Source of the DNA: Chitinivorax sp. B | GTDB taxonomy: Bacteria > Pseudomonadota > Gammaproteobacteria > Burkholderiales > SCOH01 | Length of the DNA stretch: 64,000 nucleotides | Direction of reading: 5' to 3' | Assembly (NCBI RefSeq): GCF_005503445.1 | Contig: NZ_SCOH01000003.1 | Span: 62,001 to 126,000 of the forward strand | Shown: one piece after another, positions 1-64,000 of the stretch | Layout: each line of letters starts with the position of its first letter | Numbering within the stretch: the first letter of the stretch is position 1 | Notes under the pieces: model-generated | The model's database searches: none | Told to the model about the DNA's origin: nothing | Seen by the model: only the letters and a program-made list of their open reading frames with translations | Program-made: the position numbers and the translations under genes

Positions 1-1645
1 TCTCCAGCTCTCGCACGTTACCCAGCCAGTGGTATTGCAACAGGTAAGGCAGCAACGTCGCCAACATGCCGTCAACATCACGCTGGGCGCCAAGCTTCGC
101 CAATGCCTGCGTGGCAAGCAAGCGGGAAATGTGCGGGATATCGCCCAACCGCTCACGCAATGGCGGCAAGCCAAGATTCAAGATATTGAGCCGGAAGAAG
201 AGATCAGCCCGAAAGTCGCGTTGAGCAACCAGTTGCCTTAAATCACGATGGGTCGCGGCAATCACCCGGACATCCACCGGTGTCGGCTCATTGCTACCCA
301 GGCGCAGCACTTCGCGTTCCTGCAGCACCCGTAACAGACGGGTCTGCAGGCTGAGTGGCATCTCGCCGATTTCATCGAGAAAAATGGTCCCAGTATGAGC
401 TGATTCGAACAGACCCGGTTTGCCACCCTTGCGCCCCCCTGTAAACGCGCCTTCCTCATACCCAAACAGCTCGCTTTCCAGCAGGCTTTCAGGAAAGGCC
501 GCACAATTGATGGCCACAAACGGCGCCCGGGTACGTTTACCTGCATTGTGAATACTCTGTGCAAACAACTCCTTACCTGTGCCGGACTCGCCGGCAATCA
601 GCACCGTCGCATCTGACCGCGCATACAGCAGGGCCAATTCCTTGGCCTCCTTCATTACATCAGATTCACCAACAATGTCATCAAACCGGTAACGTGCGAC
701 GAATTGGTGGTGTCGACTTTGTGAACGTAATTTTCGGTCAGCACGCTGGATCAGCGTCGCATCCTGAAATGTCAGCACTGCACCGGTCTGCTCTCCGCGC
801 TCCACAATCGGCATCCGGTTCACCACCAACGTACGGCCATTGACGGTCTGTACCTGCTCCATTGCGGCCTGTCCGGTTGCCAGTACGTCTTCCACCGCCA
901 GCCCTGGCGCCACCTTGCTGAGCGGCTGCTGAAACGCCCAATCGGCAGATATCCCCAGCAACTTTTCCATGGCAGGGTTCAGTGCTTGGATGCAACCCTG
1001 CATATCGACCGCGGCCACTCCCTCTACCAAGCTATAGAGAATATTCCCGACCCGTTCCCGCTTGGCTTCTTCGATTCCGGCGATACGGGCAATTTCCAGT
1101 GCATCGTCGAATGCCTGTCGAATACCCGCCTCGGAATAGATCACAATGCCGGTCAAACCCTCCTGTTCTGCCAACCACGCTACCTGCGCGGAACCAATCA
1201 CGACATCGACACCGCGCGCATGTAATTCATGAAACAAGGCGCGCGCTTCGGTATCGTCGTGATAATTCAGCTGCACCACATCCAGATTGAGCAAAGGTTT
1301 GATGTCATCAAACTCCCCGGCCAGCGATTGCCGGGTCACAATGGCCACCTTGCTCGACAAGCGCCGAGCCCGCACCAGCGCCTGCATGATGTCGTAGCCA
1401 CCCACCTTGATCATCACCGCCGGCACCGGCAATGCTGCCCGTAGTCGCTGGGCCGTGACGCCAGCAGCAATCGCCACGTCCAGCAACCCTGCACGATGCA
1501 GTGCCACTGCATCCGGCACGGCCTCGTCCAATGGCTTGTCCAGCAGGCGGATGTCCGCGTGGGGAGCATACTCAGCCAACAGAGTCCGCACCAAGTCGGC
1601 CAAGCCTTTGGTGGCGACCACCACCAACTGGGTCTTTGTATTCAT
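1..1645 (-). CDS. prpR: Propionate catabolism activator PrpR (partial, C-terminus beyond the left edge)
   Basis: Sigma-54-dependent activator that senses 2-methylcitrate and turns on the divergent prp genes. About 548 residues are visible from the ATG at 1645. In order they show a PrpR N-terminal sensor region (about 1-180), a PAS-like region (about 190-290) and a sigma-54 AAA+ domain with Walker A GESGTGKE, the loop EEGAFTGG, and the Walker B region TIFLDEIGEMP. The C-terminal helix-turn-helix lies outside the window. The sigma-54 contact loop ends in Gly (GAFTGG) where most activators have GAFTGA; I recall PrpR relatives that also vary at this position. The divergent placement next to prpB and the sigma-54 promoter in the gap support the role. 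The start was chosen because it is the first ATG in frame with the conserved N-terminus (NTKTQLVVVATKGLADLV). Other sigma-54 activators are possible from the AAA+ domain alone, but the context makes PrpR very likely. Confidence 0.93.
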   Translation of the reverse strand, partial: MNTKTQLVVVATKGLADLVRTLLAEYAPHADIRLLDKPLDEAVPDAVALHRAGLLDVAIAAGVTAQRLRAALPVPAVMIKVGGYDIMQALVRARRLSSKVAIVTRQSLAGEFDDIKPLLNLDVVQLNYHDDTEARALFHELHARGVDVVIGSAQVAWLAEQEGLTGIVIYSEAGIRQAFDDALEIARIAGIEEAKRERVGNILYSLVEGVAAVDMQGCIQALNPAMEKLLGISADWAFQQPLSKVAPGLAVEDVLATGQAAMEQVQTVNGRTLVVNRMPIVERGEQTGAVLTFQDATLIQRADRKLRSQSRHHQFVARYRFDDIVGESDVMKEAKELALLYARSDATVLIAGESGTGKELFAQSIHNAGKRTRAPFVAINCAAFPESLLESELFGYEEGAFTGGRKGGKPGLFESAHTGTIFLDEIGEMPLSLQTRLLRVLQEREVLRLGSNEPTPVDVRVIAATHRDLRQLVAQRDFRADLFFRLNILNLGLPPLRERLGDIPHISRLLATQALAKLGAQRDVDGMLATLLPYLLQYHWLGNVRELE

Positions 1646-1655
1646 CACCACATCC

Positions 1656-1691
1656 GTTTCAGCTTTGAAACACATTTATTTCAACCTGAAA
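1656..1691. promoter_or_regulatory. Two inverted repeats, candidate PrpR upstream activating sites
   Basis: GTTTCAGCTTTGAAAC at 1656-1671 is a perfect 6-bp inverted repeat with a 4-base spacer. TTTCA-ACC-TGAAA at 1679-1691 repeats the same half-site with a 3-base spacer, and a lone TGAAA half-site follows at about 1697. They lie roughly 95-130 bases upstream of the sigma-54 promoter of prpB, the usual distance for an enhancer-type activator site. That PrpR binds them is inferred from position and symmetry. Confidence 0.6.
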
Positions 1692-1782
1692 CATACCTGA
1701 AAAACGCCGTGCATGCAGTATGCGCCACCAGATGCCTGATTGCATTGGAACTATCGCCAGAAATGGCGTCAGATACTGCAGC

Positions 1783-1798
1783 TGGCCCAAATCTTGCG
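1783..1798 (+). promoter_or_regulatory. Sigma-54 (-24/-12) promoter of the prpB operon
   Basis: TGGCCCAAATCTTGCG matches the sigma-54 consensus TGGCACG-N4-TTGCW with the exact GG-N10-GC spacing (GG at 1784-1785, GC at 1796-1797). Transcription would start near 1809, leaving a leader of about 23 bases before prpB. It agrees with the divergent sigma-54 activator gene. Confidence 0.8.
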
Positions 1799-1831
1799 TC
1801 TTGACAACCCAATCAGGAAAAGGAGAACCCC

Positions 1832-2722
1832 ATGACCCGACCGATCTCACCTGGCGCGCGTTTCCGCCAGGCCGTCAACGACCACAAACCCCTGCAGGTG
1901 TTAGGTGCCATCAATGCTTATGCCGCCAAGTTGGCCGAACACAGCGGCGCAAAGGCGCTTTATGTTTCGGGTGGTGGCGTGGCAGCCAGCTCCTGCGGCA
2001 TTCCAGACCTCGGCATCACAACATTGGAAGACGTGCTGATCGATGTACGCCGTATGACCGATGTAACGGACTTGCCAGTGCTGGTGGATATCGATACCGG
2101 CTGGGGGGGGGCCTTCACCATTGGCCGCACCATCAAAAGCATGATCAAGGCAGGCGCCGCCGCTGTGCATATTGAAGATCAGGTTCAGGCAAAGCGCTGT
2201 GGACATCGCCCCGGTAAAGCAATTGTGTCGCAGGAGGAAATGATCGATCGGGTCAAAGCAGCGGTCGATGCCAAAACCGATTCCGACTTCGTCATCATGG
2301 CGCGCACCGATGCCTTGGCCGTGGAAGGGCTGCAGGCAGCCATCGACCGTGCCTGCGCGTGTGTGGAAGCAGGTGCTGACATGATCTTTCCGGAAGCGAT
2401 GACAGCGCTGTCGATGTACAAGGAATTTGCTGCTGCGGTCAAAGTACCGGTTCTGGCCAACATTACCGAATTCGGCGCCACTCCGTTGTTTACCCGCGAG
2501 CAGCTGGCCAGTGCCAATGTCAGCCTGATCCTGTACCCGTTGTCTGCGTTCCGGGCCATGAGCAAAGCTGCGCTGGGTGTGTACGAAACCATACTGCAGC
2601 AAGGCACCCAACAACCGGCACTGGGGGCCATGCAGACTCGCATGGAGCTTTACGATCACCTGGGCTACCACGCTTTCGAGCAAAAGCTGGACGCCCTGTT
2701 TGCCAGTGGCAAGCCATCGTGA
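1832..2722 (+). CDS. prpB: 2-methylisocitrate lyase
   Basis: Cleaves 2-methylisocitrate to pyruvate and succinate, the last step of the methylcitrate cycle for propionyl-CoA. The 296-residue protein has the isocitrate lyase/PEP mutase fold, with the signature KRCGHRPGK near residues 119-127, which carries the catalytic Cys, and the metal-site region DIDTGWGG near residue 88. Length equals the usual PrpB length. The leader carries AGGAGAA just before the ATG. It is first in the operon behind a sigma-54 promoter and overlaps the next gene by 4 bases (GTGA). A general isocitrate lyase is excluded by the short length. Confidence 0.96.
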
Positions 2723-3279
2723 CGTTTACCCTGCAAGGGAAACGCGTGTTGTTGCGCGACTGGCACGATGACGATCTGGACGCGTGGGCTGCTATCAATG
2801 CGGACCCCGTTGTGCGCCAGTACTTCCCGTCCGTTGCGGACCGCGAGCAAGCCGCCGGTGAAATGGCCCGCCTTCGCGACCATGCCGAGCAGCATGGGTT
2901 TACGTTTTGGGCGGTGGAAATCCCTGGCACGACCCATTTTGCCGGTATGGTCGGGCTGCTGCGCACTGGCTGGGCGGCCCATTTCACCCCTTGCGTGGAG
3001 ATTGGTTGGCGGCTCGCAGTCTCTTGCTGGGGTCAGGGCTACGCCACTGAAGCCGCCCGGCTGGCATTGGATCATGGGTTCACGCAACTTGAGCTGGACG
3101 AAGTTGTCGCGTTAACGGCCGTCGGCAATCTGCCATCTCGGGCTGTCATGGCACGCATCGGCATGCAGCACAATCCTGCCGACGATTTCGACCATCCGCG
3201 CGTTACGGCTGGGCATCCCTTGCAGCGACACGTGCTGTACCGGATCAACCGCACCCACTGGAAGTCACTACACCCTTAA
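2719..3279 (+). CDS. GNAT family N-acetyltransferase (RimJ/RimL type)
   Basis: Predicted acetyl-CoA-dependent N-acyltransferase of 186 residues, Acetyltransf_3 type. It begins with the typical strand [18 protein letters not shown] and carries the acetyl-CoA-binding loop [10 protein letters not shown] near residues 98-107, followed by [15 protein letters not shown]. The GTG start at 2719 overlaps the prpB stop codon (GTGA), so translation is probably coupled to prpB. This family is not part of the standard methylcitrate pathway. A role in lysine acylation or detoxification linked to propionyl-CoA metabolism is only a guess, and no acceptor can be read from the sequence. Confidence 0.88.
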
Positions 3280-3343
3280 ATGTATCAGGCGGGCACCATG
3301 CCATGCGGCATTTGCACCGCAGTTAGCGAGATGGAGGAAACCG

Positions 3344-4501
3344 ATGAGCGAAACGACCGAACAAGTTCTACCCAAGCCCAAGAAATCTGTCGCCCTGTCC
3401 GGCGTTGCTGCTGGTAACACAGCACTGTGCACCGTAGGCCGCACTGGCAACGATCTGCACTATCGTGGCTATGACATTCTGGACGTTGCCGACAACTGCG
3501 AATTCGAGGAAATCGCCTACCTGCTGGTGCACGGCAAGCTTCCTAACCGTGCCGAGCTAACTTCTTATAAAACCAAATTGAAGTCACTACGCGGCCTACC
3601 CGCTGCGGTAAAGGCAGTCCTGGAGCAACTCCCCGCCACTACCCATCCGATGGATGTGATGCGTACCGGCGCATCCACACTCGGTTGCATATTGCCCGAA
3701 AAGGATGACCACAACACCGCCGGCGCGCGCGATATTGCTGACCGGCTGATGGCATCATTCGGCTCCATTCTGCTGTACTGGTATCACTACAGTCACAATG
3801 GCAAGCGTATCGATGTAGAAACCGACGATGATTCGATCGGCGGCCACTTCCTGCACCTGTTACATGGCGAGAAGCCATCCGCGTTGTGGGTTAAGGCCAT
3901 GCATACTTCGCTGGTACTGTATGCCGAGCATGAATTCAATGCTTCTACCTTTGCAGGTCGTGTCATCGCTGGTACAGGGTCGGACATGTATTCCGCCATC
4001 ACGGGGGCCATTGGCGCACTGCGCGGCCCGAAGCATGGTGGTGCCAATGAAGTAGCCTTCGAAATCCAGAAGCGCTATGACAACCCGGATGAAGCCGAGG
4101 CTGACATCCGTGCTCGTGTTGAGCGCAAAGAAGTGGTCATTGGTTTCGGCCACCCGGTCTACACTGTGTCCGACCCACGTAACAAGGTAATCAAGGAAGT
4201 GGCCCGCAATCTGAGTAAAGCTGCTGGCAGCACCAAGATGTTCGATATCGCCGACCGCCTGGAAAGCGTGATGTGGGATATCAAGAAGATGTTCCCGAAC
4301 CTGGATTGGTTCTCGGCCGTCAGCTATCACATGATGGGTGTACCGACCGCCATGTTCACGCCGCTCTTTGTGATTTCGCGCACCTCCGGCTGGAGTGCAC
4401 ATGTCATCGAACAACGCATCGACGGCAAAATCATCCGCCCAAGCGCCAATTATATCGGGCCGGAAGATCTGAAATTTGTACCGCTGATAGAACGCCACTA
4501 A
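3344..4501 (+). CDS. prpC: 2-methylcitrate synthase
   Basis: Condenses propionyl-CoA with oxaloacetate to 2-methylcitrate. The 385-residue protein has the citrate synthase fold, including the N-terminal [19 protein letters not shown] segment, the histidine region [11 protein letters not shown] and the active-site region [15 protein letters not shown]. Length and the segment [20 protein letters not shown] near the C-terminus fit the PrpC/GltA type II branch. A good ribosome site (GGAGG) sits 8 bases before the ATG. Its position between prpB and prpD distinguishes it from housekeeping citrate synthase. Confidence 0.95.
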
Positions 4502-4603
4502 AACCACGTGAACATCGGTCAGCGCGCATAAAAGCCGGCCGACAAAGCACCCATTCTTTTGCGTTCGACATCGATTCGGATTGTGCTAACCTCCCCGCTA
4601 CAT

Positions 4604-4621
4604 CAAGGCGCCAAAGCCTTG
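4604..4621 (+). other. Small hairpin between prpC and the next gene
   Basis: CAAGGC-GCCAAA-GCCTTG forms a 6-bp stem with a 6-base loop in the 154-base gap, followed by GGACAAAAAA, so it is not a T-run terminator on this strand. TTCGACA near 4565 and TGCTAA near 4584 could be a weak sigma-70 promoter for the downstream pair. Both ideas are low confidence. Confidence 0.3.
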
Positions 4622-4655
4622 GGACAAAAAAACGTGGAGAAGGAGTAAACAGTCG

Positions 4656-5204
4656 ATGTCGAATGCAATCTTGGTAAAAACGGATGCAGGGCAACAAGCG
4701 GTGCTGGACCGTAGCCGCTATCCGGACCTGAATGGACGTTTGCGAACTCTGCTGTTGCAGATTGATGGGAAACGACAAGCGTCGGAATTGATGAAACTGG
4801 CCGTGTCACTGGGTGCTCCGGCAGACAGCCTGGATAAACTGATGGCGATGGGCTTGATTGTCAACGAAGCGCCTGCCGTGCCAAGGATCGCCATGCCGGA
4901 CAACCGCGTTTCCAGTCGCGCACCGGCACCTGCAGTCGTCCAGCAGGCAGCCCCACCGCCCGTCGAACGCCGTGGCAGTGGCCAGGTGTTCAACCGTTTT
5001 CAGGAAGCAACACGGCTGATGAATGAAGCCGCTTCCAAGCACCTTGGCCTAAAAGCGGTGTTTTTTACCTTGAAAGTAGAACGATGCAGTAACGCCGCTG
5101 AACTCCGAAGCCTGCTGGAAGATTTTCGCAAGGCGATAGGCAAGGCCAAGACTCCGTTCTTTGCCGACCGACTGGTAGAGGAGATCGAAGCGTTGCTCGA
5201 TTGA
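4656..5204 (+). CDS. Protein of unknown function inside the prp cluster
   Basis: I do not recognise this 182-residue protein. Its N-terminal 75 residues look like a small helical domain (LLLQIDGKRQASELMKLAVSLGAP, then LDKLMAMGLI), resembling the winged-helix-like modules seen at the start of some betaproteobacterial regulators. A proline/alanine-rich linker follows (about 90-115, PAPAVVQQAAPPPVERR), then a helical C-terminal domain with VERCSNAAELRSLLEDFRKAIGK. There is no signal peptide or membrane segment. AAGGAG lies upstream of the ATG. It sits 28 bases before prpD and reads in the same direction, so it is probably co-transcribed. No enzymatic motif is visible. Confidence 0.75.
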   Translation: MSNAILVKTDAGQQAVLDRSRYPDLNGRLRTLLLQIDGKRQASELMKLAVSLGAPADSLDKLMAMGLIVNEAPAVPRIAMPDNRVSSRAPAPAVVQQAAPPPVERRGSGQVFNRFQEATRLMNEAASKHLGLKAVFFTLKVERCSNAAELRSLLEDFRKAIGKAKTPFFADRLVEEIEALLD

Positions 5205-5232
5205 TCAATGCTCTGAATAAGGAACAATCCAC

Positions 5233-6675
5233 ATGTCCGCCCATATTTCGAACATTCGCCCTGATCCCGATCAGGTGCTCGTTGACATCGCCAATTACGT
5301 CACCGACAAAGTGATCGACTCCAGCGAAGCCTTTAATACCGCCCGCCTGTGCCTGATCGATACGCTCGGTTGCGGTTTGGAAGCACTGGAATACCCGGCT
5401 TGCACCAAGTTGCTGGGACCAATCGTACCTGGCACTGTGGTACCCAACGGTGCCAAGGTACCCGGTACCCAGTTCCAGCTGGACCCGGTCCAGGCCGCCT
5501 TCAACATTGGCGCAATGATCCGCTGGTTGGATTTCAACGACACTTGGCTCGCCGCAGAATGGGGCCACCCGTCCGACAATCTGGGCGGCATCCTCGCCAC
5601 CGCAGACTGGATCAGCCGCACTCGCATGGCCAATGGCAAGGCGCCGTTGACCATGAAAGACGTGCTGACCGCCATGATCAAGGCACATGAAATTCAAGGC
5701 TGCCTGGCGCTGGAAAACAGCTTCAACCGCGTGGGCATCGACCACGTGATTCTGGTAAAAGTGGCTTCCGCTGCCGTATGTACCCAATTGATGGGCGGCA
5801 CGCGCGAAGAGATCATCAATGCCGTTTCACAAGCCTTTGTAGATGGCCAAGCCATGCGCACCTATCGCCATGCACCCAACACTGGATCCCGCAAGAGCTG
5901 GGCTGCAGGCGATGCTACCAGCCGCGCTGTACGCCTCGCACTGTTCACCCTCAAAGGTGAAATGGGCTACCCCAGCGTACTGACTGCCAAGACTTGGGGC
6001 TTCTATGACGTGTTGTTCAAGGGCAATGAATTCAAATTCCAGCGCCCCTATGGCAGCTATGTAATGGAACACGTGCTGTTCAAGATCAGCTTCCCGGCTG
6101 AATTCCATGCACAAACTGCTGTGGAATGCGCGCTGAAGCTGCACCCGCTGATCAAGGACCGCCTGGATGACATTGAGAAAGTGGTTATCACCACCCATGA
6201 ATCAGCGATCCGCATCATCGACAAGAAAGGCCCGCTGAACAACCCAGCCGACCGCGACCACTGCATCCAGTACATGACTGCCATCGGCTTGATCAAGGGC
6301 AATCTGACTGCAGCCGATTACGAAGACGAAGTCGCGGTCGATCCGCGTATCGACGTGCTGCGTGACAAGATGGTATGTGTGGAAGACCCACGTTACACCA
6401 AAGACTATCTGGACCCGGAAAAGCGCTCGATCGCCAATTCCATGCAAGTATTCTTCCGTGATGGCAGCAAAACGGACAGTATCGAAGTTGAATACCCGAT
6501 CGGTCACCGTCGCCGCCGCGCAGAGGGCATCCCGGTATTGGAAGCCAAGTTCAAAACCAATCTGGCACGCCGCTTCCCGGCCAAGCAACAGGTAGCAATC
6601 CTGGCCTTGACTGCCGATCAGGCCAAGCTGGAAGCGACATCAGTCAACGAGTTTGTCGACCTGTTCGTGATCTGA
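5233..6675 (+). CDS. prpD: 2-methylcitrate dehydratase (MmgE/PrpD family)
   Basis: Dehydrates 2-methylcitrate to 2-methyl-cis-aconitate. The 480 residues match PrpD length. Characteristic segments are [38 protein letters not shown] near residues 95-117, and [18 protein letters not shown]. No acnD or prpF gene is present in the cluster, so this PrpD with a housekeeping aconitase would complete the cycle, as known in enteric bacteria. It is the last gene before a strong terminator. Confidence 0.95.
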
Positions 6676-6715
6676 TCGGTTTCAAGTTTTTTGTTGGAAG
6701 TTCCAACGGCGTGTT

Positions 6716-6741
6716 AGCCCGGCCTTGTGCCGGGCTTTTTT
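6716..6741 (+). terminator. Rho-independent terminator of the prp operon
   Basis: AGCCCGG-ccttgtg-CCGGGCT is a perfect 7-bp stem followed directly by TTTTT, 41 bases after the prpD stop. Confidence 0.9.
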
Positions 6742-6806
6742 ACACGACGCGCATCATCAATAGAGTCGTGTGGCATTGGAACAAGGGCGGGATACAGATT
6801 CCCTGA

Positions 6807-7439
6807 TCAGCGCTGGCTAGCCAACACACCTGCCAACAACATCTTGAACATCACGTCCACACGTTGCTTCACCGGCGCCCATTCCACCCAGGGCTCCTCC
6901 CCCAGTGATATGTGCAAGGAAACCAAGCCGTGGAAAGCACTCCACAAAGTTTGTGCCATCACGTCCAGATCTTGCTCCGGAAACTTCAGATTGCCCTCAC
7001 GCAGCGCTTCCTTTAGTACCAGTATCACCCAGGCATAGGGATCCTGCTCCGGGTCACCATGCAGCTCTTCGGCCACCCGCGTTGAGTAATGCGGCTGCCG
7101 AGTCATGAAGATCAGTCGGTACTGATTGGGATGAGTCACCCCGAATTCGACATAGGCATGTGCCATCAACCGCAATTTCTCGATTGGGTCCGTCACATTA
7201 CCCAACTCATGCAGCATGGTGGTCAGCGCACGAAAATCTGCCGCCGTGATGGCACGCAGCAAGCTGTCCTTATCCTTGAAGTGGCTATAAATAGCTGTTG
7301 CCGAATATTCAATCTTGTCGGCGATGCGGCGCATGGTTACAGCACTGTAACCTTCCTTGATGAAGATCTCCCGCGCTGCATCAATGATTTTTTGCGAGAG
7401 TGCTTCTTTCTCACGCTGACGACGTTCTGTTATCCCCAC
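6807..7439 (-). CDS. TetR/AcrR family transcriptional regulator
   Basis: Predicted one-component repressor. The first 60 residues form the TetR DNA-binding domain (IIDAAREIFIKEGYSAVTMRRIADKIEYSATAIYSHFKDKDSLLRAI). The C-terminal part resembles the WHG/TetR_C family ligand domain (AYVEFGVTHPNQYRLIFM). The reading frame stays open upstream to 7532, but a GTG at 7439 preceded by AAGGTG at a 5-base spacing gives a protein that begins at the usual position, so I prefer it. It is divergent from the copper ATPase ccoI across a 133-base gap and may control that gene or itself. The ligand is unknown. Confidence 0.87.
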   Translation of the reverse strand: MGITERRQREKEALSQKIIDAAREIFIKEGYSAVTMRRIADKIEYSATAIYSHFKDKDSLLRAITAADFRALTTMLHELGNVTDPIEKLRLMAHAYVEFGVTHPNQYRLIFMTRQPHYSTRVAEELHGDPEQDPYAWVILVLKEALREGNLKFPEQDLDVMAQTLWSAFHGLVSLHISLGEEPWVEWAPVKQRVDVMFKMLLAGVLASQR

Positions 7440-7525
7440 GTTGGCACCTTGATCAGTATCGCTTGAATGATAGCTCCACATTATAAGTGAAGCTAAGCCC
7501 AGCCAATACATACGAAATTTCGCAA

Positions 7526-7539
7526 TTGACATTCATCAA
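7526..7539 (+). promoter_or_regulatory. FNR/ANR box upstream of ccoI
   Basis: TTGACATTCATCAA matches the FNR consensus TTGAT-N4-ATCAA at 9 of 10 positions. It lies 33 bases before the ccoI start, closer than the classical -41.5 activating position would allow with a leader, so the promoter architecture is uncertain. Confidence 0.6.
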
Positions 7540-7572
7540 ACGATCACGATTGAATTCGTTTACAATTCCGCC

Positions 7573-10092
7573 ATGAATTATCGCACCGCAGCATCTAGGC
7601 CGATCTGCTTTCATTGCGGCCTTTTCGTACCCGACGACAGTCCGTTCACCATCAAGCTGGATCAGGCAATTCACCCTGCCTGTTGTGCCGGATGCCAAGC
7701 TGTCGCTCAAACCATTATCGACAACGGGCTGGGTGATTACTACCGCCACCGCAATGTCGAAGCAGGTAAAGTCGAGCCGCTCCCTGACGATGTGTTACAG
7801 CAGATTTGTCTGTACGACTCACCCGACATCCAACGTAGCTTTGTTCACCAAGAGAGCGAACATATCCGCGAGGCGGCGTTGATCCTGGAAGGCATCACCT
7901 GTGCTGCCTGTGTCTGGCTGAATGAGCAACACCTGACCCGACAGTCAGGAGTCCTGTCGGTCGACATCAATTACGCCACACATCGTGCCCGCATTCGCTG
8001 GAACAATCAGGTCACACAGCTCAGCCACATCCTGCAGGCCATCACAGATATTGGATATCGAGCGCATCCATTCGATGCGGAACGGCAGGACCAGCTAGCA
8101 CAAAAAGAACGCAAGAGTGCACTGGCACGCCTATGGGTAGCAGGTTTGTCGATGATGCAAGTCATGATGTACGCAGTACCAGTCTATCTGGCAGACGGCG
8201 ACATGACCGCCGACATTGAACAACTGATGCGCTGGGCCAGCCTTGTATTGACCATCCCAACAGTCATCTATTCTGCCGTCCCTTTCTATCGTGGCACCAT
8301 CAATGACCTGAAAGCCCGACGAGTCGGTATGGATGTACCCGTCACGTTGGGTATTCTGATCGCGTTTCTAGCCAGTTGCTGGGCACTTTGGCAAGGCAGT
8401 GGCGAAGTGTATTTCGACTCAGTTTCAATGTTTGTGTTCCTGCTACTGGGCGGCCGGTTTCTCGAATCCATGGCACGACGCAAAGCTGGGGCAGCGGTCG
8501 ATACCCTGGTTCGACTGATCCCGGCCTTTGCTCATCACCTCCCACACTACCCAGCCAACCGCGAACAGCAGGAAATAGTCGTGGCCAGCCTGACACCTGG
8601 CACGGTCCTGCTGGTCAAGCCAGGCGAAACCATTCCGGCCGATGGGCGCGTGCTGGAAGGCGAATCCGGTGTAGACGAATCACTGATGTCCGGAGAAAGC
8701 CGCCCCATTCAGAAAGCTATTGGCGACGTAGTGATTGGTGGTGCCACCAACATTGGGAGTCCATTGATCATGGCCGTTGAACGTGTTGGCCAAAACAGCA
8801 CACTGGCGTCCATTGTTCGCTTGCTGGATCGGGCCATGTCGCAAAAGCCACAACTGGCTCAACTGGCGGATCGCATCTCAGCTCGCTTTGTAGCTGCACT
8901 ACTGCTGGTGGCCGCTGTGACTTACGCCTGCTGGTGGTGGGTCGACCCATCACGTGCACTCAGCATCACCATTTCAGTGCTGGTCATCAGTTGTCCATGC
9001 GCCTTGTCACTGGCCACCCCGGCCGCACTGGCCGCCGCAACCGGCACGCTGTCCAAGCTGGGCTTGCTGGTTACACGTGGCCATGCGCTGGAGACCTTAG
9101 CCCAAACCACGCATTTCGCGTTTGACAAAACCGGCACCTTAACCTTCGGTAAAATGCGCCTGCGTACGCTGACTGCCTTTTTGGACACTGATCGCGATCA
9201 TGCCCATGCATTGGCTGCCGCGCTCGAGTCCGGGTCAGAGCATCCGATTGCACGTGCACTATGCGATGAAGCCCCCCCATCCATCCTGCATGCCACTCAG
9301 ATTACCGCCCAAACAGGTCACGGCATCAGTGGTCAGATCGACGGACAAACCTATCGCCTGGGTCGCCTTGACTACGTCGCAGCCATTGCCGGCCCACTCC
9401 CACCCAGTTACCCACCCACCGCTGACGACAGCACCCCGGTTTATCTTGGCACCCCCACTCGCTGGTTGGCCTGCTTCGAGCTGGGCGATGTCATCCGCCC
9501 TGATGCTGAACCGCTGATTCGCCGTTTGCATGCATTGGGAAAACAATGCTTGCTGTTGAGCGGCGATGCACCGGGTCCGGTTCAGGCATTGGCTGACCGT
9601 CTTGGCCTTGAGCAAGCCATAGGCGGCCTGACCCCACAAGGTAAATTGGATGCAATAACCGACATTCAGCGGCGCGGCGCCACTGTCACTATGATTGGAG
9701 ATGGTGTCAATGACGCCCCGGTATTGGGCGCTGCACAGCTTTCCATCGCACTGGGCGGTGGTACCGATGTGGCACGCGCCTCGGCAGATATGGTCCTGAT
9801 CAATGATCAACTTCACGCCATCGACCAAGCGCTTGGTGTTGCAACGCGATGCCAACGCATCATCCGCCAAAATCTGTGGTGGGCACTCTGCTATAACCTG
9901 ATTGCATTGCCCGCAGCCATGGCGGGCTTGGTGACCCCATGGCTGGCCAGTATCGGCATGGCCTTGAGCTCTTTATTGGTGATTGGCAATGCTTTACGAC
10001 TACTCAAACCACCCATCAAGTGCAATCCACAGCCCGAAGATGCCAACCTTCGGCATATTGCCACCGACTTTACCAAGCAATCAGATAGTTAG
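7573..10092 (+). CDS. ccoI: cbb3 oxidase-type copper-translocating P-type ATPase (CcoI/FixI)
   Basis: P1B-type ATPase that exports copper for insertion into the cbb3 oxidase. The 839-residue protein starts with a cysteine-rich N-terminal domain (C12xxC15, C37-C38-xx-C41), then an HMA metal-binding motif GITCAACVW at about 108-115. It continues with the membrane part carrying the CPC motif (ISCPCALSLATPAAL), the phosphorylation site DKTGTLT and the hinge GDGVNDAPVLGAA. The N-terminal Cys-rich extension is typical of FixI/CcoI and not of general CopA. It is followed 26 bases later by ccoS and then by the oxidase genes. An FNR-like box lies just upstream. Confidence 0.95.
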   Translation: MNYRTAASRPICFHCGLFVPDDSPFTIKLDQAIHPACCAGCQAVAQTIIDNGLGDYYRHRNVEAGKVEPLPDDVLQQICLYDSPDIQRSFVHQESEHIREAALILEGITCAACVWLNEQHLTRQSGVLSVDINYATHRARIRWNNQVTQLSHILQAITDIGYRAHPFDAERQDQLAQKERKSALARLWVAGLSMMQVMMYAVPVYLADGDMTADIEQLMRWASLVLTIPTVIYSAVPFYRGTINDLKARRVGMDVPVTLGILIAFLASCWALWQGSGEVYFDSVSMFVFLLLGGRFLESMARRKAGAAVDTLVRLIPAFAHHLPHYPANREQQEIVVASLTPGTVLLVKPGETIPADGRVLEGESGVDESLMSGESRPIQKAIGDVVIGGATNIGSPLIMAVERVGQNSTLASIVRLLDRAMSQKPQLAQLADRISARFVAALLLVAAVTYACWWWVDPSRALSITISVLVISCPCALSLATPAALAAATGTLSKLGLLVTRGHALETLAQTTHFAFDKTGTLTFGKMRLRTLTAFLDTDRDHAHALAAALESGSEHPIARALCDEAPPSILHATQITAQTGHGISGQIDGQTYRLGRLDYVAAIAGPLPPSYPPTADDSTPVYLGTPTRWLACFELGDVIRPDAEPLIRRLHALGKQCLLLSGDAPGPVQALADRLGLEQAIGGLTPQGKLDAITDIQRRGATVTMIGDGVNDAPVLGAAQLSIALGGGTDVARASADMVLINDQLHAIDQALGVATRCQRIIRQNLWWALCYNLIALPAAMAGLVTPWLASIGMALSSLLVIGNALRLLKPPIKCNPQPEDANLRHIATDFTKQSDS

Positions 10093-10118
10093 CGCCTTAC
10101 CGCCGAAAGCGAAAAACT

Positions 10119-10289
10119 GTGGAAATCCTATACTTACTCATTCCATTGAGCGTGGTGCTGGTACTGCTGATTGCCGGCCTGTTCTGGTGGACGATACAGA
10201 ATGGCCAGCTTGATGATCTCGAGGGTCCAGCCCATCGCATCATCATGGATGACGACAAAGCCCAGAGCGAGCCCGAGGAGGAGAAGTGA
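10119..10289 (+). CDS. ccoS: cbb3-type cytochrome oxidase assembly protein CcoS
   Basis: Small 56-residue membrane protein needed for cofactor insertion into cbb3 oxidase. It starts at a GTG (VEILYLLIPLSVVLVLL), has one membrane helix ending in FWW, then the family hallmark QLDDLEGPAHRIIMDDD, and ends in an acidic tail SEPEEEK. The GTG start and short length make it easy to miss. Its place between ccoI and ccoN is the common order. Confidence 0.93.
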   Translation: MEILYLLIPLSVVLVLLIAGLFWWTIQNGQLDDLEGPAHRIIMDDDKAQSEPEEEK

Positions 10290-10355
10290 TGTATAATCGT
10301 TTGTTTATGTTGCGATGCACGCTTTTATCGCATTGCAGCAAGCAACATACACCCT

Positions 10356-10369
10356 TTGACCCAAATCAA
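10356..10369 (+). promoter_or_regulatory. FNR/ANR box upstream of ccoN
   Basis: TTGACCCAAATCAA matches TTGAT-N4-ATCAA at 9 of 10 positions. Its centre at 10362.5 would place the start of transcription near 10404 if bound at -41.5. A plausible -10 (TAGCAT, 10392-10397) fits, giving a leader of about 50 bases before ccoN. The identical 14-mer occurs between fnr and hemN. Confidence 0.8.
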
Positions 10370-10453
10370 GAATCACGCGTATGGCGCAAGTTAGCATGAA
10401 CACTTGATGCATCGCGAAATACGCACGTTTTTACGCAACACTGGGAGAAGTCC

Positions 10454-11890
10454 ATGCAATCGCAATCCACGTACAACTATAAAGTGGTGCGGCAGTTCGC
10501 CATCATGGCGGTCGTCTGGGGGATTGTAGGCATGGCGGTTGGAGTCTTGATTGCAGCGCAGCTGGTCTGGCCTGCACTCAACTTTGATACGCCATGGTTG
10601 ACCTACAGCCGCCTACGCCCTCTGCACACCAATGCCGTCATCTTCGCCTTTGGCGGGTGCGCCCTGTTTGCCACATCTTATTATGTGGTTCAACGTACCT
10701 GTCACACGCGCTTGTTCTCCGACAAGCTCGCAGCCTTCACCTTCTGGGGATGGCAACTAGTTATCGTGCTCGCTGCACTGACCTTGCCAATGGGCTTCAC
10801 TTCCGGTAAAGAATATGCAGAGCTGGAATGGCCGATTGACCTGCTGATTGCGGTGGTGTGGGTATCCTACGCCATCGTATTCTTCGGCACCCTGGCCAAG
10901 CGCAAGATCAAGCATATCTATGTGGCTAATTGGTTCTACGGTGGCTTCATTCTGACCGTTGCGTTGCTGCACATCGTAAACAGCATGGCTATTCCAGTCA
11001 GCTTGGCTTCAATGAAGTCTTACTCAGTCTATGCTGGTGCTGCAGACGCCATGGTTCAGTGGTGGTATGGCCACAATGCGGTGGGCTTCTTCCTGACTGC
11101 AGGCTTCTTGGGCATGATGTATTACTTCATCCCTAAACAAGTTGGCCGTCCAGTCTACTCGTATCGCTTGTCTGTTGTGCACTTCTGGGCGCTGATCTTC
11201 ACCTATATGTGGGCAGGTCCACACCACTTACACTACACCGCACTACCAGACTGGACGCAATCTGTCGGCATGGTGTTCTCGTTGATTCTGCTGGCACCCA
11301 GCTGGGGTGGCATGATCAACGGCATCATGACCTTGTCTGGCGCATGGCATAAGCTGCGTACCGATCCAATCCTCAAGTTCTTGATCACTGCGCTGTCGTT
11401 CTATGGCATGTCGACCTTCGAAGGCCCGATGATGTCGATCAAGACCGTCAACGCGCTCAGCCACTACACTGACTGGACCATTGGCCACGTTCATTCTGGC
11501 GCTCTAGGCTGGGTGGCAATGATTTCCATCGGCTCGATCTACTATCTGGTTCCCCGCCTGTTTGGCCGCGAACAGATGCATTCGATCAAGCTGATCGAAA
11601 CCCATTTCTGGATGGCCACCATCGGCGTAGTGCTGTATATCGCCTCGATGTGGATCTCAGGCGTGATGGAAGGTCTGATGTGGCGCGCAGTCAACCCAGA
11701 TGGCACGCTGACCTACACCTTTGCACAAGTGGTAGCGGCGAAGTATCCGTATCTGACCGTACGCTTCCTGGGTGGCTTCCTGTTCCTGTCTGGCATGCTG
11801 GTAATGGCATACAACGTCTTCAAGACCGTTGTTCAAGGTAAACCTGTCGAGGCCAACATCCCGGCCCCGGTTGCCCACGCTCACGCCTAA
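10454..11890 (+). CDS. ccoN: cbb3-type cytochrome c oxidase subunit I
   Basis: Catalytic haem-copper subunit of the high-affinity terminal oxidase in the inner membrane. The 478 residues form about 12 membrane helices. Haem and copper-B histidine regions are visible: [47 protein letters not shown] and [13 protein letters not shown]. Length matches CcoN. GGGAGAAG precedes the ATG. It is first of the ccoNOQP operon behind an FNR box, implying induction at low oxygen. Confidence 0.97.
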
Positions 11891-11905
11891 GCAGGAATAC
11901 GCATC

Positions 11906-12520
<615 letters not shown>

Positions 12521-12525
12521 CAGCC

Positions 12526-12687
12526 ATGACGTTGTCCGAGTTCAACTCCATCTTCACCATCATATCGCTCGGCATTTTTCTGGTGATTGTGATCTGGGCA
12601 TTCAGCCGTCACAACAAGAAAACCTATGAAGATGCTGCTCGGCAAATCGTAGAAGATGATGACAAACCATCCGATAAATCATCGTGA
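12526..12687 (+). CDS. ccoQ: cbb3-type cytochrome c oxidase subunit CcoQ
   Basis: Small accessory subunit of 53 residues that stabilises the oxidase. It has one membrane helix (FTIISLGIFLVIVIWAFS) followed by the family-typical SRHNKKTYEDAARQIVEDDD. The start ATG is 5 bases after the ccoO stop. It was identified by position, size and the tail motif. Confidence 0.9.
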   Translation: MTLSEFNSIFTIISLGIFLVIVIWAFSRHNKKTYEDAARQIVEDDDKPSDKSS

Positions 12688-12724
12688 TGGCTGAACTCGG
12701 CAACGCATAAGCGGAGTGATGAAG

Positions 12725-13684
12725 ATGAATCAAGATTTCGTTAGCGGATTTTGGAGCTACTGGGTTGCAGCCATCGTTCTTGGCGGCATTATCGGTTTGG
12801 GCTACCTGCTGATATCTCAACGTATCAAGCGTAAGGCGCCTGGTGAGAAGGTTGAGACTTGCGGCCATGTCTGGGATGAAGACCTGGAAGAGTACAACAA
12901 CCCAATGCCCAAATGGTGGATGGGCCTATTTTGGCTGACACTCGTTTTCGGCATCGTCTACTTGGCGCTCTACCCTGGCCTGGGCGTATATGCTGGCTCC
13001 AAGAACTGGACAGCCGTTGGTCAGTACGAAGCTGAACGAAAACAAGCTGAAGCACGTTATCAGGCCATCTACGACAAATACCTGAAAATGGACATCAAGC
13101 AGGTTGCAGCCGACCCGGAAGCAAAGCAGATGGGTCAGCGCCTGTTTGGCACGTATTGTGTACAGTGTCATGGTGCAGATGCAAAAGGTGCCAAGGGCTT
13201 CCCCAATTTGACCGACCATGAATGGCTGTATGGCGGTGACCCTGAGAAGATCCAGGAGTCCATCATGGCTGGCCGCAAGGGCGCGATGCCCCCCTTTGGC
13301 GCAGCATTGGGTGAAGATGGTGTGAAGGATGTCGCTCAATACGTACTATCGCTGTCTGATTTGCAACACAACTCAGATCGCGCAGCACGTGGCAAGGAAA
13401 CCTTTGCTGCTATCTGTGCAGCCTGCCACGGGCCGGATGGCAAGGGCAATCAGTCGATGGGCGCGCCGAACCTGACTGACAAAACCTGGCTGTATGCAGC
13501 ATCACAAACCAATCCGGATGCCATCCAACAAGCCATCATTGAGACCGTGACAAATGGCCGCAACGGCGTGATGCCAAACTGGAAGGAATTTCTGGGCGAT
13601 GCCAAGGTCCACTTACTCGCGTCATATGTTTATGGCCTGAGCAATAACCCCCAAGCACAAGCCGCTCCAGCAGCAAACAAGTAG
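12725..13684 (+). CDS. ccoP: cbb3-type cytochrome c oxidase subunit III (di-haem)
   Basis: Di-haem cytochrome c that feeds electrons to the oxidase. It begins with the CcoP N-terminal membrane segments, including GHVWDEDLEEYNNPMPKWWMGLFWLT, followed by two cytochrome c domains with CVQCH near residue 145 and CAACH near residue 231. The frame opens at a GTG at 12716 with ATGs at 12719 and 12725. I chose 12725 because the ribosome site GGAG at 12713-12716 is then 8 bases away. Length is about 319 residues, normal for the family. Confidence 0.95.
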   Translation: MNQDFVSGFWSYWVAAIVLGGIIGLGYLLISQRIKRKAPGEKVETCGHVWDEDLEEYNNPMPKWWMGLFWLTLVFGIVYLALYPGLGVYAGSKNWTAVGQYEAERKQAEARYQAIYDKYLKMDIKQVAADPEAKQMGQRLFGTYCVQCHGADAKGAKGFPNLTDHEWLYGGDPEKIQESIMAGRKGAMPPFGAALGEDGVKDVAQYVLSLSDLQHNSDRAARGKETFAAICAACHGPDGKGNQSMGAPNLTDKTWLYAASQTNPDAIQQAIIETVTNGRNGVMPNWKEFLGDAKVHLLASYVYGLSNNPQAQAAPAANK

Positions 13685-13693
13685 TTTGGCGAC

Positions 13694-13720
13694 AGGATAC
13701 GGGTCAATGGCCCGTGTCCT
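13694..13720 (+). other. Hairpin after ccoP
   Basis: AGGATACGGG-tcaatgg-CCCGTGTCCT pairs over 10 positions with one G-T pair. No T-run follows, so it may be an mRNA-stabilising or attenuating hairpin between the oxidase genes and ccoG. Confidence 0.45.
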
Positions 13721-13836
13721 CCCTTCCGATCCGGTGCAATGCCGGGAACAATGTGATTCGATTCCGATTTGCATTGCTTGCAGTGCCAATTGGAATGACG
13801 CACCACACCGCGTAGTCAGATGTCAGGGAAACCGCT

Positions 13837-15276
13837 ATGGGCGACCGCCTCAAGAATATTCCAATCAAGGTTGTGAACACCAGCGCCAACGAATCAGGCG
13901 AAATCCAAGAGCTCTACGAAGTCCGCAAAAAAATCCATCCCCGCTGGGTCAACGGCATATTCAATAATTGGCGCGTAGCCATGGTTATCGTCACGCAGCT
14001 GTTTTTCTATGGTGTCCCTTGGCTGACTTGGAACAATCGCCAAGCAATGCTGTTTGATCTGGCTAACCGCAAGTTCTACATTTTTGGTGTGGTTTTCTGG
14101 CCACAGGATTTCATCCTGCTGGCCGGACTGCTTGTTTTATGTGCCTTTGCCCTATTTTGGTGGACGACTATTGCCGGCCGGTTATGGTGTGGTTACGCCT
14201 GCCCACAAACCGTTTATACCGAGCTGTTCCTCTGGATTGAACACTGGGTGGAAGGTGACCATGTCAAACGCCGCAAGCTGGATGAAGCACCGATGTCGTT
14301 CGAAAAATTGCGGCGACGCGGTGGCAAGCACTTGATCTGGATTTCGCTGTCGCTGTGGACAGGCTTCACCTTTGTTGGCTTCTTCACCCCAATCCGCACC
14401 TTATGGATCGAGGTCTGGCAATGGACTCTGAGCTCATGGGAACTATTCTGGATTGGCTTCTACGCTTTTGCCACCTATGGCAACGCAGGCTTCATGCGTG
14501 AGCAGGTCTGCAAATACATGTGCCCCTATGCTCGCTTCCAAAGTGTCATGTTTGATCAGGACACACTGGTGATCTCTTACGATGCAGCTCGTGGCGAACC
14601 GCGCGGCTCTCGTAGCAGAAAAACGGATTACAAAGCCGAGGGCTTAGGTGACTGCATCAATTGTGGCATCTGTGTACAAGTCTGCCCAACCGGGATCGAC
14701 ATTCGACACGGCCTTCAATACGAGTGCATCGGCTGTGCCGCCTGTATTGATGCCTGTGATCAAGTCATGGACAAGATGAACTACCCTCGCGGCCTGATCC
14801 GCTACACGACCGAAAATGCCATGGAAGGCAAATACCCGGACAACCAATTCTGGAAACAACTGGTCAGACCACGCGTGGTGATGTACACCGTGGCCAGCTT
14901 GAGTGTTGCCATTGCCATGATTATTACACTCGCTTTACGTGAGCCAGTAAAACTTAATGTGATTCGCGATCGGGCCACCTTGGTTCGAGAGACTGATGAC
15001 GGCAAATTGGAAAACCTTTATCAGTTGCAAATCATTAATACATCCGAATCAGCACGTCGCTATGTTGTGAGCGCCAATGGCACACCTTCATTGCAACTGA
15101 TTGGTGAAAAACAGGTCGAAATACCTGCGGCCAGTACCTTCTCTCTGCCGGTCAGTGTACAAATCAACAAGGCAGAAGCCAGCATTGGCACCCAAACCAT
15201 CGTTTTCCGGATTCAAGCGGCTGACGACCCCAATGTCACCGTTGAACAACAAAGCAGCTTCATTACCGCACGTTGA
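13837..15276 (+). CDS. ccoG: Cytochrome c oxidase accessory protein CcoG (FixG, RdxA)
   Basis: Membrane iron-sulfur protein involved in copper handling during cbb3 assembly. The 479 residues show a membrane region with WCGYACPQTVYTELF (about 110-125) and further helices. Two 4Fe-4S clusters follow (CINCGICVQVCPTG and CIGCAACIDACDQV), then a periplasmic Ig-like C-terminal domain. A 152-base gap separates it from ccoP. Length is as expected for FixG. Confidence 0.95.
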   Translation: MGDRLKNIPIKVVNTSANESGEIQELYEVRKKIHPRWVNGIFNNWRVAMVIVTQLFFYGVPWLTWNNRQAMLFDLANRKFYIFGVVFWPQDFILLAGLLVLCAFALFWWTTIAGRLWCGYACPQTVYTELFLWIEHWVEGDHVKRRKLDEAPMSFEKLRRRGGKHLIWISLSLWTGFTFVGFFTPIRTLWIEVWQWTLSSWELFWIGFYAFATYGNAGFMREQVCKYMCPYARFQSVMFDQDTLVISYDAARGEPRGSRSRKTDYKAEGLGDCINCGICVQVCPTGIDIRHGLQYECIGCAACIDACDQVMDKMNYPRGLIRYTTENAMEGKYPDNQFWKQLVRPRVVMYTVASLSVAIAMIITLALREPVKLNVIRDRATLVRETDDGKLENLYQLQIINTSESARRYVVSANGTPSLQLIGEKQVEIPAASTFSLPVSVQINKAEASIGTQTIVFRIQAADDPNVTVEQQSSFITAR

Positions 15277-15286
15277 AAGAGACAAA

Positions 15287-15799
15287 ATGCAGTCAAAGCA
15301 GGACAAGCCTTGGTACCGTTATAGCGCCCCCTGGTTGTTGATGGCAGGGCCAGCCATCGTGGTGGTCGCCGGCTTCATCACCGCCTGGCTGGCGATCAAA
15401 CATGATGATGCACTGGTGGTGGATGACTATTACAAACAAGGCAAGGAAATCAACCAGGATCTGGCTCGCGATCAGATCGCCAAGGATTTGGGATTGCAAG
15501 TAGATCTGATGCTCGGCGCTGGCAATCAGGAAATACGTCTTTTCCTGAACGGAAACACAAAGCTGCACCAAACAGCTGAGCTGACCTTTAAATTGATGCA
15601 TCCCACCTTGGCAGGCCAGGACATGGCACTAAAGGCCAAGCAAATTTCCGGGACAAACTATCAGGTCAACTTGCCCAAGCCCATCCACGGAAAATGGCAC
15701 GTCAGCATTGAAGAGCCCTTGCAGCGATGGCGCTTGACAGGCATGTGGCAAAGCGATCAAGATAAAGCCATAACTCTAAAAACGGCGGCAAATCAATAG
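15287..15799 (+). CDS. ccoH: FixH/CcoH family protein
   Basis: Predicted assembly factor for cbb3 oxidase, 170 residues. One N-terminal membrane helix (WLLMAGPAIVVVAGFITAWLAI), then the family segment DDALVVDDYYKQGKEINQDLARDQIAKDLGLQ, then a periplasmic beta domain ending near WHVSIEEPLQRWRLTG. The ATG lies 10 bases after the ccoG stop. The canonical family hallmark VVDDYYKQGK is clear. Confidence 0.92.
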   Translation: MQSKQDKPWYRYSAPWLLMAGPAIVVVAGFITAWLAIKHDDALVVDDYYKQGKEINQDLARDQIAKDLGLQVDLMLGAGNQEIRLFLNGNTKLHQTAELTFKLMHPTLAGQDMALKAKQISGTNYQVNLPKPIHGKWHVSIEEPLQRWRLTGMWQSDQDKAITLKTAANQ

Positions 15800-15866
15800 C
15801 CTGTTGTTTTCATATATTGGTTATGTCGCATGCGATTCACCACAAATCCATTGAGGAGAGATTTGC

Positions 15867-16139
15867 ATGCAGAAGGCAATATCCATTTTATGGCCGTCGT
15901 TTCTGGTGGCTGGCGTCATGACGGTATTGTTTTTTACCTTTCTTGATCCGGCCGACCTGGTGATATTCGGTACATCCCTTGCCGAGTACCGCATCGCCAC
16001 ATATTCATTGGGCTTCTTTGTTTTCTGGATGTTTGCCATGGGTGACAGTTGGTTGACACTGTTCTTTCAACGCAACCCCAACGATGTCAATCGTTTCTGC
16101 ACCCTGGATTCACACCACCCCAATCAGGCTCACCATTGA
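15867..16139 (+). CDS. Small membrane protein of unknown function
   Basis: 90 residues with two predicted membrane helices (about 7-27, ILWPSFLVAGVMTVLFFTF, and about 45-68, IATYSLGFFVFWMFAMGDSWL). The short tail is rich in Asn and His. A good ribosome site GAGGAG precedes the ATG. It closes the ccoGH transcript before a strong bidirectional terminator, so a link to cbb3 assembly or respiration is suggested by context only. Confidence 0.75.
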   Translation: MQKAISILWPSFLVAGVMTVLFFTFLDPADLVIFGTSLAEYRIATYSLGFFVFWMFAMGDSWLTLFFQRNPNDVNRFCTLDSHHPNQAHH

Positions 16140-16191
16140 CGCGATGAGCCGTGTCGACTGCAAAGTGCTTGGGTTGGGTGTTGAACAGCCG

Positions 16192-16223
16192 AAAAAAAGC
16201 CGGTGATGTTTCACCGGCTTTTT
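16192..16223. terminator. Bidirectional rho-independent terminator between the cco cluster and fnr
   Basis: AAAAAAAGCCGGTGA-tgtt-TCACCGGC followed by TTTTT forms an 8-bp GC-rich stem flanked by A and T runs, so it can end transcription from both sides. Confidence 0.92.
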
Positions 16224-16249
16224 CATACCACCGCCAATGATGCCAGGAA

Positions 16250-17005
16250 TCAGTTATTTCCCGCACACCCGCTCAGCAAACTCTTCAGTGCTGGCATGTT
16301 TTTGAGTTCGATATGCTTGTTCTGCACTGTGATCAAACCCTCATCCTGAAAGCGTGACAAGGTGCGGCTAACCGTTTCCAGTTTCAGACCCAGAAAGCTA
16401 CCGATTTCCTCACGCGTCATTCGCAAATGAAAGCCACTGGCCGAATAACCTCTCGCTGCAAAACGCTGTGACAAATTAAGCAGGAACGCAGCTAGACGCT
16501 CTTCCGCTTTCATATTGCCCAATAACATCATCACGCCATGATCACGCACAATCTCACGACTCATCACCTTATAAAGGTGACGCTGTAGTGCAGGAATAGC
16601 CCGACACAAATCTTCAAGCCGTTGATAAGGCATTTCACAAATTTCACTGTCTTCCAGCGCAATGGCGTGACAGGTATGACTCTCGGAGCTGATCGCATCC
16701 AACCCCATCAGCTCGCCAGACATGTGAAAACCAGTAACCTGCTCACGGCCATCCTCCGACAATACAACCGTCTTGAAGAAACCAGTGCGAATGGCATAAA
16801 GCGATTTGAACGCCTCACCAGCACGGTAAAGCGCTTCACCCTTCTTGACTTTGACACCTTGATTGACTAGGCGCTCCAGTTGCACCAATTCGTCCAGTGA
16901 TATGCCAAACGGTAAACATAACTCTTGTAGCGTACATGTCGAGCATGCAGCCTTCAGTTGTTTGAACGAAATATCTCGAATGGGAATGGATGTGGATTGC
17001 TGCAT
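16250..17005 (-). CDS. fnr: Fnr/Anr-type oxygen-sensing transcriptional regulator
   Basis: Crp/Fnr family regulator with an oxygen-labile 4Fe-4S cluster that activates low-oxygen genes. From the ATG at 17005 the protein has 251 residues. Cluster ligands are C21, C24 and C30 (CSTCTLQELC) plus C112 (SHTCHAI). The cNMP-fold domain follows, then a C-terminal HTH with MTREEIGSFLGLKLETVSRTLSRFQ, whose ETVSR recognition element matches FNR. The frame is open upstream to 17098, but the conserved start IPIRDISFKQLKAACSTC supports 17005. An FNR box upstream suggests autoregulation. Confidence 0.95.
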   Translation of the reverse strand: MQQSTSIPIRDISFKQLKAACSTCTLQELCLPFGISLDELVQLERLVNQGVKVKKGEALYRAGEAFKSLYAIRTGFFKTVVLSEDGREQVTGFHMSGELMGLDAISSESHTCHAIALEDSEICEMPYQRLEDLCRAIPALQRHLYKVMSREIVRDHGVMMLLGNMKAEERLAAFLLNLSQRFAARGYSASGFHLRMTREEIGSFLGLKLETVSRTLSRFQDEGLITVQNKHIELKNMPALKSLLSGCAGNN

Positions 17006-17048
17006 AGATGCGGGCCACGGACAAAACAGTGGCACTATGACACGGATG

Positions 17049-17062
17049 TTGACCCAAATCAA
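17049..17062. promoter_or_regulatory. FNR box shared by divergent fnr and hemN
   Basis: TTGACCCAAATCAA is identical to the box before ccoN. Measured from its centre at 17055.5, a -41.5 site would give a transcription start near 17097 for hemN and near 17014 for fnr, both just before the start codons, so either gene could be the target. Confidence 0.8.
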
Positions 17063-17122
17063 ATGGGATTGCGCTGCGCACTGGCATGATTCAAACATCG
17101 ATCCATCCAGGCAGATTCAACA

Positions 17123-18541
17123 ATGTCCACTCTCACCCTTCCCTCAGCCCTGGGCGACTACAACACGGTCGATGTTGATCTGGAATTGATTCGTCGGTTA
17201 GATCGCAACGGCCCGCGATACACGTCCTACCCCACGGCTGATCGCTTCGTTGAAGCCTTTAACCAGGACGGCTATGCAGCCTGGATGCGCCGACGCAATA
17301 TTGGCCCACTAGCACGCCCGCTATCGCTATATTTCCACTTGCCATTCTGCAATACCGTTTGTTACTACTGTGCCTGTAACAAAGTGATCACCAAGGACCG
17401 GGGGCGTTCGGCAAAATATGTACGGTATCTGGTACACGAAATGAAGTTGCAAGCTTCGTTATTGGGCAGAGATCGTCGTGTTGAACAGTTACATTGGGGC
17501 GGTGGCACACCGACTTTTCTGCCCCACGAGCAAATGATCGAGTTGATGACGGCCACCCGAGAACACTTTCAACTGGTGGACAACGGCGAATACTCGATCG
17601 AAATCGATCCACGTAAAGTCGATACTGACACGGTTACCTTGTTGGGCAAGTTAGGCTTCAATCGGATGAGCATTGGTGTGCAGGATTTCGAACATGCAGT
17701 ACAGGTAGCAGTCAACCGTGTGCAATCCGAGGAAGAAACACAGTCAGTGATGGAGGCAGCGCGGTCCAATGGTTTCAAATCGATCAGCGTGGATCTGATT
17801 TATGGCTTGCCTCTGCAGACTGTCGAGTCGTTCGATCACACCTTGGACAAAGTCATTGCCATGAGTCCGAATCGGTTGTCGATCTACAACTATGCGCACA
17901 TGCCGCAGCTATTCAAGCCACAACGCCGGATCAATGTAATTGACCTTCCACAAGCCAAGGTCAAGCTCGATATCATGAAGCATGCCATCACCAAGTTGGC
18001 CGATGCAGGTTACATCTATGTCGGGATGGATCATTTTGCCCGACCAGATGACGAATTAGCCATTGCGCAGCGGCAAGGTCGATTGCATCGTAACTTTCAG
18101 GGCTATTCAACCCATGCAGACTGTGATTTGGTCGCAATGGGCGTATCCGCAATCGGTAAGATCGGCCCGACTTATAGTCAAAACTATCGCACGCTCGACG
18201 AATACTATGATTGCCTGGATCGTGACGAGCTACCCATCATGCGTGGCATTGAGCTGACTGGGGATGACCTGCTACGCCGTGCCATCATTCAGGCACTGAT
18301 GTGTCAGTTCGAAATCTCTATCGAGTCACTCGAGATTGCCCATCTAGTTGACTTCCACCGCTATTTTGCAACTGAACTGGTGCAGTTGCGGGAGTATGAG
18401 AAAGTAGGCCTGCTGTCAATCAAAGATGGATGGCTGACCATCACACCGAAAGGGCGACTGCTGATTCGCACTATCTGTATGGTGTTTGACCGCTATCTGC
18501 GACATGATGAGGAACGACAGAAGTACTCGAAAGTGATCTGA
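17123..18541 (+). CDS. hemN: Oxygen-independent coproporphyrinogen III oxidase
   Basis: Radical SAM enzyme that makes protoporphyrinogen IX without oxygen. The 472 residues include the cluster motif PFCNTVCYYCAC (C76, C80, C83, plus C85), the SAM-binding WGGGTPTFL, and the HemN C-terminal domain. A DRFVEAF/TSYPTAD N-terminal segment is typical of true HemN and not of HemW. It is divergent from fnr with an FNR box between them, which explains how haem supply is tied to cbb3 expression. Confidence 0.96.
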   Translation: MSTLTLPSALGDYNTVDVDLELIRRLDRNGPRYTSYPTADRFVEAFNQDGYAAWMRRRNIGPLARPLSLYFHLPFCNTVCYYCACNKVITKDRGRSAKYVRYLVHEMKLQASLLGRDRRVEQLHWGGGTPTFLPHEQMIELMTATREHFQLVDNGEYSIEIDPRKVDTDTVTLLGKLGFNRMSIGVQDFEHAVQVAVNRVQSEEETQSVMEAARSNGFKSISVDLIYGLPLQTVESFDHTLDKVIAMSPNRLSIYNYAHMPQLFKPQRRINVIDLPQAKVKLDIMKHAITKLADAGYIYVGMDHFARPDDELAIAQRQGRLHRNFQGYSTHADCDLVAMGVSAIGKIGPTYSQNYRTLDEYYDCLDRDELPIMRGIELTGDDLLRRAIIQALMCQFEISIESLEIAHLVDFHRYFATELVQLREYEKVGLLSIKDGWLTITPKGRLLIRTICMVFDRYLRHDEERQKYSKVI

Positions 18542-18579
18542 CCGCATTCTTTGCGGGGCCACAGCGCTTCACTTACCTC

Positions 18580-18604
18580 CCGCGCCGCAAGGCGCGGTCT
18601 TTTT
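18580..18604 (+). terminator. Terminator of hemN
   Basis: CCGCGCC-gcaa-GGCGCGG is a perfect 7-bp GC stem followed by TCTTTTT. Confidence 0.9.
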
Positions 18605-18651
18605 ATCCCCTTGCTTCACACCTCCGACTGCACAGCTGGTATGCTTCGCCG

Positions 18652-19344
18652 ATGCTTGAAGTCAGCCTGTTGTCCCTTTTTCTATCCGGTTTGCTAGGTG
18701 GCGTCCACTGTGCCGGCATGTGTGGCGGCCTAGTAGGCGCCATGTCAATCAACTTACCAACCCAGCACCGCTTCCCACTGATTGTGGGCTATAACCTGGG
18801 CCGCATCGCAAGCTATATGCTGGCCGGCATTCTTGCCGGTGCTTTGGGTGCCAGCAGCTTATTGTTGGCTCATCTAATACCTGTAGCACTGGTGCTCTAC
18901 GTGCTGGCCAACCTGTTGCTGATCGGGCTGGGTTTATATCTGGCAGGATTATCAAATGCCGTGACCCGCCTTGAAAAAATAGGCGGGCATATCTGGCGAC
19001 ATATCCAACCCCAATTGGCTCGGCATCTTCCGATTCGTTCACTTCAGGACGCCTGGTGGGCTGGCATGCTATGGGGCTGGTTACCATGTGGGTTGGTCTA
19101 CACGGCGCTAGTGTCGGCCTTGGCAAGTGGGTCCCCACTTCATGGCGGCCTAGTGATGCTGGCATTCGGCCTGGGTACCTTGCCAAACCTTCTGATACTT
19201 GGCTTATCTGCAGAGCGAATGATGCGCTGGCTGAAACAAGCCAAAATCAGAATGGTGGCAGGATTGATTGTGGCCAGTTTTGGTGTGATCGGGCTGATTC
19301 GTATTGGTATGTTTCTATCGCCTTGGGCACTTCATCAACAATGA
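18652..19344 (+). CDS. DsbD_2/TauE-SafE-like membrane protein, probable copper or cytochrome biogenesis factor
   Basis: Integral membrane protein of 230 residues with about six helices. Hallmarks are GGVHCAGMCGGLVGAMS near residue 20 and WGWLPCGLVYTAL near residue 143, the paired Cys/Pro motifs of the DsbD-transmembrane-like family (PF13386, often called TauE/SafE or UreH-like). Members are often found next to cbb3 oxidase genes and have been linked to copper delivery. That role is known for the neighbourhood and inferred here. It lies after hemN with its own terminator. Confidence 0.85.
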   Translation: MLEVSLLSLFLSGLLGGVHCAGMCGGLVGAMSINLPTQHRFPLIVGYNLGRIASYMLAGILAGALGASSLLLAHLIPVALVLYVLANLLLIGLGLYLAGLSNAVTRLEKIGGHIWRHIQPQLARHLPIRSLQDAWWAGMLWGWLPCGLVYTALVSALASGSPLHGGLVMLAFGLGTLPNLLILGLSAERMMRWLKQAKIRMVAGLIVASFGVIGLIRIGMFLSPWALHQQ

Positions 19345-19351
19345 CAATCAC

Positions 19352-19383
19352 AAAAAAGCCCAGTCAAAATCGACTGGGCTTTT
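19352..19383. terminator. Bidirectional terminator between the DsbD_2-like gene and the peroxiredoxin
   Basis: AAAAAAGCCCAGTC-aaaatc-GACTGGGC followed by TTTT is an 8-bp stem with A and T flanks and serves two convergent genes. Confidence 0.92.
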
Positions 19384-19408
19384 CCTTATCACACAAGCCT
19401 AAACCGGG

Positions 19409-20011
19409 TTACAGCTCCTTGGCGTGAGAGGCCAGGTATGCCGCCACACCATTGGCGTCAGCCTTCATACCTGCCTTGCCCTTGTTCCAGCCAGCCGGGC
19501 ACACTTCGCCATGCTGTTCGTGGAATTGCAGTGCATCGACCATACGGATCATTTCATCAATATCACGACCCAACGGCAGATTGTTGACAACTTGGTGTTG
19601 AACCACGCCATTCTTGTCCACCAAGAACGAACCACGTAACGCCACACCACCCGCCTCTTCCACATCGTATGCGCGGCAGATTTCGTGTTTCACGTCAGCC
19701 ACCAGCGTGTAGCCAACCTGACCAATACCACCCTTATCAACAGGTGTATTGCGCCAAGCAGCGTGAGTGAACTGACTGTCGATCGATACACCAATCACTT
19801 CTACATTGCGTTTTTTGAACTCTTCCAGGCGATGGTCGAATGCGATCAGCTCGGACGGACAAACGAAAGTGAAGTCCAGCGGATAGAAGAAAACAACTGC
19901 ATACTTGCCTTTGGTGGCTTCAGCAAAATTGTATTTTTCAGTGATCTCGCCATTGCCCAATACGGCTGCGGCGGTAAAATCGGGGGCTCTTTTTCCAACG
20001 AGAACAGCCAT
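19409..20011 (-). CDS. Typical 2-Cys peroxiredoxin (AhpC/Prx1 type)
   Basis: Thiol peroxidase of 200 residues. The peroxidatic Cys is C51 in FYPLDFTFVCPSE. The resolving Cys lies in HGEVCPAGWNKG near residue 172, so it is the dimeric 2-Cys type. The C-terminal tail is present. AGGAG sits 7 bases before the ATG. It stands alone and convergent to the preceding gene, with no ahpF nearby, so the electron donor is probably thioredoxin or an AhpF/AhpD encoded elsewhere. Confidence 0.94.
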   Translation of the reverse strand: MAVLVGKRAPDFTAAAVLGNGEITEKYNFAEATKGKYAVVFFYPLDFTFVCPSELIAFDHRLEEFKKRNVEVIGVSIDSQFTHAAWRNTPVDKGGIGQVGYTLVADVKHEICRAYDVEEAGGVALRGSFLVDKNGVVQHQVVNNLPLGRDIDEMIRMVDALQFHEQHGEVCPAGWNKGKAGMKADANGVAAYLASHAKEL

Positions 20012-20216
20012 TTGCGATCTCCTGATGAAGTAGTTGACGAAAAAAGTCGGTGAAATCTACTCTGGCTTGGATTGCGGTGTCAAATCGAAGTTTCCTTCAA
20101 AGCCGCACCAGATAAGCCTTGGCAAGAATATGGTTATTAACAGAACACGGTTGTAAACAAATGCTTGTTCTTCATCGAAGCTCAACCCACCACCGACCAT
20201 AACATACACCACACCC

Positions 20217-21305
20217 TCAGCAAAAACAGAGACAGTAGATAGGGGGTAGCTCGGCGGACAATCGAATCCAATGGTCGCCTTCATCTGCAGTCAGCCACAA
20301 CGAACCTGTTGTCGAACCAAAAGCCAATTGGCAGCCAACAGAATCTACGGCCAGCGCATGCCGATAAACCAGGTGATAAGCAGGCTTTGACGGCAGACCA
20401 GTGTAGAGCTTTTCCATATGCTGGCCACCATCGCGGGTTCGCATCACATAGAAATCCCCTTCATCCGGCACTCTGGCCTCATCGGATGCAGCAGGTACAA
20501 ACCATGCAGTGTCTGGGTCATTGGGATGTGCCGCCACGGCAAAACCAAAGTCGGAATGCCCGCTAAAAACACTATGCCAATGTGCCATGTCATCCGTTGA
20601 ACGGAAAATGCCGCAATGATGTTGGCACCACCATACGTCGGGGTAGCTATGGCAGGACACAATTCGGTGTGGATCTTGAATCTCCGGCTCCTCTTGGCGC
20701 TCAGGCGGCATATAAGTCGCACACATACCTTGAGTCCGAGGCTGCCAAGTTGCCATACCGTCTTCACTTCGCCATACCCCACCGCATGAAATGGCTACTG
20801 TAACCCGCTTACTATCCTGTGGATCAAGACAGATCGAATGCAATCCAGGCGAATCAGTTCCCCCACCGAACCAGGTCGACCTTGATGGCAGTGTCCATAG
20901 TGACTCGACCAATCCCCAACTACTCCCATGGTCGCCTGACATAAACAACGCAGCTGGAATCGCCCCGGCCAGGACGACGCCGGGCATGTCGGCACCCGCT
21001 GCAGCCAGTGACCAGATCGTATCTACCGCTGGCGGCTCGTTACCCTCACTGACCGATTCAGGCGGAAACGCAGGCGCAACCAGCTCTTGCCAGCTAGCTC
21101 CCTGATCGTCCGAACAGTGCAGTTTGGGGCCAAAATGACCATGACGCAGCGCCACCAGCCAACGACCGTCACGCGGATCCACCATGAGTGCGGATACAGG
21201 TACACCGACAAAATGATGAGCCAGCAGGCGCCACATTGGCGAAGTGGTGCCCTGCTGAAAAATGAACAATCCTTTACGCGTCCCGACCAACAATTGTGGC
21301 GTCAT
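20217..21305 (-). CDS. Asp-box (BNR) repeat protein, exo-alpha-sialidase-like
   Basis: 362 residues predicted as a beta-propeller. Asp-box-like repeats recur as SDDQGASWQEL, SGDHGSSWGLV, SEDGMATWQPR, STDDMAHWHSV and TRDGGQHMEKL. No signal peptide is visible, so it is likely cytoplasmic, and true sialidase catalytic residues cannot be confirmed. The ATG at 21305 follows GGAGGATGAACTG. The frame opens earlier but would overlap the preceding gene. It begins 4 bases after the stop of a MoaD-like carrier gene, which suggests tight co-expression. Automated annotation would probably call it 'exo-alpha-sialidase' or 'glycosyl hydrolase'; I would treat the function as unknown. Confidence 0.82.
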   Translation of the reverse strand: MTPQLLVGTRKGLFIFQQGTTSPMWRLLAHHFVGVPVSALMVDPRDGRWLVALRHGHFGPKLHCSDDQGASWQELVAPAFPPESVSEGNEPPAVDTIWSLAAAGADMPGVVLAGAIPAALFMSGDHGSSWGLVESLWTLPSRSTWFGGGTDSPGLHSICLDPQDSKRVTVAISCGGVWRSEDGMATWQPRTQGMCATYMPPERQEEPEIQDPHRIVSCHSYPDVWWCQHHCGIFRSTDDMAHWHSVFSGHSDFGFAVAAHPNDPDTAWFVPAASDEARVPDEGDFYVMRTRDGGQHMEKLYTGLPSKPAYHLVYRHALAVDSVGCQLAFGSTTGSLWLTADEGDHWIRLSAELPPIYCLCFC

Positions 21306-21309
21306 CAGT

Positions 21310-21579
21310 TCATCCTCCGGACAAGGCCTGCATGACATAAACTTCGCTATCCGGCCGAAGCGGCACGTTCAGCGATTGGCGATCCTGCAACATGACACCA
21401 TCAACAAAAATGGCAATATGACGACGCAACCGTCCCTGCTCATCCAATACATAAAGACGACCGCTGGGATATTCGGTAAATACTCGAACAAGTAAAGCTT
21501 CCAGCGTTTCACCAGGAAAAGACTGAAGGGTGATTGGCAGGTATTGCCGTAAATGCCGTGTGAATGCAATAGTAGGCAA
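21310..21579 (-). CDS. MoaD/ThiS-like ubiquitin-fold sulfur carrier
   Basis: Small beta-grasp protein of about 89 residues ending in LSGG, the di-glycine tail needed for adenylation and thiocarboxylate formation. The segment DGVMLQDRQSLNVPLRPDSEVYVMQALSGG is typical of MoaD/ThiS members. The frame is open up to 21633, but a TTG at 21579 preceded by GAGGGAG at an 8-base spacing gives a family-sized protein. It is separate from the true moaD at 22128-22385, so the genome has two such carriers here. It is followed within 4 bases by the Asp-box protein. Confidence 0.8.
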   Translation of the reverse strand: MPTIAFTRHLRQYLPITLQSFPGETLEALLVRVFTEYPSGRLYVLDEQGRLRRHIAIFVDGVMLQDRQSLNVPLRPDSEVYVMQALSGG

Positions 21580-21675
21580 GATGATTACTCCCTCATTCGA
21601 CAAGCCGCCAGCTACCGCCCAGGTACCCCACAAACTATAGTTCGATTTGCCACATGGCGCTGGAGGAGAGCACGG

Positions 21676-22131
21676 TCATTCAGCCCACCGATCTGCAGCC
21701 TGATTATCAGTGTCCCGGGCATCTACCCAGCGCGGGCCTTCGGCTGTCTGCTCCAGCTTCCAGAACGGTGCGCGGGTTTTCAGAAAATCCATGATGAACT
21801 CGCAGGCTGCAAATGCTTCGCCCCGATGTGCGGATGCCACGCCGACAAATACGATCTGATCCAGCGGCAATAATGCCCCCACCCGATGTACCACACGTAC
21901 CGCCTGCAACGACCATCGTTGCCGTGCCAATGTAACGATATCTCCCAAGGACTTTTCCGTCATCCCTGGGTAGTGCTCCAGCGTCATCCCACCAACAGTC
22001 GCACTTTCATTCACGTCCCTTACCAAGCCAACAAACATGGCTACCGCACCAATGGCCGGGTTCCCTGCCCTCAACGCAGCCAATTCCGCACCAACGTCAA
22101 AATCGGCGGTTTGCACGCGAATATCCATCAT
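21676..22131 (-). CDS. moaE: Molybdopterin synthase catalytic subunit
   Basis: Transfers sulfur from MoaD to precursor Z to make molybdopterin. The 151 residues carry AMFVGLVRD near the N-terminus, MTLEHYPGMTEKSL, VASAHRGEAFAACEFIMDFLKTRAPFWKLE, which holds the conserved His-Arg and the lysine used in catalysis. Its ATG overlaps the moaD stop by 4 bases (ATGA), so the two subunits are translated together. Confidence 0.95.
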   Translation of the reverse strand: MMDIRVQTADFDVGAELAALRAGNPAIGAVAMFVGLVRDVNESATVGGMTLEHYPGMTEKSLGDIVTLARQRWSLQAVRVVHRVGALLPLDQIVFVGVASAHRGEAFAACEFIMDFLKTRAPFWKLEQTAEGPRWVDARDTDNQAADRWAE

Positions 22132-22385
22132 CCCCCCGTCACCGGTGGAAAAATAGCGACTTCGGCCCCTACCGGAATGGCCGTATCCAGCGTGGCCATT
22201 TCCTGATTGACAGCCACTCGGAATTGCCGCCCAGGGGCAAGCTCACTGGCCCACAACTCACCACGCTGGCTCAACCAAGTCAGCAGCGCCGCCACATCTC
22301 GTGTCTCAGCGGGTAGCTCGACACGCTCTTCTACACAACCAAAGGTTTCACGCAATCTTGCAAAGTAAAGGATTCGACACCACAT
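22128..22385 (-). CDS. moaD: Molybdopterin synthase sulfur carrier subunit
   Basis: Beta-grasp protein of 85 residues that ends in FPPVTGG with the essential di-glycine. The start ATG at 22385 gives MWCRILYFARLRETFG, the usual MoaD N-terminus. The frame is open to 22490 but the extra residues have no family likeness. It is directly coupled to moaE. Confidence 0.93.
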   Translation of the reverse strand: MWCRILYFARLRETFGCVEERVELPAETRDVAALLTWLSQRGELWASELAPGRQFRVAVNQEMATLDTAIPVGAEVAIFPPVTGG

Positions 22386-22473
22386 CACGGCAAACTCTAA
22401 GAATTTTGAAAAAAAAGCCAACTTGGCACAAAAATTCATTAAAACTAGGGAAAACCCGCAGCAAAATAGCAAG

Positions 22474-22490
22474 TTGCTGCATTGCAGCAA
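22474..22490. promoter_or_regulatory. Perfect palindrome between moaD and a TetR gene, candidate operator
   Basis: TTGCTGCA-T-TGCAGCAA is an 8-bp perfect inverted repeat around one base. It lies in an AT-rich 175-base gap between the divergent moaD and tetR genes. The size and position suit a TetR dimer site; binding is inferred. Confidence 0.5.
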
Positions 22491-22560
22491 GAGTTATCAT
22501 TCTAATATAATAAGATAAAAGCGCCGAAAAGCCGCCACCACTGCTGACAACACACGACCG

Positions 22561-23190
22561 ATGAAAACATACGACCGGATCATACAGGCAAGCCTGGAAT
22601 TGTTTAACGAGCACGGCGAACGGGCAATCACGACCAACCATATCGCAGCGCATCTCGGCATCAGTCCTGGTAATTTGTACTATCACTTCCGTAATAAGGA
22701 AGAGATCATTTACCAGATTTTCCTCCAATACAAGCAGTTCATGGAAAACCGCCTGTCAGTGCCGGTAGATCGACCAATCATGGTCGAAGACATGATCGTC
22801 TATTTGGATACAGCCTTCATCGGCATGTGGCGCTATCGCTTCATGTTCCATGATCTGGCCGGCCTACTTGGCCGCAATGAGAAATTTGCCGAGGCTTATC
22901 AAAAATTCGTTCGTGAGGACATCATTGCCATCCTCACCAAATTGTTTGGCGAATTCAGTTCCATTGGTTTGCTGGCCACTGATGCAGAAGAAATCGAATC
23001 ACTGGTGATCAATTGTTGGTTGATCATTAAGTTCTGGTACGCATTTCAGCAGACCCAGAACCCAATGGGCAAACTGACAGAGGAAATGGGCCGTCGCGGC
23101 ATCCGTCAGGTACTGGCTCTGTTCAAACCCCATATTCAACCCATGTTCCGCCCACTATTCGCGGAAATTCAAGCACGTTACAACGCCTGA
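22561..23190 (+). CDS. TetR/AcrR family transcriptional regulator
   Basis: 209-residue one-component regulator. The N-terminal HTH reads IIQASLELFNEHGERAITTNHIAAHLGISPGNLYYHFRNKEEII. The C-terminal ligand domain is rich in Phe and Trp (MWRYRFMFHDLAGLLGRNEKFAEAYQKF), suggesting a hydrophobic ligand. It begins right after an AT-rich divergent promoter region holding a palindrome. The regulated genes are unknown; moaDE on the other side of the gap is one possibility. Confidence 0.88.
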   Translation: MKTYDRIIQASLELFNEHGERAITTNHIAAHLGISPGNLYYHFRNKEEIIYQIFLQYKQFMENRLSVPVDRPIMVEDMIVYLDTAFIGMWRYRFMFHDLAGLLGRNEKFAEAYQKFVREDIIAILTKLFGEFSSIGLLATDAEEIESLVINCWLIIKFWYAFQQTQNPMGKLTEEMGRRGIRQVLALFKPHIQPMFRPLFAEIQARYNA

Positions 23191-23338
23191 TTTCGGGGTG
23201 ATCGAAGCGCTTCACGGCAGACAACGTCTGGCATTGGCATCAGACGCTGTTGCCTGAAGACGCGACGGGCAGACGGTCACAGTACCTCACGAAATTACAT
23301 CCTGCACAAGCTGCCAACATCAGTGCGATCAAATTGGT

Positions 23339-23617
23339 TTATGCTGTACCCCGCTGCTCAAAACCCCTTAAATCTTCGGCCATTGCTTCTTCAACCTCCA
23401 CCCGGCTGACCAAGGCACCAGGCGGCCCACGATGGCACCATGCCAGCAAGGCGTCCACCGCTTCGCCATCACCTTGAATCATCGCCTCTACCTGCCCGCC
23501 CAGCAGATTACGTACCCACCCGTCGACACCAATAACGCCAGCCTGTCGGCAAGTTGCATAGCGAAATCCAACACCTTGAACCTTTCCGTGGATCGTTACT
23601 CTGACGGCCTTGTTCAT
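23339..23617 (-). CDS. acyP: Acylphosphatase
   Basis: Small enzyme (92 residues) that hydrolyses acyl phosphates. The signature VQGVGFRYATC holds the phosphate-binding Arg19, and GWVRNLLGG holds the catalytic Asn37. The ATG overlaps the stop of the hybrid histidine kinase by 4 bases (ATGA), so it is translationally coupled to that kinase. Length and motifs are complete. Confidence 0.94.
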   Translation of the reverse strand: MNKAVRVTIHGKVQGVGFRYATCRQAGVIGVDGWVRNLLGGQVEAMIQGDGEAVDALLAWCHRGPPGALVSRVEVEEAMAEDLRGFEQRGTA

Positions 23618-26600
23618 GATGTCCTCTGCTCAGCAAGCAATCCTGCTCGAATATCTTTCTCGCTGTCGATCAGACCATCCAGCATCTGGATTTCCAGATT
23701 GAGCCTGACCAAATAGTAAGCGCAATTGTCAGTCAAGTGATTCCTGGCAGCCAGTTCCAGTTCTTTGCAGTTATCTGCCACACGACTGGCACCAATTTGC
23801 GCAGCTGAGCCTTTTAAACGGTGTGCAGAACGTACCAATCGGTCCCAGTCCCTTTCGCCCAGCGACACTTCAATCTGTGGCATCACCTCCGCAACCGCCT
23901 GGCGGTACAAATCTATCAATTGCGGAACAATGTCGTCACCCAATACCGACGCCACCTCATCCAGAGCCTTACGTAGAGATATACGATCTTCATCCGGATC
24001 GTCACCAGAATCAGCAACCGTACTCACGGCTTGCGGCCCGTTGATCGGTGCCAATACAGCCAATTCGGGAATCCACTTGACCATGACTTGTTGTAATGCG
24101 TCTGCCGTGATTGGCTTGGTGAGAAAATCGTTCATCCCCGCGGCCATACAAGCCTGACGGGTAGATTCGAACACGTTTGCAGTCAACGCCGAAATTGGTG
24201 TCAGTACACCGGCGGCGCGAATACGCCTAGCTGCTTCGATCCCGTCCATCACAGGCATCTGTCCATCCATCAGGATCAGATCGTACGCATATTGTGTGGC
24301 AGCAGACACGGCCTGCTCCCCATTCTCCACCACATCCACACGACACCCCATTTTTTCCAGCATCAGCACAACAACTCGTTGATTGACCACATTGTCTTCC
24401 GCCACCAGTATTGTATGTTTGGCATCCACCCTCCGCTCGGCCAAGGTTTGTGATGTCACCATCGCAGCATCCCCACCACCCTCTGGTGACAGGACCGCCC
24501 GCAGACATGCAGCCAACTGCTCTACCCGAACCGGTTTCACGAGATAGGCAGCGAAATGCGCCTGCCTGGCTTCTTTACCCTGCCCCCGCCAAGCCAGTGA
24601 CGACAACATGATCATGGGCAAGGATCGAAACCGTTCCTCCGCACGAATCCTTTCTGCCAGCTCAATGCCAGTCATATCCGGTAGCTGGTAATCGACAATC
24701 ACACAGTCAAAGCCCATTTCTGATTGCTTCAACACTTGCAAAGCCTGAATGGCATCGCCCACTGGCGTGGCGACAATACCCAGATCACGAAGCATGGCCT
24801 GCAACATTTGACGCAAACTGGGTGAACGCCCGCACAGCAATACCTGTCGACCAGCCAGCCCCACTTCCGGGATAGCAGGCGGAGTGACCTCCGATGCCAT
24901 ACCCAGCGATACTTCGAACCAAAATGTCGACCCCTTGCCGGGTCGGCTATCGGCCCCCATATCGCCTTGCATGGCTTCAGCCAAACGCTTGGATATGGAT
25001 AAACCCAAACCCGTACCACCATAACGACGGGTCATCGATGCATCCGCCTGGGTAAACGGATGAAATAGACGATTGATGACCTCTCGCTCAATACCAATAC
25101 CGGTATCAATCACAGATACACGAATCCGGAAGCTTTCTGGTGTTGCGTCCATCAATGCCGCCTGTACCTGGATTTCGCCTTGCTCGGTAAATTTCACTGC
25201 ATTACTGATCAGATTGAGCAGAATCTGCCGGATCCTGCCTGGATCACCATTGACGCGGCGCGGCAACTCGGGCTGCGTCAACATGATCAGCTCCAGCTTC
25301 TTATCAGCAGCCTTGGTTGCCACCATCCCCAACACATCATCAAAGAGCCGGCGCAGATCGAAATCGATCAATTCCAGTTCCAGCCTGCCAGCTTCAACCT
25401 TGGAAAGATCCAGCATGTCGTTGATCAGCCGCATCAGCACATCCCCAGCATCGCTGATGGACTTCACGTAGCCATATTGCTCTTCGCTCAAACGGGTATC
25501 CATCAGTAAGGTGGTGAACCCCAGCACAGCATTCATTGGTGTACGGATTTCGTGGCTGATGTTTGCCAGAAATTCTGTCTTGGCACGATTGGCAGCCTCT
25601 GCATCAGCACGGGCCTTGGACAGCAGCTCCTCGCGCTGCTTACGCTCGGTGAAATCATCGACGATCCAGATCGTCCCTTTTGTCGAGTCCCCCGGATCAA
25701 CAGCCTGCCCCAACAGCCTCGCCCAGAACCGGCTGCCATCCTTGCGGCGAACCCAAAGCTCCCGCTCTAACATCCCACCGGCTGGCAATACCGCTGCGGC
25801 TACCCGGCCCACTTCGTCATACGCTGACTGGCTGTCATAAACCAGCGAACCGGATTGACCTTCGATTTCAGATCGCTCATAGCCCAGCATATCCAGCAAT
25901 TTGGCACTGCAATGGCGAAAGACTCGGTTGACCGTCAAGGCAATGCCAACACTGGCATTATTGAAGATGACATCGTGCATGTTCAGCATGTCTTGCAATA
26001 CCGCTTCGCGGGCCATCATCTCATCGATATCCAGGTGGGTTCCAATCGCCCGCAAAGGCTTGTTGTCGGCTGACCGTTCAATCACCTGGCCAGTATCGCG
26101 TATCCACTTCCACTCGCCGGACTTGGTGCGTAAACGCTGATCACATTGATACATCGGCGTCTTGCCCGAAAAATGAGCCTCCAACGCGGCATGGGCCTTT
26201 GGCAGATCATCCCGGTGGACAAGATTTTCCCAAGTTGATAGCTCCGGCGTGACCTCATCCAGACGATAACCAAGCTGAGCTGCCCATTGCTCGTTGTAGA
26301 CCACGGTATTGGTTTGAATATTCCAGTCCCACAAACCCAGACCAGTTGCTGACAATGCCAATGCCAAACGTGCCTCGCTGGCACGGGCCATTTCCGTTAA
26401 TTTGGCCGCACGTGCCACAGCAGCCTTTTCGGTGCGCTGGAGCGCCCAGATCACACCAGCCAGCAACAATCCCATGGCTATACCCAGCACTGCCACCCAA
26501 TTGGGCGATTTCAATTGAAGCTGGCTGACAAAACGGGGCGAGCCGGCAATGGCCACTTGCCAAGTGCGGCCACCAATTTGAATATCGCGCCGCATTGTCA

Positions 26601-27456
26601 GATCGATATCCCCCCATATACTCACAAAACTGGTATGCGTAATGCCAGTCACGCCATCCGAGTCATACACAATACCCAAACGACCACTGCTCCCCCCCGT
26701 ATCGCTGATGCTGACATCCAGGCCAGGTGCCAATGTTTTTTCCAACCCACTCAGCACACCATCGATACGGACTGGAACATACGCCCACCCCCAAATGGCC
26801 TGCTCTCGCTGGGTGGGCGTGTCATGTGGCCTACCTGGCTGATAAATCGGCAGCATGAACAAAAAACCCGGCATTCGAGCCTCGTCCTGCATTAGCGTCA
26901 CCGGGGCTGACAACACCACTGAACCGGATCGCAACGCCTGCAAGGCCGCCGCATGACGCAGCGGCTCCGATGCAATGTCCAATCCCAACGCTGCTTGATT
27001 ACGGGCCAGTGGCTCAATGGCAAAGATAATGAAGTGCGGCCCTGCATGGGCATTCAGCTGGCGAATCCTGATTGGCTGACCATGCTCACGAGACCAGCGC
27101 AGCAGAAAAACATCCCGATCAGACGCATTGACAAATCGAATTACGCCATATCCCAGCGCCCCAGGAAATTCACGAGCCAGATCACGCGAGGCGAGATATC
27201 GTCGTAAGGCCAACAGCGTTACCTGATCAGGATCATGGATAAATTGGCCTGCCATGCCACGCAAACCATATTCATAACGACCCATCCGGTTTTCAACTTG
27301 GTTCGCAAACCGGGCAACTGCATCCTGAAGGCTATCTGCCACAACTTTCTGGTTGTTGCGCGCAATCAACCAAGCAGCCATACCACTCAGCGTAAGGCTT
27401 AACAAGATGACTGCAATCGGCAACAGTGGTGACAGTCTCTGGAACAGTTTGCTCAT
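23614..27456 (-). CDS. Hybrid sensor histidine kinase with CHASE, PAS, two receiver and HPt domains
   Basis: Unorthodox phosphorelay kinase of 1280 residues. It starts with a membrane helix (about 8-30) and a periplasmic CHASE-type sensor (FANQVENRMGRYEYGLRGMAGQF and following, to about 300), with a second helix near 325-345. Two PAS/PAC segments cover about 360-600. The HisKA box NISHEIRTPMNAVLGF has its His near 636, followed by an ATPase domain with GTGLGLSISKRL. Receiver 1 has Asp near 922 (IVDYQLPDMTG), receiver 2 near 1065 (ILMDGQMPVMDG), and HPt His lies in SAHRLKGSAAQIG near 1213. No dedicated output regulator is adjacent. CHASE domains often bind small adenine-like or peptide ligands, but the ligand here is unknown. 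Confidence 0.93.
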   Translation of the reverse strand: MSKLFQRLSPLLPIAVILLSLTLSGMAAWLIARNNQKVVADSLQDAVARFANQVENRMGRYEYGLRGMAGQFIHDPDQVTLLALRRYLASRDLAREFPGALGYGVIRFVNASDRDVFLLRWSREHGQPIRIRQLNAHAGPHFIIFAIEPLARNQAALGLDIASEPLRHAAALQALRSGSVVLSAPVTLMQDEARMPGFLFMLPIYQPGRPHDTPTQREQAIWGWAYVPVRIDGVLSGLEKTLAPGLDVSISDTGGSSGRLGIVYDSDGVTGITHTSFVSIWGDIDLTMRRDIQIGGRTWQVAIAGSPRFVSQLQLKSPNWVAVLGIAMGLLLAGVIWALQRTEKAAVARAAKLTEMARASEARLALALSATGLGLWDWNIQTNTVVYNEQWAAQLGYRLDEVTPELSTWENLVHRDDLPKAHAALEAHFSGKTPMYQCDQRLRTKSGEWKWIRDTGQVIERSADNKPLRAIGTHLDIDEMMAREAVLQDMLNMHDVIFNNASVGIALTVNRVFRHCSAKLLDMLGYERSEIEGQSGSLVYDSQSAYDEVGRVAAAVLPAGGMLERELWVRRKDGSRFWARLLGQAVDPGDSTKGTIWIVDDFTERKQREELLSKARADAEAANRAKTEFLANISHEIRTPMNAVLGFTTLLMDTRLSEEQYGYVKSISDAGDVLMRLINDMLDLSKVEAGRLELELIDFDLRRLFDDVLGMVATKAADKKLELIMLTQPELPRRVNGDPGRIRQILLNLISNAVKFTEQGEIQVQAALMDATPESFRIRVSVIDTGIGIEREVINRLFHPFTQADASMTRRYGGTGLGLSISKRLAEAMQGDMGADSRPGKGSTFWFEVSLGMASEVTPPAIPEVGLAGRQVLLCGRSPSLRQMLQAMLRDLGIVATPVGDAIQALQVLKQSEMGFDCVIVDYQLPDMTGIELAERIRAEERFRSLPMIMLSSLAWRGQGKEARQAHFAAYLVKPVRVEQLAACLRAVLSPEGGGDAAMVTSQTLAERRVDAKHTILVAEDNVVNQRVVVLMLEKMGCRVDVVENGEQAVSAATQYAYDLILMDGQMPVMDGIEAARRIRAAGVLTPISALTANVFESTRQACMAAGMNDFLTKPITADALQQVMVKWIPELAVLAPINGPQAVSTVADSGDDPDEDRISLRKALDEVASVLGDDIVPQLIDLYRQAVAEVMPQIEVSLGERDWDRLVRSAHRLKGSAAQIGASRVADNCKELELAARNHLTDNCAYYLVRLNLEIQMLDGLIDSEKDIRAGLLAEQRTS

Positions 27457-27692
27457 TTAACCTGCCGCGCACAACATGATCGAATGGGGGACGCTGTCCC
27501 GACTGACGATACGCGAGGCTCCATAGCGGCATGAGCCGTGAAACGATGTCATCGGTACTTGGCAATGTGGTGGTGGTCATCATATGTTGGCACCATTTAA
27601 TGCGGTATAGACCATCTGTACCGATTTCGCGGCAAGCCTTGCACCCGCTATAATGGTCGGTCTTTCGTGCAACACATTCAATGAGAACTGCC

Positions 27693-29738
27693 ATGTCCGA
27701 TAAACGCAAGATTCTGGTGACCTACGCCCTACCCTACGCCAACGGAAGCATCCACCTAGGCCATATGGTCGGCTACATCCAAGCCGACATCTGGGTTCGG
27801 TTCCAGAAGATGCGGGGGCATGACTGCCACTATGTCTGCGGTGACGATACCCACGGTACGCCAATCATGATCAACGCTGAGAAACAAGGGCTCCAGCCTG
27901 AGGATTTCATCGCCAAGATGTATGACGAACACGTGGCTGACTTCGCCGGTTTCCACATTGGTTTCGATAACTACTCGCACACCAATACGCCAGAAAACCG
28001 CGAAATCGCCTACAACATCTATCGGCGCCTGAAAGACAACGGCAAGATCGCCAATCGTGTAATCCGCCAACTGTACGATCCAGAGAAGGGCATGTTCCTG
28101 CCTGATCGTTTCGTCAAAGGTGAATGCCCCAAGTGCCACGAAAAGGAGCAATACGGTGACAACTGTGAAAAATGCGGCACCACTTACAGTCCAACCGAAC
28201 TGATCAATCCCTATTCAGTGGTATCGGGTGCTACACCGGTAATGAAGGAGACCGAGCACTACTTCTTCCGACTGACCGAATGTGAAGACTTCCTGAAGGG
28301 TTGGACACGTGAAACCGGACGCTTGCAACCGGAAGCCAGCAACAAGATGCAGGAATGGTTTGAAGCCGGCCTGCAGGATTGGGACATCACCCGCGACGCC
28401 CCTTACTTCGGTTTCGAGATCCCAGATGCACCGGGCAAGTATTTCTATGTCTGGCTGGATGCACCGATTGGCTACATGGCATCCAGCAAGTTGTTGATGG
28501 ATCGCTTGGGCCGTGACTGGCTGGAGTTCTGGGGTAAGGATAGTGATGCCGAGCTGTATCACTTCATCGGCAAGGACATTCTGTACTTCCACGCACTGTT
28601 CTGGCCTGCCGTATTGGAATACGCTGGCTTCAAGACACCCAATGCAGTGAATGTGCACGGCTTCCTGACCGTCGATGGCGCTAAGATGAGCAAGTCGCGT
28701 GGCACCTTCATCACCGCCGGCAGCTACCTGAAGCTAGGCTTGAATCCAGAATGGCTGCGTTACTACTATGCGGCCAAGCTGAACAGTCGTATTGAAGACG
28801 CGGATCTGGCCCTGGACGACTTCGTCAACCGTGTCAATTCCGACTTGGTCGGCAAGTTTGTCAACATCGCCAGCCGTGCAGCTGGTTTCCTGAACAAACG
28901 TTTCGGCGGCACACTGGCCGATAGCCTCCCGGAATCCGAACTGCTGAAATCCCTGCAGGTGGCTGGCACCGAAATTGCCGAACTTTACGAAGCCCGTGAA
29001 TACAGCCGTGCGCTACGTGAAGTAATGGCACTGGCGGATCTGGCCAATCAGTACGTTGACGAGCAAAAGCCGTGGGAACTGGCCAAACAGGAAGGCATGG
29101 ATACCAGGCTGCATGAGGTGTGCACCACTTGCATCAACCTGTTCCGCCTGCTGACCATCTATCTGAAACCGGTGCTACCCAAGCTGGCCGAACAGGTGGA
29201 GCAGTTCCTGAACGTCAAGCCGCTGACTTGGGAGGATTCCAAATCACTGCTGCTGGGCCATACCATCAACCCATACCAGCATTTGATGACGCGTATCGAC
29301 TCCAAGCAAGTCGATGCATTGGTCGAAGCCAACAAGCAGAGTCTGGCACCTGCCGCCACTGTAGAACCGGTAGCAGCAGTCGATCAAAGCTACGAAACCA
29401 TTGGTGAGACCATTTCGATTGACGATTTCAGCAAGGTCGATCTGCGTGTCGCCAAGATCGTCGATGCCAAGGCGGTAGAAGGTGCAGACAAACTGGTACA
29501 GCTGACATTGGATATCGGCTCGGAAACCCGGAATGTGTTTGCCGGTATCAAATCGGCCTACAAACCGGAAGACCTGAAAGGTCGCCTGACTGTCATGGTG
29601 GCCAACTTGGCACCCCGCAAGATGAAGTTTGGCTTGTCGGAGGGCATGGTGCTAGCAGCCAGCTTTGAAGACAAGGGCTCCGGTCTTTTCATTCTAAGCC
29701 CGGACAGCGGCGCGCAACCAGGCATGCGCATCCGCTAA
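27693..29738 (+). CDS. metG: Methionyl-tRNA synthetase
   Basis: Charges tRNA-Met. Class I signature [16 protein letters not shown] near the N-terminus, a four-Cys zinc knuckle ([17 protein letters not shown]), the KMSKS loop [12 protein letters not shown], the anticodon-binding domain, and a C-terminal Trbp111-type domain ([16 protein letters not shown]). At about 681 residues it is the long dimeric form. The frame opens at 27681, but the conserved start [17 protein letters not shown] favours the ATG at 27693. Confidence 0.96.
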
Positions 29739-29759
29739 AACGACTGCGCAATCATCTGT

Positions 29760-29794
29760 AGCAACCCGTCAATGTGCTCGTTCGACGGGTTGCT
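29760..29794. terminator. Hairpin between metG and the luxR-type gene, probable terminator
   Basis: AGCAACCCGTC (29760-29770) pairs perfectly with GACGGGTTGCT (29784-29794), an 11-bp stem with a 13-base loop, 22 bases after metG. No T-run follows, so termination may be rho-assisted. Confidence 0.55.
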
Positions 29795-30974
29795 AGTCCC
29801 CTGAATCCAATCCTTTCTCATCTTCTACCACGCCGAGTCGAGCAGCCTGCTCGCTACTTATGGCAGGAAGATGCAGCAACAACCGTGTCAGATCAGCCTG
29901 CCGATTGGTGCCGGTTTTGCGAAACAGTTTTTTCAGATGAGACACAACCGTGCTGCGTGCCACTGTCAGCGACAATGCAATATCATTGGGAGTTTGCCCG
30001 GCAAGAATGCGTTCTGCCACCTGTTTTTCGCTACGGGTGAAACCGTACAACCGTCCGGCAATTTCCATACGCCCTTCAAGCTGATAACTCGGATCACTCA
30101 ACATCACCAACACACCTTGTGTGTCAATGGCAGCACCTTTTGGCAGGGACATCAAGACCAACTGGTAAAACATATTGCCGTCACGCCTGGCAACCAGATA
30201 TGCAGCAGATTCGTCCAATAGTGCCGCACGCTCGGTGCGAGCCAATTTACTGACAGTCGTCTTGAAACGGCTGTTCAGTGACGATTCGCGAAACTGCAAA
30301 TGTTGGTCATGACATCGTAAATTACTTGATTGATTCAGCATCCGCTCAAAAGCGGGGTTGGCGAACTGAACAACAGCATCCACATCGAGTAATGCAATAC
30401 CAATATCCCAGCATGCCAAACAATGACAAAGCACCTCATTCAATGCCATCTTGAAATGCAACTGCTGCCCCAATCGAATTGCACGCTCAATATGTGGCCT
30501 CAGTTGCAGCATTTGCTCAACGATCGTAGGATCAACCCCCCCTTCGGATCTGGGCACCGAGGCCCCCATTAGTACCGTTGTATTGGGATCATGAATCACG
30601 CGAATTCCCGCGCTGTAAAAAAGATTCATTCTTGATAAAAAATCACGATAAAACGGCGTATTGGAAAATACCTCGTCAGAAATATACTCACGTTGATCAT
30701 AGGAAGCCAAGGTGGATTGATTCAACAGCGCCTGAACTCTAACATCCTGGGATAAAAAGTTGTCGATATAATTATCAACGTCTTGAAGTGGATACTTACT
30801 TTCAATAACCAGCCTTGGCCTCTGCCCCTTATTGAGAATCAGCAAACCTGCCGACATCTGGTTCTGTCTTTTTGAAAAATCCGTCACAAAATCGTGAAGT
30901 CGTTCTGGACAAGCTACACTGTCATACAACGCCTCAATCAATTGTTCATTATTCTGATGTAATTCGTGCCACAT
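29793..30974 (-). CDS. LuxR-type HTH transcriptional regulator with PAS-like sensor region
   Basis: 393-residue regulator. The C-terminal HTH at about 320-380 has the LuxR pattern LYGFTRSEKQVAERILAGQTPNDIALSLTVARSTVVSHLKKLFRKTG. The central part contains a PAS-like segment (GIALLDVDAVVQFANPAFERML), and the first 180 residues form an unrecognised sensor domain. It is not a classical acyl-homoserine-lactone LuxR, which is about 250 residues with an autoinducer domain. The ATG at 30974 with GAGG 8 bases before it was chosen over 30995. It is divergent from a LuxI-like acyltransferase gene across an AT-rich gap and probably controls it. Confidence 0.87.
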   Translation of the reverse strand: MWHELHQNNEQLIEALYDSVACPERLHDFVTDFSKRQNQMSAGLLILNKGQRPRLVIESKYPLQDVDNYIDNFLSQDVRVQALLNQSTLASYDQREYISDEVFSNTPFYRDFLSRMNLFYSAGIRVIHDPNTTVLMGASVPRSEGGVDPTIVEQMLQLRPHIERAIRLGQQLHFKMALNEVLCHCLACWDIGIALLDVDAVVQFANPAFERMLNQSSNLRCHDQHLQFRESSLNSRFKTTVSKLARTERAALLDESAAYLVARRDGNMFYQLVLMSLPKGAAIDTQGVLVMLSDPSYQLEGRMEIAGRLYGFTRSEKQVAERILAGQTPNDIALSLTVARSTVVSHLKKLFRKTGTNRQADLTRLLLHLPAISSEQAARLGVVEDEKGLDSGD

Positions 30975-31284
30975 AGATAACCTCGCCGCCAGCACAGCCC
31001 TGTATCTGAACTATCCCACTCATTCAAGCAGTGAATTAAGAACTAGGCCAAGACAAAAATATAGAATCAAAATTTAATTATTTACTTCATTATTACACAG
31101 GCCATCACACACCAACACCGCGACACTCAAAACAGATTTTACTTACATTTAATTTTAAATATACGAATATATGCAATATGTAAACTATAAGTTTTTATCG
31201 CTCAATAAATATCAACAAAACCATCATTTAAATTCATCCAAAAACATCTATAAATTCAAGATAAGTAGCTTTGGATGACACATT
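30975..31284. other. AT-rich divergent promoter region (310 bases)
   Basis: Strongly AT-rich compared with the flanking genes. It must hold the promoters of the luxR-type gene and of the acyltransferase gene. TTACAT near 31140 and ATGTAA near 31180 form a loose inverted pair. I found no classical lux box and no GG-N10-GC sigma-54 promoter on either strand. Confidence 0.6.
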
Positions 31285-32010
31285 ATGGCTTCGCCCCCAA
31301 TGTATGATATATTTTTTAGCCGTTATTTCTATTTTGGAAAAATAGACAACACACCACTCTTGCAAGAAAGCTTTAAACTCCGCTACCAAGTCTATTGCCT
31401 GGAAAAAAATTTCTTATCCGCTTCACATTTTGAAAATGGCAAGGAATGTGATCGCTATGATCGGGATTCGGTCCATTTTGCAGCCATCGATCAATTTGAA
31501 CAGGTGGTCGGTACCATTCGTCTTGTAGGTGAACATACTCATCGCTACCCACTGCAGGAACACTGCCAACTCAGCATCCCTGCCATTCCTCATTCAGCCG
31601 TCGAAATATCACGCTTAGCGGTCAGTAAAAACTATCGTCGCCGTGCCAGCGACGATGATTATGGTGCCAGCAATGACTACGTATCCATGCCAGTCCATGT
31701 GAAGGAAAGCAATGCACGCATGCGTCCGGAAATTGTCATGGGGCTGTACAAAGCTGTATTCCAGTGCTGCCGGCAACATCAGATCAAATACCTGCTGGCT
31801 GCAATGGAAAGCGGTCTACTCAGGTTATTAAACCGCATGGGGATGGGCTTTATGCCAATCGGCCCTGAGGTGGACTACTATGGCCCCGTCAGGCCTTACA
31901 TGCTATCAATTGACGAATATGAACGAAGCCTACGGGTGATGCGCCCCGATTTACATGAGGAATTCTTCGTCAATGCAGACTTTCAATCTTTGCAACAGCC
32001 AATTCAGTAG
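31285..32010 (+). CDS. LuxI-like acyltransferase, PEP-CTERM/exosortase-associated type
   Basis: 241-residue protein resembling the 'PEP-CTERM/exosortase system-associated acyltransferase' family, a branch of the autoinducer-synthase-like GNAT fold. LuxI-pattern residues are kept: R33 in FKLRYQVY, D56 and D59 in CDRYDRD, R79 in VGTIRLV, and E107/R110 in VEISRLAV. The rest (VMGLYKAVFQCCRQHQIKYLLAAMESGLLRLLNRMGM) is typical of the exosortase-associated branch. Known LuxI enzymes join an acyl group to S-adenosylmethionine; whether this branch does so is not established. It is followed by a PaaK-like ligase and lies near PEP-CTERM genes. The start is uncertain because the ribosome site is weak (TTTGGATG). 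Confidence 0.85.
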   Translation: MASPPMYDIFFSRYFYFGKIDNTPLLQESFKLRYQVYCLEKNFLSASHFENGKECDRYDRDSVHFAAIDQFEQVVGTIRLVGEHTHRYPLQEHCQLSIPAIPHSAVEISRLAVSKNYRRRASDDDYGASNDYVSMPVHVKESNARMRPEIVMGLYKAVFQCCRQHQIKYLLAAMESGLLRLLNRMGMGFMPIGPEVDYYGPVRPYMLSIDEYERSLRVMRPDLHEEFFVNADFQSLQQPIQ

Positions 32011-32196
32011 CCAGCAAAGCAAATGATTCATGCTGATCATCAGATCGTGATGGCCAGATCAAGACATCAGGACTGTTGCGCATCCCCCGTCGGCACGCAA
32101 TAACCGCATAAGCACTAACCTGAAACGGTTCATCAGAGCGAAACCATTGACATCGATCTGCTTCCATTCATTTCATTCCAAACGAGGAGACAGTCC

Positions 32197-33627
32197 ATGA
32201 AAACCTTCGCATCCGAACAGGAGAAAGCCAGTCGCAAAGCCTTTCTGGCATCACTATGTGAGACCCCCCCCGACCAACTACTGAAGAATTCAGAGCAGGA
32301 GTCAATTGCCGCATTTAACAGGGCGCTGAAATGCGTGCCAGCCTTTGCAAAATTGCTGCAACAACATGGTCAACCAACTTCACCCATCGATTCAATTGAT
32401 GCATTTTTGAGCAGAGCCCCTCTACTCAACAAGCACAACACGTTTGGTCAATTTCCAATACATGAGCTTTGTGTCGATGGTCATCTGGAAGGTGTTCGAT
32501 CGTTGCTGACCAGCTCTGGCCACTCGGGCGTGTTTTCCTTCGGTGTGAATACCGCCACCAATCTGGACAACTCATCGAAATCGATCGACGCCGGCTTACA
32601 ATACCTGTTCAACATCGATGAACTCAGTACGCTGGTCATCAATGCCTTGCCGATGGGCGTAAAAGTACACACACGCTCTACAGTGCTGGCAGAGACCAGT
32701 GTCCGGGACGACATGGTCTACGCCTTGATCCAACGCTTTGCTGGTGAGTTTGATCAAGTCGTCATGATTGGAGAAGGTTCATTCCTAAAACGCATCATTG
32801 AGGATGGCCGGGATCAACATGGCATTGATTGGCCAACATTACGCGTTCATCTCGTCACAGGCGAAGAAGGCATTGCCGAAAATTACCGTAGCTACATTGG
32901 GACTCTGCTTGGCATCAGTGAATTTGACCAACCAGGCGGTAAACTCATCATGTCATCAATGGGTGTTGCCGAACTCGACCTGAATATCTTCCATGAAACA
33001 CCCCACACAATCCGAATGCGACGACTGGCTCATGAAAACGCCGCACTCCGTAAGGCGCTATTTCATATTGACACGCCATTCTGCCCAATGCTCTTCATGT
33101 ATTACCCTCATCGTTGCTATGTAGAAACACGCAATGTTGGAGCCACTTGGCCCGAAATCGTCATTTCAATGCTTAGCCCGGAAATGAAGTTGCCGCTACT
33201 CCGTTACTGCTCTGGGGACTATGGCAATATCTTCCGCCACGACGAGTTACTGGGCTTACTGGCGCGGCATGACATCCATATCAAGCCGGACCTGAAATTA
33301 CCCTTCGTCGCTGTCTATGGGCGAGGTAAAGCACTACAGACCACATCGGGGCCACTTTACCCGGAAGCTGTAAAGGAGGCGATTTATGCTGAGCCGGCCA
33401 TTGCTGAAACGCTAACCGGTAATTTCCGACTGACCGGCACCAATACCATCGGACGACTCGATCTACAGTTAAGGCATGGCAAAAACCTATCAAATCGGAT
33501 GTTGGATAATCTGCACGGACACCTTGCCAAATATTCGCCCACACAACCCGAAATCTTCATGCATGCTTATTCTTCGTTTCCGTATGGTATGGAAATCGAC
33601 TTTGAACGGAAATTTGCCTATCTCTGA
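32197..33627 (+). CDS. PaaK-like adenylate-forming enzyme (phenylacetate-CoA ligase family)
   Basis: 476-residue protein with the fold marks of acyl-adenylating enzymes: a glycine/serine P-loop LLTSSGHSG at 103-111, HLVTGEE at 219-224, SSMGVAELD at 253-261 and the A8-type core RYCSGD at 336-341. The C-terminal lysine subdomain is short and its catalytic Lys is not obvious. Best family guess is PaaK or coenzyme F390 synthetase-like. GAGGAGACA precedes the ATG well. It follows the LuxI-like acyltransferase by 186 bases in the same direction. It could make the acyl-adenylate or acyl-CoA used by that enzyme; this is inference, and the substrate is unknown. Confidence 0.78.
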   Translation: MKTFASEQEKASRKAFLASLCETPPDQLLKNSEQESIAAFNRALKCVPAFAKLLQQHGQPTSPIDSIDAFLSRAPLLNKHNTFGQFPIHELCVDGHLEGVRSLLTSSGHSGVFSFGVNTATNLDNSSKSIDAGLQYLFNIDELSTLVINALPMGVKVHTRSTVLAETSVRDDMVYALIQRFAGEFDQVVMIGEGSFLKRIIEDGRDQHGIDWPTLRVHLVTGEEGIAENYRSYIGTLLGISEFDQPGGKLIMSSMGVAELDLNIFHETPHTIRMRRLAHENAALRKALFHIDTPFCPMLFMYYPHRCYVETRNVGATWPEIVISMLSPEMKLPLLRYCSGDYGNIFRHDELLGLLARHDIHIKPDLKLPFVAVYGRGKALQTTSGPLYPEAVKEAIYAEPAIAETLTGNFRLTGTNTIGRLDLQLRHGKNLSNRMLDNLHGHLAKYSPTQPEIFMHAYSSFPYGMEIDFERKFAYL

Positions 33628-33741
33628 ATCGATTCGAAAGCTGTCACGACTCGACGAAGAACAGAACCTGATGGACAAATGCAAATCCACCATAGCGATC
33701 CTTGTGCAGGCAAGGCACCACCCGGCCTGCACAACGGCTTT

Positions 33742-34638
33742 CTATCGACGACGTAACAAATGCCCGACGCCAAACAATCCAAGTGCCAACAGCATGATGC
33801 TACTCGGCTCCGGTACCTGTTTCACGTTACCGAGGATCGGATCATTATTGAAACCGCCCCACCCATTCTTAGCAGCTCCATCCGCAGGATCCAGGGCAAT
33901 CAAGGTATTCATTGCATGGAAATCGGACAGGCCTCCATTCTGGCCCTTGGTGTTAAACATCGAGCATGCGATACCTGCAACACAACTGGCATAGAAGGCG
34001 GCCTTACCGGATGCAGGTAATGTATCATTCGTTACATCCTGAAACATTGTACTCAGCCGTTCATCAAATTGCGTACTCGAATCGTCATTAGGTACGATAC
34101 CGACATCAAACACCAAGCTGATCAATAAGGTCCCATCCGTTATACCATTTAGCTTGTTAAAAGCTGTGCGATCAGATGCTTTCAGGCCGTTTGCGCTAGT
34201 AAAACTTGGATTGGTCCCACCTTTATCTGTTGTTTTATCCAGATAGAAATCCAGATGAATTTTTCCATCACAACCAAAGCTGACATTGCTGCACCCTGTG
34301 TTGTAAATATTCTTACCAAAAGATCCGCCTTGCGTGATACTTGCATCCGACACACCATAAATCATGTATGAGATCGTTTCATTATTATTGCCAGATTGCC
34401 AGAAATATTTTGTCGGGTCATCCCTGCTTTTGATCTGATCAAGATAGCCTGCACCAAATACACTCTCACGTCCAGAGCCTGCATTTCCGGCCCCACCATC
34501 CTGGCTGTTTGCAGTATAACCTCCAAATTTCATAACAAATGGGCCAAATCCATTCAATGCAAACGCATTCGCACTCGGCATCAATGCCACCAATGCCGTA
34601 CCGGCAGCCAATATTTTCATGTACTGACACAGCTTCAT
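33742..34638 (-). CDS. PEP-CTERM sorting domain-containing surface protein
   Basis: 298-residue exported protein. The N-terminus has a signal peptide (KILAAGTALVALMPSANAFA), and the C-terminus has the sorting signal VPEPSSIMLLALGLFGVGHLLRRR split as the VPEP motif, a membrane helix and a basic tail. The middle is Asn/Gly/Ser-rich with four or more Cys and no catalytic motif. AGGAGG lies 5 bases before the ATG. PEP-CTERM proteins are processed by exosortase and decorate the outer surface or matrix. A sigma-54 promoter candidate lies upstream. Confidence 0.92.
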   Translation of the reverse strand: MKLCQYMKILAAGTALVALMPSANAFALNGFGPFVMKFGGYTANSQDGGAGNAGSGRESVFGAGYLDQIKSRDDPTKYFWQSGNNNETISYMIYGVSDASITQGGSFGKNIYNTGCSNVSFGCDGKIHLDFYLDKTTDKGGTNPSFTSANGLKASDRTAFNKLNGITDGTLLISLVFDVGIVPNDDSSTQFDERLSTMFQDVTNDTLPASGKAAFYASCVAGIACSMFNTKGQNGGLSDFHAMNTLIALDPADGAAKNGWGGFNNDPILGNVKQVPEPSSIMLLALGLFGVGHLLRRR

Positions 34639-35125
34639 GACTCCTCCTTATGTATGACAATTAAAAAATCAATAAAACTATCAACACATTCAGCAAAAGT
34701 CATACCAGAAAGATAAAAGACCCGTTTTACCAGGCACCTCATCCTTATAAAGACCAGTGTCAATCTACTGCCCCGACACCACCATTTGTAGTATTTTTCT
34801 GATCGTCCTTATATTCGAAATACCAATTTAAATAAATAAGGCAATTTTAATCAACAACATATCAAATTCCATACATTAATTTCAATCAAAAATACAAAGA
34901 AGCACATGCAATATGAATGTAAAGTCCAGTCTACAACTCAAAGTAACAATACATTTGAAATTAGTAAATTACAGATCTCGCATTGACAAACAACATTTAC
35001 ATTACCAAAGCAGCAATTGATGTGTGAATGAAAGCATGACACAACATCGTGCTGACCCACATAGAAGCGTTTTGGGCTACGAAGCCGTATTCTGACCCGC
35101 GTCGTTTTTCGGGGTAGATAACAAC
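34639..35125. other. AT-rich gap of 487 bases between the PEP-CTERM gene and a histidine kinase gene
   Basis: Apart from the sigma-54 promoter at 34692-34707 I see no gene, RNA or repeat here. The 34760-35030 part is very AT-rich with several short A/T runs. The right end (35090-35125) is the region downstream of the sensor kinase, with no clear T-run hairpin. Confidence 0.5.
34692..34707 (-). promoter_or_regulatory. Sigma-54 promoter candidate of the first PEP-CTERM gene
   Basis: On the minus strand TGGTATGACTTTTGCT matches TGGCACG-N4-TTGCW with exact GG-N10-GC spacing. Transcription would start near 34681, a 43-base leader before the gene. PEP-CTERM genes are known to be under RpoN with the PrsK/PrsR pair in other species. 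Confidence 0.7.
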
Positions 35126-36511
35126 TCAGGATAAGACTGGAAAGTAGATGATCACGGTCAAGCCACCACCAGGCGTATCAGTCAAATCCACGTCCGCGTC
35201 ATGCAAGCGGGCAATTTCGTTGACAATCGGCAAGCCCAATCCACTGCCTTCCACACTGACACCCGCCACCCGATAAAAGCGCTTGAAAACATTCTCACGC
35301 TCGGTTGCCGGTACACCCGGCCCATCATCAACCACTGCCAAACATGGCTGTGGCGTGGCCGAAACCCGTACCGTGACGTGTTTACCTGACCCTGCATAGC
35401 GGATTGCGTTGTCGACGAGATTACCGATCAATTCATGCAACAACCCGGGCTGACCTGACACGATTACCTCGCCGTCACATTCAAACCCCAGATCGACCTG
35501 CCACCGCCGCGCAACAGGTACCCATTCCATCGCGACCTCTCTCGCCAACATGACCAGGTCAACCGGTTGCAGCTTGGTCACCAGACCGCTGTCTGGCTCC
35601 AGACGGGATAGCGACAACAGCTGCTTGACGCCATGCGAAGCATGCCCCAGTGTTGTCAACAGCTGCCGAACTTGCAGGTGAACCGTCGGTATCGTCTCTT
35701 CGCGCAATGCCAATTCCGCCTGGGCCTGCATGACCGCCAACGGGGTTTTGAGCTGATGGGCCGCATCGACGAAGAAGCGACGCCGGGCGGTCAGCATCCG
35801 GCTTTGGCGTGCCATGTACTGATTCAGCGCTTCAACCAGCGGTTTGAGCTCTGTCTGCAATTCACGCTCGTCAATGGGTGACAAATCACCTTCTTCCCGC
35901 CTTGCCACTTGTCGAGACAGCCGTCGTAATGGCCGCAATCCCCGATTGGTTGCCACCAGCACGATTGCCAGCGCCAATACAATCAAGATGGCCTCTTGCT
36001 GAATCGCACCAATCAGAATGTCGCGCGCCAATTCACGGCGCGATTCCGGGGTTTCGCCTACCTGTACCCAAACAATGCGGTTCCTGGCCGTCAGTAAGTC
36101 ATACACGGGCTGGCGAATCGACAACAGGCGGATGGTTTCATCCCGATATGGAACATCGGCATACCAGGGACGATAGAATTCAGCGTTGGCAACAGCCGGT
36201 CGTGGCAGATCTTGATAGCCTGTCAACTGCCTGCCATTATCTTCACTGACCCGATAGAATACCCGGCCTTCGGCATTGGCTTCGAACATCTCCAATGCAA
36301 AATACGGAATATCCACAACAATATCGCCATCCTGCACTCGTACGCCTTCTGAGATTGCGCGGGCAGAGGAATACAGCATGCGGTCGAATGCAACGTTGGC
36401 TGCGCTCATTGCACGTTGATAGGTGAACCAGGCATCCAGTCCCAATAATGCCAGCAAGGGCACAAATAACCAGACAAGCAGGTGCAGGCGCAAACTGTTA
36501 GGTTTGATCAT
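35126..36511 (-). CDS. Sensor histidine kinase, QseC/TctE-like
   Basis: 461-residue inner-membrane kinase. Helix 1 at about 10-28, a periplasmic 2CSK-type sensor with FDRMLYSSARAISEGVRVQDGDIVVDIPYFALEM, helix 2 near 170-190, a HAMP-like stretch, then HisKA (FVDAAHQLKTPLAVMQAQAE) and an ATPase domain with DNAIRYAG, DDGPGVP and GSGLGLPIV. It follows its response regulator gene by 9 bases, so both are one operon on the minus strand. The 2CSK_N type is often linked to tricarboxylate or metal/quinone sensing; the ligand is unknown. Confidence 0.92.
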   Translation of the reverse strand: MIKPNSLRLHLLVWLFVPLLALLGLDAWFTYQRAMSAANVAFDRMLYSSARAISEGVRVQDGDIVVDIPYFALEMFEANAEGRVFYRVSEDNGRQLTGYQDLPRPAVANAEFYRPWYADVPYRDETIRLLSIRQPVYDLLTARNRIVWVQVGETPESRRELARDILIGAIQQEAILIVLALAIVLVATNRGLRPLRRLSRQVARREEGDLSPIDERELQTELKPLVEALNQYMARQSRMLTARRRFFVDAAHQLKTPLAVMQAQAELALREETIPTVHLQVRQLLTTLGHASHGVKQLLSLSRLEPDSGLVTKLQPVDLVMLAREVAMEWVPVARRWQVDLGFECDGEVIVSGQPGLLHELIGNLVDNAIRYAGSGKHVTVRVSATPQPCLAVVDDGPGVPATERENVFKRFYRVAGVSVEGSGLGLPIVNEIARLHDADVDLTDTPGGGLTVIIYFPVLS

Positions 36512-36520
36512 CGCAACAAG

Positions 36521-37186
36521 CTACTTGACTTCCAGCAGATAACCCAGACCACGCAATGTAACAATGGCCACCCCGCTACCATCCAGCTTCTTGCGCAATC
36601 GATGAACATAGATTTCGATTGCATCGGCACTGCTCAGCTCGTCCAGGCCAAATATCTTTTCAGACAGCGCATCCTTGCCAACAGGCTTGCCACCTTTGAG
36701 GATCAGGATCTCCAATACCGCATGTTCACGCGGGGTCAGATTCAAGGGTTGATTGCCCAGCGAAAAGACCCGACTGACACTGTCGTACGCCAACGGCCCA
36801 CAACCTATCTGGGCTGAATCCATGCCGTGACTACGCCGGATCAGCGCCCGCACCCGGGCTTCCAGCTCAACCAGATCGAATGGTTTGGCCAGATAATCAT
36901 CGGCGCCCAAATCGAGCCCCCGGACTCTGTCCTCCACCGAACCGTGTGCGGTCAAAATCAAAACAGGTACGCGATTACGTCGTCCACGCAAACGCTTGAG
37001 TACTTCCCAACCATCCAGCCTGGGTAAGGCCAAATCCAGAATCACCAGTGCATAATCCTGAGTACGCAGCACATGGTCCGCGTCTTCACCGTTATGCATG
37101 CAGTCAACTGCAAAACCAGCCTGAGTCAACGCTTTGTACAAGGACTCAGCCAGTGGCAGATGATCTTCGACAAGTAGAATACGCAT
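36521..37186 (-). CDS. OmpR-family response regulator
   Basis: 221-residue regulator. Receiver domain with the acidic pair in LLVEDHLPLAE, phosphorylated Asp in LVILDLALPRLDGWEVL near 51, Thr/Ser in VLILTAHG and Lys in DDYLAKPF. The winged-helix output has NLTPREHAVLEILILKGGKPVGKDALSEKIF and IEIYVHRLRKKLDG. It is first in the operon with the kinase that follows. Nearby candidate targets are the small exported protein and the PEP-CTERM genes, by position only. Confidence 0.94.
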   Translation of the reverse strand: MRILLVEDHLPLAESLYKALTQAGFAVDCMHNGEDADHVLRTQDYALVILDLALPRLDGWEVLKRLRGRRNRVPVLILTAHGSVEDRVRGLDLGADDYLAKPFDLVELEARVRALIRRSHGMDSAQIGCGPLAYDSVSRVFSLGNQPLNLTPREHAVLEILILKGGKPVGKDALSEKIFGLDELSSADAIEIYVHRLRKKLDGSGVAIVTLRGLGYLLEVK

Positions 37187-37422
37187 TGTGTTTGTTTACC
37201 ATGGGTACATCATCAATCAAGCACTGCGAGGAATTGCTTGTCTGCCAGTGTATTCATTCCCAGATCGATTTTCGAGAGGACACCTATTCAGGACCGTACT
37301 GCTTGTACAAAGCAACCTGCAACACCATGCCCTATAGTCAAAGAAATCTACTACCATCGATTGCTGGGCTGTAGACGAAAACCTCCGGGTAGCCAGTGAC
37401 ATTTTCTGAAGAGGAGCCGATC

Positions 37423-37809
37423 GTGAATCGATGCCAGCCTCGTACCATGCTCACTCTTGTCATGCTGACCGGCACACTATTGTCCATGCCAGCATGGTGT
37501 GCCCCGCCCCCATGGGCACCTGCGCATGGTCATCGCGCCAAAGAACGTAAATACATTTATTATCCTGCTCGCGAGATCTATTTTGAACCGGCAAGACGTC
37601 TCTGGTTCTGGCTGGATGGCGGAAGCTGGCAATTCGGAGCCCGTCTACCAATCAGCATCGGTAGTAAACCTTCGGGTGGCGTCAGCGTCTTGCTGGCCAC
37701 CGACCGGCCATACGAAGCGCATGATTATGTCGTTACCTATTATGGAAAGGGAAACAAGGCACATAAGCCTAAGAAAGAGAAAAAGGACAAGCATTCAAAA
37801 CATGATTGA
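37423..37809 (+). CDS. Exported basic protein of unknown function
   Basis: 128 residues from a GTG at 37423 that has GAGGAG 6 bases upstream. A clear signal peptide (MLTLVMLTGTLLSMPAWCAP) leads to a mature part with YIYYPAREIYFEPARRLWFWLDGGSW, then GGVSVLLATDRPYEAHDYVVTYYG, and a very lysine-rich tail (HKPKKEKKDKHSKHD). It is divergent from the two-component operon, a common layout for a small periplasmic protein regulated by its neighbour. I do not recognise the family. Confidence 0.75.
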   Translation: MNRCQPRTMLTLVMLTGTLLSMPAWCAPPPWAPAHGHRAKERKYIYYPAREIYFEPARRLWFWLDGGSWQFGARLPISIGSKPSGGVSVLLATDRPYEAHDYVVTYYGKGNKAHKPKKEKKDKHSKHD

Positions 37810-37988
37810 CCCGGTTTTGTTGCAGCTACCCACCGCTAAGAACCTGTTCCATGCCTTATTCCGCGACCATGATCGGGGCTCATGTGCCGCTCAACATCCG
37901 CATGTATCACGCCTACACGCCGGTTTTTGCGCTGCGCTTCATCCCGTTGGTGGCCGCTCATCACAGACCTTGAGCAGGTTCTAATGAA

Positions 37989-38021
37989 AAACCGCCATAC
38001 CCATCCAGGACATGGCGGTTT
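37989..38021. terminator. Hairpin between the exported protein gene and the second PEP-CTERM gene
   Basis: AAACCGCCAT (37989-37998) pairs with ATGGCGGTTT (38012-38021), a 10-bp stem with a 13-base loop, placed 18 bases after the PEP-CTERM-like gene on the minus strand and flanked by A and T. It probably serves both convergent genes. Confidence 0.65.
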
Positions 38022-38039
38022 GCTTTCGGAGCGCCAACC

Positions 38040-39113
38040 CTAGCGTGTCGGACGCCACCGGGTGATCAACATCATTCCCAATCCGATCAACAACGCTGTA
38101 GAGGGAATGGGCACATCGCTGAATCGACGAATCGACCATTCCTCAAACCCTGCATCAGAGCCGTAAGTCAACGATTTAGCCTTACTACCGAGCGCACCGT
38201 TGGGTGTTTGGCAAGGAGAGCTCTTGTTGGCAGCAACCGTACACTTGCTTCCGGTCTCACCAAACTTCGAGTAGAGATAGACGAAACTGTCAGCGGTATA
38301 CCCCGCAAAGTTGCTCACTGGAACCAACGCCTGTAGATCCACACCCTTGCCACTGCCACTGAAATTCGTGTAATCCATCAGCAACGAGGCATCGCCACCC
38401 GGAATGTTATCCATGTCATACACTTCCGTCGCACCATCGCATAACTTGAACGTGCCATTCGGGCTGGTATCTGGGGCACAACCTGCATCGGTTACCGAAT
38501 TACTGAGAATGTCCCCTTTACCGGCAACATACAGCTTGAACGAGTCCAACGACAAACCGGAATTCTCGTTACCCTCTTCATTCATATCCAGCAGAAATTC
38601 ATAGTATTGCTGGCAATTGGTACCTGTGGAACCTCCACCATCGCACACGGTGATTTTGGGGATTTGACCCAGCGTGATCGAATGATTCCAGTTGCTGTCA
38701 CCTTTGTCGTGGTTATCCAGAATCGTACCGTTCCCTGGCGGGCTGGTTCGACCATCGGTATTGAAACCCTGCTCGCTGCAGTTAGGTTGACACTTCGCAT
38801 AACCTTTACTGGTCTGGATGCGAACAAACGGATCAAACACACCCGTGCCCACCACCATGCCCCCCAACGTACCATCCGGATCAGGCACTCGGAAAATGCC
38901 TCCGTTAAGCATGACATTGGGTGGTGTCGTTTGTGTGCTGGACGGCGCCGCAGTCAAATCGAAATAGCAGGTGGTCAATACATTACCGCTGGCATCGAAC
39001 GTGCCCGGACAGGTGGAGCTGGATGGCGCACCAGCCATGGCAAACTGGGATACGCACCACACCAGCATGCTCACCACGCATTGCCTTAATATACGAAGGT
39101 ACGACTTGTTCAT
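38040..39113 (-). CDS. PEP-CTERM-like surface protein with VPIP sorting tail
   Basis: 357-residue exported protein. The ATG at 39113 starts a signal peptide (LRQCVVSMLVWCVSQFAMAGA); earlier in-frame codons give a non-secretory extension. The body has several Cys and Gly/Asn-rich loops. The C-terminus is DVPIPSTALLIGLG followed by a hydrophobic stretch and RWRPTR, a sorting signal with VPIP where the canonical form is VPEP. A sigma-54 promoter candidate lies upstream, and the gene is directly downstream of prsT. Whether VPIP is cut by the same exosortase is uncertain. Confidence 0.82.
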   Translation of the reverse strand: MNKSYLRILRQCVVSMLVWCVSQFAMAGAPSSSTCPGTFDASGNVLTTCYFDLTAAPSSTQTTPPNVMLNGGIFRVPDPDGTLGGMVVGTGVFDPFVRIQTSKGYAKCQPNCSEQGFNTDGRTSPPGNGTILDNHDKGDSNWNHSITLGQIPKITVCDGGGSTGTNCQQYYEFLLDMNEEGNENSGLSLDSFKLYVAGKGDILSNSVTDAGCAPDTSPNGTFKLCDGATEVYDMDNIPGGDASLLMDYTNFSGSGKGVDLQALVPVSNFAGYTADSFVYLYSKFGETGSKCTVAANKSSPCQTPNGALGSKAKSLTYGSDAGFEEWSIRRFSDVPIPSTALLIGLGMMLITRWRPTR

Positions 39114-39151
39114 GGCGCCTACCCTTGCTCTGCGGTTGACTCTCATACATA

Positions 39152-39167
39152 AGCATATTTTGCACCA
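39152..39167 (-). promoter_or_regulatory. Sigma-54 promoter candidate of the second PEP-CTERM gene
   Basis: On the minus strand TGGTGCAAAATATGCT has the GG-N10-GC spacing and a good -24 TGG and -12 TGCT, though it departs from consensus in between. Predicted start near 39142, 29 bases before the start codon. Confidence 0.55.
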
Positions 39168-39279
39168 ACACAAAAAACCTTTGTTTTCAATAAGTAAATT
39201 CCATATAAATAATTCGGAATGTAAGATATACCGACATCCATATCTAGAAAATGATTCTGTACCGCTTGAACTTACCAAA

Positions 39280-42084
39280 TCAGTTACGGAGCTGGCTCAA
39301 CAACTTTTCTGCCTCAGTCCGCTCAGGGAAGTCGCGCTGCATTTTCGACAGTCGTTCCAGCTCATCACGAGCCTGTGCCTTCTCCCCTGTCTGCAAGTAC
39401 GCCTGTACCAATTGATATCGAGTAGATGGGGAATCGGGTGCCACTTCCACCGCTTTACGCAACAGTGCTACCACCCGTTCATGCTTACCAACCCGCGTCA
39501 GCATGTCAGCCAAGTCCTGCAGGGCCAACGGATGAGTTGGCGCCTGCTGATGAGCGGCCTCCGCCACTGCCAACGCCTTGGCTTCATCAAATTGCCGATA
39601 ACACTGGATCAGATTGTGCAGAACCCCAAGATTGTCCGGCTGCTGCTTGCGTATCAGTTCATATTGCGCCGCTGCCTCCTGAAATTGCTGACGCTTGATG
39701 GCGGTATCCGCCACATGCATGCGCACTTGCATGTCGTCAGGATGGGTCGTCAACCAGGTATTCATCAGCCGGTCAGCCTCCACGGCACGATTATCCTGAC
39801 GCAATGCTGATTGCCACTTGATCAATGACGCAGAGTCTGGTTGCCGCCGATGTGCCTGCTCGAATGCAACTGCAGCTTGCCGATAGCGCTTGTCCAACAT
39901 CCGTGCATCCCCTTCGGCCAAAAAACCGACCGGTGAAGTCGGCAAACGCTTTTGCACTTGCGCGGCCAACTGAATAACCTCGGCCACCTTGTTTGCCTTC
40001 AACTGTAACGCCACCAAAGCTGTTAACGCCTCCGGAAATGCCGGATCAATGGCCAGTGCTTTCTTCAAAGACATCTCTGCCCCTGCAAAATTGATGGCAG
40101 CCGATTGGGCCAGTGCCAACCCATAATAGGCCTGTGCAGATTTCGGATTCAAAATGATCAAACGGGAATAGCTCGACATCGCTTCCGGATGGCGGCCTGT
40201 CTGTAACTGGGCGAAGGCCAGCTTGCTCAACGCTTCAGCATGTTCTGGCGCCAACTTCAGCGCAGCCTCCAACATCGGTATGGCACGCTCGTAGTCACCT
40301 GCGCCAAACAGCAGACTGGCCTGCGCGTAGATCGGCTTCAAGCCTCCAGGTTGTGCCGCACTGGCCCGCTCCAACCAACGCAGTGCATCGTCACGTTTGC
40401 CGGCGGCGATTTCCAGATCAGCCAACGCAAGCATCGCATCCACATTCCCCGCATCCAAAGCAATTACTTTTTGCAATCGGCTACGGGCCAATCCAACCTC
40501 CCCAAGCCGGCTATCCAACTGCGCCAGATTCAATGCTGCCGGCAAATAGGCCGGCTGAATAGCTAAAGCCTGTTCAAAGGCAGCACGGGCTCCTGACACA
40601 TTATGCTGCGCCAGCAGAATTGCGCCCTTCAGATTGTAGGTCAAGGCGCGCCTTGGGTTCACCTGCTCCATCCGGGCAACGGCTTTCAATGCCTGATCAT
40701 ATTGCCCGGCAGATAACAATGAACTCGCCAGCAAGGCATCTGGCGACTGCCCCGCCCCATTGGCAATTGATGCCAGGTCATTCAGGGCTCGCTGTGTATC
40801 GCCAGCCATTAACCTGGTCAGCCCCAGATTGGTTTTAACCTGTTTGTTGGTTGGCGATTTCGCCATTGCCAATTCCAGAAACTGAGCGGCTTTGTCCAGA
40901 TCCTTGGCCTCCAGATAGGCCTCCCCCATCAGGCTCAGCACACGCACATCGGCGGGATCCGCCTCACGCAACTCAGTCAGTATTGCCAGTGCTTCACGTC
41001 CACGGTGATGACGAATCAGTACCGCCGCCAACAGTTTTCGCAGCTGATGGTTATCCGGTTCGCGTGACAAGGCTTGCTGCAAAAGCCGTTCTGCGCCGGT
41101 GAAATCACCAGTCGCGCTGGCCAGCATCCCCGCCAATGCAGTCCCCGGCAAATGACTCGGCGCCAACTTAAGAACTTGCCTCACCCCGGCCTCGGCTGCG
41201 GCGATATCGCCACGACGGTAATCGAGTAAAGCCTGAAAGTACCAGGCCATCGGGTTTTCCGGTGCTATCTTGCGCAAGGCTTCAACATGCTTGCGGGCAT
41301 CGTCGGTACGATTACTCAGCAAATAGATCGATGCCAGATTCAAATTGACCGGTACGCTGTAAGGCGACAACGCATAGGCTTTCAGATAACTGCCTAAAGC
41401 AGCCTCTGCCTCGCCATCACGATGCTGGGTATCCGCCAGCATCAACAATGCATCCAGACTTTGTGGATTGGCTGTGGCCGCCTGACGGATCAGGCTGGAT
41501 GCCACTGCAGGTTCGCGACGAGCAGCGGCCAATCGGGCTTTGCCAAGCAAAGCTTCCGCATGGTCGGGTTGCCGTTTCAATGCGTGATCGAACGACGCTG
41601 CCGCTTCGTCATTGTTACCCAGCGATGCATAGGCATGCCCACGCATCGCCAGTATCGGCGCAGTCAGTACCAGCTCACCATGATCACTGGAACGGGTTTC
41701 CTCCAGCAATTTGTCGAATTGCCCTTGCTTGAACAGCGTTTCCGCCAATAGTGGAATCACCGCCGTCTTGTCATAACCCGCCTTCAGTGCCATGCGAAAC
41801 TCTTTCTCGGCGGCACGTGGAGCATTCATCTGCCGGTAGATCATCCCCAGGGTATAACGAGCCTCGGCATGGTTCGGCTCCTTGTCCAGCAGATTGCGCA
41901 GCTCGATAATGGCAGCACGTGTATTCCCCTGATCACGGTCTTGCTTGGCCTTGGTCAATACATCCACAGGGGCAGAAGGTGTTTTGTTGCACGCGGCCAA
42001 CGGCATCAACAATAGCGCTGCCAGCAACCCGATACAGGAACCAAGCCTGATGACGCGGGGGAATGAGGTGATGGTCACGGACAT
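39280..42084 (-). CDS. prsT: PEP-CTERM system TPR-repeat lipoprotein PrsT
   Basis: 934-residue lipoprotein. Signal with lipobox LMPLAACNK (Cys about 32), then more than 15 tandem TPR units, for example AEARYTLGMIYRQMNAPRAAEKEFRMALKAG, and AYYGLALAQSAAINFAGAEMSLKKALAIDP further on. Length and repeat number agree with PrsT, which travels with exosortase loci and is thought to act in matrix/exopolysaccharide export or assembly. No exosortase or EPS gene lies in the window, so here it seems to be a satellite of that locus. A generic TPR lipoprotein is the alternative. Confidence 0.88.
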   Translation of the reverse strand: MSVTITSFPRVIRLGSCIGLLAALLLMPLAACNKTPSAPVDVLTKAKQDRDQGNTRAAIIELRNLLDKEPNHAEARYTLGMIYRQMNAPRAAEKEFRMALKAGYDKTAVIPLLAETLFKQGQFDKLLEETRSSDHGELVLTAPILAMRGHAYASLGNNDEAAASFDHALKRQPDHAEALLGKARLAAARREPAVASSLIRQAATANPQSLDALLMLADTQHRDGEAEAALGSYLKAYALSPYSVPVNLNLASIYLLSNRTDDARKHVEALRKIAPENPMAWYFQALLDYRRGDIAAAEAGVRQVLKLAPSHLPGTALAGMLASATGDFTGAERLLQQALSREPDNHQLRKLLAAVLIRHHRGREALAILTELREADPADVRVLSLMGEAYLEAKDLDKAAQFLELAMAKSPTNKQVKTNLGLTRLMAGDTQRALNDLASIANGAGQSPDALLASSLLSAGQYDQALKAVARMEQVNPRRALTYNLKGAILLAQHNVSGARAAFEQALAIQPAYLPAALNLAQLDSRLGEVGLARSRLQKVIALDAGNVDAMLALADLEIAAGKRDDALRWLERASAAQPGGLKPIYAQASLLFGAGDYERAIPMLEAALKLAPEHAEALSKLAFAQLQTGRHPEAMSSYSRLIILNPKSAQAYYGLALAQSAAINFAGAEMSLKKALAIDPAFPEALTALVALQLKANKVAEVIQLAAQVQKRLPTSPVGFLAEGDARMLDKRYRQAAVAFEQAHRRQPDSASLIKWQSALRQDNRAVEADRLMNTWLTTHPDDMQVRMHVADTAIKRQQFQEAAAQYELIRKQQPDNLGVLHNLIQCYRQFDEAKALAVAEAAHQQAPTHPLALQDLADMLTRVGKHERVVALLRKAVEVAPDSPSTRYQLVQAYLQTGEKAQARDELERLSKMQRDFPERTEAEKLLSQLRN

Positions 42085-42233
42085 GACTCCAGATCAGTCT
42101 GAGCAGACAATCTCAGTATAGGTCGCCGTATGCCAGGCCAAACCTGCGAAAGCATTTTGAAAGGTTTCATCCCCTACCATGGCTTCCACAACCCAACCAT
42201 AGCGCAATGCGCATGCTAATAACGGAGGCAGAC

Positions 42234-43328
42234 ATGAAAGGTTTCAACACTTTGGCCATTGCGGCCGCGATCTGTGCAATCCCGGCAGCAGCCTGGGCCG
42301 ACATACCAGCGGGCTACCCGGCCAGCTATCAGGCGGTGATCGATGCAGCCAAGAAAGAAGGCAAGCTGCTGATCTATTCGGCCACCGATGCCGCGGCAGC
42401 CAAACCGCTGATCAAGGATTTCGAAGCCATGTACCCTGGGGTGAAGATCGAATACAACGACATGAACACCACTGAACTGTACAACCGCTTCATCTCCGAG
42501 ACGGCAGCCGGCAGCACCAGCGCAGATGTGCTGTGGAGTTCCGCGATGGATCTGCAGGTCAAGCTGGTCAACGATGGCTTTGCCATGAGTTATGTCACTC
42601 AGGAAAGCGCCGCCGTGCCGGACTGGGCAGAATTTCAGAAACAGGCCTACGGCACCACCTATGAACCGATCGGCATCGTCTACAACAAGCGCCTGTTGAC
42701 CCCGGAAGAAGTGCCACAGACCCACGCTGACATCATCAAGGTATTGAAGGCCAACCCAGCCAAGTTTCAGGGCAAGGTCACGACCTATGACATCGAAAAA
42801 TCCGGTGTCGGCTTCACCCTGCTGACTCAGGATTTTCGCGTTGGCGGCACGGGCACCTGGGATCTGGTCAAGGCGATGAGCGGTAATGGCATGAAGCTGC
42901 AATCCTCTACCGGCACGATGATGGAACGGATCTCGTCCGGCGAGAATCTGATCGGTTACAACATCATCGGCTCCTACGCCCATGCCAAGGCGCAGAAAGA
43001 CCCGTCCATCGGTTACGTGTTCCCCAAGGATTACACGCTGGTATTGAGCCGTGTCACCTTTATCGCCAAAAACGCCAAGAGCCCCAACGCGGCCAAACTG
43101 TGGGTGGATTACCTGCTCTCCAAGCGCGGCCAGACCATTCTTGCCAATCAATCCGATTTGTTCTCGATTCGCCATGACGTGACTGGCGAAACCACTGCCG
43201 CCGGGCTGACCAAGCAACTGGGCACCAGCCTGAAACCGATCCCCATCGGTGCTGGTTTGCTGGTTTACCTGGATCAGGCCAAGCGACTGGATTTCCTGAA
43301 GCAATGGCAAGCTGCGGTCAAGAAGTAA
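42234..43328 (+). CDS. Iron(III)-type ABC transporter substrate-binding protein
   Basis: 364-residue periplasmic binding protein of the SBP_bac_6/FbpA-like family. Signal peptide MKGFNTLAIAAAICAIPAAAWAD, then LIYSATDAAAAKPLIKDFEAMYPGVKIEYNDMNTTELYNRF. The frame opens at 42207, but GGAGG 6 bases before the ATG at 42234 and the signal peptide fix the start. Followed by a fused permease and an ATPase. Related proteins bind ferric iron, 2-aminoethylphosphonate or polyamine-like ligands, so iron is likely but not certain. Confidence 0.9.
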   Translation: MKGFNTLAIAAAICAIPAAAWADIPAGYPASYQAVIDAAKKEGKLLIYSATDAAAAKPLIKDFEAMYPGVKIEYNDMNTTELYNRFISETAAGSTSADVLWSSAMDLQVKLVNDGFAMSYVTQESAAVPDWAEFQKQAYGTTYEPIGIVYNKRLLTPEEVPQTHADIIKVLKANPAKFQGKVTTYDIEKSGVGFTLLTQDFRVGGTGTWDLVKAMSGNGMKLQSSTGTMMERISSGENLIGYNIIGSYAHAKAQKDPSIGYVFPKDYTLVLSRVTFIAKNAKSPNAAKLWVDYLLSKRGQTILANQSDLFSIRHDVTGETTAAGLTKQLGTSLKPIPIGAGLLVYLDQAKRLDFLKQWQAAVKK

Positions 43329-43456
43329 CGCGCTGACCCGCCCGGTAGACAACCGGGCCATCCTCTCGATTGACCTCCCCGCCGGCAGCGGCTGGTGCCC
43401 CACACACCGCTGCCGCAGGGGACTGCTGCGCCCGCCGCAGCCTCAAGGAGCAATCC

Positions 43457-45202
43457 ATGACACCGAACATGACGATGGCGCCCCCTGTCGCCTCCGTTTC
43501 CCAACGGCCGACTGTCCTGCGGCGGTGGTTCCCCACCGCTGGCGTGGCGCGTTGGTTGACCATAGCCGCTGTCACACTGGCGGTCATGACACCTTTGACG
43601 TTGATCGTGTATCAAAGCCTCCTGAATGCACCATTCTTCATGCCCAACAGGGCCATCAGTCTGGAGGCCTACCGCTTCGTATTTGACGACTCGGATTTTT
43701 GGTCTGCCCTCAAGAACTCTGCTTTCGTTGCCTTTGGCATGTTGTTCATCGCACTGCCGCTGGGCGGCATCCTCGCCTTCCTGATGGTACGCACCGACCT
43801 GCCCGGCCGCCGCTGGCTCGAACCGTTGTTGCTGACCCCGGTGTTCATCTCGCCGATGGTATTGGGCCTGGGCTATGTCGTGTCAGCCGGGCCGGCCGGA
43901 TTCTATTCCACCTGGTGGCAAAGCGTGTTGGGCCAGGTGCCATGGAACATCTATTCGATGACTAGCATCGTGATCATTGCCGGTTTGACCCACGTGCCAC
44001 ACGTCTACCTGTACTCATCCTCTGCCCTGCGCAATCTTGGATCCGATGTTGAGGAAGCTGCGCGCGTCGCAGGGGCCAGCCCGTTTCGGGTCGCGCGGGA
44101 TGTCAGCCTGCCGATGGTGATGCCATCGTTGCTGTTCTCGGGCGTACTGGTGTTTTTCCTGGGCTTCGAGGTGTTCGGATTGGCGCTGGTGCTGGGCGAT
44201 CCGGAAGGCCATCTGGTCTTGACCACCTATCTTTACAAGCTGACCAATAAACTGGGGATTCCGTCCTATCACCTGATGGCAGTCGTCGCGGTGCTGATCG
44301 TGGCCGTCACCTTTCCGCTGGTGCTATTGCAGCGGTATTTGCTGCGCAGCGCGAGCAAATACATCACCGTCAAAGGTAAAGCCGGCCGCCAGCACGTTCT
44401 GCCGTTGGGCGCCTGGCGCTGGGTGGCGATTGCCATCGTCGCGGCATGGTTGCTGCTGACCGTGTTCGTGCCGCTATCCGGCATCGTGTTGCGGTCTTTC
44501 GTATCGCACTGGGGGGAAGGTGTGTCACTGCTCAGCGCCCTGACGCTGGCCAATTACACCGATCTGTTCGAGCAGGACAATATGGTGCGGACCATCCTCA
44601 ACACCCTGGGGATCGGCGTCTTCGGTGGTGCGTTGGCAGTCGCGTGTTACACCGCCATCGGCTTTGCCAGCCATCGCCGGCATGATTGGGGCGCCCGCTT
44701 GATGGACTATCTGGTGCTGGTCCCCCGTGCGGTACCGGGCTTGCTTGCCGGGCTGGCATTTTTGTGGGTGTTCCTGTTTGTACCCGGGTTGAAGGAATTC
44801 AAGAATTCGATGTTCTGTATCTGGCTGGCGTACATGGTGGTGTGGCTGGCCTATGGCATGCGCCTGATCCAAAGTGCATTGATGCAGGTTGGCCCAGAGC
44901 TGGAAGAAGCGGCCCGCAGCGTGGGCGCCACCCGTGGCCAGACCAGTCGCTACGTGACCATGCCATTGATCCGCTTTGGCTTGCTGGCCAGTTGGCTACT
45001 GATTTTCATGATCTTCGAGCGGGAATATTCAACCGCTGTCTATCTGTTGAGCCCCGGCACCGAGGTGATCGGTGCTGTGATTGTGTCGCTGTGGGCCACC
45101 GGTGCGGTGGATCAAGTTGCGGCCCTGTCTGTCATCAATCTTGCCATGGTCGGCACCGGTTTGGCTGTCGCCCTGCGTTTCGGAGTAAAACTTCATGACT
45201 AA
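43457..45202 (+). CDS. ABC transporter permease, fused double-domain (FbpB/SfuB type)
   Basis: 581-residue inner-membrane protein with two permease halves in one chain. Each half carries an EAA loop: EEAARVAGASPFRVARDVSLPMVMP and EEAARSVGATRGQTSRYVTMPLIRF. About twelve helices. AAGGAG lies 7 bases before the ATG at 43457. The double layout is typical of iron and related importers. It overlaps the ATPase gene by 8 bases. Confidence 0.93.
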   Translation: MTPNMTMAPPVASVSQRPTVLRRWFPTAGVARWLTIAAVTLAVMTPLTLIVYQSLLNAPFFMPNRAISLEAYRFVFDDSDFWSALKNSAFVAFGMLFIALPLGGILAFLMVRTDLPGRRWLEPLLLTPVFISPMVLGLGYVVSAGPAGFYSTWWQSVLGQVPWNIYSMTSIVIIAGLTHVPHVYLYSSSALRNLGSDVEEAARVAGASPFRVARDVSLPMVMPSLLFSGVLVFFLGFEVFGLALVLGDPEGHLVLTTYLYKLTNKLGIPSYHLMAVVAVLIVAVTFPLVLLQRYLLRSASKYITVKGKAGRQHVLPLGAWRWVAIAIVAAWLLLTVFVPLSGIVLRSFVSHWGEGVSLLSALTLANYTDLFEQDNMVRTILNTLGIGVFGGALAVACYTAIGFASHRRHDWGARLMDYLVLVPRAVPGLLAGLAFLWVFLFVPGLKEFKNSMFCIWLAYMVVWLAYGMRLIQSALMQVGPELEEAARSVGATRGQTSRYVTMPLIRFGLLASWLLIFMIFEREYSTAVYLLSPGTEVIGAVIVSLWATGAVDQVAALSVINLAMVGTGLAVALRFGVKLHD

Positions 45203-46259
45203 GCTGACCGTTGACAATCTGTTATTGAACTATGACACCACAGCCATCCTGAAGGGGGTATCGTTCCAGTTGAATGCGGGTGAAGTGGTCTGCCTGCTGG
45301 GCGCCTCTGGTAGCGGCAAAACGACGCTGCTGCGTGCCGTTGCCGGGTTGGAGCAGCCGTGCGGGGGCAGTATCAAGCTGGATGGCAATGTGCTGTATGA
45401 CGCCGCCAGCAACGTCAACCTCGCCGTCGAGCAACGCTCGTTGGGGCTGGTGTTCCAGTCGTATGCATTGTGGCCACATCGCACGGTGAAAGAGAATGTC
45501 GGCTATGGCCTGAAGTTGCGGAAGGTACCGAACAACCAGATCGACAGCCGCGTGACCCAAGCGCTGAACCAGCTTGGATTAGGACATTTGGGTGACCGAT
45601 TCCCGTATCAGTTGTCGGGCGGCCAGCAGCAACGGGTGGCCATCGCCCGGGCGCTGATCTACAACCCACCCGTGATTCTGCTGGACGAACCGTTATCCAA
45701 CCTGGACGCCAAGCTGCGCGAAGAAGCCCGTGCCTGGCTGCGTGAGCTGATTGTCGAATTGGGACTGTCCGCACTGTGCGTCACCCATGATCAGACCGAA
45801 GCCATGGCCATGTCGGACCGCATTCTGCTGTTGAAGAACGGCAAGATCGAACAGGAAGGCACACCCGCCGAGCTGTATGGCTCGCCACGCACCTTGTATA
45901 CCGCTGAATTCATGGGCTCCAACAATCAGATTGATGCCAAGGTGGACAGCATTGCTGGTGAAGATGTGATTGTCAGTGTCGACCAGTGGAAACTGATGGG
46001 CAAAGCGCGCCAATCGTTGCAAACCGGTGCCAACGCCCGTGCTGTGATTCGTCTGGAACGCCTGAAAGTAGCAGACGGCCCTGGGCACAATCGCCTGCTG
46101 GCACGGCTGGTGACTTCCATGTACCTGGGTGATCGCTGGGAATACCTGTTTCATCAGGGTTCACTCCGCTTCCGCGCCTTTGGGCACGAGCCACGCGATG
46201 CGGGTGAGTACTGGGTGGAATTCCCTGCGAACGATACCTGGGTATTCGCACAAGCCTGA
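45195..46259 (+). CDS. ABC transporter ATP-binding protein (FbpC/PotA type)
   Basis: 354-residue ATPase. Walker A GASGSGKTTLL, signature LSGGQQQRVAIARAL, Walker B VILLDEPLSNLD, switch His in CVTHDQTEAMAMSD. A C-terminal TOBE-like domain (YLGDRWEYLFHQGS) suggests substrate or regulatory binding. It starts inside the permease gene (8-base overlap) and completes the importer. Confidence 0.95.
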   Translation: MTKLTVDNLLLNYDTTAILKGVSFQLNAGEVVCLLGASGSGKTTLLRAVAGLEQPCGGSIKLDGNVLYDAASNVNLAVEQRSLGLVFQSYALWPHRTVKENVGYGLKLRKVPNNQIDSRVTQALNQLGLGHLGDRFPYQLSGGQQQRVAIARALIYNPPVILLDEPLSNLDAKLREEARAWLRELIVELGLSALCVTHDQTEAMAMSDRILLLKNGKIEQEGTPAELYGSPRTLYTAEFMGSNNQIDAKVDSIAGEDVIVSVDQWKLMGKARQSLQTGANARAVIRLERLKVADGPGHNRLLARLVTSMYLGDRWEYLFHQGSLRFRAFGHEPRDAGEYWVEFPANDTWVFAQA

Positions 46260-46334
46260 CAGCGATCAAGCCAATTGGCGAAGCGGCTGAGGCAAGGCGA
46301 CATAACCCGGCATCTGGATTTTTGTCGACTACGC

Positions 46335-46610
46335 TTATTCCGGCTTGGCCTGGGGTGCCGATTGCTTCACGACAATACCGGAATCTGCAACCGGTTCATC
46401 TTCTTCCGTTGCCATATCAATGGCGGCCGAGGTCACCTTGGCCGCCCCTTTGACGGTTCCCACAGCCACATCGGTGGCAACACTCGCCGCCGTCACACCA
46501 ACACTCACTGCGGCTGAAGCAACGGTTCCGGTCAGCATCAGCACGGTACAACCAGGCAGCGACCCCATCAGAAAACAAGCCGTCATTATCCATCCTGCAC
46601 CACGTATCAT
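46335..46610 (-). CDS. Small lipoprotein, Ala/Val/Thr-rich
   Basis: 91-residue protein starting at the ATG at 46610, with GGTGG 8 bases before it. Lipobox LMGSLPGCTV marks a lipoprotein. The mature part is a low-complexity amphipathic stretch of Ala, Val, Thr and Ser (VASAAVSVGVTAASVATDVAVG) with an acidic end (ATEEDEPVADSG). Such proteins occur in Neisseriales and Burkholderiales with unknown role. It stands alone on this strand. Confidence 0.75.
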   Translation of the reverse strand: MIRGAGWIMTACFLMGSLPGCTVLMLTGTVASAAVSVGVTAASVATDVAVGTVKGAAKVTSAAIDMATEEDEPVADSGIVVKQSAPQAKPE

Positions 46611-46701
46611 CTTTCTATCCACCTTTTTCAACCTCAATCCGCCGGGATTCGCCCCTGCACACTGATACAATTCCGTTCATCCGCCAATAGGAACGACTAC
46701 C

Positions 46702-47079
46702 ATGAGCAATGCATTTGACAACGGCCAGGCCAAGCGACGCCAAGTCATGGGCGACACCTTTGTGGACAAGGCTTTCGCCAACGCCGATGAGTTTACCCTG
46801 CCTTGGCAGCAATTTGTCACCGAACACGCCTGGGGTAGCGTGTGGTGTCGTGACGGGCTGGACATGAAAACGCGCAGTTTCATCACCTTGGCCATGCTAT
46901 TGGCCCTTGGCCGTACCCAGGAGCTGAAAGGGCATGTCCGCGGTGCACTCAACAATGGCGCCACGATTGACGAAATCCGCGAAGTGTTGATGCATGGCGC
47001 CGTGTATTGTGGTGTGCCCTTGGCAATGGATGCGATTCGAGCAGCACAGGAAGTGCTGTCTGAATTGCCCCCTTGTTGA
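46702..47079 (+). CDS. Carboxymuconolactone decarboxylase family protein
   Basis: 125-residue all-helical protein like PcaC (4-carboxymuconolactone decarboxylase), with the segment WGSVWCRDGLDMKTRSFITLAMLLALGRTQELKGHVRGALNNGATIDEIREVLMHGAVYCGVPLAMDA. No other beta-ketoadipate genes are near, so it may act on a related lactone or as a peroxide-linked family member. It lacks the CxxC of AhpD. Confidence 0.88.
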   Translation: MSNAFDNGQAKRRQVMGDTFVDKAFANADEFTLPWQQFVTEHAWGSVWCRDGLDMKTRSFITLAMLLALGRTQELKGHVRGALNNGATIDEIREVLMHGAVYCGVPLAMDAIRAAQEVLSELPPC

Positions 47080-47200
47080 TCGATTGACACGAACAATTCA
47101 TCGCCAGATATAAACCAATCCACACATCCTGCCTTGTGGCATACCCGCTTTTCCAGCAAAATTGCGCCCTGCCTAGAAACCTACTCATTCACGGATTGCA

Positions 47201-48112
47201 ATGAAGCTGCTCGCACTGAAAATCGATGTTGACACCTACCACGGTACGCTGATCGGCGTCCCAGCCTTGGTGAAGGTGTTGCAATGCTTTGGTGCGAATG
47301 CCACTTTCCTCTTCAGCCTGGGACCCGATCATACTGGTCGAGCCATCAAACGTGTGTTTCGGCCTGGTTTCATGAAGAAGGTTTCGCGGACATCGGTAGT
47401 GGAGCACTACGGCATCAAGACCTTGCTGTACGGTACGTTGCTGCCTGGACCCGACATTGGCAAGAACGCCGGTCCGATCATGCGCCACGTGCGGGATGCC
47501 GGTTTCGAAGTCGGTATCCACACTTATGATCACATTACGTGGCAGGACTATGTAGCCGGCAAGGATGCCACCTGGACGCAACGGCAGATGAGGCTGGCGT
47601 GCGACAGTTTCGAAAAAGTGTTTGGCGAACCCGCCCGCACCCATGGTGCCGCCGGCTGGCAAATGAATCGTAATGCCTATCGATTTGAACAAGCACAGCA
47701 CTATCCTTATTGCTCCGATACCCGCGGCACCCACCCATTCATTCCGGTCTACGAGGGCGAAATCATCGCCTGCCCACAAGTGCCAACCACATTGCCAACA
47801 CTGGATGAATTGATCGGTGTAGGCGACCTGACGCCCGACAATGTCGCCCAACACCTGTTGAAGTTGACAGAGCAAGAGCCCGCCACCGGTCACGTATATA
47901 CGTTGCATGCCGAGCTGGAAGGCCGCAAACTGCTCCCGGTCTTTGAAACCCTGTTGACTGGCTGGCAAGCACAGGGCTACCAATTGGTGTCCACCCTGCA
48001 GCTGTTTGAATCATTGGACCTGTCGGCTCTGCCCTATCACAAAGTGATCATGGGGGAAATCGAAGGGCGGTCTGGCACACTGGCACTCCAAGGTCCTGAG
48101 TTTCTTGCGTAA
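47201..48112 (+). CDS. arnD: 4-deoxy-4-formamido-L-arabinose-phosphoundecaprenol deformylase
   Basis: 303-residue polysaccharide deacetylase-type hydrolase. Catalytic features are the first-motif LKIDVDT (Asp-Asp-type), FGANATFLFS, EVGIHTYDHITWQDY (metal-binding His pair) and ARTHGAAGWQMNRNAY, all typical of ArnD, which removes the formyl group during 4-amino-arabinose modification of lipid A. No arnA, B, C or T gene is nearby, so the rest must be elsewhere, or this enzyme works on a related sugar. Confidence 0.9.
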   Translation: MKLLALKIDVDTYHGTLIGVPALVKVLQCFGANATFLFSLGPDHTGRAIKRVFRPGFMKKVSRTSVVEHYGIKTLLYGTLLPGPDIGKNAGPIMRHVRDAGFEVGIHTYDHITWQDYVAGKDATWTQRQMRLACDSFEKVFGEPARTHGAAGWQMNRNAYRFEQAQHYPYCSDTRGTHPFIPVYEGEIIACPQVPTTLPTLDELIGVGDLTPDNVAQHLLKLTEQEPATGHVYTLHAELEGRKLLPVFETLLTGWQAQGYQLVSTLQLFESLDLSALPYHKVIMGEIEGRSGTLALQGPEFLA

Positions 48113-48127
48113 TTAAATAACCACGCC

Positions 48128-48150
48128 AAGCGGCCCTGCCATGGCCGCTT
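48128..48150 (+). terminator. Hairpin after arnD, weak terminator
   Basis: AAGCGGCC-ctgccat-GGCCGCTT is a perfect 8-bp stem followed only by TAG, so a rho-independent stop would be weak. The rest of the 257-base gap up to the next gene shows no gene. Confidence 0.5.
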
Positions 48151-48369
48151 TAGCCTGCGCCACTCGGGTACGAGATCACACTTGCCATCCAGACGTGTTT
48201 GCACAACAATGCAATCATGCTCGTCCCAGGACGGGCATTGGCCGACTTCCGGACATGTACGTTCGCCATTCCAGCTCTAAGTCTGCCATGCCGCTGAATC
48301 ACAGCGGCAACATGCATCATGGTGGCTTTAGACATGGAATTTCAACCCTGTCGATCAAGGCTGATCTTA

Positions 48370-48825
48370 ATGCTCAATCAAACTGTTCCTGATTTCTCTC
48401 TTCCTGCAACGGGCAACACCACATTCGAACTCGCTGCGGTACGCGGCAAACATCTGGTCATCTATTTCTACCCAAAAGACAACACCCCGGGCTGCACCAC
48501 GGAAGGCAGCGATTTTCGTGATCGTTATGCGGACTTCCAGGCGGCAGACTGTGAAGTTGTCGGTCTATCACGCGATGGCATCAAATCGCATGAAAACTTC
48601 AAACAGAAGATGAGCTTTCCGTTTGAACTGCTGTCCGACCCGGACGAAACCGTGTGTGAGCTGTTTGGTGTCATGAAAATGAAAAACATGTATGGCAAAC
48701 AGGTGCGTGGCATTGAGCGTAGCACCTTTGTCATCGACAAGGATGGCGTGCTCCGACGGGAGTGGCGAGGCGTCAAGGTGCCGGGCCATGTCGACGAAGT
48801 ACTGAGTTTCGTCAAAACGTTGTAG
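48370..48825 (+). CDS. Bcp-type thiol peroxidase (bacterioferritin comigratory protein family)
   Basis: 151-residue peroxiredoxin. Peroxidatic Cys C42 in YPKDNTPGCTTEGSDFRD. The residue five positions on, where two-Cys Bcp proteins have the resolving Cys, is Ser47, so this is a 1-Cys or other-Cys variant. The frame opens at 48319 but the ATG at 48370 gives the family start LNQTVPDFSLPATG. It stands between arnD and phoH with its own terminator. Confidence 0.9.
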   Translation: MLNQTVPDFSLPATGNTTFELAAVRGKHLVIYFYPKDNTPGCTTEGSDFRDRYADFQAADCEVVGLSRDGIKSHENFKQKMSFPFELLSDPDETVCELFGVMKMKNMYGKQVRGIERSTFVIDKDGVLRREWRGVKVPGHVDEVLSFVKTL

Positions 48826-48831
48826 TACAAG

Positions 48832-48853
48832 GCGGCCACTGGCCGCTTTTTTT
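48832..48853 (+). terminator. Terminator of the Bcp gene
   Basis: GCGGCC-act-GGCCGC followed by TTTTTTT, seven bases after the stop codon. Confidence 0.92.
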
Positions 48854-48973
48854 ACAGCTTGATCGGACCTGATCGTTAAACGGAGGTAAACAGGCAAGCC
48901 CGCAGCTACAGATCAGATGGACCATTCCAGGCAGGCGACTGCCTTGTTCGAGCCAACATGGAGCGTACCAACA

Positions 48974-50395
48974 ATGTCCGCAGCCAAGAAATCCAAGGGT
49001 AAAACCCAACAGACCAAACTGTTCGTGCTCGACACCAATGTGCTGATGCACGACCCAACCAGCTTGTTCCGTTTCGAAGAGCACGATATCTATCTACCCA
49101 TGATGACGCTGGAGGAGCTCGACAACAATAAGAAAGGTATGTCAGAAGTAGCACGTAACGCACGGCAGGCCAGCCGGTTTCTGGATGAACTGGTGAGTGG
49201 CTGGCACGATGCTGGTATCGAGGATGGCATCCCGCTGTCCAGCCGTGACGAACATGCCGCCACAGGTCATTTGTTCCTGCAGACCCAGGCCATTAATACC
49301 GAACTGCCGTTACGCCTACCTGTCGGCAAGGCAGACAACCAGATTCTGGGCGTGGTGATGTATCTGCAGCAGGTATTCCCCAAACGGGAAGTCATCCTGG
49401 TGTCGAAAGACATCAACATGCGCATCAAAGCCCGCGCATTGGGCTTTGCGGCGGAGGACTACTTCAACGACAAGGTGCTGGAAGACACCGATCTACTGTA
49501 CACCGGTGTGATGGAATTGCCTGCCGACTTCTGGGATAAACATGGCAAAGGCATGGAAAGCTGGCAGGAAAACGGCCGCGCCTACTATCGCGTCAACGGC
49601 CCTTTGTGCAATGCCATGCTGGTGAACCAATTTGTGTATCAAGAAGGCGGAGACAAGCCATTCTTCGCCATCGTCAAACAGCAGACTGCCAAGCAGGCTG
49701 TGCTGGAAGTGCTGAAGGACTACAGCCATCAGAAAAACAATGTATGGGGCATCACCGCCCGCAACCGCGAACAGAACTTTGCATTAAACCTGTTATTGAA
49801 CCCGGACATTGACTTCATCACCTTACTGGGTCAGGCCGGTACAGGCAAAACGCTGCTGACGCTGGCCGCAAGCCTCGCCCAAACCCTCGAACACAAAGTC
49901 TTCAGCGAGATCATCATGACCCGTGTCACGGTACCCGTCGGTGAAGACATCGGCTTCCTGCCGGGTACGGAAGAAGAAAAAATGGCACCGTGGATGGGGG
50001 CGCTGGAAGACAATCTGGACGTACTGAACCAGAATGATCAGGAAGCGGGTGAATGGGGCCGTGCCGCCACACGTGATCTGATTCGCAGTCGCATCAAGGT
50101 CAAGTCACTGAACTTCATGCGCGGACGTACCTTCATCAACAAATTCCTGATCATCGATGAAGCGCAGAACCTGACTCCAAAGCAGATGAAGACGCTGATC
50201 ACCCGTGCCGGCCCCGGTACCAAGGTGGTTTGTCTGGGCAACATCGCACAGATCGATACGCCATATCTGACCGAAGGCAGTTCGGGTCTGACTTATGTAG
50301 TCGATCGTTTCAAAGGCTGGGGCCACAGTGGCCACATCACCTTGCAACGTGGTGAACGCTCGCGGCTTGCGGATTACGCTGCGGAAGTCCTATAA
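48974..50395 (+). CDS. PIN domain plus PhoH-type ATPase (RNA-linked)
   Basis: 473-residue protein. Residues about 15-160 form a PIN nuclease-like domain (VLDTNVLMHDPTSLF, LEELDNNKKG, SKDINMRIKARALG). From about 230 the PhoH ATPase follows with Walker A GQAGTGKTLLTLA and Walker B FLIIDEAQNLTP. This is the YlaK/PhoH2 branch, seen as an RNA helicase-nuclease. The ATG at 48974 fits GGAG 9 bases upstream; the upstream frame up to 48917 has no family likeness. It is not a toxin-antitoxin pair here, as no partner gene is visible. Confidence 0.92.
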   Translation: MSAAKKSKGKTQQTKLFVLDTNVLMHDPTSLFRFEEHDIYLPMMTLEELDNNKKGMSEVARNARQASRFLDELVSGWHDAGIEDGIPLSSRDEHAATGHLFLQTQAINTELPLRLPVGKADNQILGVVMYLQQVFPKREVILVSKDINMRIKARALGFAAEDYFNDKVLEDTDLLYTGVMELPADFWDKHGKGMESWQENGRAYYRVNGPLCNAMLVNQFVYQEGGDKPFFAIVKQQTAKQAVLEVLKDYSHQKNNVWGITARNREQNFALNLLLNPDIDFITLLGQAGTGKTLLTLAASLAQTLEHKVFSEIIMTRVTVPVGEDIGFLPGTEEEKMAPWMGALEDNLDVLNQNDQEAGEWGRAATRDLIRSRIKVKSLNFMRGRTFINKFLIIDEAQNLTPKQMKTLITRAGPGTKVVCLGNIAQIDTPYLTEGSSGLTYVVDRFKGWGHSGHITLQRGERSRLADYAAEVL

Positions 50396-50609
50396 CGGTG
50401 TAGAAGCGGCCCGTAAGGCGCTGTTGATCTTGCTTCATCGCCCGCGCCGAAATGAACCCAAGAGTCGGCGCGGCGCGCTGGTTTATGCCCACCGGCTACA
50501 AACCTGATCGCAGACCGGCTGCGGAGCATGGAACAGCGTCATCAGTACCTTTCACAGGCCCATACCTGACAATAATCATTCGCAGACGATCTCGTCAATT
50601 CGAGGGGAT
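50396..50609. other. Gap of 214 bases, no gene seen
   Basis: I find no convincing reading frame, hairpin terminator or repeat between phoH and parA. GAGGGG lies before the parA start at 50610. Confidence 0.5.
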
Positions 50610-51386
50610 ATGACCATTCTGGCCATTTTCAACCAGAAAGGCGGCGTTGGAAAAACCACCACTGCCCTGAATCTTGCCGCCGCCATGGCCCACAACGGCA
50701 TGGAACCCTTGCTGATTGATCTGGACCCCCAAGCCCACCTGACTGCCATCTGCGGCGTAACCGTGCCCTCAGAAGAAAGTATCTACTCCTTTTACAAGGA
50801 CAACCGGCCATTAACCGAACTGGTCAAGCCACTGCCCAATGGAATCAACCTGATACCGTCTCATGTCGAGCTGTCAAAAGTGGATACGCTCTACCGCAAG
50901 ACCGGTGGCGTAATCATGCGTTTACGACATGCACTTTACGATGAAATGCTGGCCGGGGCTGGGGTACCCATCCTGGTGGATTGCTGCCCATTTCTGGGCA
51001 TTTTATCGATCAATGCCATTGCCGCTGCAGATGGCATGATTATCCCAATTGCGGCCGAGTACCTGGCCATGAAAGGGGCAACACAACTGGAAAACACACT
51101 GGAAGCCATGTCCAGGTTGGCAGACAAGCGCATTCCACGGCGCTTTGTCGTCACACGCTTTGTGCCCAATCGGCGTCTATCGGCCCACATCATTGCCGAA
51201 ATGCAGGAACGCTATGGCGTTGAACTATGCAAGACGCGCATCCACGAGAATTCGGCCATCACCGAATCAGCTGGTTACAATCAGGACATCTTTTCGTTCT
51301 CGCCCAAAAGCAAAGGGGCCAAGGATTATGGCTTTCTTCTGGATGAATTGGTCGAATGCGGTTTCATCCAGTCGGTCAAACGCTGA
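50610..51386 (+). CDS. ParA family ATPase, orphan
   Basis: 258-residue P-loop ATPase with the deviant Walker A KGGVGKTTT at 10-18 (two lysines), DLDPQAHL and VDCCPFLGILSINAI. ParA members place DNA or protein cargoes. No parB gene or parS-like repeat is adjacent, and the neighbours are unrelated, so it is an orphan that may position another cargo. The tail (SPKSKGAKDYGFLLDELVECGF) is shared with chromosomal ParA-like proteins of unknown cargo. Confidence 0.9.
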   Translation: MTILAIFNQKGGVGKTTTALNLAAAMAHNGMEPLLIDLDPQAHLTAICGVTVPSEESIYSFYKDNRPLTELVKPLPNGINLIPSHVELSKVDTLYRKTGGVIMRLRHALYDEMLAGAGVPILVDCCPFLGILSINAIAAADGMIIPIAAEYLAMKGATQLENTLEAMSRLADKRIPRRFVVTRFVPNRRLSAHIIAEMQERYGVELCKTRIHENSAITESAGYNQDIFSFSPKSKGAKDYGFLLDELVECGFIQSVKR

Positions 51387-51418
51387 CGTAGCTCATGACG
51401 GTGGTTACCTCCGCCTCC

Positions 51419-52000
51419 TCAACTGGCTGTTGCCCCCATATCCCGCATGCGCTGTAACCAGCTTGCCTGCTTGGGTTCACTCAGCGTGTCCACCATCCCG
51501 ATCAATGTATCCGCCACCGGATGCACTCCCACAAACGCCAAGATATTGCGTTTGAGATTCTTGATACTATGCGCGCCGTAATACCATCGATAAAACAGCG
51601 CGGGCATACCCATGGTCACCACCACACGCGCCCGCTTACCCGCCAATGGACGATGAGTATGGCTACCCGGCAGCATCAGGGTAGTACCAGGGCGCAATAT
51701 TTGCTCCAGAAAACCTTTCAGCAAGGCTGGCATATCCCCCAGCCATAGTGGGAAGAACAGCACCAGCAGGTCACTGCGCAGCAACAATTGCTGTGCGTGC
51801 AGCAAGCTCTCCGGGGTTTCACCATGATCCCAGTCAGCCTTGGTACGCAGCAGCGGAAAATCCAGTCGCGCCACATCAATCACCTCCACCTGATGCCCAG
51901 CCAGCAGTGCACCTTCGCGATACGCTGCCGCCAGCGCATGGCAAAAGTGAGTACCGGATGGGTCCGGGTGTCCCTGAATGATGATGATATTGAACGGCAT
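51419..52000 (-). CDS. NAD(P)H quinone reductase-like flavodoxin-fold protein
   Basis: 193-residue protein of the NQO1/KefF/MdaB family (Flavodoxin_2). IIQGHPDPSGTHFCHALAAAYREGA begins the FMN site, and LLVLFFPLWLGDMPALLKGFLEQIL and GMPALFYRWYYGAHSIKNLKRNILAFVG complete the pattern. The ATG at 52000 is used because the earlier frame has no family likeness. It may carry out two-electron quinone reduction. Alone and convergent to parA. Confidence 0.88.
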   Translation of the reverse strand: MPFNIIIIQGHPDPSGTHFCHALAAAYREGALLAGHQVEVIDVARLDFPLLRTKADWDHGETPESLLHAQQLLLRSDLLVLFFPLWLGDMPALLKGFLEQILRPGTTLMLPGSHTHRPLAGKRARVVVTMGMPALFYRWYYGAHSIKNLKRNILAFVGVHPVADTLIGMVDTLSEPKQASWLQRMRDMGATAS

Positions 52001-52097
52001 GGATAGATAGTATGAGCTGGCGAATCGACCAGGCTTGGCATTAACTTGACTATAACAAACCACGCCGTGTCCGACAGACAAAGCATGCCGACCGGTA

Positions 52098-53771
52098 TCA
52101 ATCAGTAGTCCACCAATCAATTACGCGTCCGGTCTCAACCAAGGCAGCCTCGACCGCAGCCAGCCGCTTGGGTGGCACCAACAAGACGGTCAAGGTGTCG
52201 TCCCCGTCGCTCAGCCATACGAAACGCGCACCAGTTGCCGCTTCTATTTCGGCCAGCAAGGTCACGAAGATATCGTAACTGTGTTCGAGGTGTACCACTC
52301 GCGTCAGCAGCATGGAAGTATCCAGCGAAATCGACCAGTCATCTGCCAAGTGCGCCAGCTCTGCCAGTAAACTATTTGCAGTGGCCTGTTCGTCATCCTT
52401 TTGCCACGAGACAGCAGGAAGCGCGAGATCCGCATAATGTGCCCAGAACAGCATACCTGCCAATTCATCAAAATCCCGTACACTGGCCAATGGCGGGTCT
52501 GGCTCCGCAATGCGGAACATATCCAGCGCCTGGCTACGCACCAATTTCTTGCGGTAGGCCTTTGGGGACAGTTCCTTGAACAGCGTATCCAGCGCAACGG
52601 CCGGCAGTTCGGGTGGACAATCCTCCGGTCGCGGGACTGAGCCACCCACAAGGTGCAGGTCAACATTGGCATATTCTGCGACTTGTTGCAACAAAGTGAT
52701 GAGTTCCGACCAATCCGCCTCGCTATCCGGCAGCATCTCCACCCGGCTGGGCTCAACCCGTTTGACGACAGCCAACAACCCGGAACGACGAATGCACACC
52801 TGGTAGCTGGTCAACGGTAAGCCGGCCCCTCGCCGGCGCCGATATTCCTCATCGGGCATCGACAGGTTGATCCAGCCATTCATCGCGCTGACATGGCGCT
52901 GACCTACCCGATGACTGATACGTGATTGCAAAGCGTCATACAGGGCGATATAACCACGCTCGGTCCATGGCATGCGTTGCTGATAGTCTGCAAGCAATGC
53001 CGGCCCCATTCGTTGCGATTGCTCGACTGCAGCCAACCAGTCTTCCACCAATGGCCAACAGGTATCCGTAACCACATGTCCCAAATGATATGAGCACGGG
53101 TTGTCATTGACTGGTACAACCACCCCGTCGACCGGTACAAAAGCAATATGACGGGTATGCGGCTCAGTATGATCAGCCAGCGCCAGCACATGGGCCGAAT
53201 GTAACGCCACTCCAGGTTGCCAGGTCAAATGACGAGACAGTTGGGTCAACGCGATATCACGATGGCCGCTTGGCAGGCGTGGGTCAGTTACGTGCAAGGC
53301 AACGCGCGCTGATTCATCCGTATTGATCTGCAGCACTTGCGTAAACCGCCCCGCTTGCCGAACAGCTTGAGCCGCCTGCTGCAATGACATCAGGTAGTGC
53401 TGGCAATCAGCGCACAATGCAGGCCACATCCTCTGCCAGGCAGGAAACAGCGGATGATCATCCGGCAATTCATCCAGCCACAGGAACTGGTCATCCTCTT
53501 CCAATACGCAACGCACTTCATCGGGTTGTGCAGGGTCGATGTCCAACTCAAGCCGCCATGCCTGCCGGTTTTGCCAATCATTGCTGTCAAACGCCTCCAA
53601 GGTCAGCTCCAGCGTATCAGGCTGGTCGTCTGTAGCCGGTCGAAGCAGAATCTCTGCATTGAGACGCACCGAATCGTCACATTGCCAGTCAAGACGCCAG
53701 CAGGTGTGATGTAAATAGGCTTGCAGCAAGGAGTGGTACTCGGTCAGCTCCGGATAACGACAACGGGACAT
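52098..53771 (-). CDS. Unrecognised 557-residue protein
   Basis: I cannot place this protein. It starts at the ATG at 53771 (MSRCRYPELTEYHSLL) and is rich in Leu, Asp, Trp and Arg, with no signal peptide or long hydrophobic segment, so it is probably cytosolic. The central part has GYIALYDALQSRISHRVGQRHVSAMNGWINLSM, and the C-terminal 60 residues (YDIFVTLLAEIEAATGARFVWLSDGDDTLTVLLVPPKRLAAVEAAL) look like a small alpha/beta domain. No catalytic motif. A promoter region divergent from the following lipoprotein gene lies at 53772-53951. Codon use resembles its neighbours. Confidence 0.7.
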   Translation of the reverse strand: MSRCRYPELTEYHSLLQAYLHHTCWRLDWQCDDSVRLNAEILLRPATDDQPDTLELTLEAFDSNDWQNRQAWRLELDIDPAQPDEVRCVLEEDDQFLWLDELPDDHPLFPAWQRMWPALCADCQHYLMSLQQAAQAVRQAGRFTQVLQINTDESARVALHVTDPRLPSGHRDIALTQLSRHLTWQPGVALHSAHVLALADHTEPHTRHIAFVPVDGVVVPVNDNPCSYHLGHVVTDTCWPLVEDWLAAVEQSQRMGPALLADYQQRMPWTERGYIALYDALQSRISHRVGQRHVSAMNGWINLSMPDEEYRRRRGAGLPLTSYQVCIRRSGLLAVVKRVEPSRVEMLPDSEADWSELITLLQQVAEYANVDLHLVGGSVPRPEDCPPELPAVALDTLFKELSPKAYRKKLVRSQALDMFRIAEPDPPLASVRDFDELAGMLFWAHYADLALPAVSWQKDDEQATANSLLAELAHLADDWSISLDTSMLLTRVVHLEHSYDIFVTLLAEIEAATGARFVWLSDGDDTLTVLLVPPKRLAAVEAALVETGRVIDWWTTD

Positions 53772-53951
53772 GATTGGCAAAAGAGGACGGAAAACCCGAA
53801 TAGTATGCCAAATGCAACAAAATGACAGCCAAGCTGTCCACTCACCCAGCGATATGATTGACGCTACCGTACACCTATGGCCCACTACCACCAAGAACGC
53901 ATGCAGCGGTGGTTTGTGTGACCACTTCCCGATTCAACCGGATGACAACTT

Positions 53952-55769
53952 ATGCACGCTATCCCGTTTTCCAAGGCCCTATTGGTTTGTACACTTGCAC
54001 TGCTGGCCTCCTGCGGCGATTCCAACAAGACGCTATCAGTCACGGCCGCCACCCCATCTGCGGGTGCCAGCAATGTTGATCCCGCCACGACTTTCAGTGT
54101 GCAGTTTTCCGAAGACATGGATCCAGCCACCCTCAACAGCAACACCGTCAAGTTGATCAGTGCTCAGGGTGAAATACCGGCAACCGTGGTCGTGAGTGGT
54201 GCCGAAGTCAAGCTTACCCCTACCATGCCGCTTGGGCTGGCGAGCCCTTACCAACTGGAGCTCAGCGCCGATATCCGCAGCATGAAAGGCAATGGCCTGC
54301 CCGGCAAGACCACCATCAGCATCACCACTCGCCAGGGACAGTGGGGCGCAACCAGTACCCACCTGACCGCCAGCGGCAATGCCAGCAGCTTGTCCAGCAC
54401 TGCAGGCAAGGATGGCAGCATTGTGGTCGCCAGCCTGCGCAAAACAGGATCGACGACCACCGGATTGACCATTGCCCGCTTTGACCCATCCACCGCTCAG
54501 TGGAGTACGACCGATATGGATGCCGGCACCAGCGGACAAGCCAGTCATGTTGTCATCAAGGTACTGGACAGTGGCGATGCACTGGTTGCCTGGAACAGCT
54601 CCACTGCGCTGCTGCCTACCAGCGGCAGCCACGCTGTCTACAGCCGCTTCAGCAAAGCCGGTGGTAGCTGGAGCCCCCCCGAAGCCATTGGCCAGGATAC
54701 CCATACCTTCGATGCAGACATTGCCGTGACCTCCTCCGGCAGTGCTGCATTGATCTGGCACCATCGCAACAGTGGCAATCCGGCCAACATCTATACCCGT
54801 CAACTGGACAGTAACGGCACCCTCACCGACCCTGTCAAACTGGGCACAGGCACCACCAATGGCAGCAGTTGCGCCAAGCAGCAAGTGGACAGCAACGGCA
54901 ACATCGTCGCCATCTGGCGGGCCGCCGACAACACCGGCAATGCAGTGATGACCGCCCGTTATGATACAGCCACCAAACGCTGGGCCAGTACCGATACGCT
55001 GTACCGTACCAGCACCGTACTGGATTGCGATGTTCAGCTCAAGGCAGATATCAAAGGTAATCTGGTCGCCAGCTGGCAACAACGTACCAGCGCAACCCCA
55101 ACTGGCAACGACGACTATACCCTGTTCGCCAGCCGCTATCGCGCAAGCGACAGCCGGTGGGACAGCCCGAAGCAGTTTGACGCATTCAACGCCTTGCGCA
55201 CCACAACACCAGGCATTGCGTTGGACAAGGATGGTAACGCTGTACTGAGCTGGATGGTGACCTTGGCTGATAACCTGCAAGGTGTGACATACAGCGTCAA
55301 AGGGGCCAACTATCCTGTCGACAACAGCCAAGGGCAAACCATTTTGCTTGGCAACGGTACCGGTCAACGCGTCACCACGCCTGCTCTGCTGAAAAATGCC
55401 AATGGTGACGCCACCGCAGCCTGGGCTGTCGACGGGAAGCTACTATCTCGCCAGTTCAACAATAACACCTGGCAAGCAACCGAAACGCCAGTGACCAACT
55501 TCAACAACAGTCGCGAACCCAACCAGATCGCCATCGTACAAGACGAGGCAGGCGGTGGCTTGGTTGCCTGGCTGGTTACCGACAATGTCACCAACACCAG
55601 CGCCTACGCCCTTCGTTTCAATACCGATGGCCGCTGGGATAGTGCCACCCTGCTCGCCAGTGGTAATGAAACCGGGGATGCCACCTTCCTGAGTGGTGCG
55701 ATGACCAACGGTCGAATGGCGGTACAGTGGAATCGGGGCAACACCGTTGCAGGCAGGACGTATCGCTGA
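53952..55769 (+). CDS. Lipoprotein with N-terminal Ig-like domain and internal repeats
   Basis: 605-residue exported protein. The lipobox LALLASCGDS places the lipidated Cys near 21. An Ig-like Big_5/SbsA-type domain follows (TPSAGASNVDPATTFSVQFSEDMDPATLN). From about 130 on there are roughly nine repeats of about 50-60 residues with the pattern W, variable loop, G-x-alpha/beta residues, W: for example QWSTTDMDAG followed by GDALVAWNSS, and RWDSPKQFDA followed by GNAVLSWMV. This suggests a beta-propeller. No enzyme motif. The neighbours give no function; a surface or envelope binding protein is a fair guess. Confidence 0.8.
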   Translation: MHAIPFSKALLVCTLALLASCGDSNKTLSVTAATPSAGASNVDPATTFSVQFSEDMDPATLNSNTVKLISAQGEIPATVVVSGAEVKLTPTMPLGLASPYQLELSADIRSMKGNGLPGKTTISITTRQGQWGATSTHLTASGNASSLSSTAGKDGSIVVASLRKTGSTTTGLTIARFDPSTAQWSTTDMDAGTSGQASHVVIKVLDSGDALVAWNSSTALLPTSGSHAVYSRFSKAGGSWSPPEAIGQDTHTFDADIAVTSSGSAALIWHHRNSGNPANIYTRQLDSNGTLTDPVKLGTGTTNGSSCAKQQVDSNGNIVAIWRAADNTGNAVMTARYDTATKRWASTDTLYRTSTVLDCDVQLKADIKGNLVASWQQRTSATPTGNDDYTLFASRYRASDSRWDSPKQFDAFNALRTTTPGIALDKDGNAVLSWMVTLADNLQGVTYSVKGANYPVDNSQGQTILLGNGTGQRVTTPALLKNANGDATAAWAVDGKLLSRQFNNNTWQATETPVTNFNNSREPNQIAIVQDEAGGGLVAWLVTDNVTNTSAYALRFNTDGRWDSATLLASGNETGDATFLSGAMTNGRMAVQWNRGNTVAGRTYR

Positions 55770-55953
55770 CATGGAACCTGACGTGCTACCGAATTGAACA
55801 AACGAGGCGATGTCGGGCATCCACCTTCATCGCCCTGCGTTCCGGTAATTGCGTTACACGCCACCCCATTGGTAGTCGCTCACGACAGAGCTTGAACAGG
55901 TGCTCAGCCACGCTAAGCATTCAGTTTGGCAACAATGTCGTGACGACCATACA

Positions 55954-57417
55954 TCAGGGCAAACATCCAGCTGGGTGGCGAGTGCAATATTGATAATCCA
56001 GTTTGCTCAAGTCCGCCACATGGTCACCCACAGATTCAACCACCAGAATCTCTCTTGCCAATACCCCAAAATCGGCACGAAAGTGCACACTGCTTTTCAG
56101 AATCAGAATGGGCACTTGCGCGGGCTCGATACCCAAATGCCGAAACATGGCTTGATCGGCGGCCTGCTGTTTACGGCTGGAAACCAGCACCGTGACATTT
56201 CGATAAGACAACCTGGCCATCGGACCCAGCTCCATGCTGCAACCGGCGTAGAATGGGCCGGTTGCATCGAAACAACCGTCACCTAGCGCGTCCACTCGCC
56301 ATTCGCCCAAACACGCTGTTTCAGTTTGGCCGATCGCTCGGTGCAATGTCGCGCCCAATCCGGCAGCATGGGCTGCCGCCGCTGCAGTTGGATCACACAG
56401 CAGGCCAACGACAGCGCCTTGGGCATCGGCATCCAGGCAGGCCTGAATGATTGCCGCGGCATCACTGGCCGCCCCCCCGCCAGCGTTGTCGCAGGTATCG
56501 GCCAGGATAACGGGGCCACCTTGGCCAAGGCTCCGTTTGGCGTAGGCCAATGCCTCGGTAGGCGGCCAGAGCTTGCCATTGAATTCGGGCTCGGCCTTGA
56601 TCACGGCTTCGGCCAGCTCATCGGCCACCGTGTCTGCTGCAGCTTGCGTATCGGCATAGACCAGTATGCTGGGGGCGCTGTCGGTGATATCAGCCAGCGG
56701 AAAACCGGGCAGAAAGCTGACGCTGACAACGCCCTGTTGCTGTTCGTCAATTTCGGCTTGGCGCATCAATCGTGCGACCGGATCAATCAACGAGCACTGC
56801 CATGGCATGGCAATGATGAATGGCAGTTGGCGAAAGGCTGAATGACACAACTCACCACGTATCAGGCGCAACAACAGCGCAATCGCACGCGCACCGGTCT
56901 CAGCCATGTCCACATGCGGGTAGGTTCGATACCCCACCAGCGCATCCGCCAAAGCCACCATCTGTTGACTGACATTGGCGTGAAAGTCCAGCGAGGCAAC
57001 GATCGGTATATCATCCCCAACACATTGCCGAGTACGACGCAGCCATTCGCCTTCACCATCCTCAAGCGATTCGGTCACCATGGCACCGTGCAGATCGAGA
57101 TAGACTGCATCAATCCGCCCAGCTTGTCGCAACCCTTCTTCAAACAACCACCAGACGGCCTCAAACGCATCATCCGTCACCCGCCCACTGGGATTCGCCG
57201 AGGCCCATAACAACGGGACAGGTTGCAAGTCAGCCTTCACCAATGCATCAATCGCACCAGCCAACGGCAGATTGGCACCGGCCACCGCCATGGCAACGGC
57301 CTCGCCCGTGGTCAAACCGGGCCAAGCATCGGCTTCGACAAAATGCTGAAAACCCGTTCTAACTGGCGAGAAGGTATTGGTCTCATGCTGAAAACCAGCT
57401 ACGACAACACGTGGCAT
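55954..57417 (-). CDS. M81 family metallopeptidase (MlrC-like)
   Basis: 487-residue protein with the DUF1485 N-terminal and MlrC C-terminal domains. Key parts are RVVVAGFQHETNTFSP at the start, YLDLHGAMVTESLEDGEGEWL, LDFHANVSQQMVALADALVGYRTYPHVDMAETG (metal-binding His/Asp) and DTCDNAGGGAASDA. MlrC hydrolyses linear microcystin fragments; most family members have unknown substrates. It is the last gene of a cluster with a permease, a glutamine-synthetase-like ligase and two dehydrogenases, so it may be the amide hydrolase of that route. GAGGACACC precedes the ATG at 57417. Confidence 0.9.
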   Translation of the reverse strand: MPRVVVAGFQHETNTFSPVRTGFQHFVEADAWPGLTTGEAVAMAVAGANLPLAGAIDALVKADLQPVPLLWASANPSGRVTDDAFEAVWWLFEEGLRQAGRIDAVYLDLHGAMVTESLEDGEGEWLRRTRQCVGDDIPIVASLDFHANVSQQMVALADALVGYRTYPHVDMAETGARAIALLLRLIRGELCHSAFRQLPFIIAMPWQCSLIDPVARLMRQAEIDEQQQGVVSVSFLPGFPLADITDSAPSILVYADTQAAADTVADELAEAVIKAEPEFNGKLWPPTEALAYAKRSLGQGGPVILADTCDNAGGGAASDAAAIIQACLDADAQGAVVGLLCDPTAAAAAHAAGLGATLHRAIGQTETACLGEWRVDALGDGCFDATGPFYAGCSMELGPMARLSYRNVTVLVSSRKQQAADQAMFRHLGIEPAQVPILILKSSVHFRADFGVLAREILVVESVGDHVADLSKLDYQYCTRHPAGCLP

Positions 57418-57495
57418 GGTGTCCTCTTTTAGTGTCACAGGTCGGGTTGTCAATCGGTGGCTCAGCGATCACAGGTTGAACAGAACCTTATCTCC

Positions 57496-58668
57496 CTACA
57501 GCAAGCCCGCGACTGCAGCATGTGCAATATCGTGATACTGCGCCACCGTGAACGGAATTGGGTTAGTGCCATGCGATGGATCAGCCACCGCCGCTGTGGC
57601 AATGTCATCCAGCCGCTCATCCCCAATGCCAATCGACTTCAAGGTATGCGGAATACCGACTTCTTCACGCAATCGCAGCACCCAATCCAGAAAGGCGCCA
57701 AACGATGCATTCGGCAGGTTCAGATAACGCGCCAGGGCAGTGATACGTTCATCAATGGCGGGCTGGTTGGCCTTCAGTACATAAGGCATCAGGATAGCGT
57801 TGAGCATGCCATGGTGCGCATCGAACATCGCCCCCAGCGGGTGGGCCAGTGCATGCATGGCCCCCAGCCCCCGTTGAAACGCCGTCGCCCCCATGCTGGA
57901 TGCAACCAACATGTGCATACGTGCCTCCAGATGCTGACCGTCCTGTACGGCAACCGGCAACCAATCCTTCACCAGGCGAATGCCCTCCAGCGCTACGCCA
58001 GCCGCCATCGGGTGATAAAACGGCGAGCAGTAGGCTTCCAGGCTGTGTGACAAGGCATCCATCCCGGTCGCCGCTGTCAATTTAGCCGGCAGTCCCGTAC
58101 ACAGTGTGGGGTCCAGAATCACCACCGCTGGTAGCATCTTTGGATGAAAGATGATTTTTTTGGCATGTTGCCCTTCGTCGGTAATCACCGAGGCGCGCCC
58201 CACTTCCGACCCGGTACCGGCAGTGGTCGGGACAGCGACCACCGGCACCATGCCCGCTGGTTTGATGCGCAGCCAATTGTCGCCTTCGTCCACAAAATCC
58301 CATAGCGGGCGATCCTGCCCCACCATCAAGGCCACTGCCTTGGCCGCATCCAGTGCCGAACCACCCCCCAGCGCAATCACACCGTCGTACCCGCCAGCCT
58401 TGAATGCCGCCACGCCATCGATCACGTTCTGGCCAGTCGGATTGCCCTTGATCTGATGAAACAAGCCACAGGGCAAACCTGCTGTTTTCAGTAGCTCCAA
58501 CGTATCCTGCACTGGCGGCAACGGCGCCAAGCCGGGGTCTGTGATCATCAACGGTTTGTGCATACTCAGCGAGCGGGCCAGCTGCGGTAAGTCCTTGATG
58601 CGGCCTACCCCGGCTTTGACAGCAGTGGGGTAGTTCCAGTTGACGGTAAAATGGTTCAGGTTGGCCAT
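57496..58668 (-). CDS. Iron-containing alcohol dehydrogenase
   Basis: 390-residue group III alcohol dehydrogenase. NAD site GGGSALDAAKAVAL, then PTTAGTGSEVGRASVI, and metal ligands in AATGMDALSHSLEAYCSPFYHPM and MHALAHPLGAMFDAHHG. GAAGGAAAGTAC precedes the ATG at 58668. In this cluster it could oxidise the hydroxyl group of a gamma-glutamylated amino alcohol to an aldehyde. That substrate is inferred from neighbours. Confidence 0.93.
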   Translation of the reverse strand: MANLNHFTVNWNYPTAVKAGVGRIKDLPQLARSLSMHKPLMITDPGLAPLPPVQDTLELLKTAGLPCGLFHQIKGNPTGQNVIDGVAAFKAGGYDGVIALGGGSALDAAKAVALMVGQDRPLWDFVDEGDNWLRIKPAGMVPVVAVPTTAGTGSEVGRASVITDEGQHAKKIIFHPKMLPAVVILDPTLCTGLPAKLTAATGMDALSHSLEAYCSPFYHPMAAGVALEGIRLVKDWLPVAVQDGQHLEARMHMLVASSMGATAFQRGLGAMHALAHPLGAMFDAHHGMLNAILMPYVLKANQPAIDERITALARYLNLPNASFGAFLDWVLRLREEVGIPHTLKSIGIGDERLDDIATAAVADPSHGTNPIPFTVAQYHDIAHAAVAGLL

Positions 58669-58910
58669 GTACTTTCCTTCATATCCAATCAAGCATGATG
58701 TGCCATTCGGTATCACATCAATGGTGGCATTTGCCCAATTAGCCTGGATATTTCGCAAATTCGCGAGGTGATGGCGCAGGATTTTGATTCATAGGGAGAT
58801 TTCGTGAAGGCGTCGCGTAGGGGTTCTTACGCGCGACAGAATGAAAATCTTCATATGGATCAAAAGACAAGCTAGCACTCGCGTCAATTTATGAAATATC
58901 CAGGTTAGTA

Positions 58911-60299
58911 CTACCCAAGCCGCTTCAGATGAAACGACTTCGGCCGGGTCAGGTGTTCGAAGCCGATGCTGGACAACGTGGCACCACGTCCAGTGTGTTT
59001 CACCCCCGTCCAGGCCAGCGCCGGGTCCAGGTAGTCGCAGCGGTTCATGAACACCGTTCCAGTCTCCAGTCGGTCGCCCAACGACAGCGCCGTCGCTTCG
59101 TCCTGGGTAAAGATTGAGGCGGTCAGGCCATATGGGCTGTCATTCATCAATTGGATCGCCTCTTGGTCACCGACGACCGACATCACACCGCAGACCGGGC
59201 CAAAACACTCATCTGCCATTAATTGCATGCCATGGTTCACGTTGGTGAACAGGCGAGGGACAAGATAGGCTGATTGGCCATCGTCCAGCCGGAACCTGCT
59301 GGAGTCGATCAATTGCGTTGCACCCTTGGCCATTGCATCGGCCACCACCTGCCGTATTGATTGCGCTGCCGATGTACGCACCACCGGGCCCAGTGTGGTG
59401 GCCTGATCCAGCGGGTTGCCGAGCACATATTGCTCAGTCAGAGCCACCGCCTTGTCCACGAAGGCCTGATACAGCGACTGATGCACATAGATGCGTTGAA
59501 TGCCGCAACAACTTTGACCGGAATTGAAGAATGCACCGTCGATCAGCGTCTCAACGGCGTGATCCAGGTTGGCATCTGCACGCACATACCCGGGGTCATT
59601 CCCGCCCAGCTCCAGCCCCACGCCGATGAATCGGCCGGCAGCCGCCTGCTCCACCATCACACCGCCCGCAACCGACCCGGTAAAGCACACAAAATTCACC
59701 TCAGCCGCCTTGATCAAGCGCTGGGTGTCGTCATGTGTCACATGCAGGTATTGGAACACGCCGTCCGGCAGGCCCGCTGCCATAAAGGCGGCATGGATCT
59801 GTTCTGCGCACAGTGGCGTTTGGGCGGAATGCTTGAGGATGACCGTATTCCCGGCCAACAAGGCGGGGACGATGGCATTCACGGCGGTCAGCAGCGGGTA
59901 GTTCCAGGGAGCGATCACCAACACCACGCCGACCGGGTCACGACGAATAAAGCGGTTGAAACCGTCGATCGGTGTCGGCACCACGTCACGTAATGCCTCT
60001 TCCGCAATGGCAATCATGTGCCGTGCCCGGGTTTCAAAGCCGCCCACTTCCCCGGCGGCGTAACGAATCGGCCGGCCCATTTGGCGGGTGATGCCGCTGG
60101 CAATGGCATCCTTGTTGGCAACAAATGCGTCAATCGCCTTGCTGACCATGGCGGCCCGCTCCACCAACGGCACATTGCGCCAGGCTGCATGGGATGATTT
60201 GGCGCGGCTTAGCGTTGCAGCTATCTGCTCTGCACTGGCATAGGGCCGACGTACGACTTCACTGCCATCGATTGGGCTTAGGGTAATCAGTTCTGACAT
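58911..60299 (-). CDS. Aldehyde dehydrogenase family protein (PuuC-like role)
   Basis: 462-residue NAD(P)-dependent dehydrogenase. Catalytic Cys in FFNSGQSCCGIQRIYV near 260, general-base Glu in VGLELGGNDPGYV, and the N-terminal Rossmann fold with VLVIAPWNYPLLTA. The ATG at 60299 (MSELITLSPIDGSEV) is chosen; the frame opens earlier inside the preceding gene. It follows the glutamine-synthetase-like gene by 13 bases. It may oxidise the aldehyde made by the iron alcohol dehydrogenase downstream. Confidence 0.93.
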   Translation of the reverse strand: MSELITLSPIDGSEVVRRPYASAEQIAATLSRAKSSHAAWRNVPLVERAAMVSKAIDAFVANKDAIASGITRQMGRPIRYAAGEVGGFETRARHMIAIAEEALRDVVPTPIDGFNRFIRRDPVGVVLVIAPWNYPLLTAVNAIVPALLAGNTVILKHSAQTPLCAEQIHAAFMAAGLPDGVFQYLHVTHDDTQRLIKAAEVNFVCFTGSVAGGVMVEQAAAGRFIGVGLELGGNDPGYVRADANLDHAVETLIDGAFFNSGQSCCGIQRIYVHQSLYQAFVDKAVALTEQYVLGNPLDQATTLGPVVRTSAAQSIRQVVADAMAKGATQLIDSSRFRLDDGQSAYLVPRLFTNVNHGMQLMADECFGPVCGVMSVVGDQEAIQLMNDSPYGLTASIFTQDEATALSLGDRLETGTVFMNRCDYLDPALAWTGVKHTGRGATLSSIGFEHLTRPKSFHLKRLG

Positions 60300-60312
60300 G
60301 CTGGATTCTCGT

Positions 60313-61698
60313 TCAAATGATTTCGAAATAGCGTTGCAATTCCCAATCCGTGACATGACGGCGGAATTCGCGCTCTTCCCATTCACGGGTCGCGGCAAAG
60401 TGCTCGACGAAGGGGGCGCCGAACAGGTTGCGAGCCGCTTCCGACGCCTTCAATCGCTGTGCGGCATCCCACAAGGTATTGGGTAACTTGAGATGCGACG
60501 GGAAGGTCTGGGTATAGGCATTCCCCTCCACCATCGGCTCGGGTTCCAACTCGTGCTCGATCCCATACAGGCCCGCGCCCAAGGCTGCGGCCAGCGCCAG
60601 ATAAGGGTTGGCATCTGCCGATCCGATGCGGACCTCCATGCGCTGCGATTTTTCGGAGCCCGGGATCAGCCGCAATGCGGTGGTACGATTTTCCAGGCCC
60701 CAGGTCGCATCCAATGGCGCCCAATAGCCCGGGACCAGCCGTGAATAGCTATTGATGGTTTGCGCATACATTGCCATCAGCTCTGGCAGCAGCCGCTGCA
60801 CGCCCGCCATGAATTGGCGCTGGGTACGACTCATCATATGACGCTGGGTGGGGTCGAAAAAGGCAGATTTGCCAGTCTTGCGGTCTTTGAGCGACAGGTG
60901 AATGTGGCCGCTCTGGCCTGGGTAGTCATGTGACCATTTGGCCATGAAGGTCGCCATCAGATTGTTCTTTTGGGCGAGCACCTTACAGAAAGTCTTGAAC
61001 AGGAATGCTTTATCGGCAGCCTGACTGGCCTCACCCACTGCCAAGGCGGCTTCCATCACACCTGGGCCCGTTTCGGTGTGCAGCCCCTCGATGACCATGT
61101 CCATGCCTTCCGACAACTTCAACAACTGATGGTAGAAATCAGCATGCACCGTACTGCGCAGGATGGAATAGCCGAAATAACCGGGCGTCCAGGGTGTCAG
61201 GTTCTGATAATGCTTGGCACGCGCCGATTCCGGGGTTTCATTGAACAGGAAGAATTCATATTCCAGCGCGGCAAAGGCATCAAACCCCATGTCCGTCGCT
61301 TTTCTGACCATCCGGTTCAACACATTGCGAGGACAGATCTGTTTGGCGCTGTCATCCGCAAACTCGGCCAGAAAAAACAACATCGGCTGCCCGTTGACCA
61401 TCTCCAGCGGCAAGTCCCGACATGTCTCTGGGACGATACGTACCGTAGCATCCGGATAGGCGGTGTGCCAGCCGGTGTACTGCACATTATCGTAAAGTTG
61501 ATCGTTCAAGTCCCAACCCAGGACCACATTGCAAAACCCCATGCCACCCTTCAATGCGGAGATGAATTTATCCTTGGACAGGTATTTGCCACGCATCACA
61601 CCATCGATATCCGACAGCCCCAATTTGACATGACTCAAGCCGCGCGCTTCAACCAGCGCGATGGCATCTTCTGCGGTGTTGACTTCACGTGCCTGCAT
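60313..61698 (-). CDS. Glutamine synthetase family protein (gamma-glutamyl-amine ligase type)
   Basis: 461-residue ATP-dependent ligase. N-terminal beta-grasp region (VKLGLSDIDGVMRGKYLSKDKF), catalytic part with TETGPGVMEAALAVG and the metal/nucleotide loop GQSGHIHLSL, and the C-terminal RIGSADANPYLALAAALGAGL. Length and the lack of the GlnA adenylylation loop put it with PuuA/GlnA3/GlnA4-like enzymes that couple glutamate to amines such as putrescine or ethanolamine. Given an ethanolamine permease next door, gamma-glutamylethanolamide formation is the likely job. AGAGGGAAGC precedes the ATG at 61698. Confidence 0.88.
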   Translation of the reverse strand: MQAREVNTAEDAIALVEARGLSHVKLGLSDIDGVMRGKYLSKDKFISALKGGMGFCNVVLGWDLNDQLYDNVQYTGWHTAYPDATVRIVPETCRDLPLEMVNGQPMLFFLAEFADDSAKQICPRNVLNRMVRKATDMGFDAFAALEYEFFLFNETPESARAKHYQNLTPWTPGYFGYSILRSTVHADFYHQLLKLSEGMDMVIEGLHTETGPGVMEAALAVGEASQAADKAFLFKTFCKVLAQKNNLMATFMAKWSHDYPGQSGHIHLSLKDRKTGKSAFFDPTQRHMMSRTQRQFMAGVQRLLPELMAMYAQTINSYSRLVPGYWAPLDATWGLENRTTALRLIPGSEKSQRMEVRIGSADANPYLALAAALGAGLYGIEHELEPEPMVEGNAYTQTFPSHLKLPNTLWDAAQRLKASEAARNLFGAPFVEHFAATREWEEREFRRHVTDWELQRYFEII

Positions 61699-61906
61699 TT
61701 TGCTTCCCTCTATTTGCTGCGTGGACCGGGAACCCCGCTCCCACGCTGTCTCCTGCTGGTTGTCTTGCACATGCACCTGCTGTGTGTCCATTAAATCAAC
61801 GCCAACCGACACCCGCAAACAGTATCAATCCCGCTAATTGCGTTGATCGTTAACACTAATGCTGGCGCGGTCTGGCGGATGCAGCCGGTCGCTTGATCGG
61901 GTTGGA

Positions 61907-63301
61907 TCAATCCCCTACCACCGCACCGGCCTGCAACATTTCATCCAGCGGCGCGCTATCCCGGGCGGCCTTGGTTGCCAGGAAGTAGAGGTACCCCGCC
62001 ACCATGAAGCCAACAAACAGCCAGAAAATCGTCAGATTGAAGTAGATCATGGCCGTCAGTGCTACCAGCGCCAACCCCAATGCCACCCCCGGAAACAGAG
62101 GATAGAAAGGCACACGGAACGGTCGTTGCAACCTAGGCTCGCTGGCCCGCAACTTGAACAGTGACGCCATCGACATGATGTACATAACAATTGCACCGAA
62201 TACCGCCATGGTGATGATGGCTGCAGTCAGTGTCTGACCTTGCAACTTCACCGCTTCGTCAGCATAGATGGCACAGATACCCACTACCCCGCCGGCCAGA
62301 ATCGCCCAATGAGGAGTTTGGAAGCGTTGATTGACACTGGCCAGAAACCCAGGCAGATAACCCGCACGGCCCAAGGCATAGATTTGGCGGGAGTAGCCCA
62401 TGATGATGCCGTGAAAAGAAGCCACCAAACCGAACAGCCCGATCCACACCAGCATGTGCACCCAGCCTGAATTGGTACCAACCACCATCTGCATGGCCTT
62501 GGGCAAGGGCTCATTGATATTGGCAAGTTGCCGCCAGTCACCACTGCCACCCGCGAACACCATCACGCCAATGGCAAGAAACACCAGCGTCAGAATACCC
62601 ATGATGTAGGCCCGCGGAATGGTACGGCGCGGGTCTTCTGCCTCTTCGGCTGCCATCGCCGCCCCTTCAATGGCCAGAAAAAACCAGATGGCAAATGGCA
62701 CCGCGGCGAACATCCCCGCATAGGCTGCACTGCCCAAGGTATCTGACCCGGCCCAACCATGCGCTACAAAGTTTGCAACCGAAAAGCCCGGCGCCACCAC
62801 CCCCATGAACACCAGCAGTTCAAAAATGGCCAGAATGGTCACCAATAGTTCGAAGGTCGCAGCAATCGTGACACCGATCAAGTTCAAGCCCATGAAGATC
62901 AGGTAGGCGCCCAAGGCTGCATGCTTGGGATTGAGCCCGGGAAACTGCACGCCAAGATAAGCCCCGATTGCCAATGCAATAGCGGGTGGGGCAAACACGA
63001 ATTCAATCAAGGTAGCCATACCGGCGATATAACCACCAGTCGGCCCAAAAGCACGTCGTGCATAGGCAAACGGGCCACCGGCATGAGGAATGGAAGTCGT
63101 CAGCTCGGTATAGCTGAAAATAAAGGTGGTATACATGGCAGCGATCACCAGCGAGGTGATCATGAAGCCCAAGGTACCGGCCTTATCCCAGCCGTAACTC
63201 CAGCCGAAATATTCACCGGAAATCACCAGCCCGACCGCAATCCCCCAAAGATGGATGGTTTTCAGCGAGCGTTTCAATTCTCTTTTTACTTTTTCAGCCA
63301 T
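61907..63301 (-). CDS. Ethanolamine permease (Eat type, APC family)
   Basis: 464-residue transporter with about 12 helices. The sequence closely follows known ethanolamine permeases, with SLKTIHLWGIAVGLVISGEYFGWSYGWDKAGTLG, HAGGPFAYARRAFGPTGG, PFAIWFFLAIEGAAMAAEEAEDPRRTIPRAYI and ASFHGIIMGYSRQIYALGRAGY (segments kept short here). No ethanolamine ammonia-lyase (eutBC) gene lies in the window. It is first in a minus-strand cluster with a gamma-glutamyl ligase and two dehydrogenases, so import feeds that route. A related amino acid permease is the alternative. Confidence 0.88.
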   Translation of the reverse strand: MAEKVKRELKRSLKTIHLWGIAVGLVISGEYFGWSYGWDKAGTLGFMITSLVIAAMYTTFIFSYTELTTSIPHAGGPFAYARRAFGPTGGYIAGMATLIEFVFAPPAIALAIGAYLGVQFPGLNPKHAALGAYLIFMGLNLIGVTIAATFELLVTILAIFELLVFMGVVAPGFSVANFVAHGWAGSDTLGSAAYAGMFAAVPFAIWFFLAIEGAAMAAEEAEDPRRTIPRAYIMGILTLVFLAIGVMVFAGGSGDWRQLANINEPLPKAMQMVVGTNSGWVHMLVWIGLFGLVASFHGIIMGYSRQIYALGRAGYLPGFLASVNQRFQTPHWAILAGGVVGICAIYADEAVKLQGQTLTAAIITMAVFGAIVMYIMSMASLFKLRASEPRLQRPFRVPFYPLFPGVALGLALVALTAMIYFNLTIFWLFVGFMVAGYLYFLATKAARDSAPLDEMLQAGAVVGD

Positions 63302-63618
63302 GCTTCTCTCCTCGTGCGGCTTGCCGGTCAGGTAAACACTGCGTTACTGCAAGATGAATTTCTCCTTGAAAGGGGTCTGCCAGTCTCACTGTTGGCGGTG
63401 ATGTCCGACAAATCCGATACGTCACAGTCTATGTCTACGTTTTTGTACGCTTCAACAAACATCGTTTTGACTTATTCAGCGCATTCGCATTCTTAATCTT
63501 GGCGCACTGCAACAGCGCCAGAGCCAGTCTGGATGCCCCGTAGTGGTGCTACCACCACAAAAAAACACCAATGGCATTACCCTGATAAAAATAACAATGT
63601 GACATTTTCATAGCGCCT

Positions 63619-63634
63619 TGACATGCACATGTCA
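63619..63634. promoter_or_regulatory. Perfect inverted repeat, candidate operator
   Basis: TGACATG-CA-CATGTCA has 7-bp perfect arms and a 2-base spacer, in the divergent region before the ethanolamine permease. The size suits a dimeric regulator; identity unknown. Confidence 0.5.
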
Positions 63635-63658
63635 TTGCTCATACCATCCGCCACTTAA

Positions 63659-63723
63659 TTCGAATGTAACGATGTTCGAAATTTTCACGGCATTGCTGAG
63701 TAAATGACCGTCATTCATTCGAA
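63659..63723. repeat. Three TTCGAA palindromes
   Basis: TTCGAA at 63659-63664, 63675-63680 and 63718-63723 with AT-rich flanks (ATTCGAATGT, GTTCGAAATT, ATTCGAACAT), all within 130 bases upstream of the last gene. The first two start 16 bases apart. Possibly protein-binding sites; no family can be named. Confidence 0.4.
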
Positions 63724-63763
63724 CATATAACAATTGACCGAACCATCGAGGATGACTTTGGAA

Positions 63764-64000
63764 ATGTCGCACCTACTGAATCGCACGACCGTAGCATGTC
63801 TGTTTGCACTGGGTACCCTGCTTGTCAGTCAGGCACATGCCGACCTGGCCTTACCCAAAAACGCAGCCCCCAAGCCACCGCGTGAAAAGGCGGCTGTTGA
63901 CGCAGATCATGATCACGGCCACGGCAAGCGCAAGACCGTCATGTCAGCCAAGAGCTTGGCCAAACGCTGCCAATTGAATGACCTGATCCGCTATCGAGGC
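63764..64000 (+). CDS. Start of a secreted-protein gene (partial)
   Basis: 79 residues are visible before the right edge. From the ATG at 63764 the protein starts MSHLLNRTTVACLFALG, a signal peptide that probably ends at AHA (about residue 26). The mature start is LALPKNAAPKPPREKAAVDADHDHGHGKRK, then a hint of a folded domain (SLAKRCQLNDLIRYRG). The upstream in-frame ATG at 63752 is the alternative start. The His/Asp-rich stretch could bind metal. The product cannot be named; a secreted metalloprotease is one guess, not supported enough to assert. Confidence 0.65.
   Translation, partial: MSHLLNRTTVACLFALGTLLVSQAHADLALPKNAAPKPPREKAAVDADHDHGHGKRKTVMSAKSLAKRCQLNDLIRYRG

Follow-up and report, generated by a model that had tools for sequence, protein, structure and literature searches.

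Introduction

PEP-CTERM/exosortase-associated N-acyl amino acid synthases (NAS) were reportedly described by Craig, Cherry and Brady in 2011. Target proteins of archaeosortase become attached to a lipid; the acceptor to which bacterial exosortases join PEP-CTERM targets is not known to have been identified. The Lol lipoprotein-sorting system, which is relevant here for its export components, usually includes LolB.

According to the accessible text of PMC4897644, NAS enzymes carry a recognizable motif around the catalytic glutamate, are able to use E. coli acyl-ACPs, and have a cellular role that is termed unclear there. This text and the accessible part of PMC9762135 also describe free N-acyl amino acids produced in E. 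coli by NAS enzymes on their own. In Methylomonas LW13, PMC11072679 reports that a distinct polysaccharide band was lost on inactivation of a gene that is annotated as the NAS of a PEP-CTERM system, that complementation restored the band, and that two other mutants displayed the same phenotype.

The present analysis concerned a window of 64,000 nucleotides from Chitinivorax sp. B (contig NZ_SCOH01000003.1, positions 62,001 to 126,000), in which an earlier note had proposed a signalling module composed of a LuxR-type regulator, a LuxI-like acyltransferase and a PaaK-like ligase. It was found that the acyltransferase (NAS) and the ligase (LIG) form a real and widely conserved pair; this pair, rather than the three genes, is proposed to be the functional unit.

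Results

Gene Content of the Locus

All three open reading frames were present at the coordinates previously given. The features of the locus are as follows (positions within the window):

29793..30995, minus strand: LuxR-type regulator, 400 aa counted from GTG, with a likely start at ATG 30974; probable diverged LuxR-type ligand domain at residues ~10–180, PAS-like domain at ~195–300, GerE HTH at 319–372
30975..31284, no strand: intergenic region between the divergent regulator and NAS
31285..32010, plus strand: GNAT acyltransferase of the NAS type (TIGR03694, exosort_acyl), with catalytic Glu assigned as E107 by motif
32197..33627, plus strand: LIG, predicted PaaK-fold adenylate-forming enzyme without a Pfam or NCBIfam match of its own; SSG (106–108), E259, R336-Y337, D341, R376 and K472 conserved
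33742..34638, minus strand: PEP-CTERM protein, convergent with LIG; a homologue with 57% identity lies in the same place at the same-genus locus L008
39280..42084, minus strand (context): PrsT, TPR protein of the XrtA/PEP-CTERM system, 708 bits (cut-off 312)

The Acyltransferase

The window acyltransferase scored 191.1 bits with TIGR03694 (cut-off 111.95), which confirmed its placement in the exosortase-associated branch, while PF13444 and FeeM (PF21926) gave 55 and 39 bits, respectively. The Autoind_synth model PF00765 yielded 24.6 bits, just above its cut-off of 24 and far under the NAS score of the same protein. None of the NCBIfam AHL synthase models was over its cut-off, the best being the TraI model with 11.9 bits versus 250. 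A six-frame search of the window's genome recovered no such synthase, nor any of its 14 controls.

Residues R33, E54, D56, D59, R79, E107 and R110 were invariant in all 61 aligned NAS sequences, the window included; E107 was assigned by the catalytic glutamate motif given in the accessible text of PMC4897644. The LuxI core residues noted earlier are thus indeed kept, but R33, D56, D59, R79, E107 and R110 are common to NAS enzymes and therefore not diagnostic of LuxI. The description of the product of this branch as unknown has to be corrected, since related enzymes are characterised in the accessible parts of PMC4897644 and PMC9762135.

Pairing of NAS and LIG across Genomes

Loci were gathered with LIG as the sole query, by comparing a five-row LIG alignment with genome contigs, and 33 were obtained; an earlier single-sequence LIG scan of the contigs had found no relative. 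NAS was present at 30 of the 33 loci, within 600 bp at 27 (including L030, where it is a fragment at a contig end) and at a distance of 0.9–4.9 kb at three. Three loci were without NAS: L024, for which only 0.4 kb of upstream and 1.6 kb of downstream sequence was available; L028, with LIG kept and no NAS in 10 kb on either side; and L035, with LIG kept and no NAS in 5 kb and 10 kb of flanks.

The NAS–LIG loci were drawn from several phyla, and orthologues of the window genes occur in Rugosibacter and Thauera. Four gene orders were observed among the 30 loci (17 tandem NAS→LIG, 1 LIG→NAS, 6 divergent, 6 convergent), and the adjacency of the two genes therefore outlasts rearrangement. All eight acyltransferases scanned, from 8 of these 30 loci, passed the TIGR03694 cut-off. 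The earlier note had tied its proposal to the co-occurrence of the three genes in other genomes, and for the acyltransferase and the adenylate-forming enzyme this co-occurrence is evident at loci found through LIG alone.

LIG was detected in 5 of 200 genomes of the order sample; all five were among the 25 genomes with TIGR03694 over the cut-off, with NAS adjacent each time, and LIG was missing from the other 20 of these 25. In the phylum sample, LIG matches were obtained in 9 of 398 genomes, five of them short partial matches of 19–23 bits that were left aside.

A tree of NAS sequences was computed after exclusion of matches below 55 bits, which removed the L030 fragment, with the long L042 and L046 ORFs represented by their C-terminal 270 residues. 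A single branch (SH-aLRT 95) split NAS of LIG loci (40 rows) from NAS without LIG (21 rows, sampled from one order only), and LIG presence required one change on the tree compared to 17.5 in shuffles. Residues V202 (in place of R), W170 and Y159 were peculiar to the LIG-locus branch. Divergences of NAS and LIG were correlated (r 0.78, 0 of 5000 permutations as high, n = 33), a value that is confounded by species relatedness and that leaves out L030, the three NAS-less loci and L051, which is absent from the LIG alignment with its LIG split over two ORFs.

Fusion of NAS to a further domain was also considered for the Acidobacteria loci L042 and L046 and was rejected. The upstream part of L042 had no Pfam match, and similarity between the two upstream parts was confined to short segments, the best covering 45 residues at E 1e-4, so that they are probably over-long ORFs. 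No description of an NAS branch with a constant ligase partner was found in the open-licence library that was searched.

The Adenylate-Forming Enzyme

Pfam returned nothing significant for the window LIG (best E 0.19), and NCBIfam gave no match better than E 0.11, with the cut-off of the PaaK equivalog not reached. The AlphaFold model of LIG, however, aligned with PaaK1 (2y27) over 388 residues with Z 25.3 and rmsd 3.8. Foldseek with the same model retrieved PaaK-family enzymes (best E 4.9e-18), and a 37-row LIG profile compared with PDB sequences found a PaaK-family chain at E 4e-12. TIGR02155 matched 30 of the 37 LIG members, with a best E of 1.3e-10 (cut-offs were not displayed for these matches), and LuxE matched one of the 37.

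SSG and E259 were kept in all 38 LIG sequences, D341 and K472 in 37 each, and the motif residues as a whole (SSG, E259, D341, R376 or K, K472) in 33 to 38 of 38. In the 37-row profile alignment, SSG and RY-D of LIG aligned to PaaK; E259, R376 and K472 are taken by us to be ANL motif positions. The model match, the profile match and the motif residues bear out the earlier designation of the third ORF as a PaaK-like adenylate-forming enzyme. From the predicted fold and the conserved residues, we infer that LIG adenylates a carboxylic acid with ATP.

Genomic Surroundings

Twenty control regions were requested, of which four did not exist and three of the 16 obtained were too short, leaving 13. 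PEP-CTERM genes were located near 17 of the 33 loci of the NAS–LIG search, compared to 1 of the 13 control regions; the PEP-CTERM pattern itself had given 22 of 33, and L032, L034, L042, L046 and L051 were dropped by eye as spurious. The idea of a surface modification linked to PEP-CTERM genes fits this distribution. The genome of the window contains three exosortases, located on other contigs.

A LolA-like gene with an ABC ATPase was found near 9 of the 33 LIG loci, near 2 of the other five LIG loci and near 7 of 20 NAS loci without LIG, while no LolA-like gene was found in the 13 control regions. ABC ATPases alone occurred in 5 and FtsX permeases in 1 of these 13 regions, and therefore only the LolA-like gene and the whole set are telling. 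At 24 of the 33 loci, no LolA-like gene was seen within the sequence stretch examined, some stretches being short. The exporter set was absent at the window locus, it was likewise not seen in the vicinity of locus L037 of Thauera propionica, and LolA_like was not found in the window genome by a search that recovered only 6 of 14 controls. The idea of the exporter as a partner of LIG was rejected in this form, since the set also occurs near NAS without LIG.

Discussion

A Proposed Envelope-Lipid Pathway

LIG stands beside NAS in many unrelated bacteria, often among surface-protein and lipid-export genes; the product is therefore probably an envelope lipid and not a quorum-sensing signal. The best explanation of the whole, put forward tentatively and at somewhat less than even confidence, is that LIG acts after NAS in a pair whose product, a conjugated lipo-amino acid, is carried to the envelope. 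With acyl-ACP or acyl-CoA as donor, NAS would N-acylate an amino acid with a long chain, as shown for its relatives. The most likely substrate of LIG is this N-acyl amino acid, which would be adenylated at its free carboxyl group and handed on to CoA, to an amine or to some other acceptor, so that the conjugated lipo-amino acid results. The product would then be transported to the cell surface or outer membrane, presumably via the LolA-like carrier, LolCDE/MacB-like ABC transporter and outer-membrane barrel of the same cluster in many lineages, and may act at the envelope together with PEP-CTERM proteins and exopolysaccharide. The polysaccharide phenotype of the Methylomonas LW13 mutant is in keeping with this, although two other mutants shared it.

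The opposite order of the two reactions is doubtful but deserves serious attention. The substrate of LIG would here be a free acid of an unusual kind (aryl, branched, hydroxylated or a salvaged fatty acid), activated as acyl adenylate or acyl-CoA and then used as donor by the paired NAS. This amounts to the aryl-HSL analogy of the earlier note minus the homoserine lactone. The annotated substrates of the closest solved enzymes with the PaaK-family fold are aryl or small acids, and LuxE, to which LIG shows some likeness, uses fatty acids; LIG may therefore equally precede NAS, and V202, W170 and Y159 of the NAS branch could form a donor pocket. On the other hand, Omnitrophota-type loci already encode another protein of the fatty-acid-ligase/ACP/PlsC type, whose domains were scanned at L031 only, and ordinary acyl-ACP is usable by NAS according to PMC4897644. 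These two points speak for action of LIG after NAS.

The LuxR-Type Regulator and Signalling

A further possibility, which is considered unlikely, is that in the genus of the window the divergent LuxR-type regulator binds the product of NAS, or of NAS and LIG, and controls the operon, with an N-acyl amino acid replacing the lactone. The divergent layout of regulator and NAS is kept in both genus members seen. The regulator carries a GerE HTH (32.9 bits, cut-off 23.5) and probably starts at its codon-8 ATG (30974), where a 62%-identical homologue from the same genus starts, in agreement with the promoter interval of 30975–31284 assumed earlier.

The absence of an AHL domain, as previously claimed, holds insofar as PF03472 (Autoind_bind) gave no match to the window regulator at E 1, but the N-terminal domain appears to be remotely homologous. 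For the regulator family, 37 matching ORFs were obtained; discarding those shorter than 340 aa left 33, and after removal of duplicates 28 rows entered the N-terminal profile. When compared by hhalign with a PF03472 profile of 13 strong-match proteins hand-picked out of 30 loci, it gave 86.5% (E 4.6e-6, 148 columns), versus 0.1–0.2% for controls. A near-full-length relative, L168, scored just over the PF03472 cut-off (23.3 versus 23), and VqsR, RhlR and SdiA were among the Foldseek matches of the regulator model. Y76 and D84 of LuxR-type ligand domains are kept, while D72 occupies the position of the lactone-contacting Trp.

Several observations point the other way. The best Foldseek rows were bacteriophytochromes, GAF and PAS models matched one regulator relative, and the pTM of the model was 0.51. 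A PDB sequence search with the N-terminal alignment retrieved no LuxR, only two chance-level matches; this counts against the remote homology, and the results of hhalign and Foldseek count in its favour. Taken together, the N-terminal domain seems to be a diverged or degenerate LuxR-type ligand domain that Pfam does not detect.

A Lux-box-like operator was sought and rejected, as no inverted repeat or palindrome was seen common to the intergenic regions of the window and same-genus L008; promoter- and terminator-like matches in 30975–31284 were no more numerous than in shuffles. With the family profile, a full-length relative of the regulator was found at 2 of 38 LIG loci, both from the window's genus, and at none of 20 NAS loci without LIG. 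The single-sequence search also failed to support a conserved three-gene module, and this part of the earlier proposal was abandoned. A survey of 150 genomes from the order yielded 26 near-full-length matches to the regulator family, including the window's own two and G032. In addition, stieleriacine A1, an N-acyl tyrosine, acts largely independently of LuxR in P. inhibens according to the accessible part of PMC7293339. The LuxR-type protein seems to have been recruited as a regulator locally, within the genus of the window.

A last reading, in which NAS makes a free N-acyl amino acid that acts as a surfactant and LIG, a linked CoA ligase with a housekeeping or catabolic task, has no part in that pathway, is highly improbable: although NAS enzymes alone yield such free products in E. 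coli (PMC4897644 and PMC9762135), the two genes stay paired in several phyla and in four different layouts, and the NAS branch is tied to LIG.

Wider Meaning

The finding that is new here is LIG as a conserved partner of NAS, without a Pfam or NCBIfam match for the window protein. This constant partner enzyme, unnamed by curated families, and the exporter set travelling with NAS provide two concrete handles on the role of NAS.

An extension of the envelope-lipid explanation may be drawn by analogy, and it is regarded as quite improbable. NAS, LIG and a Lol-like exporter might produce and supply a lipo-amino acid with an amine or thioester group, which would serve as the membrane or surface anchor joined to exosortase-processed PEP-CTERM proteins. 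If true, this would provide, for lineages with the pair, the acceptor that is missing from the picture of the bacterial exosortase reaction.

Comparison with Known Systems

With LuxI/LuxR AHL circuits and their aryl-HSL variants, the locus shares the GNAT synthase core, a divergent LuxR-type regulator and a probable degenerate ligand domain. In contrast to them, the window synthase scores as NAS and not as an AHL synthase, and the regulator, which possesses an additional PAS-like domain, is not kept together with the NAS–LIG pair.

LIG resembles PaaK-family AMP ligases (PaaK1/2, BT_0428, NatL2, AjiA1, ClxA) in its predicted fold over nearly the whole length, in SSG, E and RY-D, and in the terminal Lys. 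The identity over structural alignments is 13–17%, LIG is about 40 residues longer than PaaK1, and the residue following the P-loop SSG is H (22 of 38) or Q (11 of 38) in LIG and T in PaaK.

The likeness to Lol lipoprotein-sorting and MacB-like exporters consists of LolA_like (PF17131), FtsX/MacB_PCD permeases, an ABC ATPase and a barrel-type protein clustered with NAS; the differences are that the set is not at the window locus and that a barrel stands where LolB would be. The stieleriacine (N-acyl dehydrotyrosine) cluster of Stieleria maiorica is similar in having NAS genes near a PEP-CTERM gene and exopolysaccharide genes. The word "ligase" is absent from the main text of PMC7293339, from which this comparison was made.

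Also comparable are the PEP-CTERM/exosortase-associated NAS enzymes (TIGR03694, FeeM PF21926), which the window protein resembles in family scores over the cut-off, the E107 motif, the core residues and the PEP-CTERM neighbourhood. NAS at LIG loci differs from them in branching separately and in the ligase that constantly accompanies it.

Genes of the Locus

All three open reading frames (ORFs) described in the earlier note were present in the window:

29793-30995, minus strand: LuxR-type regulator, as called ORF
31285-32010, plus strand: acyltransferase (N-acyl amino acid synthase, NAS), TIGR03694, PF13444/FeeM
32197-33627, plus strand: third ORF, adenylate-forming enzyme (LIG), for which no significant match was found in Pfam or NCBIfam

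The regulator probably starts at the ATG at 30974, since its same-genus homologue begins at that position. Beside the locus lies a gene for a large hybrid sensor kinase of 1280 aa (23614-27456), adjoined by a divergent metG-like gene (27681-29738), both named by eye; their homologues occupy the same place in the same-genus locus L008. The 412-aa product of 38040-39278 looks secreted and has both a hydrophobic tail and a basic C-terminus, but its PEP-CTERM family match is sub-threshold (11.5 bits vs a cut-off of 65).

Pairing of LIG with NAS

LIG is consistently paired with NAS. A search of the species collection with LIG alone recovered 33 loci, titled as Pseudomonadota, Acidobacteria, Omnitrophota, Opitutaceae, Archangium, Desulfuromonadales and KSB1; many are MAG contigs, and some taxon labels may be wrong. 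NAS was present in 30 of them, within 600 bp of LIG in 27, at 0.9 kb in L045, and at 4-5 kb in L047 and L050, with exporter genes in between. It was not found in L024 (a short contig), L028 and L035, and the L030 copy is cut short where its contig ends. The order was tandem NAS to LIG in 17 loci (called ORFs overlapping in five), LIG to NAS in one, divergent in six and convergent in six. In L009 and L023, LIG stands between two copies of the synthase. LIG of L051 (9785-11415, Thiocapsa sp. KS1) is split into two overlapping ORFs by a frameshift of the gene or the assembly.

All eight acyltransferases scanned from LIG loci passed the TIGR03694 cut-off. Among 200 genomes of the order, this model exceeded its cut-off in 25, and LIG occurred in five, all among those 25; a LIG profile search of the sample returned the same five. 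The phylum sample gave LIG matches in 9/398 genomes: two strong (the window and genome G020), two remote and five short pieces. No synthase was found within 19 kb of the remote relatives L091 and L092 (145 and 89-91 bits), whose context may be the ancestral setting of LIG.

A quick tree was built from 61 NAS. Its 40 sequences from LIG loci fell on one side of a single branch, and the 21 from loci without LIG, all of one order, on the other (SH-aLRT 95; one change vs 17.5 in shuffles). Position 202 was V in 39/40 of the former and R in 19/21 of the latter. NAS and LIG divergences correlated (r = 0.78, 0/5000 permutations, n = 33), a figure uncorrected for species relatedness.

Predicted Fold of LIG

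Modeling identified LIG as a PaaK-fold enzyme. The AlphaFold model, built from five sequences, had a mean pLDDT of 73.8 and a pTM of 0.80, with pLDDT below 50 at residues 94-118 (including the P-loop) and in the tail (467-476). The best structure-search rows were PaaK-family proteins, namely BT_0428 (E 4.9e-18), PaaK1, NatL2 and AjiA1; VIA-align superimposed 388 residues on PaaK1 (Z 25.3, rmsd 3.8). Against PDB sequences, a 37-row LIG profile matched PaaK-family chains at E 4e-12 and LuxE at 0.0019. NCBIfam PaaK models matched 30-31 of the 37 members (best E 1.3e-10) and LuxE one, while the sole Pfam match was one weak LuxE. SSG 106-108, E259, R336-Y337, D341 and K472, which we take to belong to the adenylation motifs, were kept in 37-38 of 38 members; residue 109 was most often H (22 members) or Q (11 members).

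Genomic Neighbourhood

PEP-CTERM genes lay within the stretches of 17/33 LIG loci vs 1/13 control regions. A recurrent gene order in Rhodocyclales-type loci, with one representative of each gene scanned, was epimerase (named by eye), LolA_like (PF17131), ABC ATPase, DUF1302-like barrel, NAS, LIG, PEP-CTERM protein, two FtsX/MacB permeases and sugar transferase. Omnitrophota loci L031, L047 and L050 carried a rearranged set with a different barrel-like protein, for which no Pfam match over cut-off was found. L050 encodes an exosortase, and clustering placed relatives in L031 and L047.

A LolA-like gene with ABC occurred in 9/33 LIG loci, in two of the five other LIG loci and in 7/20 NAS loci without LIG. 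No LolA-like gene was found in the 13 control regions, where ABC alone occurred in five and FtsX in one. Because the exporter also lies near NAS without LIG, it is a partner of NAS, and LIG is an addition. The exporter is missing from the window locus, and a LolA_like search of the window's own genome found none.

The synthase-exporter association is wider than LIG loci. LolA_like/ABC/FtsX genes were located near TIGR03694 synthases without LIG in L095, L096, L102, L103, L106, L108 and L109; a DUF1302-like barrel accompanies them in six of these seven loci.

A sugar-transfer-associated ATP-grasp protein (PF14397 by the scan of L009) has relatives near the pair in L009, L010, L011, L024, L040 and L052, possibly as a further ligating enzyme of the pathway. 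In L031, L033, L039, L047 and L050, an AMP-binding/ACP/PlsC acyltransferase protein (domains scanned in L031, the other four by clustering) adjoins the synthase, which suggests that the product is O-acylated.

Regulator

The co-occurrence of three genes proposed earlier held for the pair, not for the regulator, a full-length relative of which stood beside the pair in 2/38 LIG loci, solely the window and L008. L028 contained a partial match, chiefly HTH, 7 kb away, and no relative was found in the 20 NAS loci without LIG. A search of 150 genomes from the order returned 26 matches to the family of nearly full length.

The regulator had also been described as lacking the usual acyl-homoserine-lactone domain; its N-terminal part is probably a ligand domain. 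A profile comparison between the N-terminal part (28 rows) and PF03472 proteins (13 rows) gave an alignment of 148 columns (86.5%, E 4.6e-6), against 0.1-0.2% for the PAS and HTH parts. L168, a near-full-length relative, just passed the PF03472 cut-off. The model of the window regulator (pLDDT 76.9, pTM 0.51) matched bacteriophytochromes first, then RhlR, VqmA, VqsR, PAS proteins and SdiA. The window protein retains Y76 and D84, but D72 takes the place of the Trp and V85 that of the Pro. Against a ligand domain, a PDB sequence search with the N-terminal part gave no LuxR match, and one relative matches GAF models.

Proposed Pathway and Known Systems

The window acyltransferase scored 191 bits on TIGR03694 (cut-off 112) and barely exceeded the Autoind_synth cut-off. 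E107, inside an ExSRL motif, was present in 61/61 aligned NAS; from this motif we read it as the counterpart of catalytic Glu103 in a relative that makes N-acyltyrosines (PMC4897644).

On the genes, families, predicted folds, pairing and neighbourhood established here, NAS would make an N-acyl amino acid and LIG would adenylate a carboxylate, the NAS product being its favoured substrate. Two points favour this order: acyl-ACPs of E. coli can serve NAS enzymes as substrates (PMC4897644), and Omnitrophota-type clusters encode a fatty-acid ligase besides LIG (AMP-binding + ACP + PlsC, L031). The reverse, with LIG acting before NAS, is nearly as likely.

The product would be exported and act alongside PEP-CTERM proteins and polysaccharide, as suggested by the neighbour genes and by the phenotype of Methylomonas LW13. 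When a gene annotated as a synthase of this kind was disrupted in LW13, the distinct polysaccharide band was lost and the strain no longer grew in a gradient syringe; complementation reversed both, and two further mutants behaved similarly (PMC11072679).

Searches of the open-licence literature found no description of a ligase working with NAS, or of the NAS branch that goes with LIG. Characterised relatives yield long-chain N-acyl amino acids (PMC4897644, PMC9762135), including N-acyl ornithines and lysines (PMC9762135); the product class is therefore established for relatives, not for the window's branch. The NAS-PEP-CTERM link is already known: the name of TIGR03694 reflects it, and papers citing Craig, Cherry and Brady (2011) credit that work with connecting NAS enzymes to the PEP-CTERM/exosortase system.
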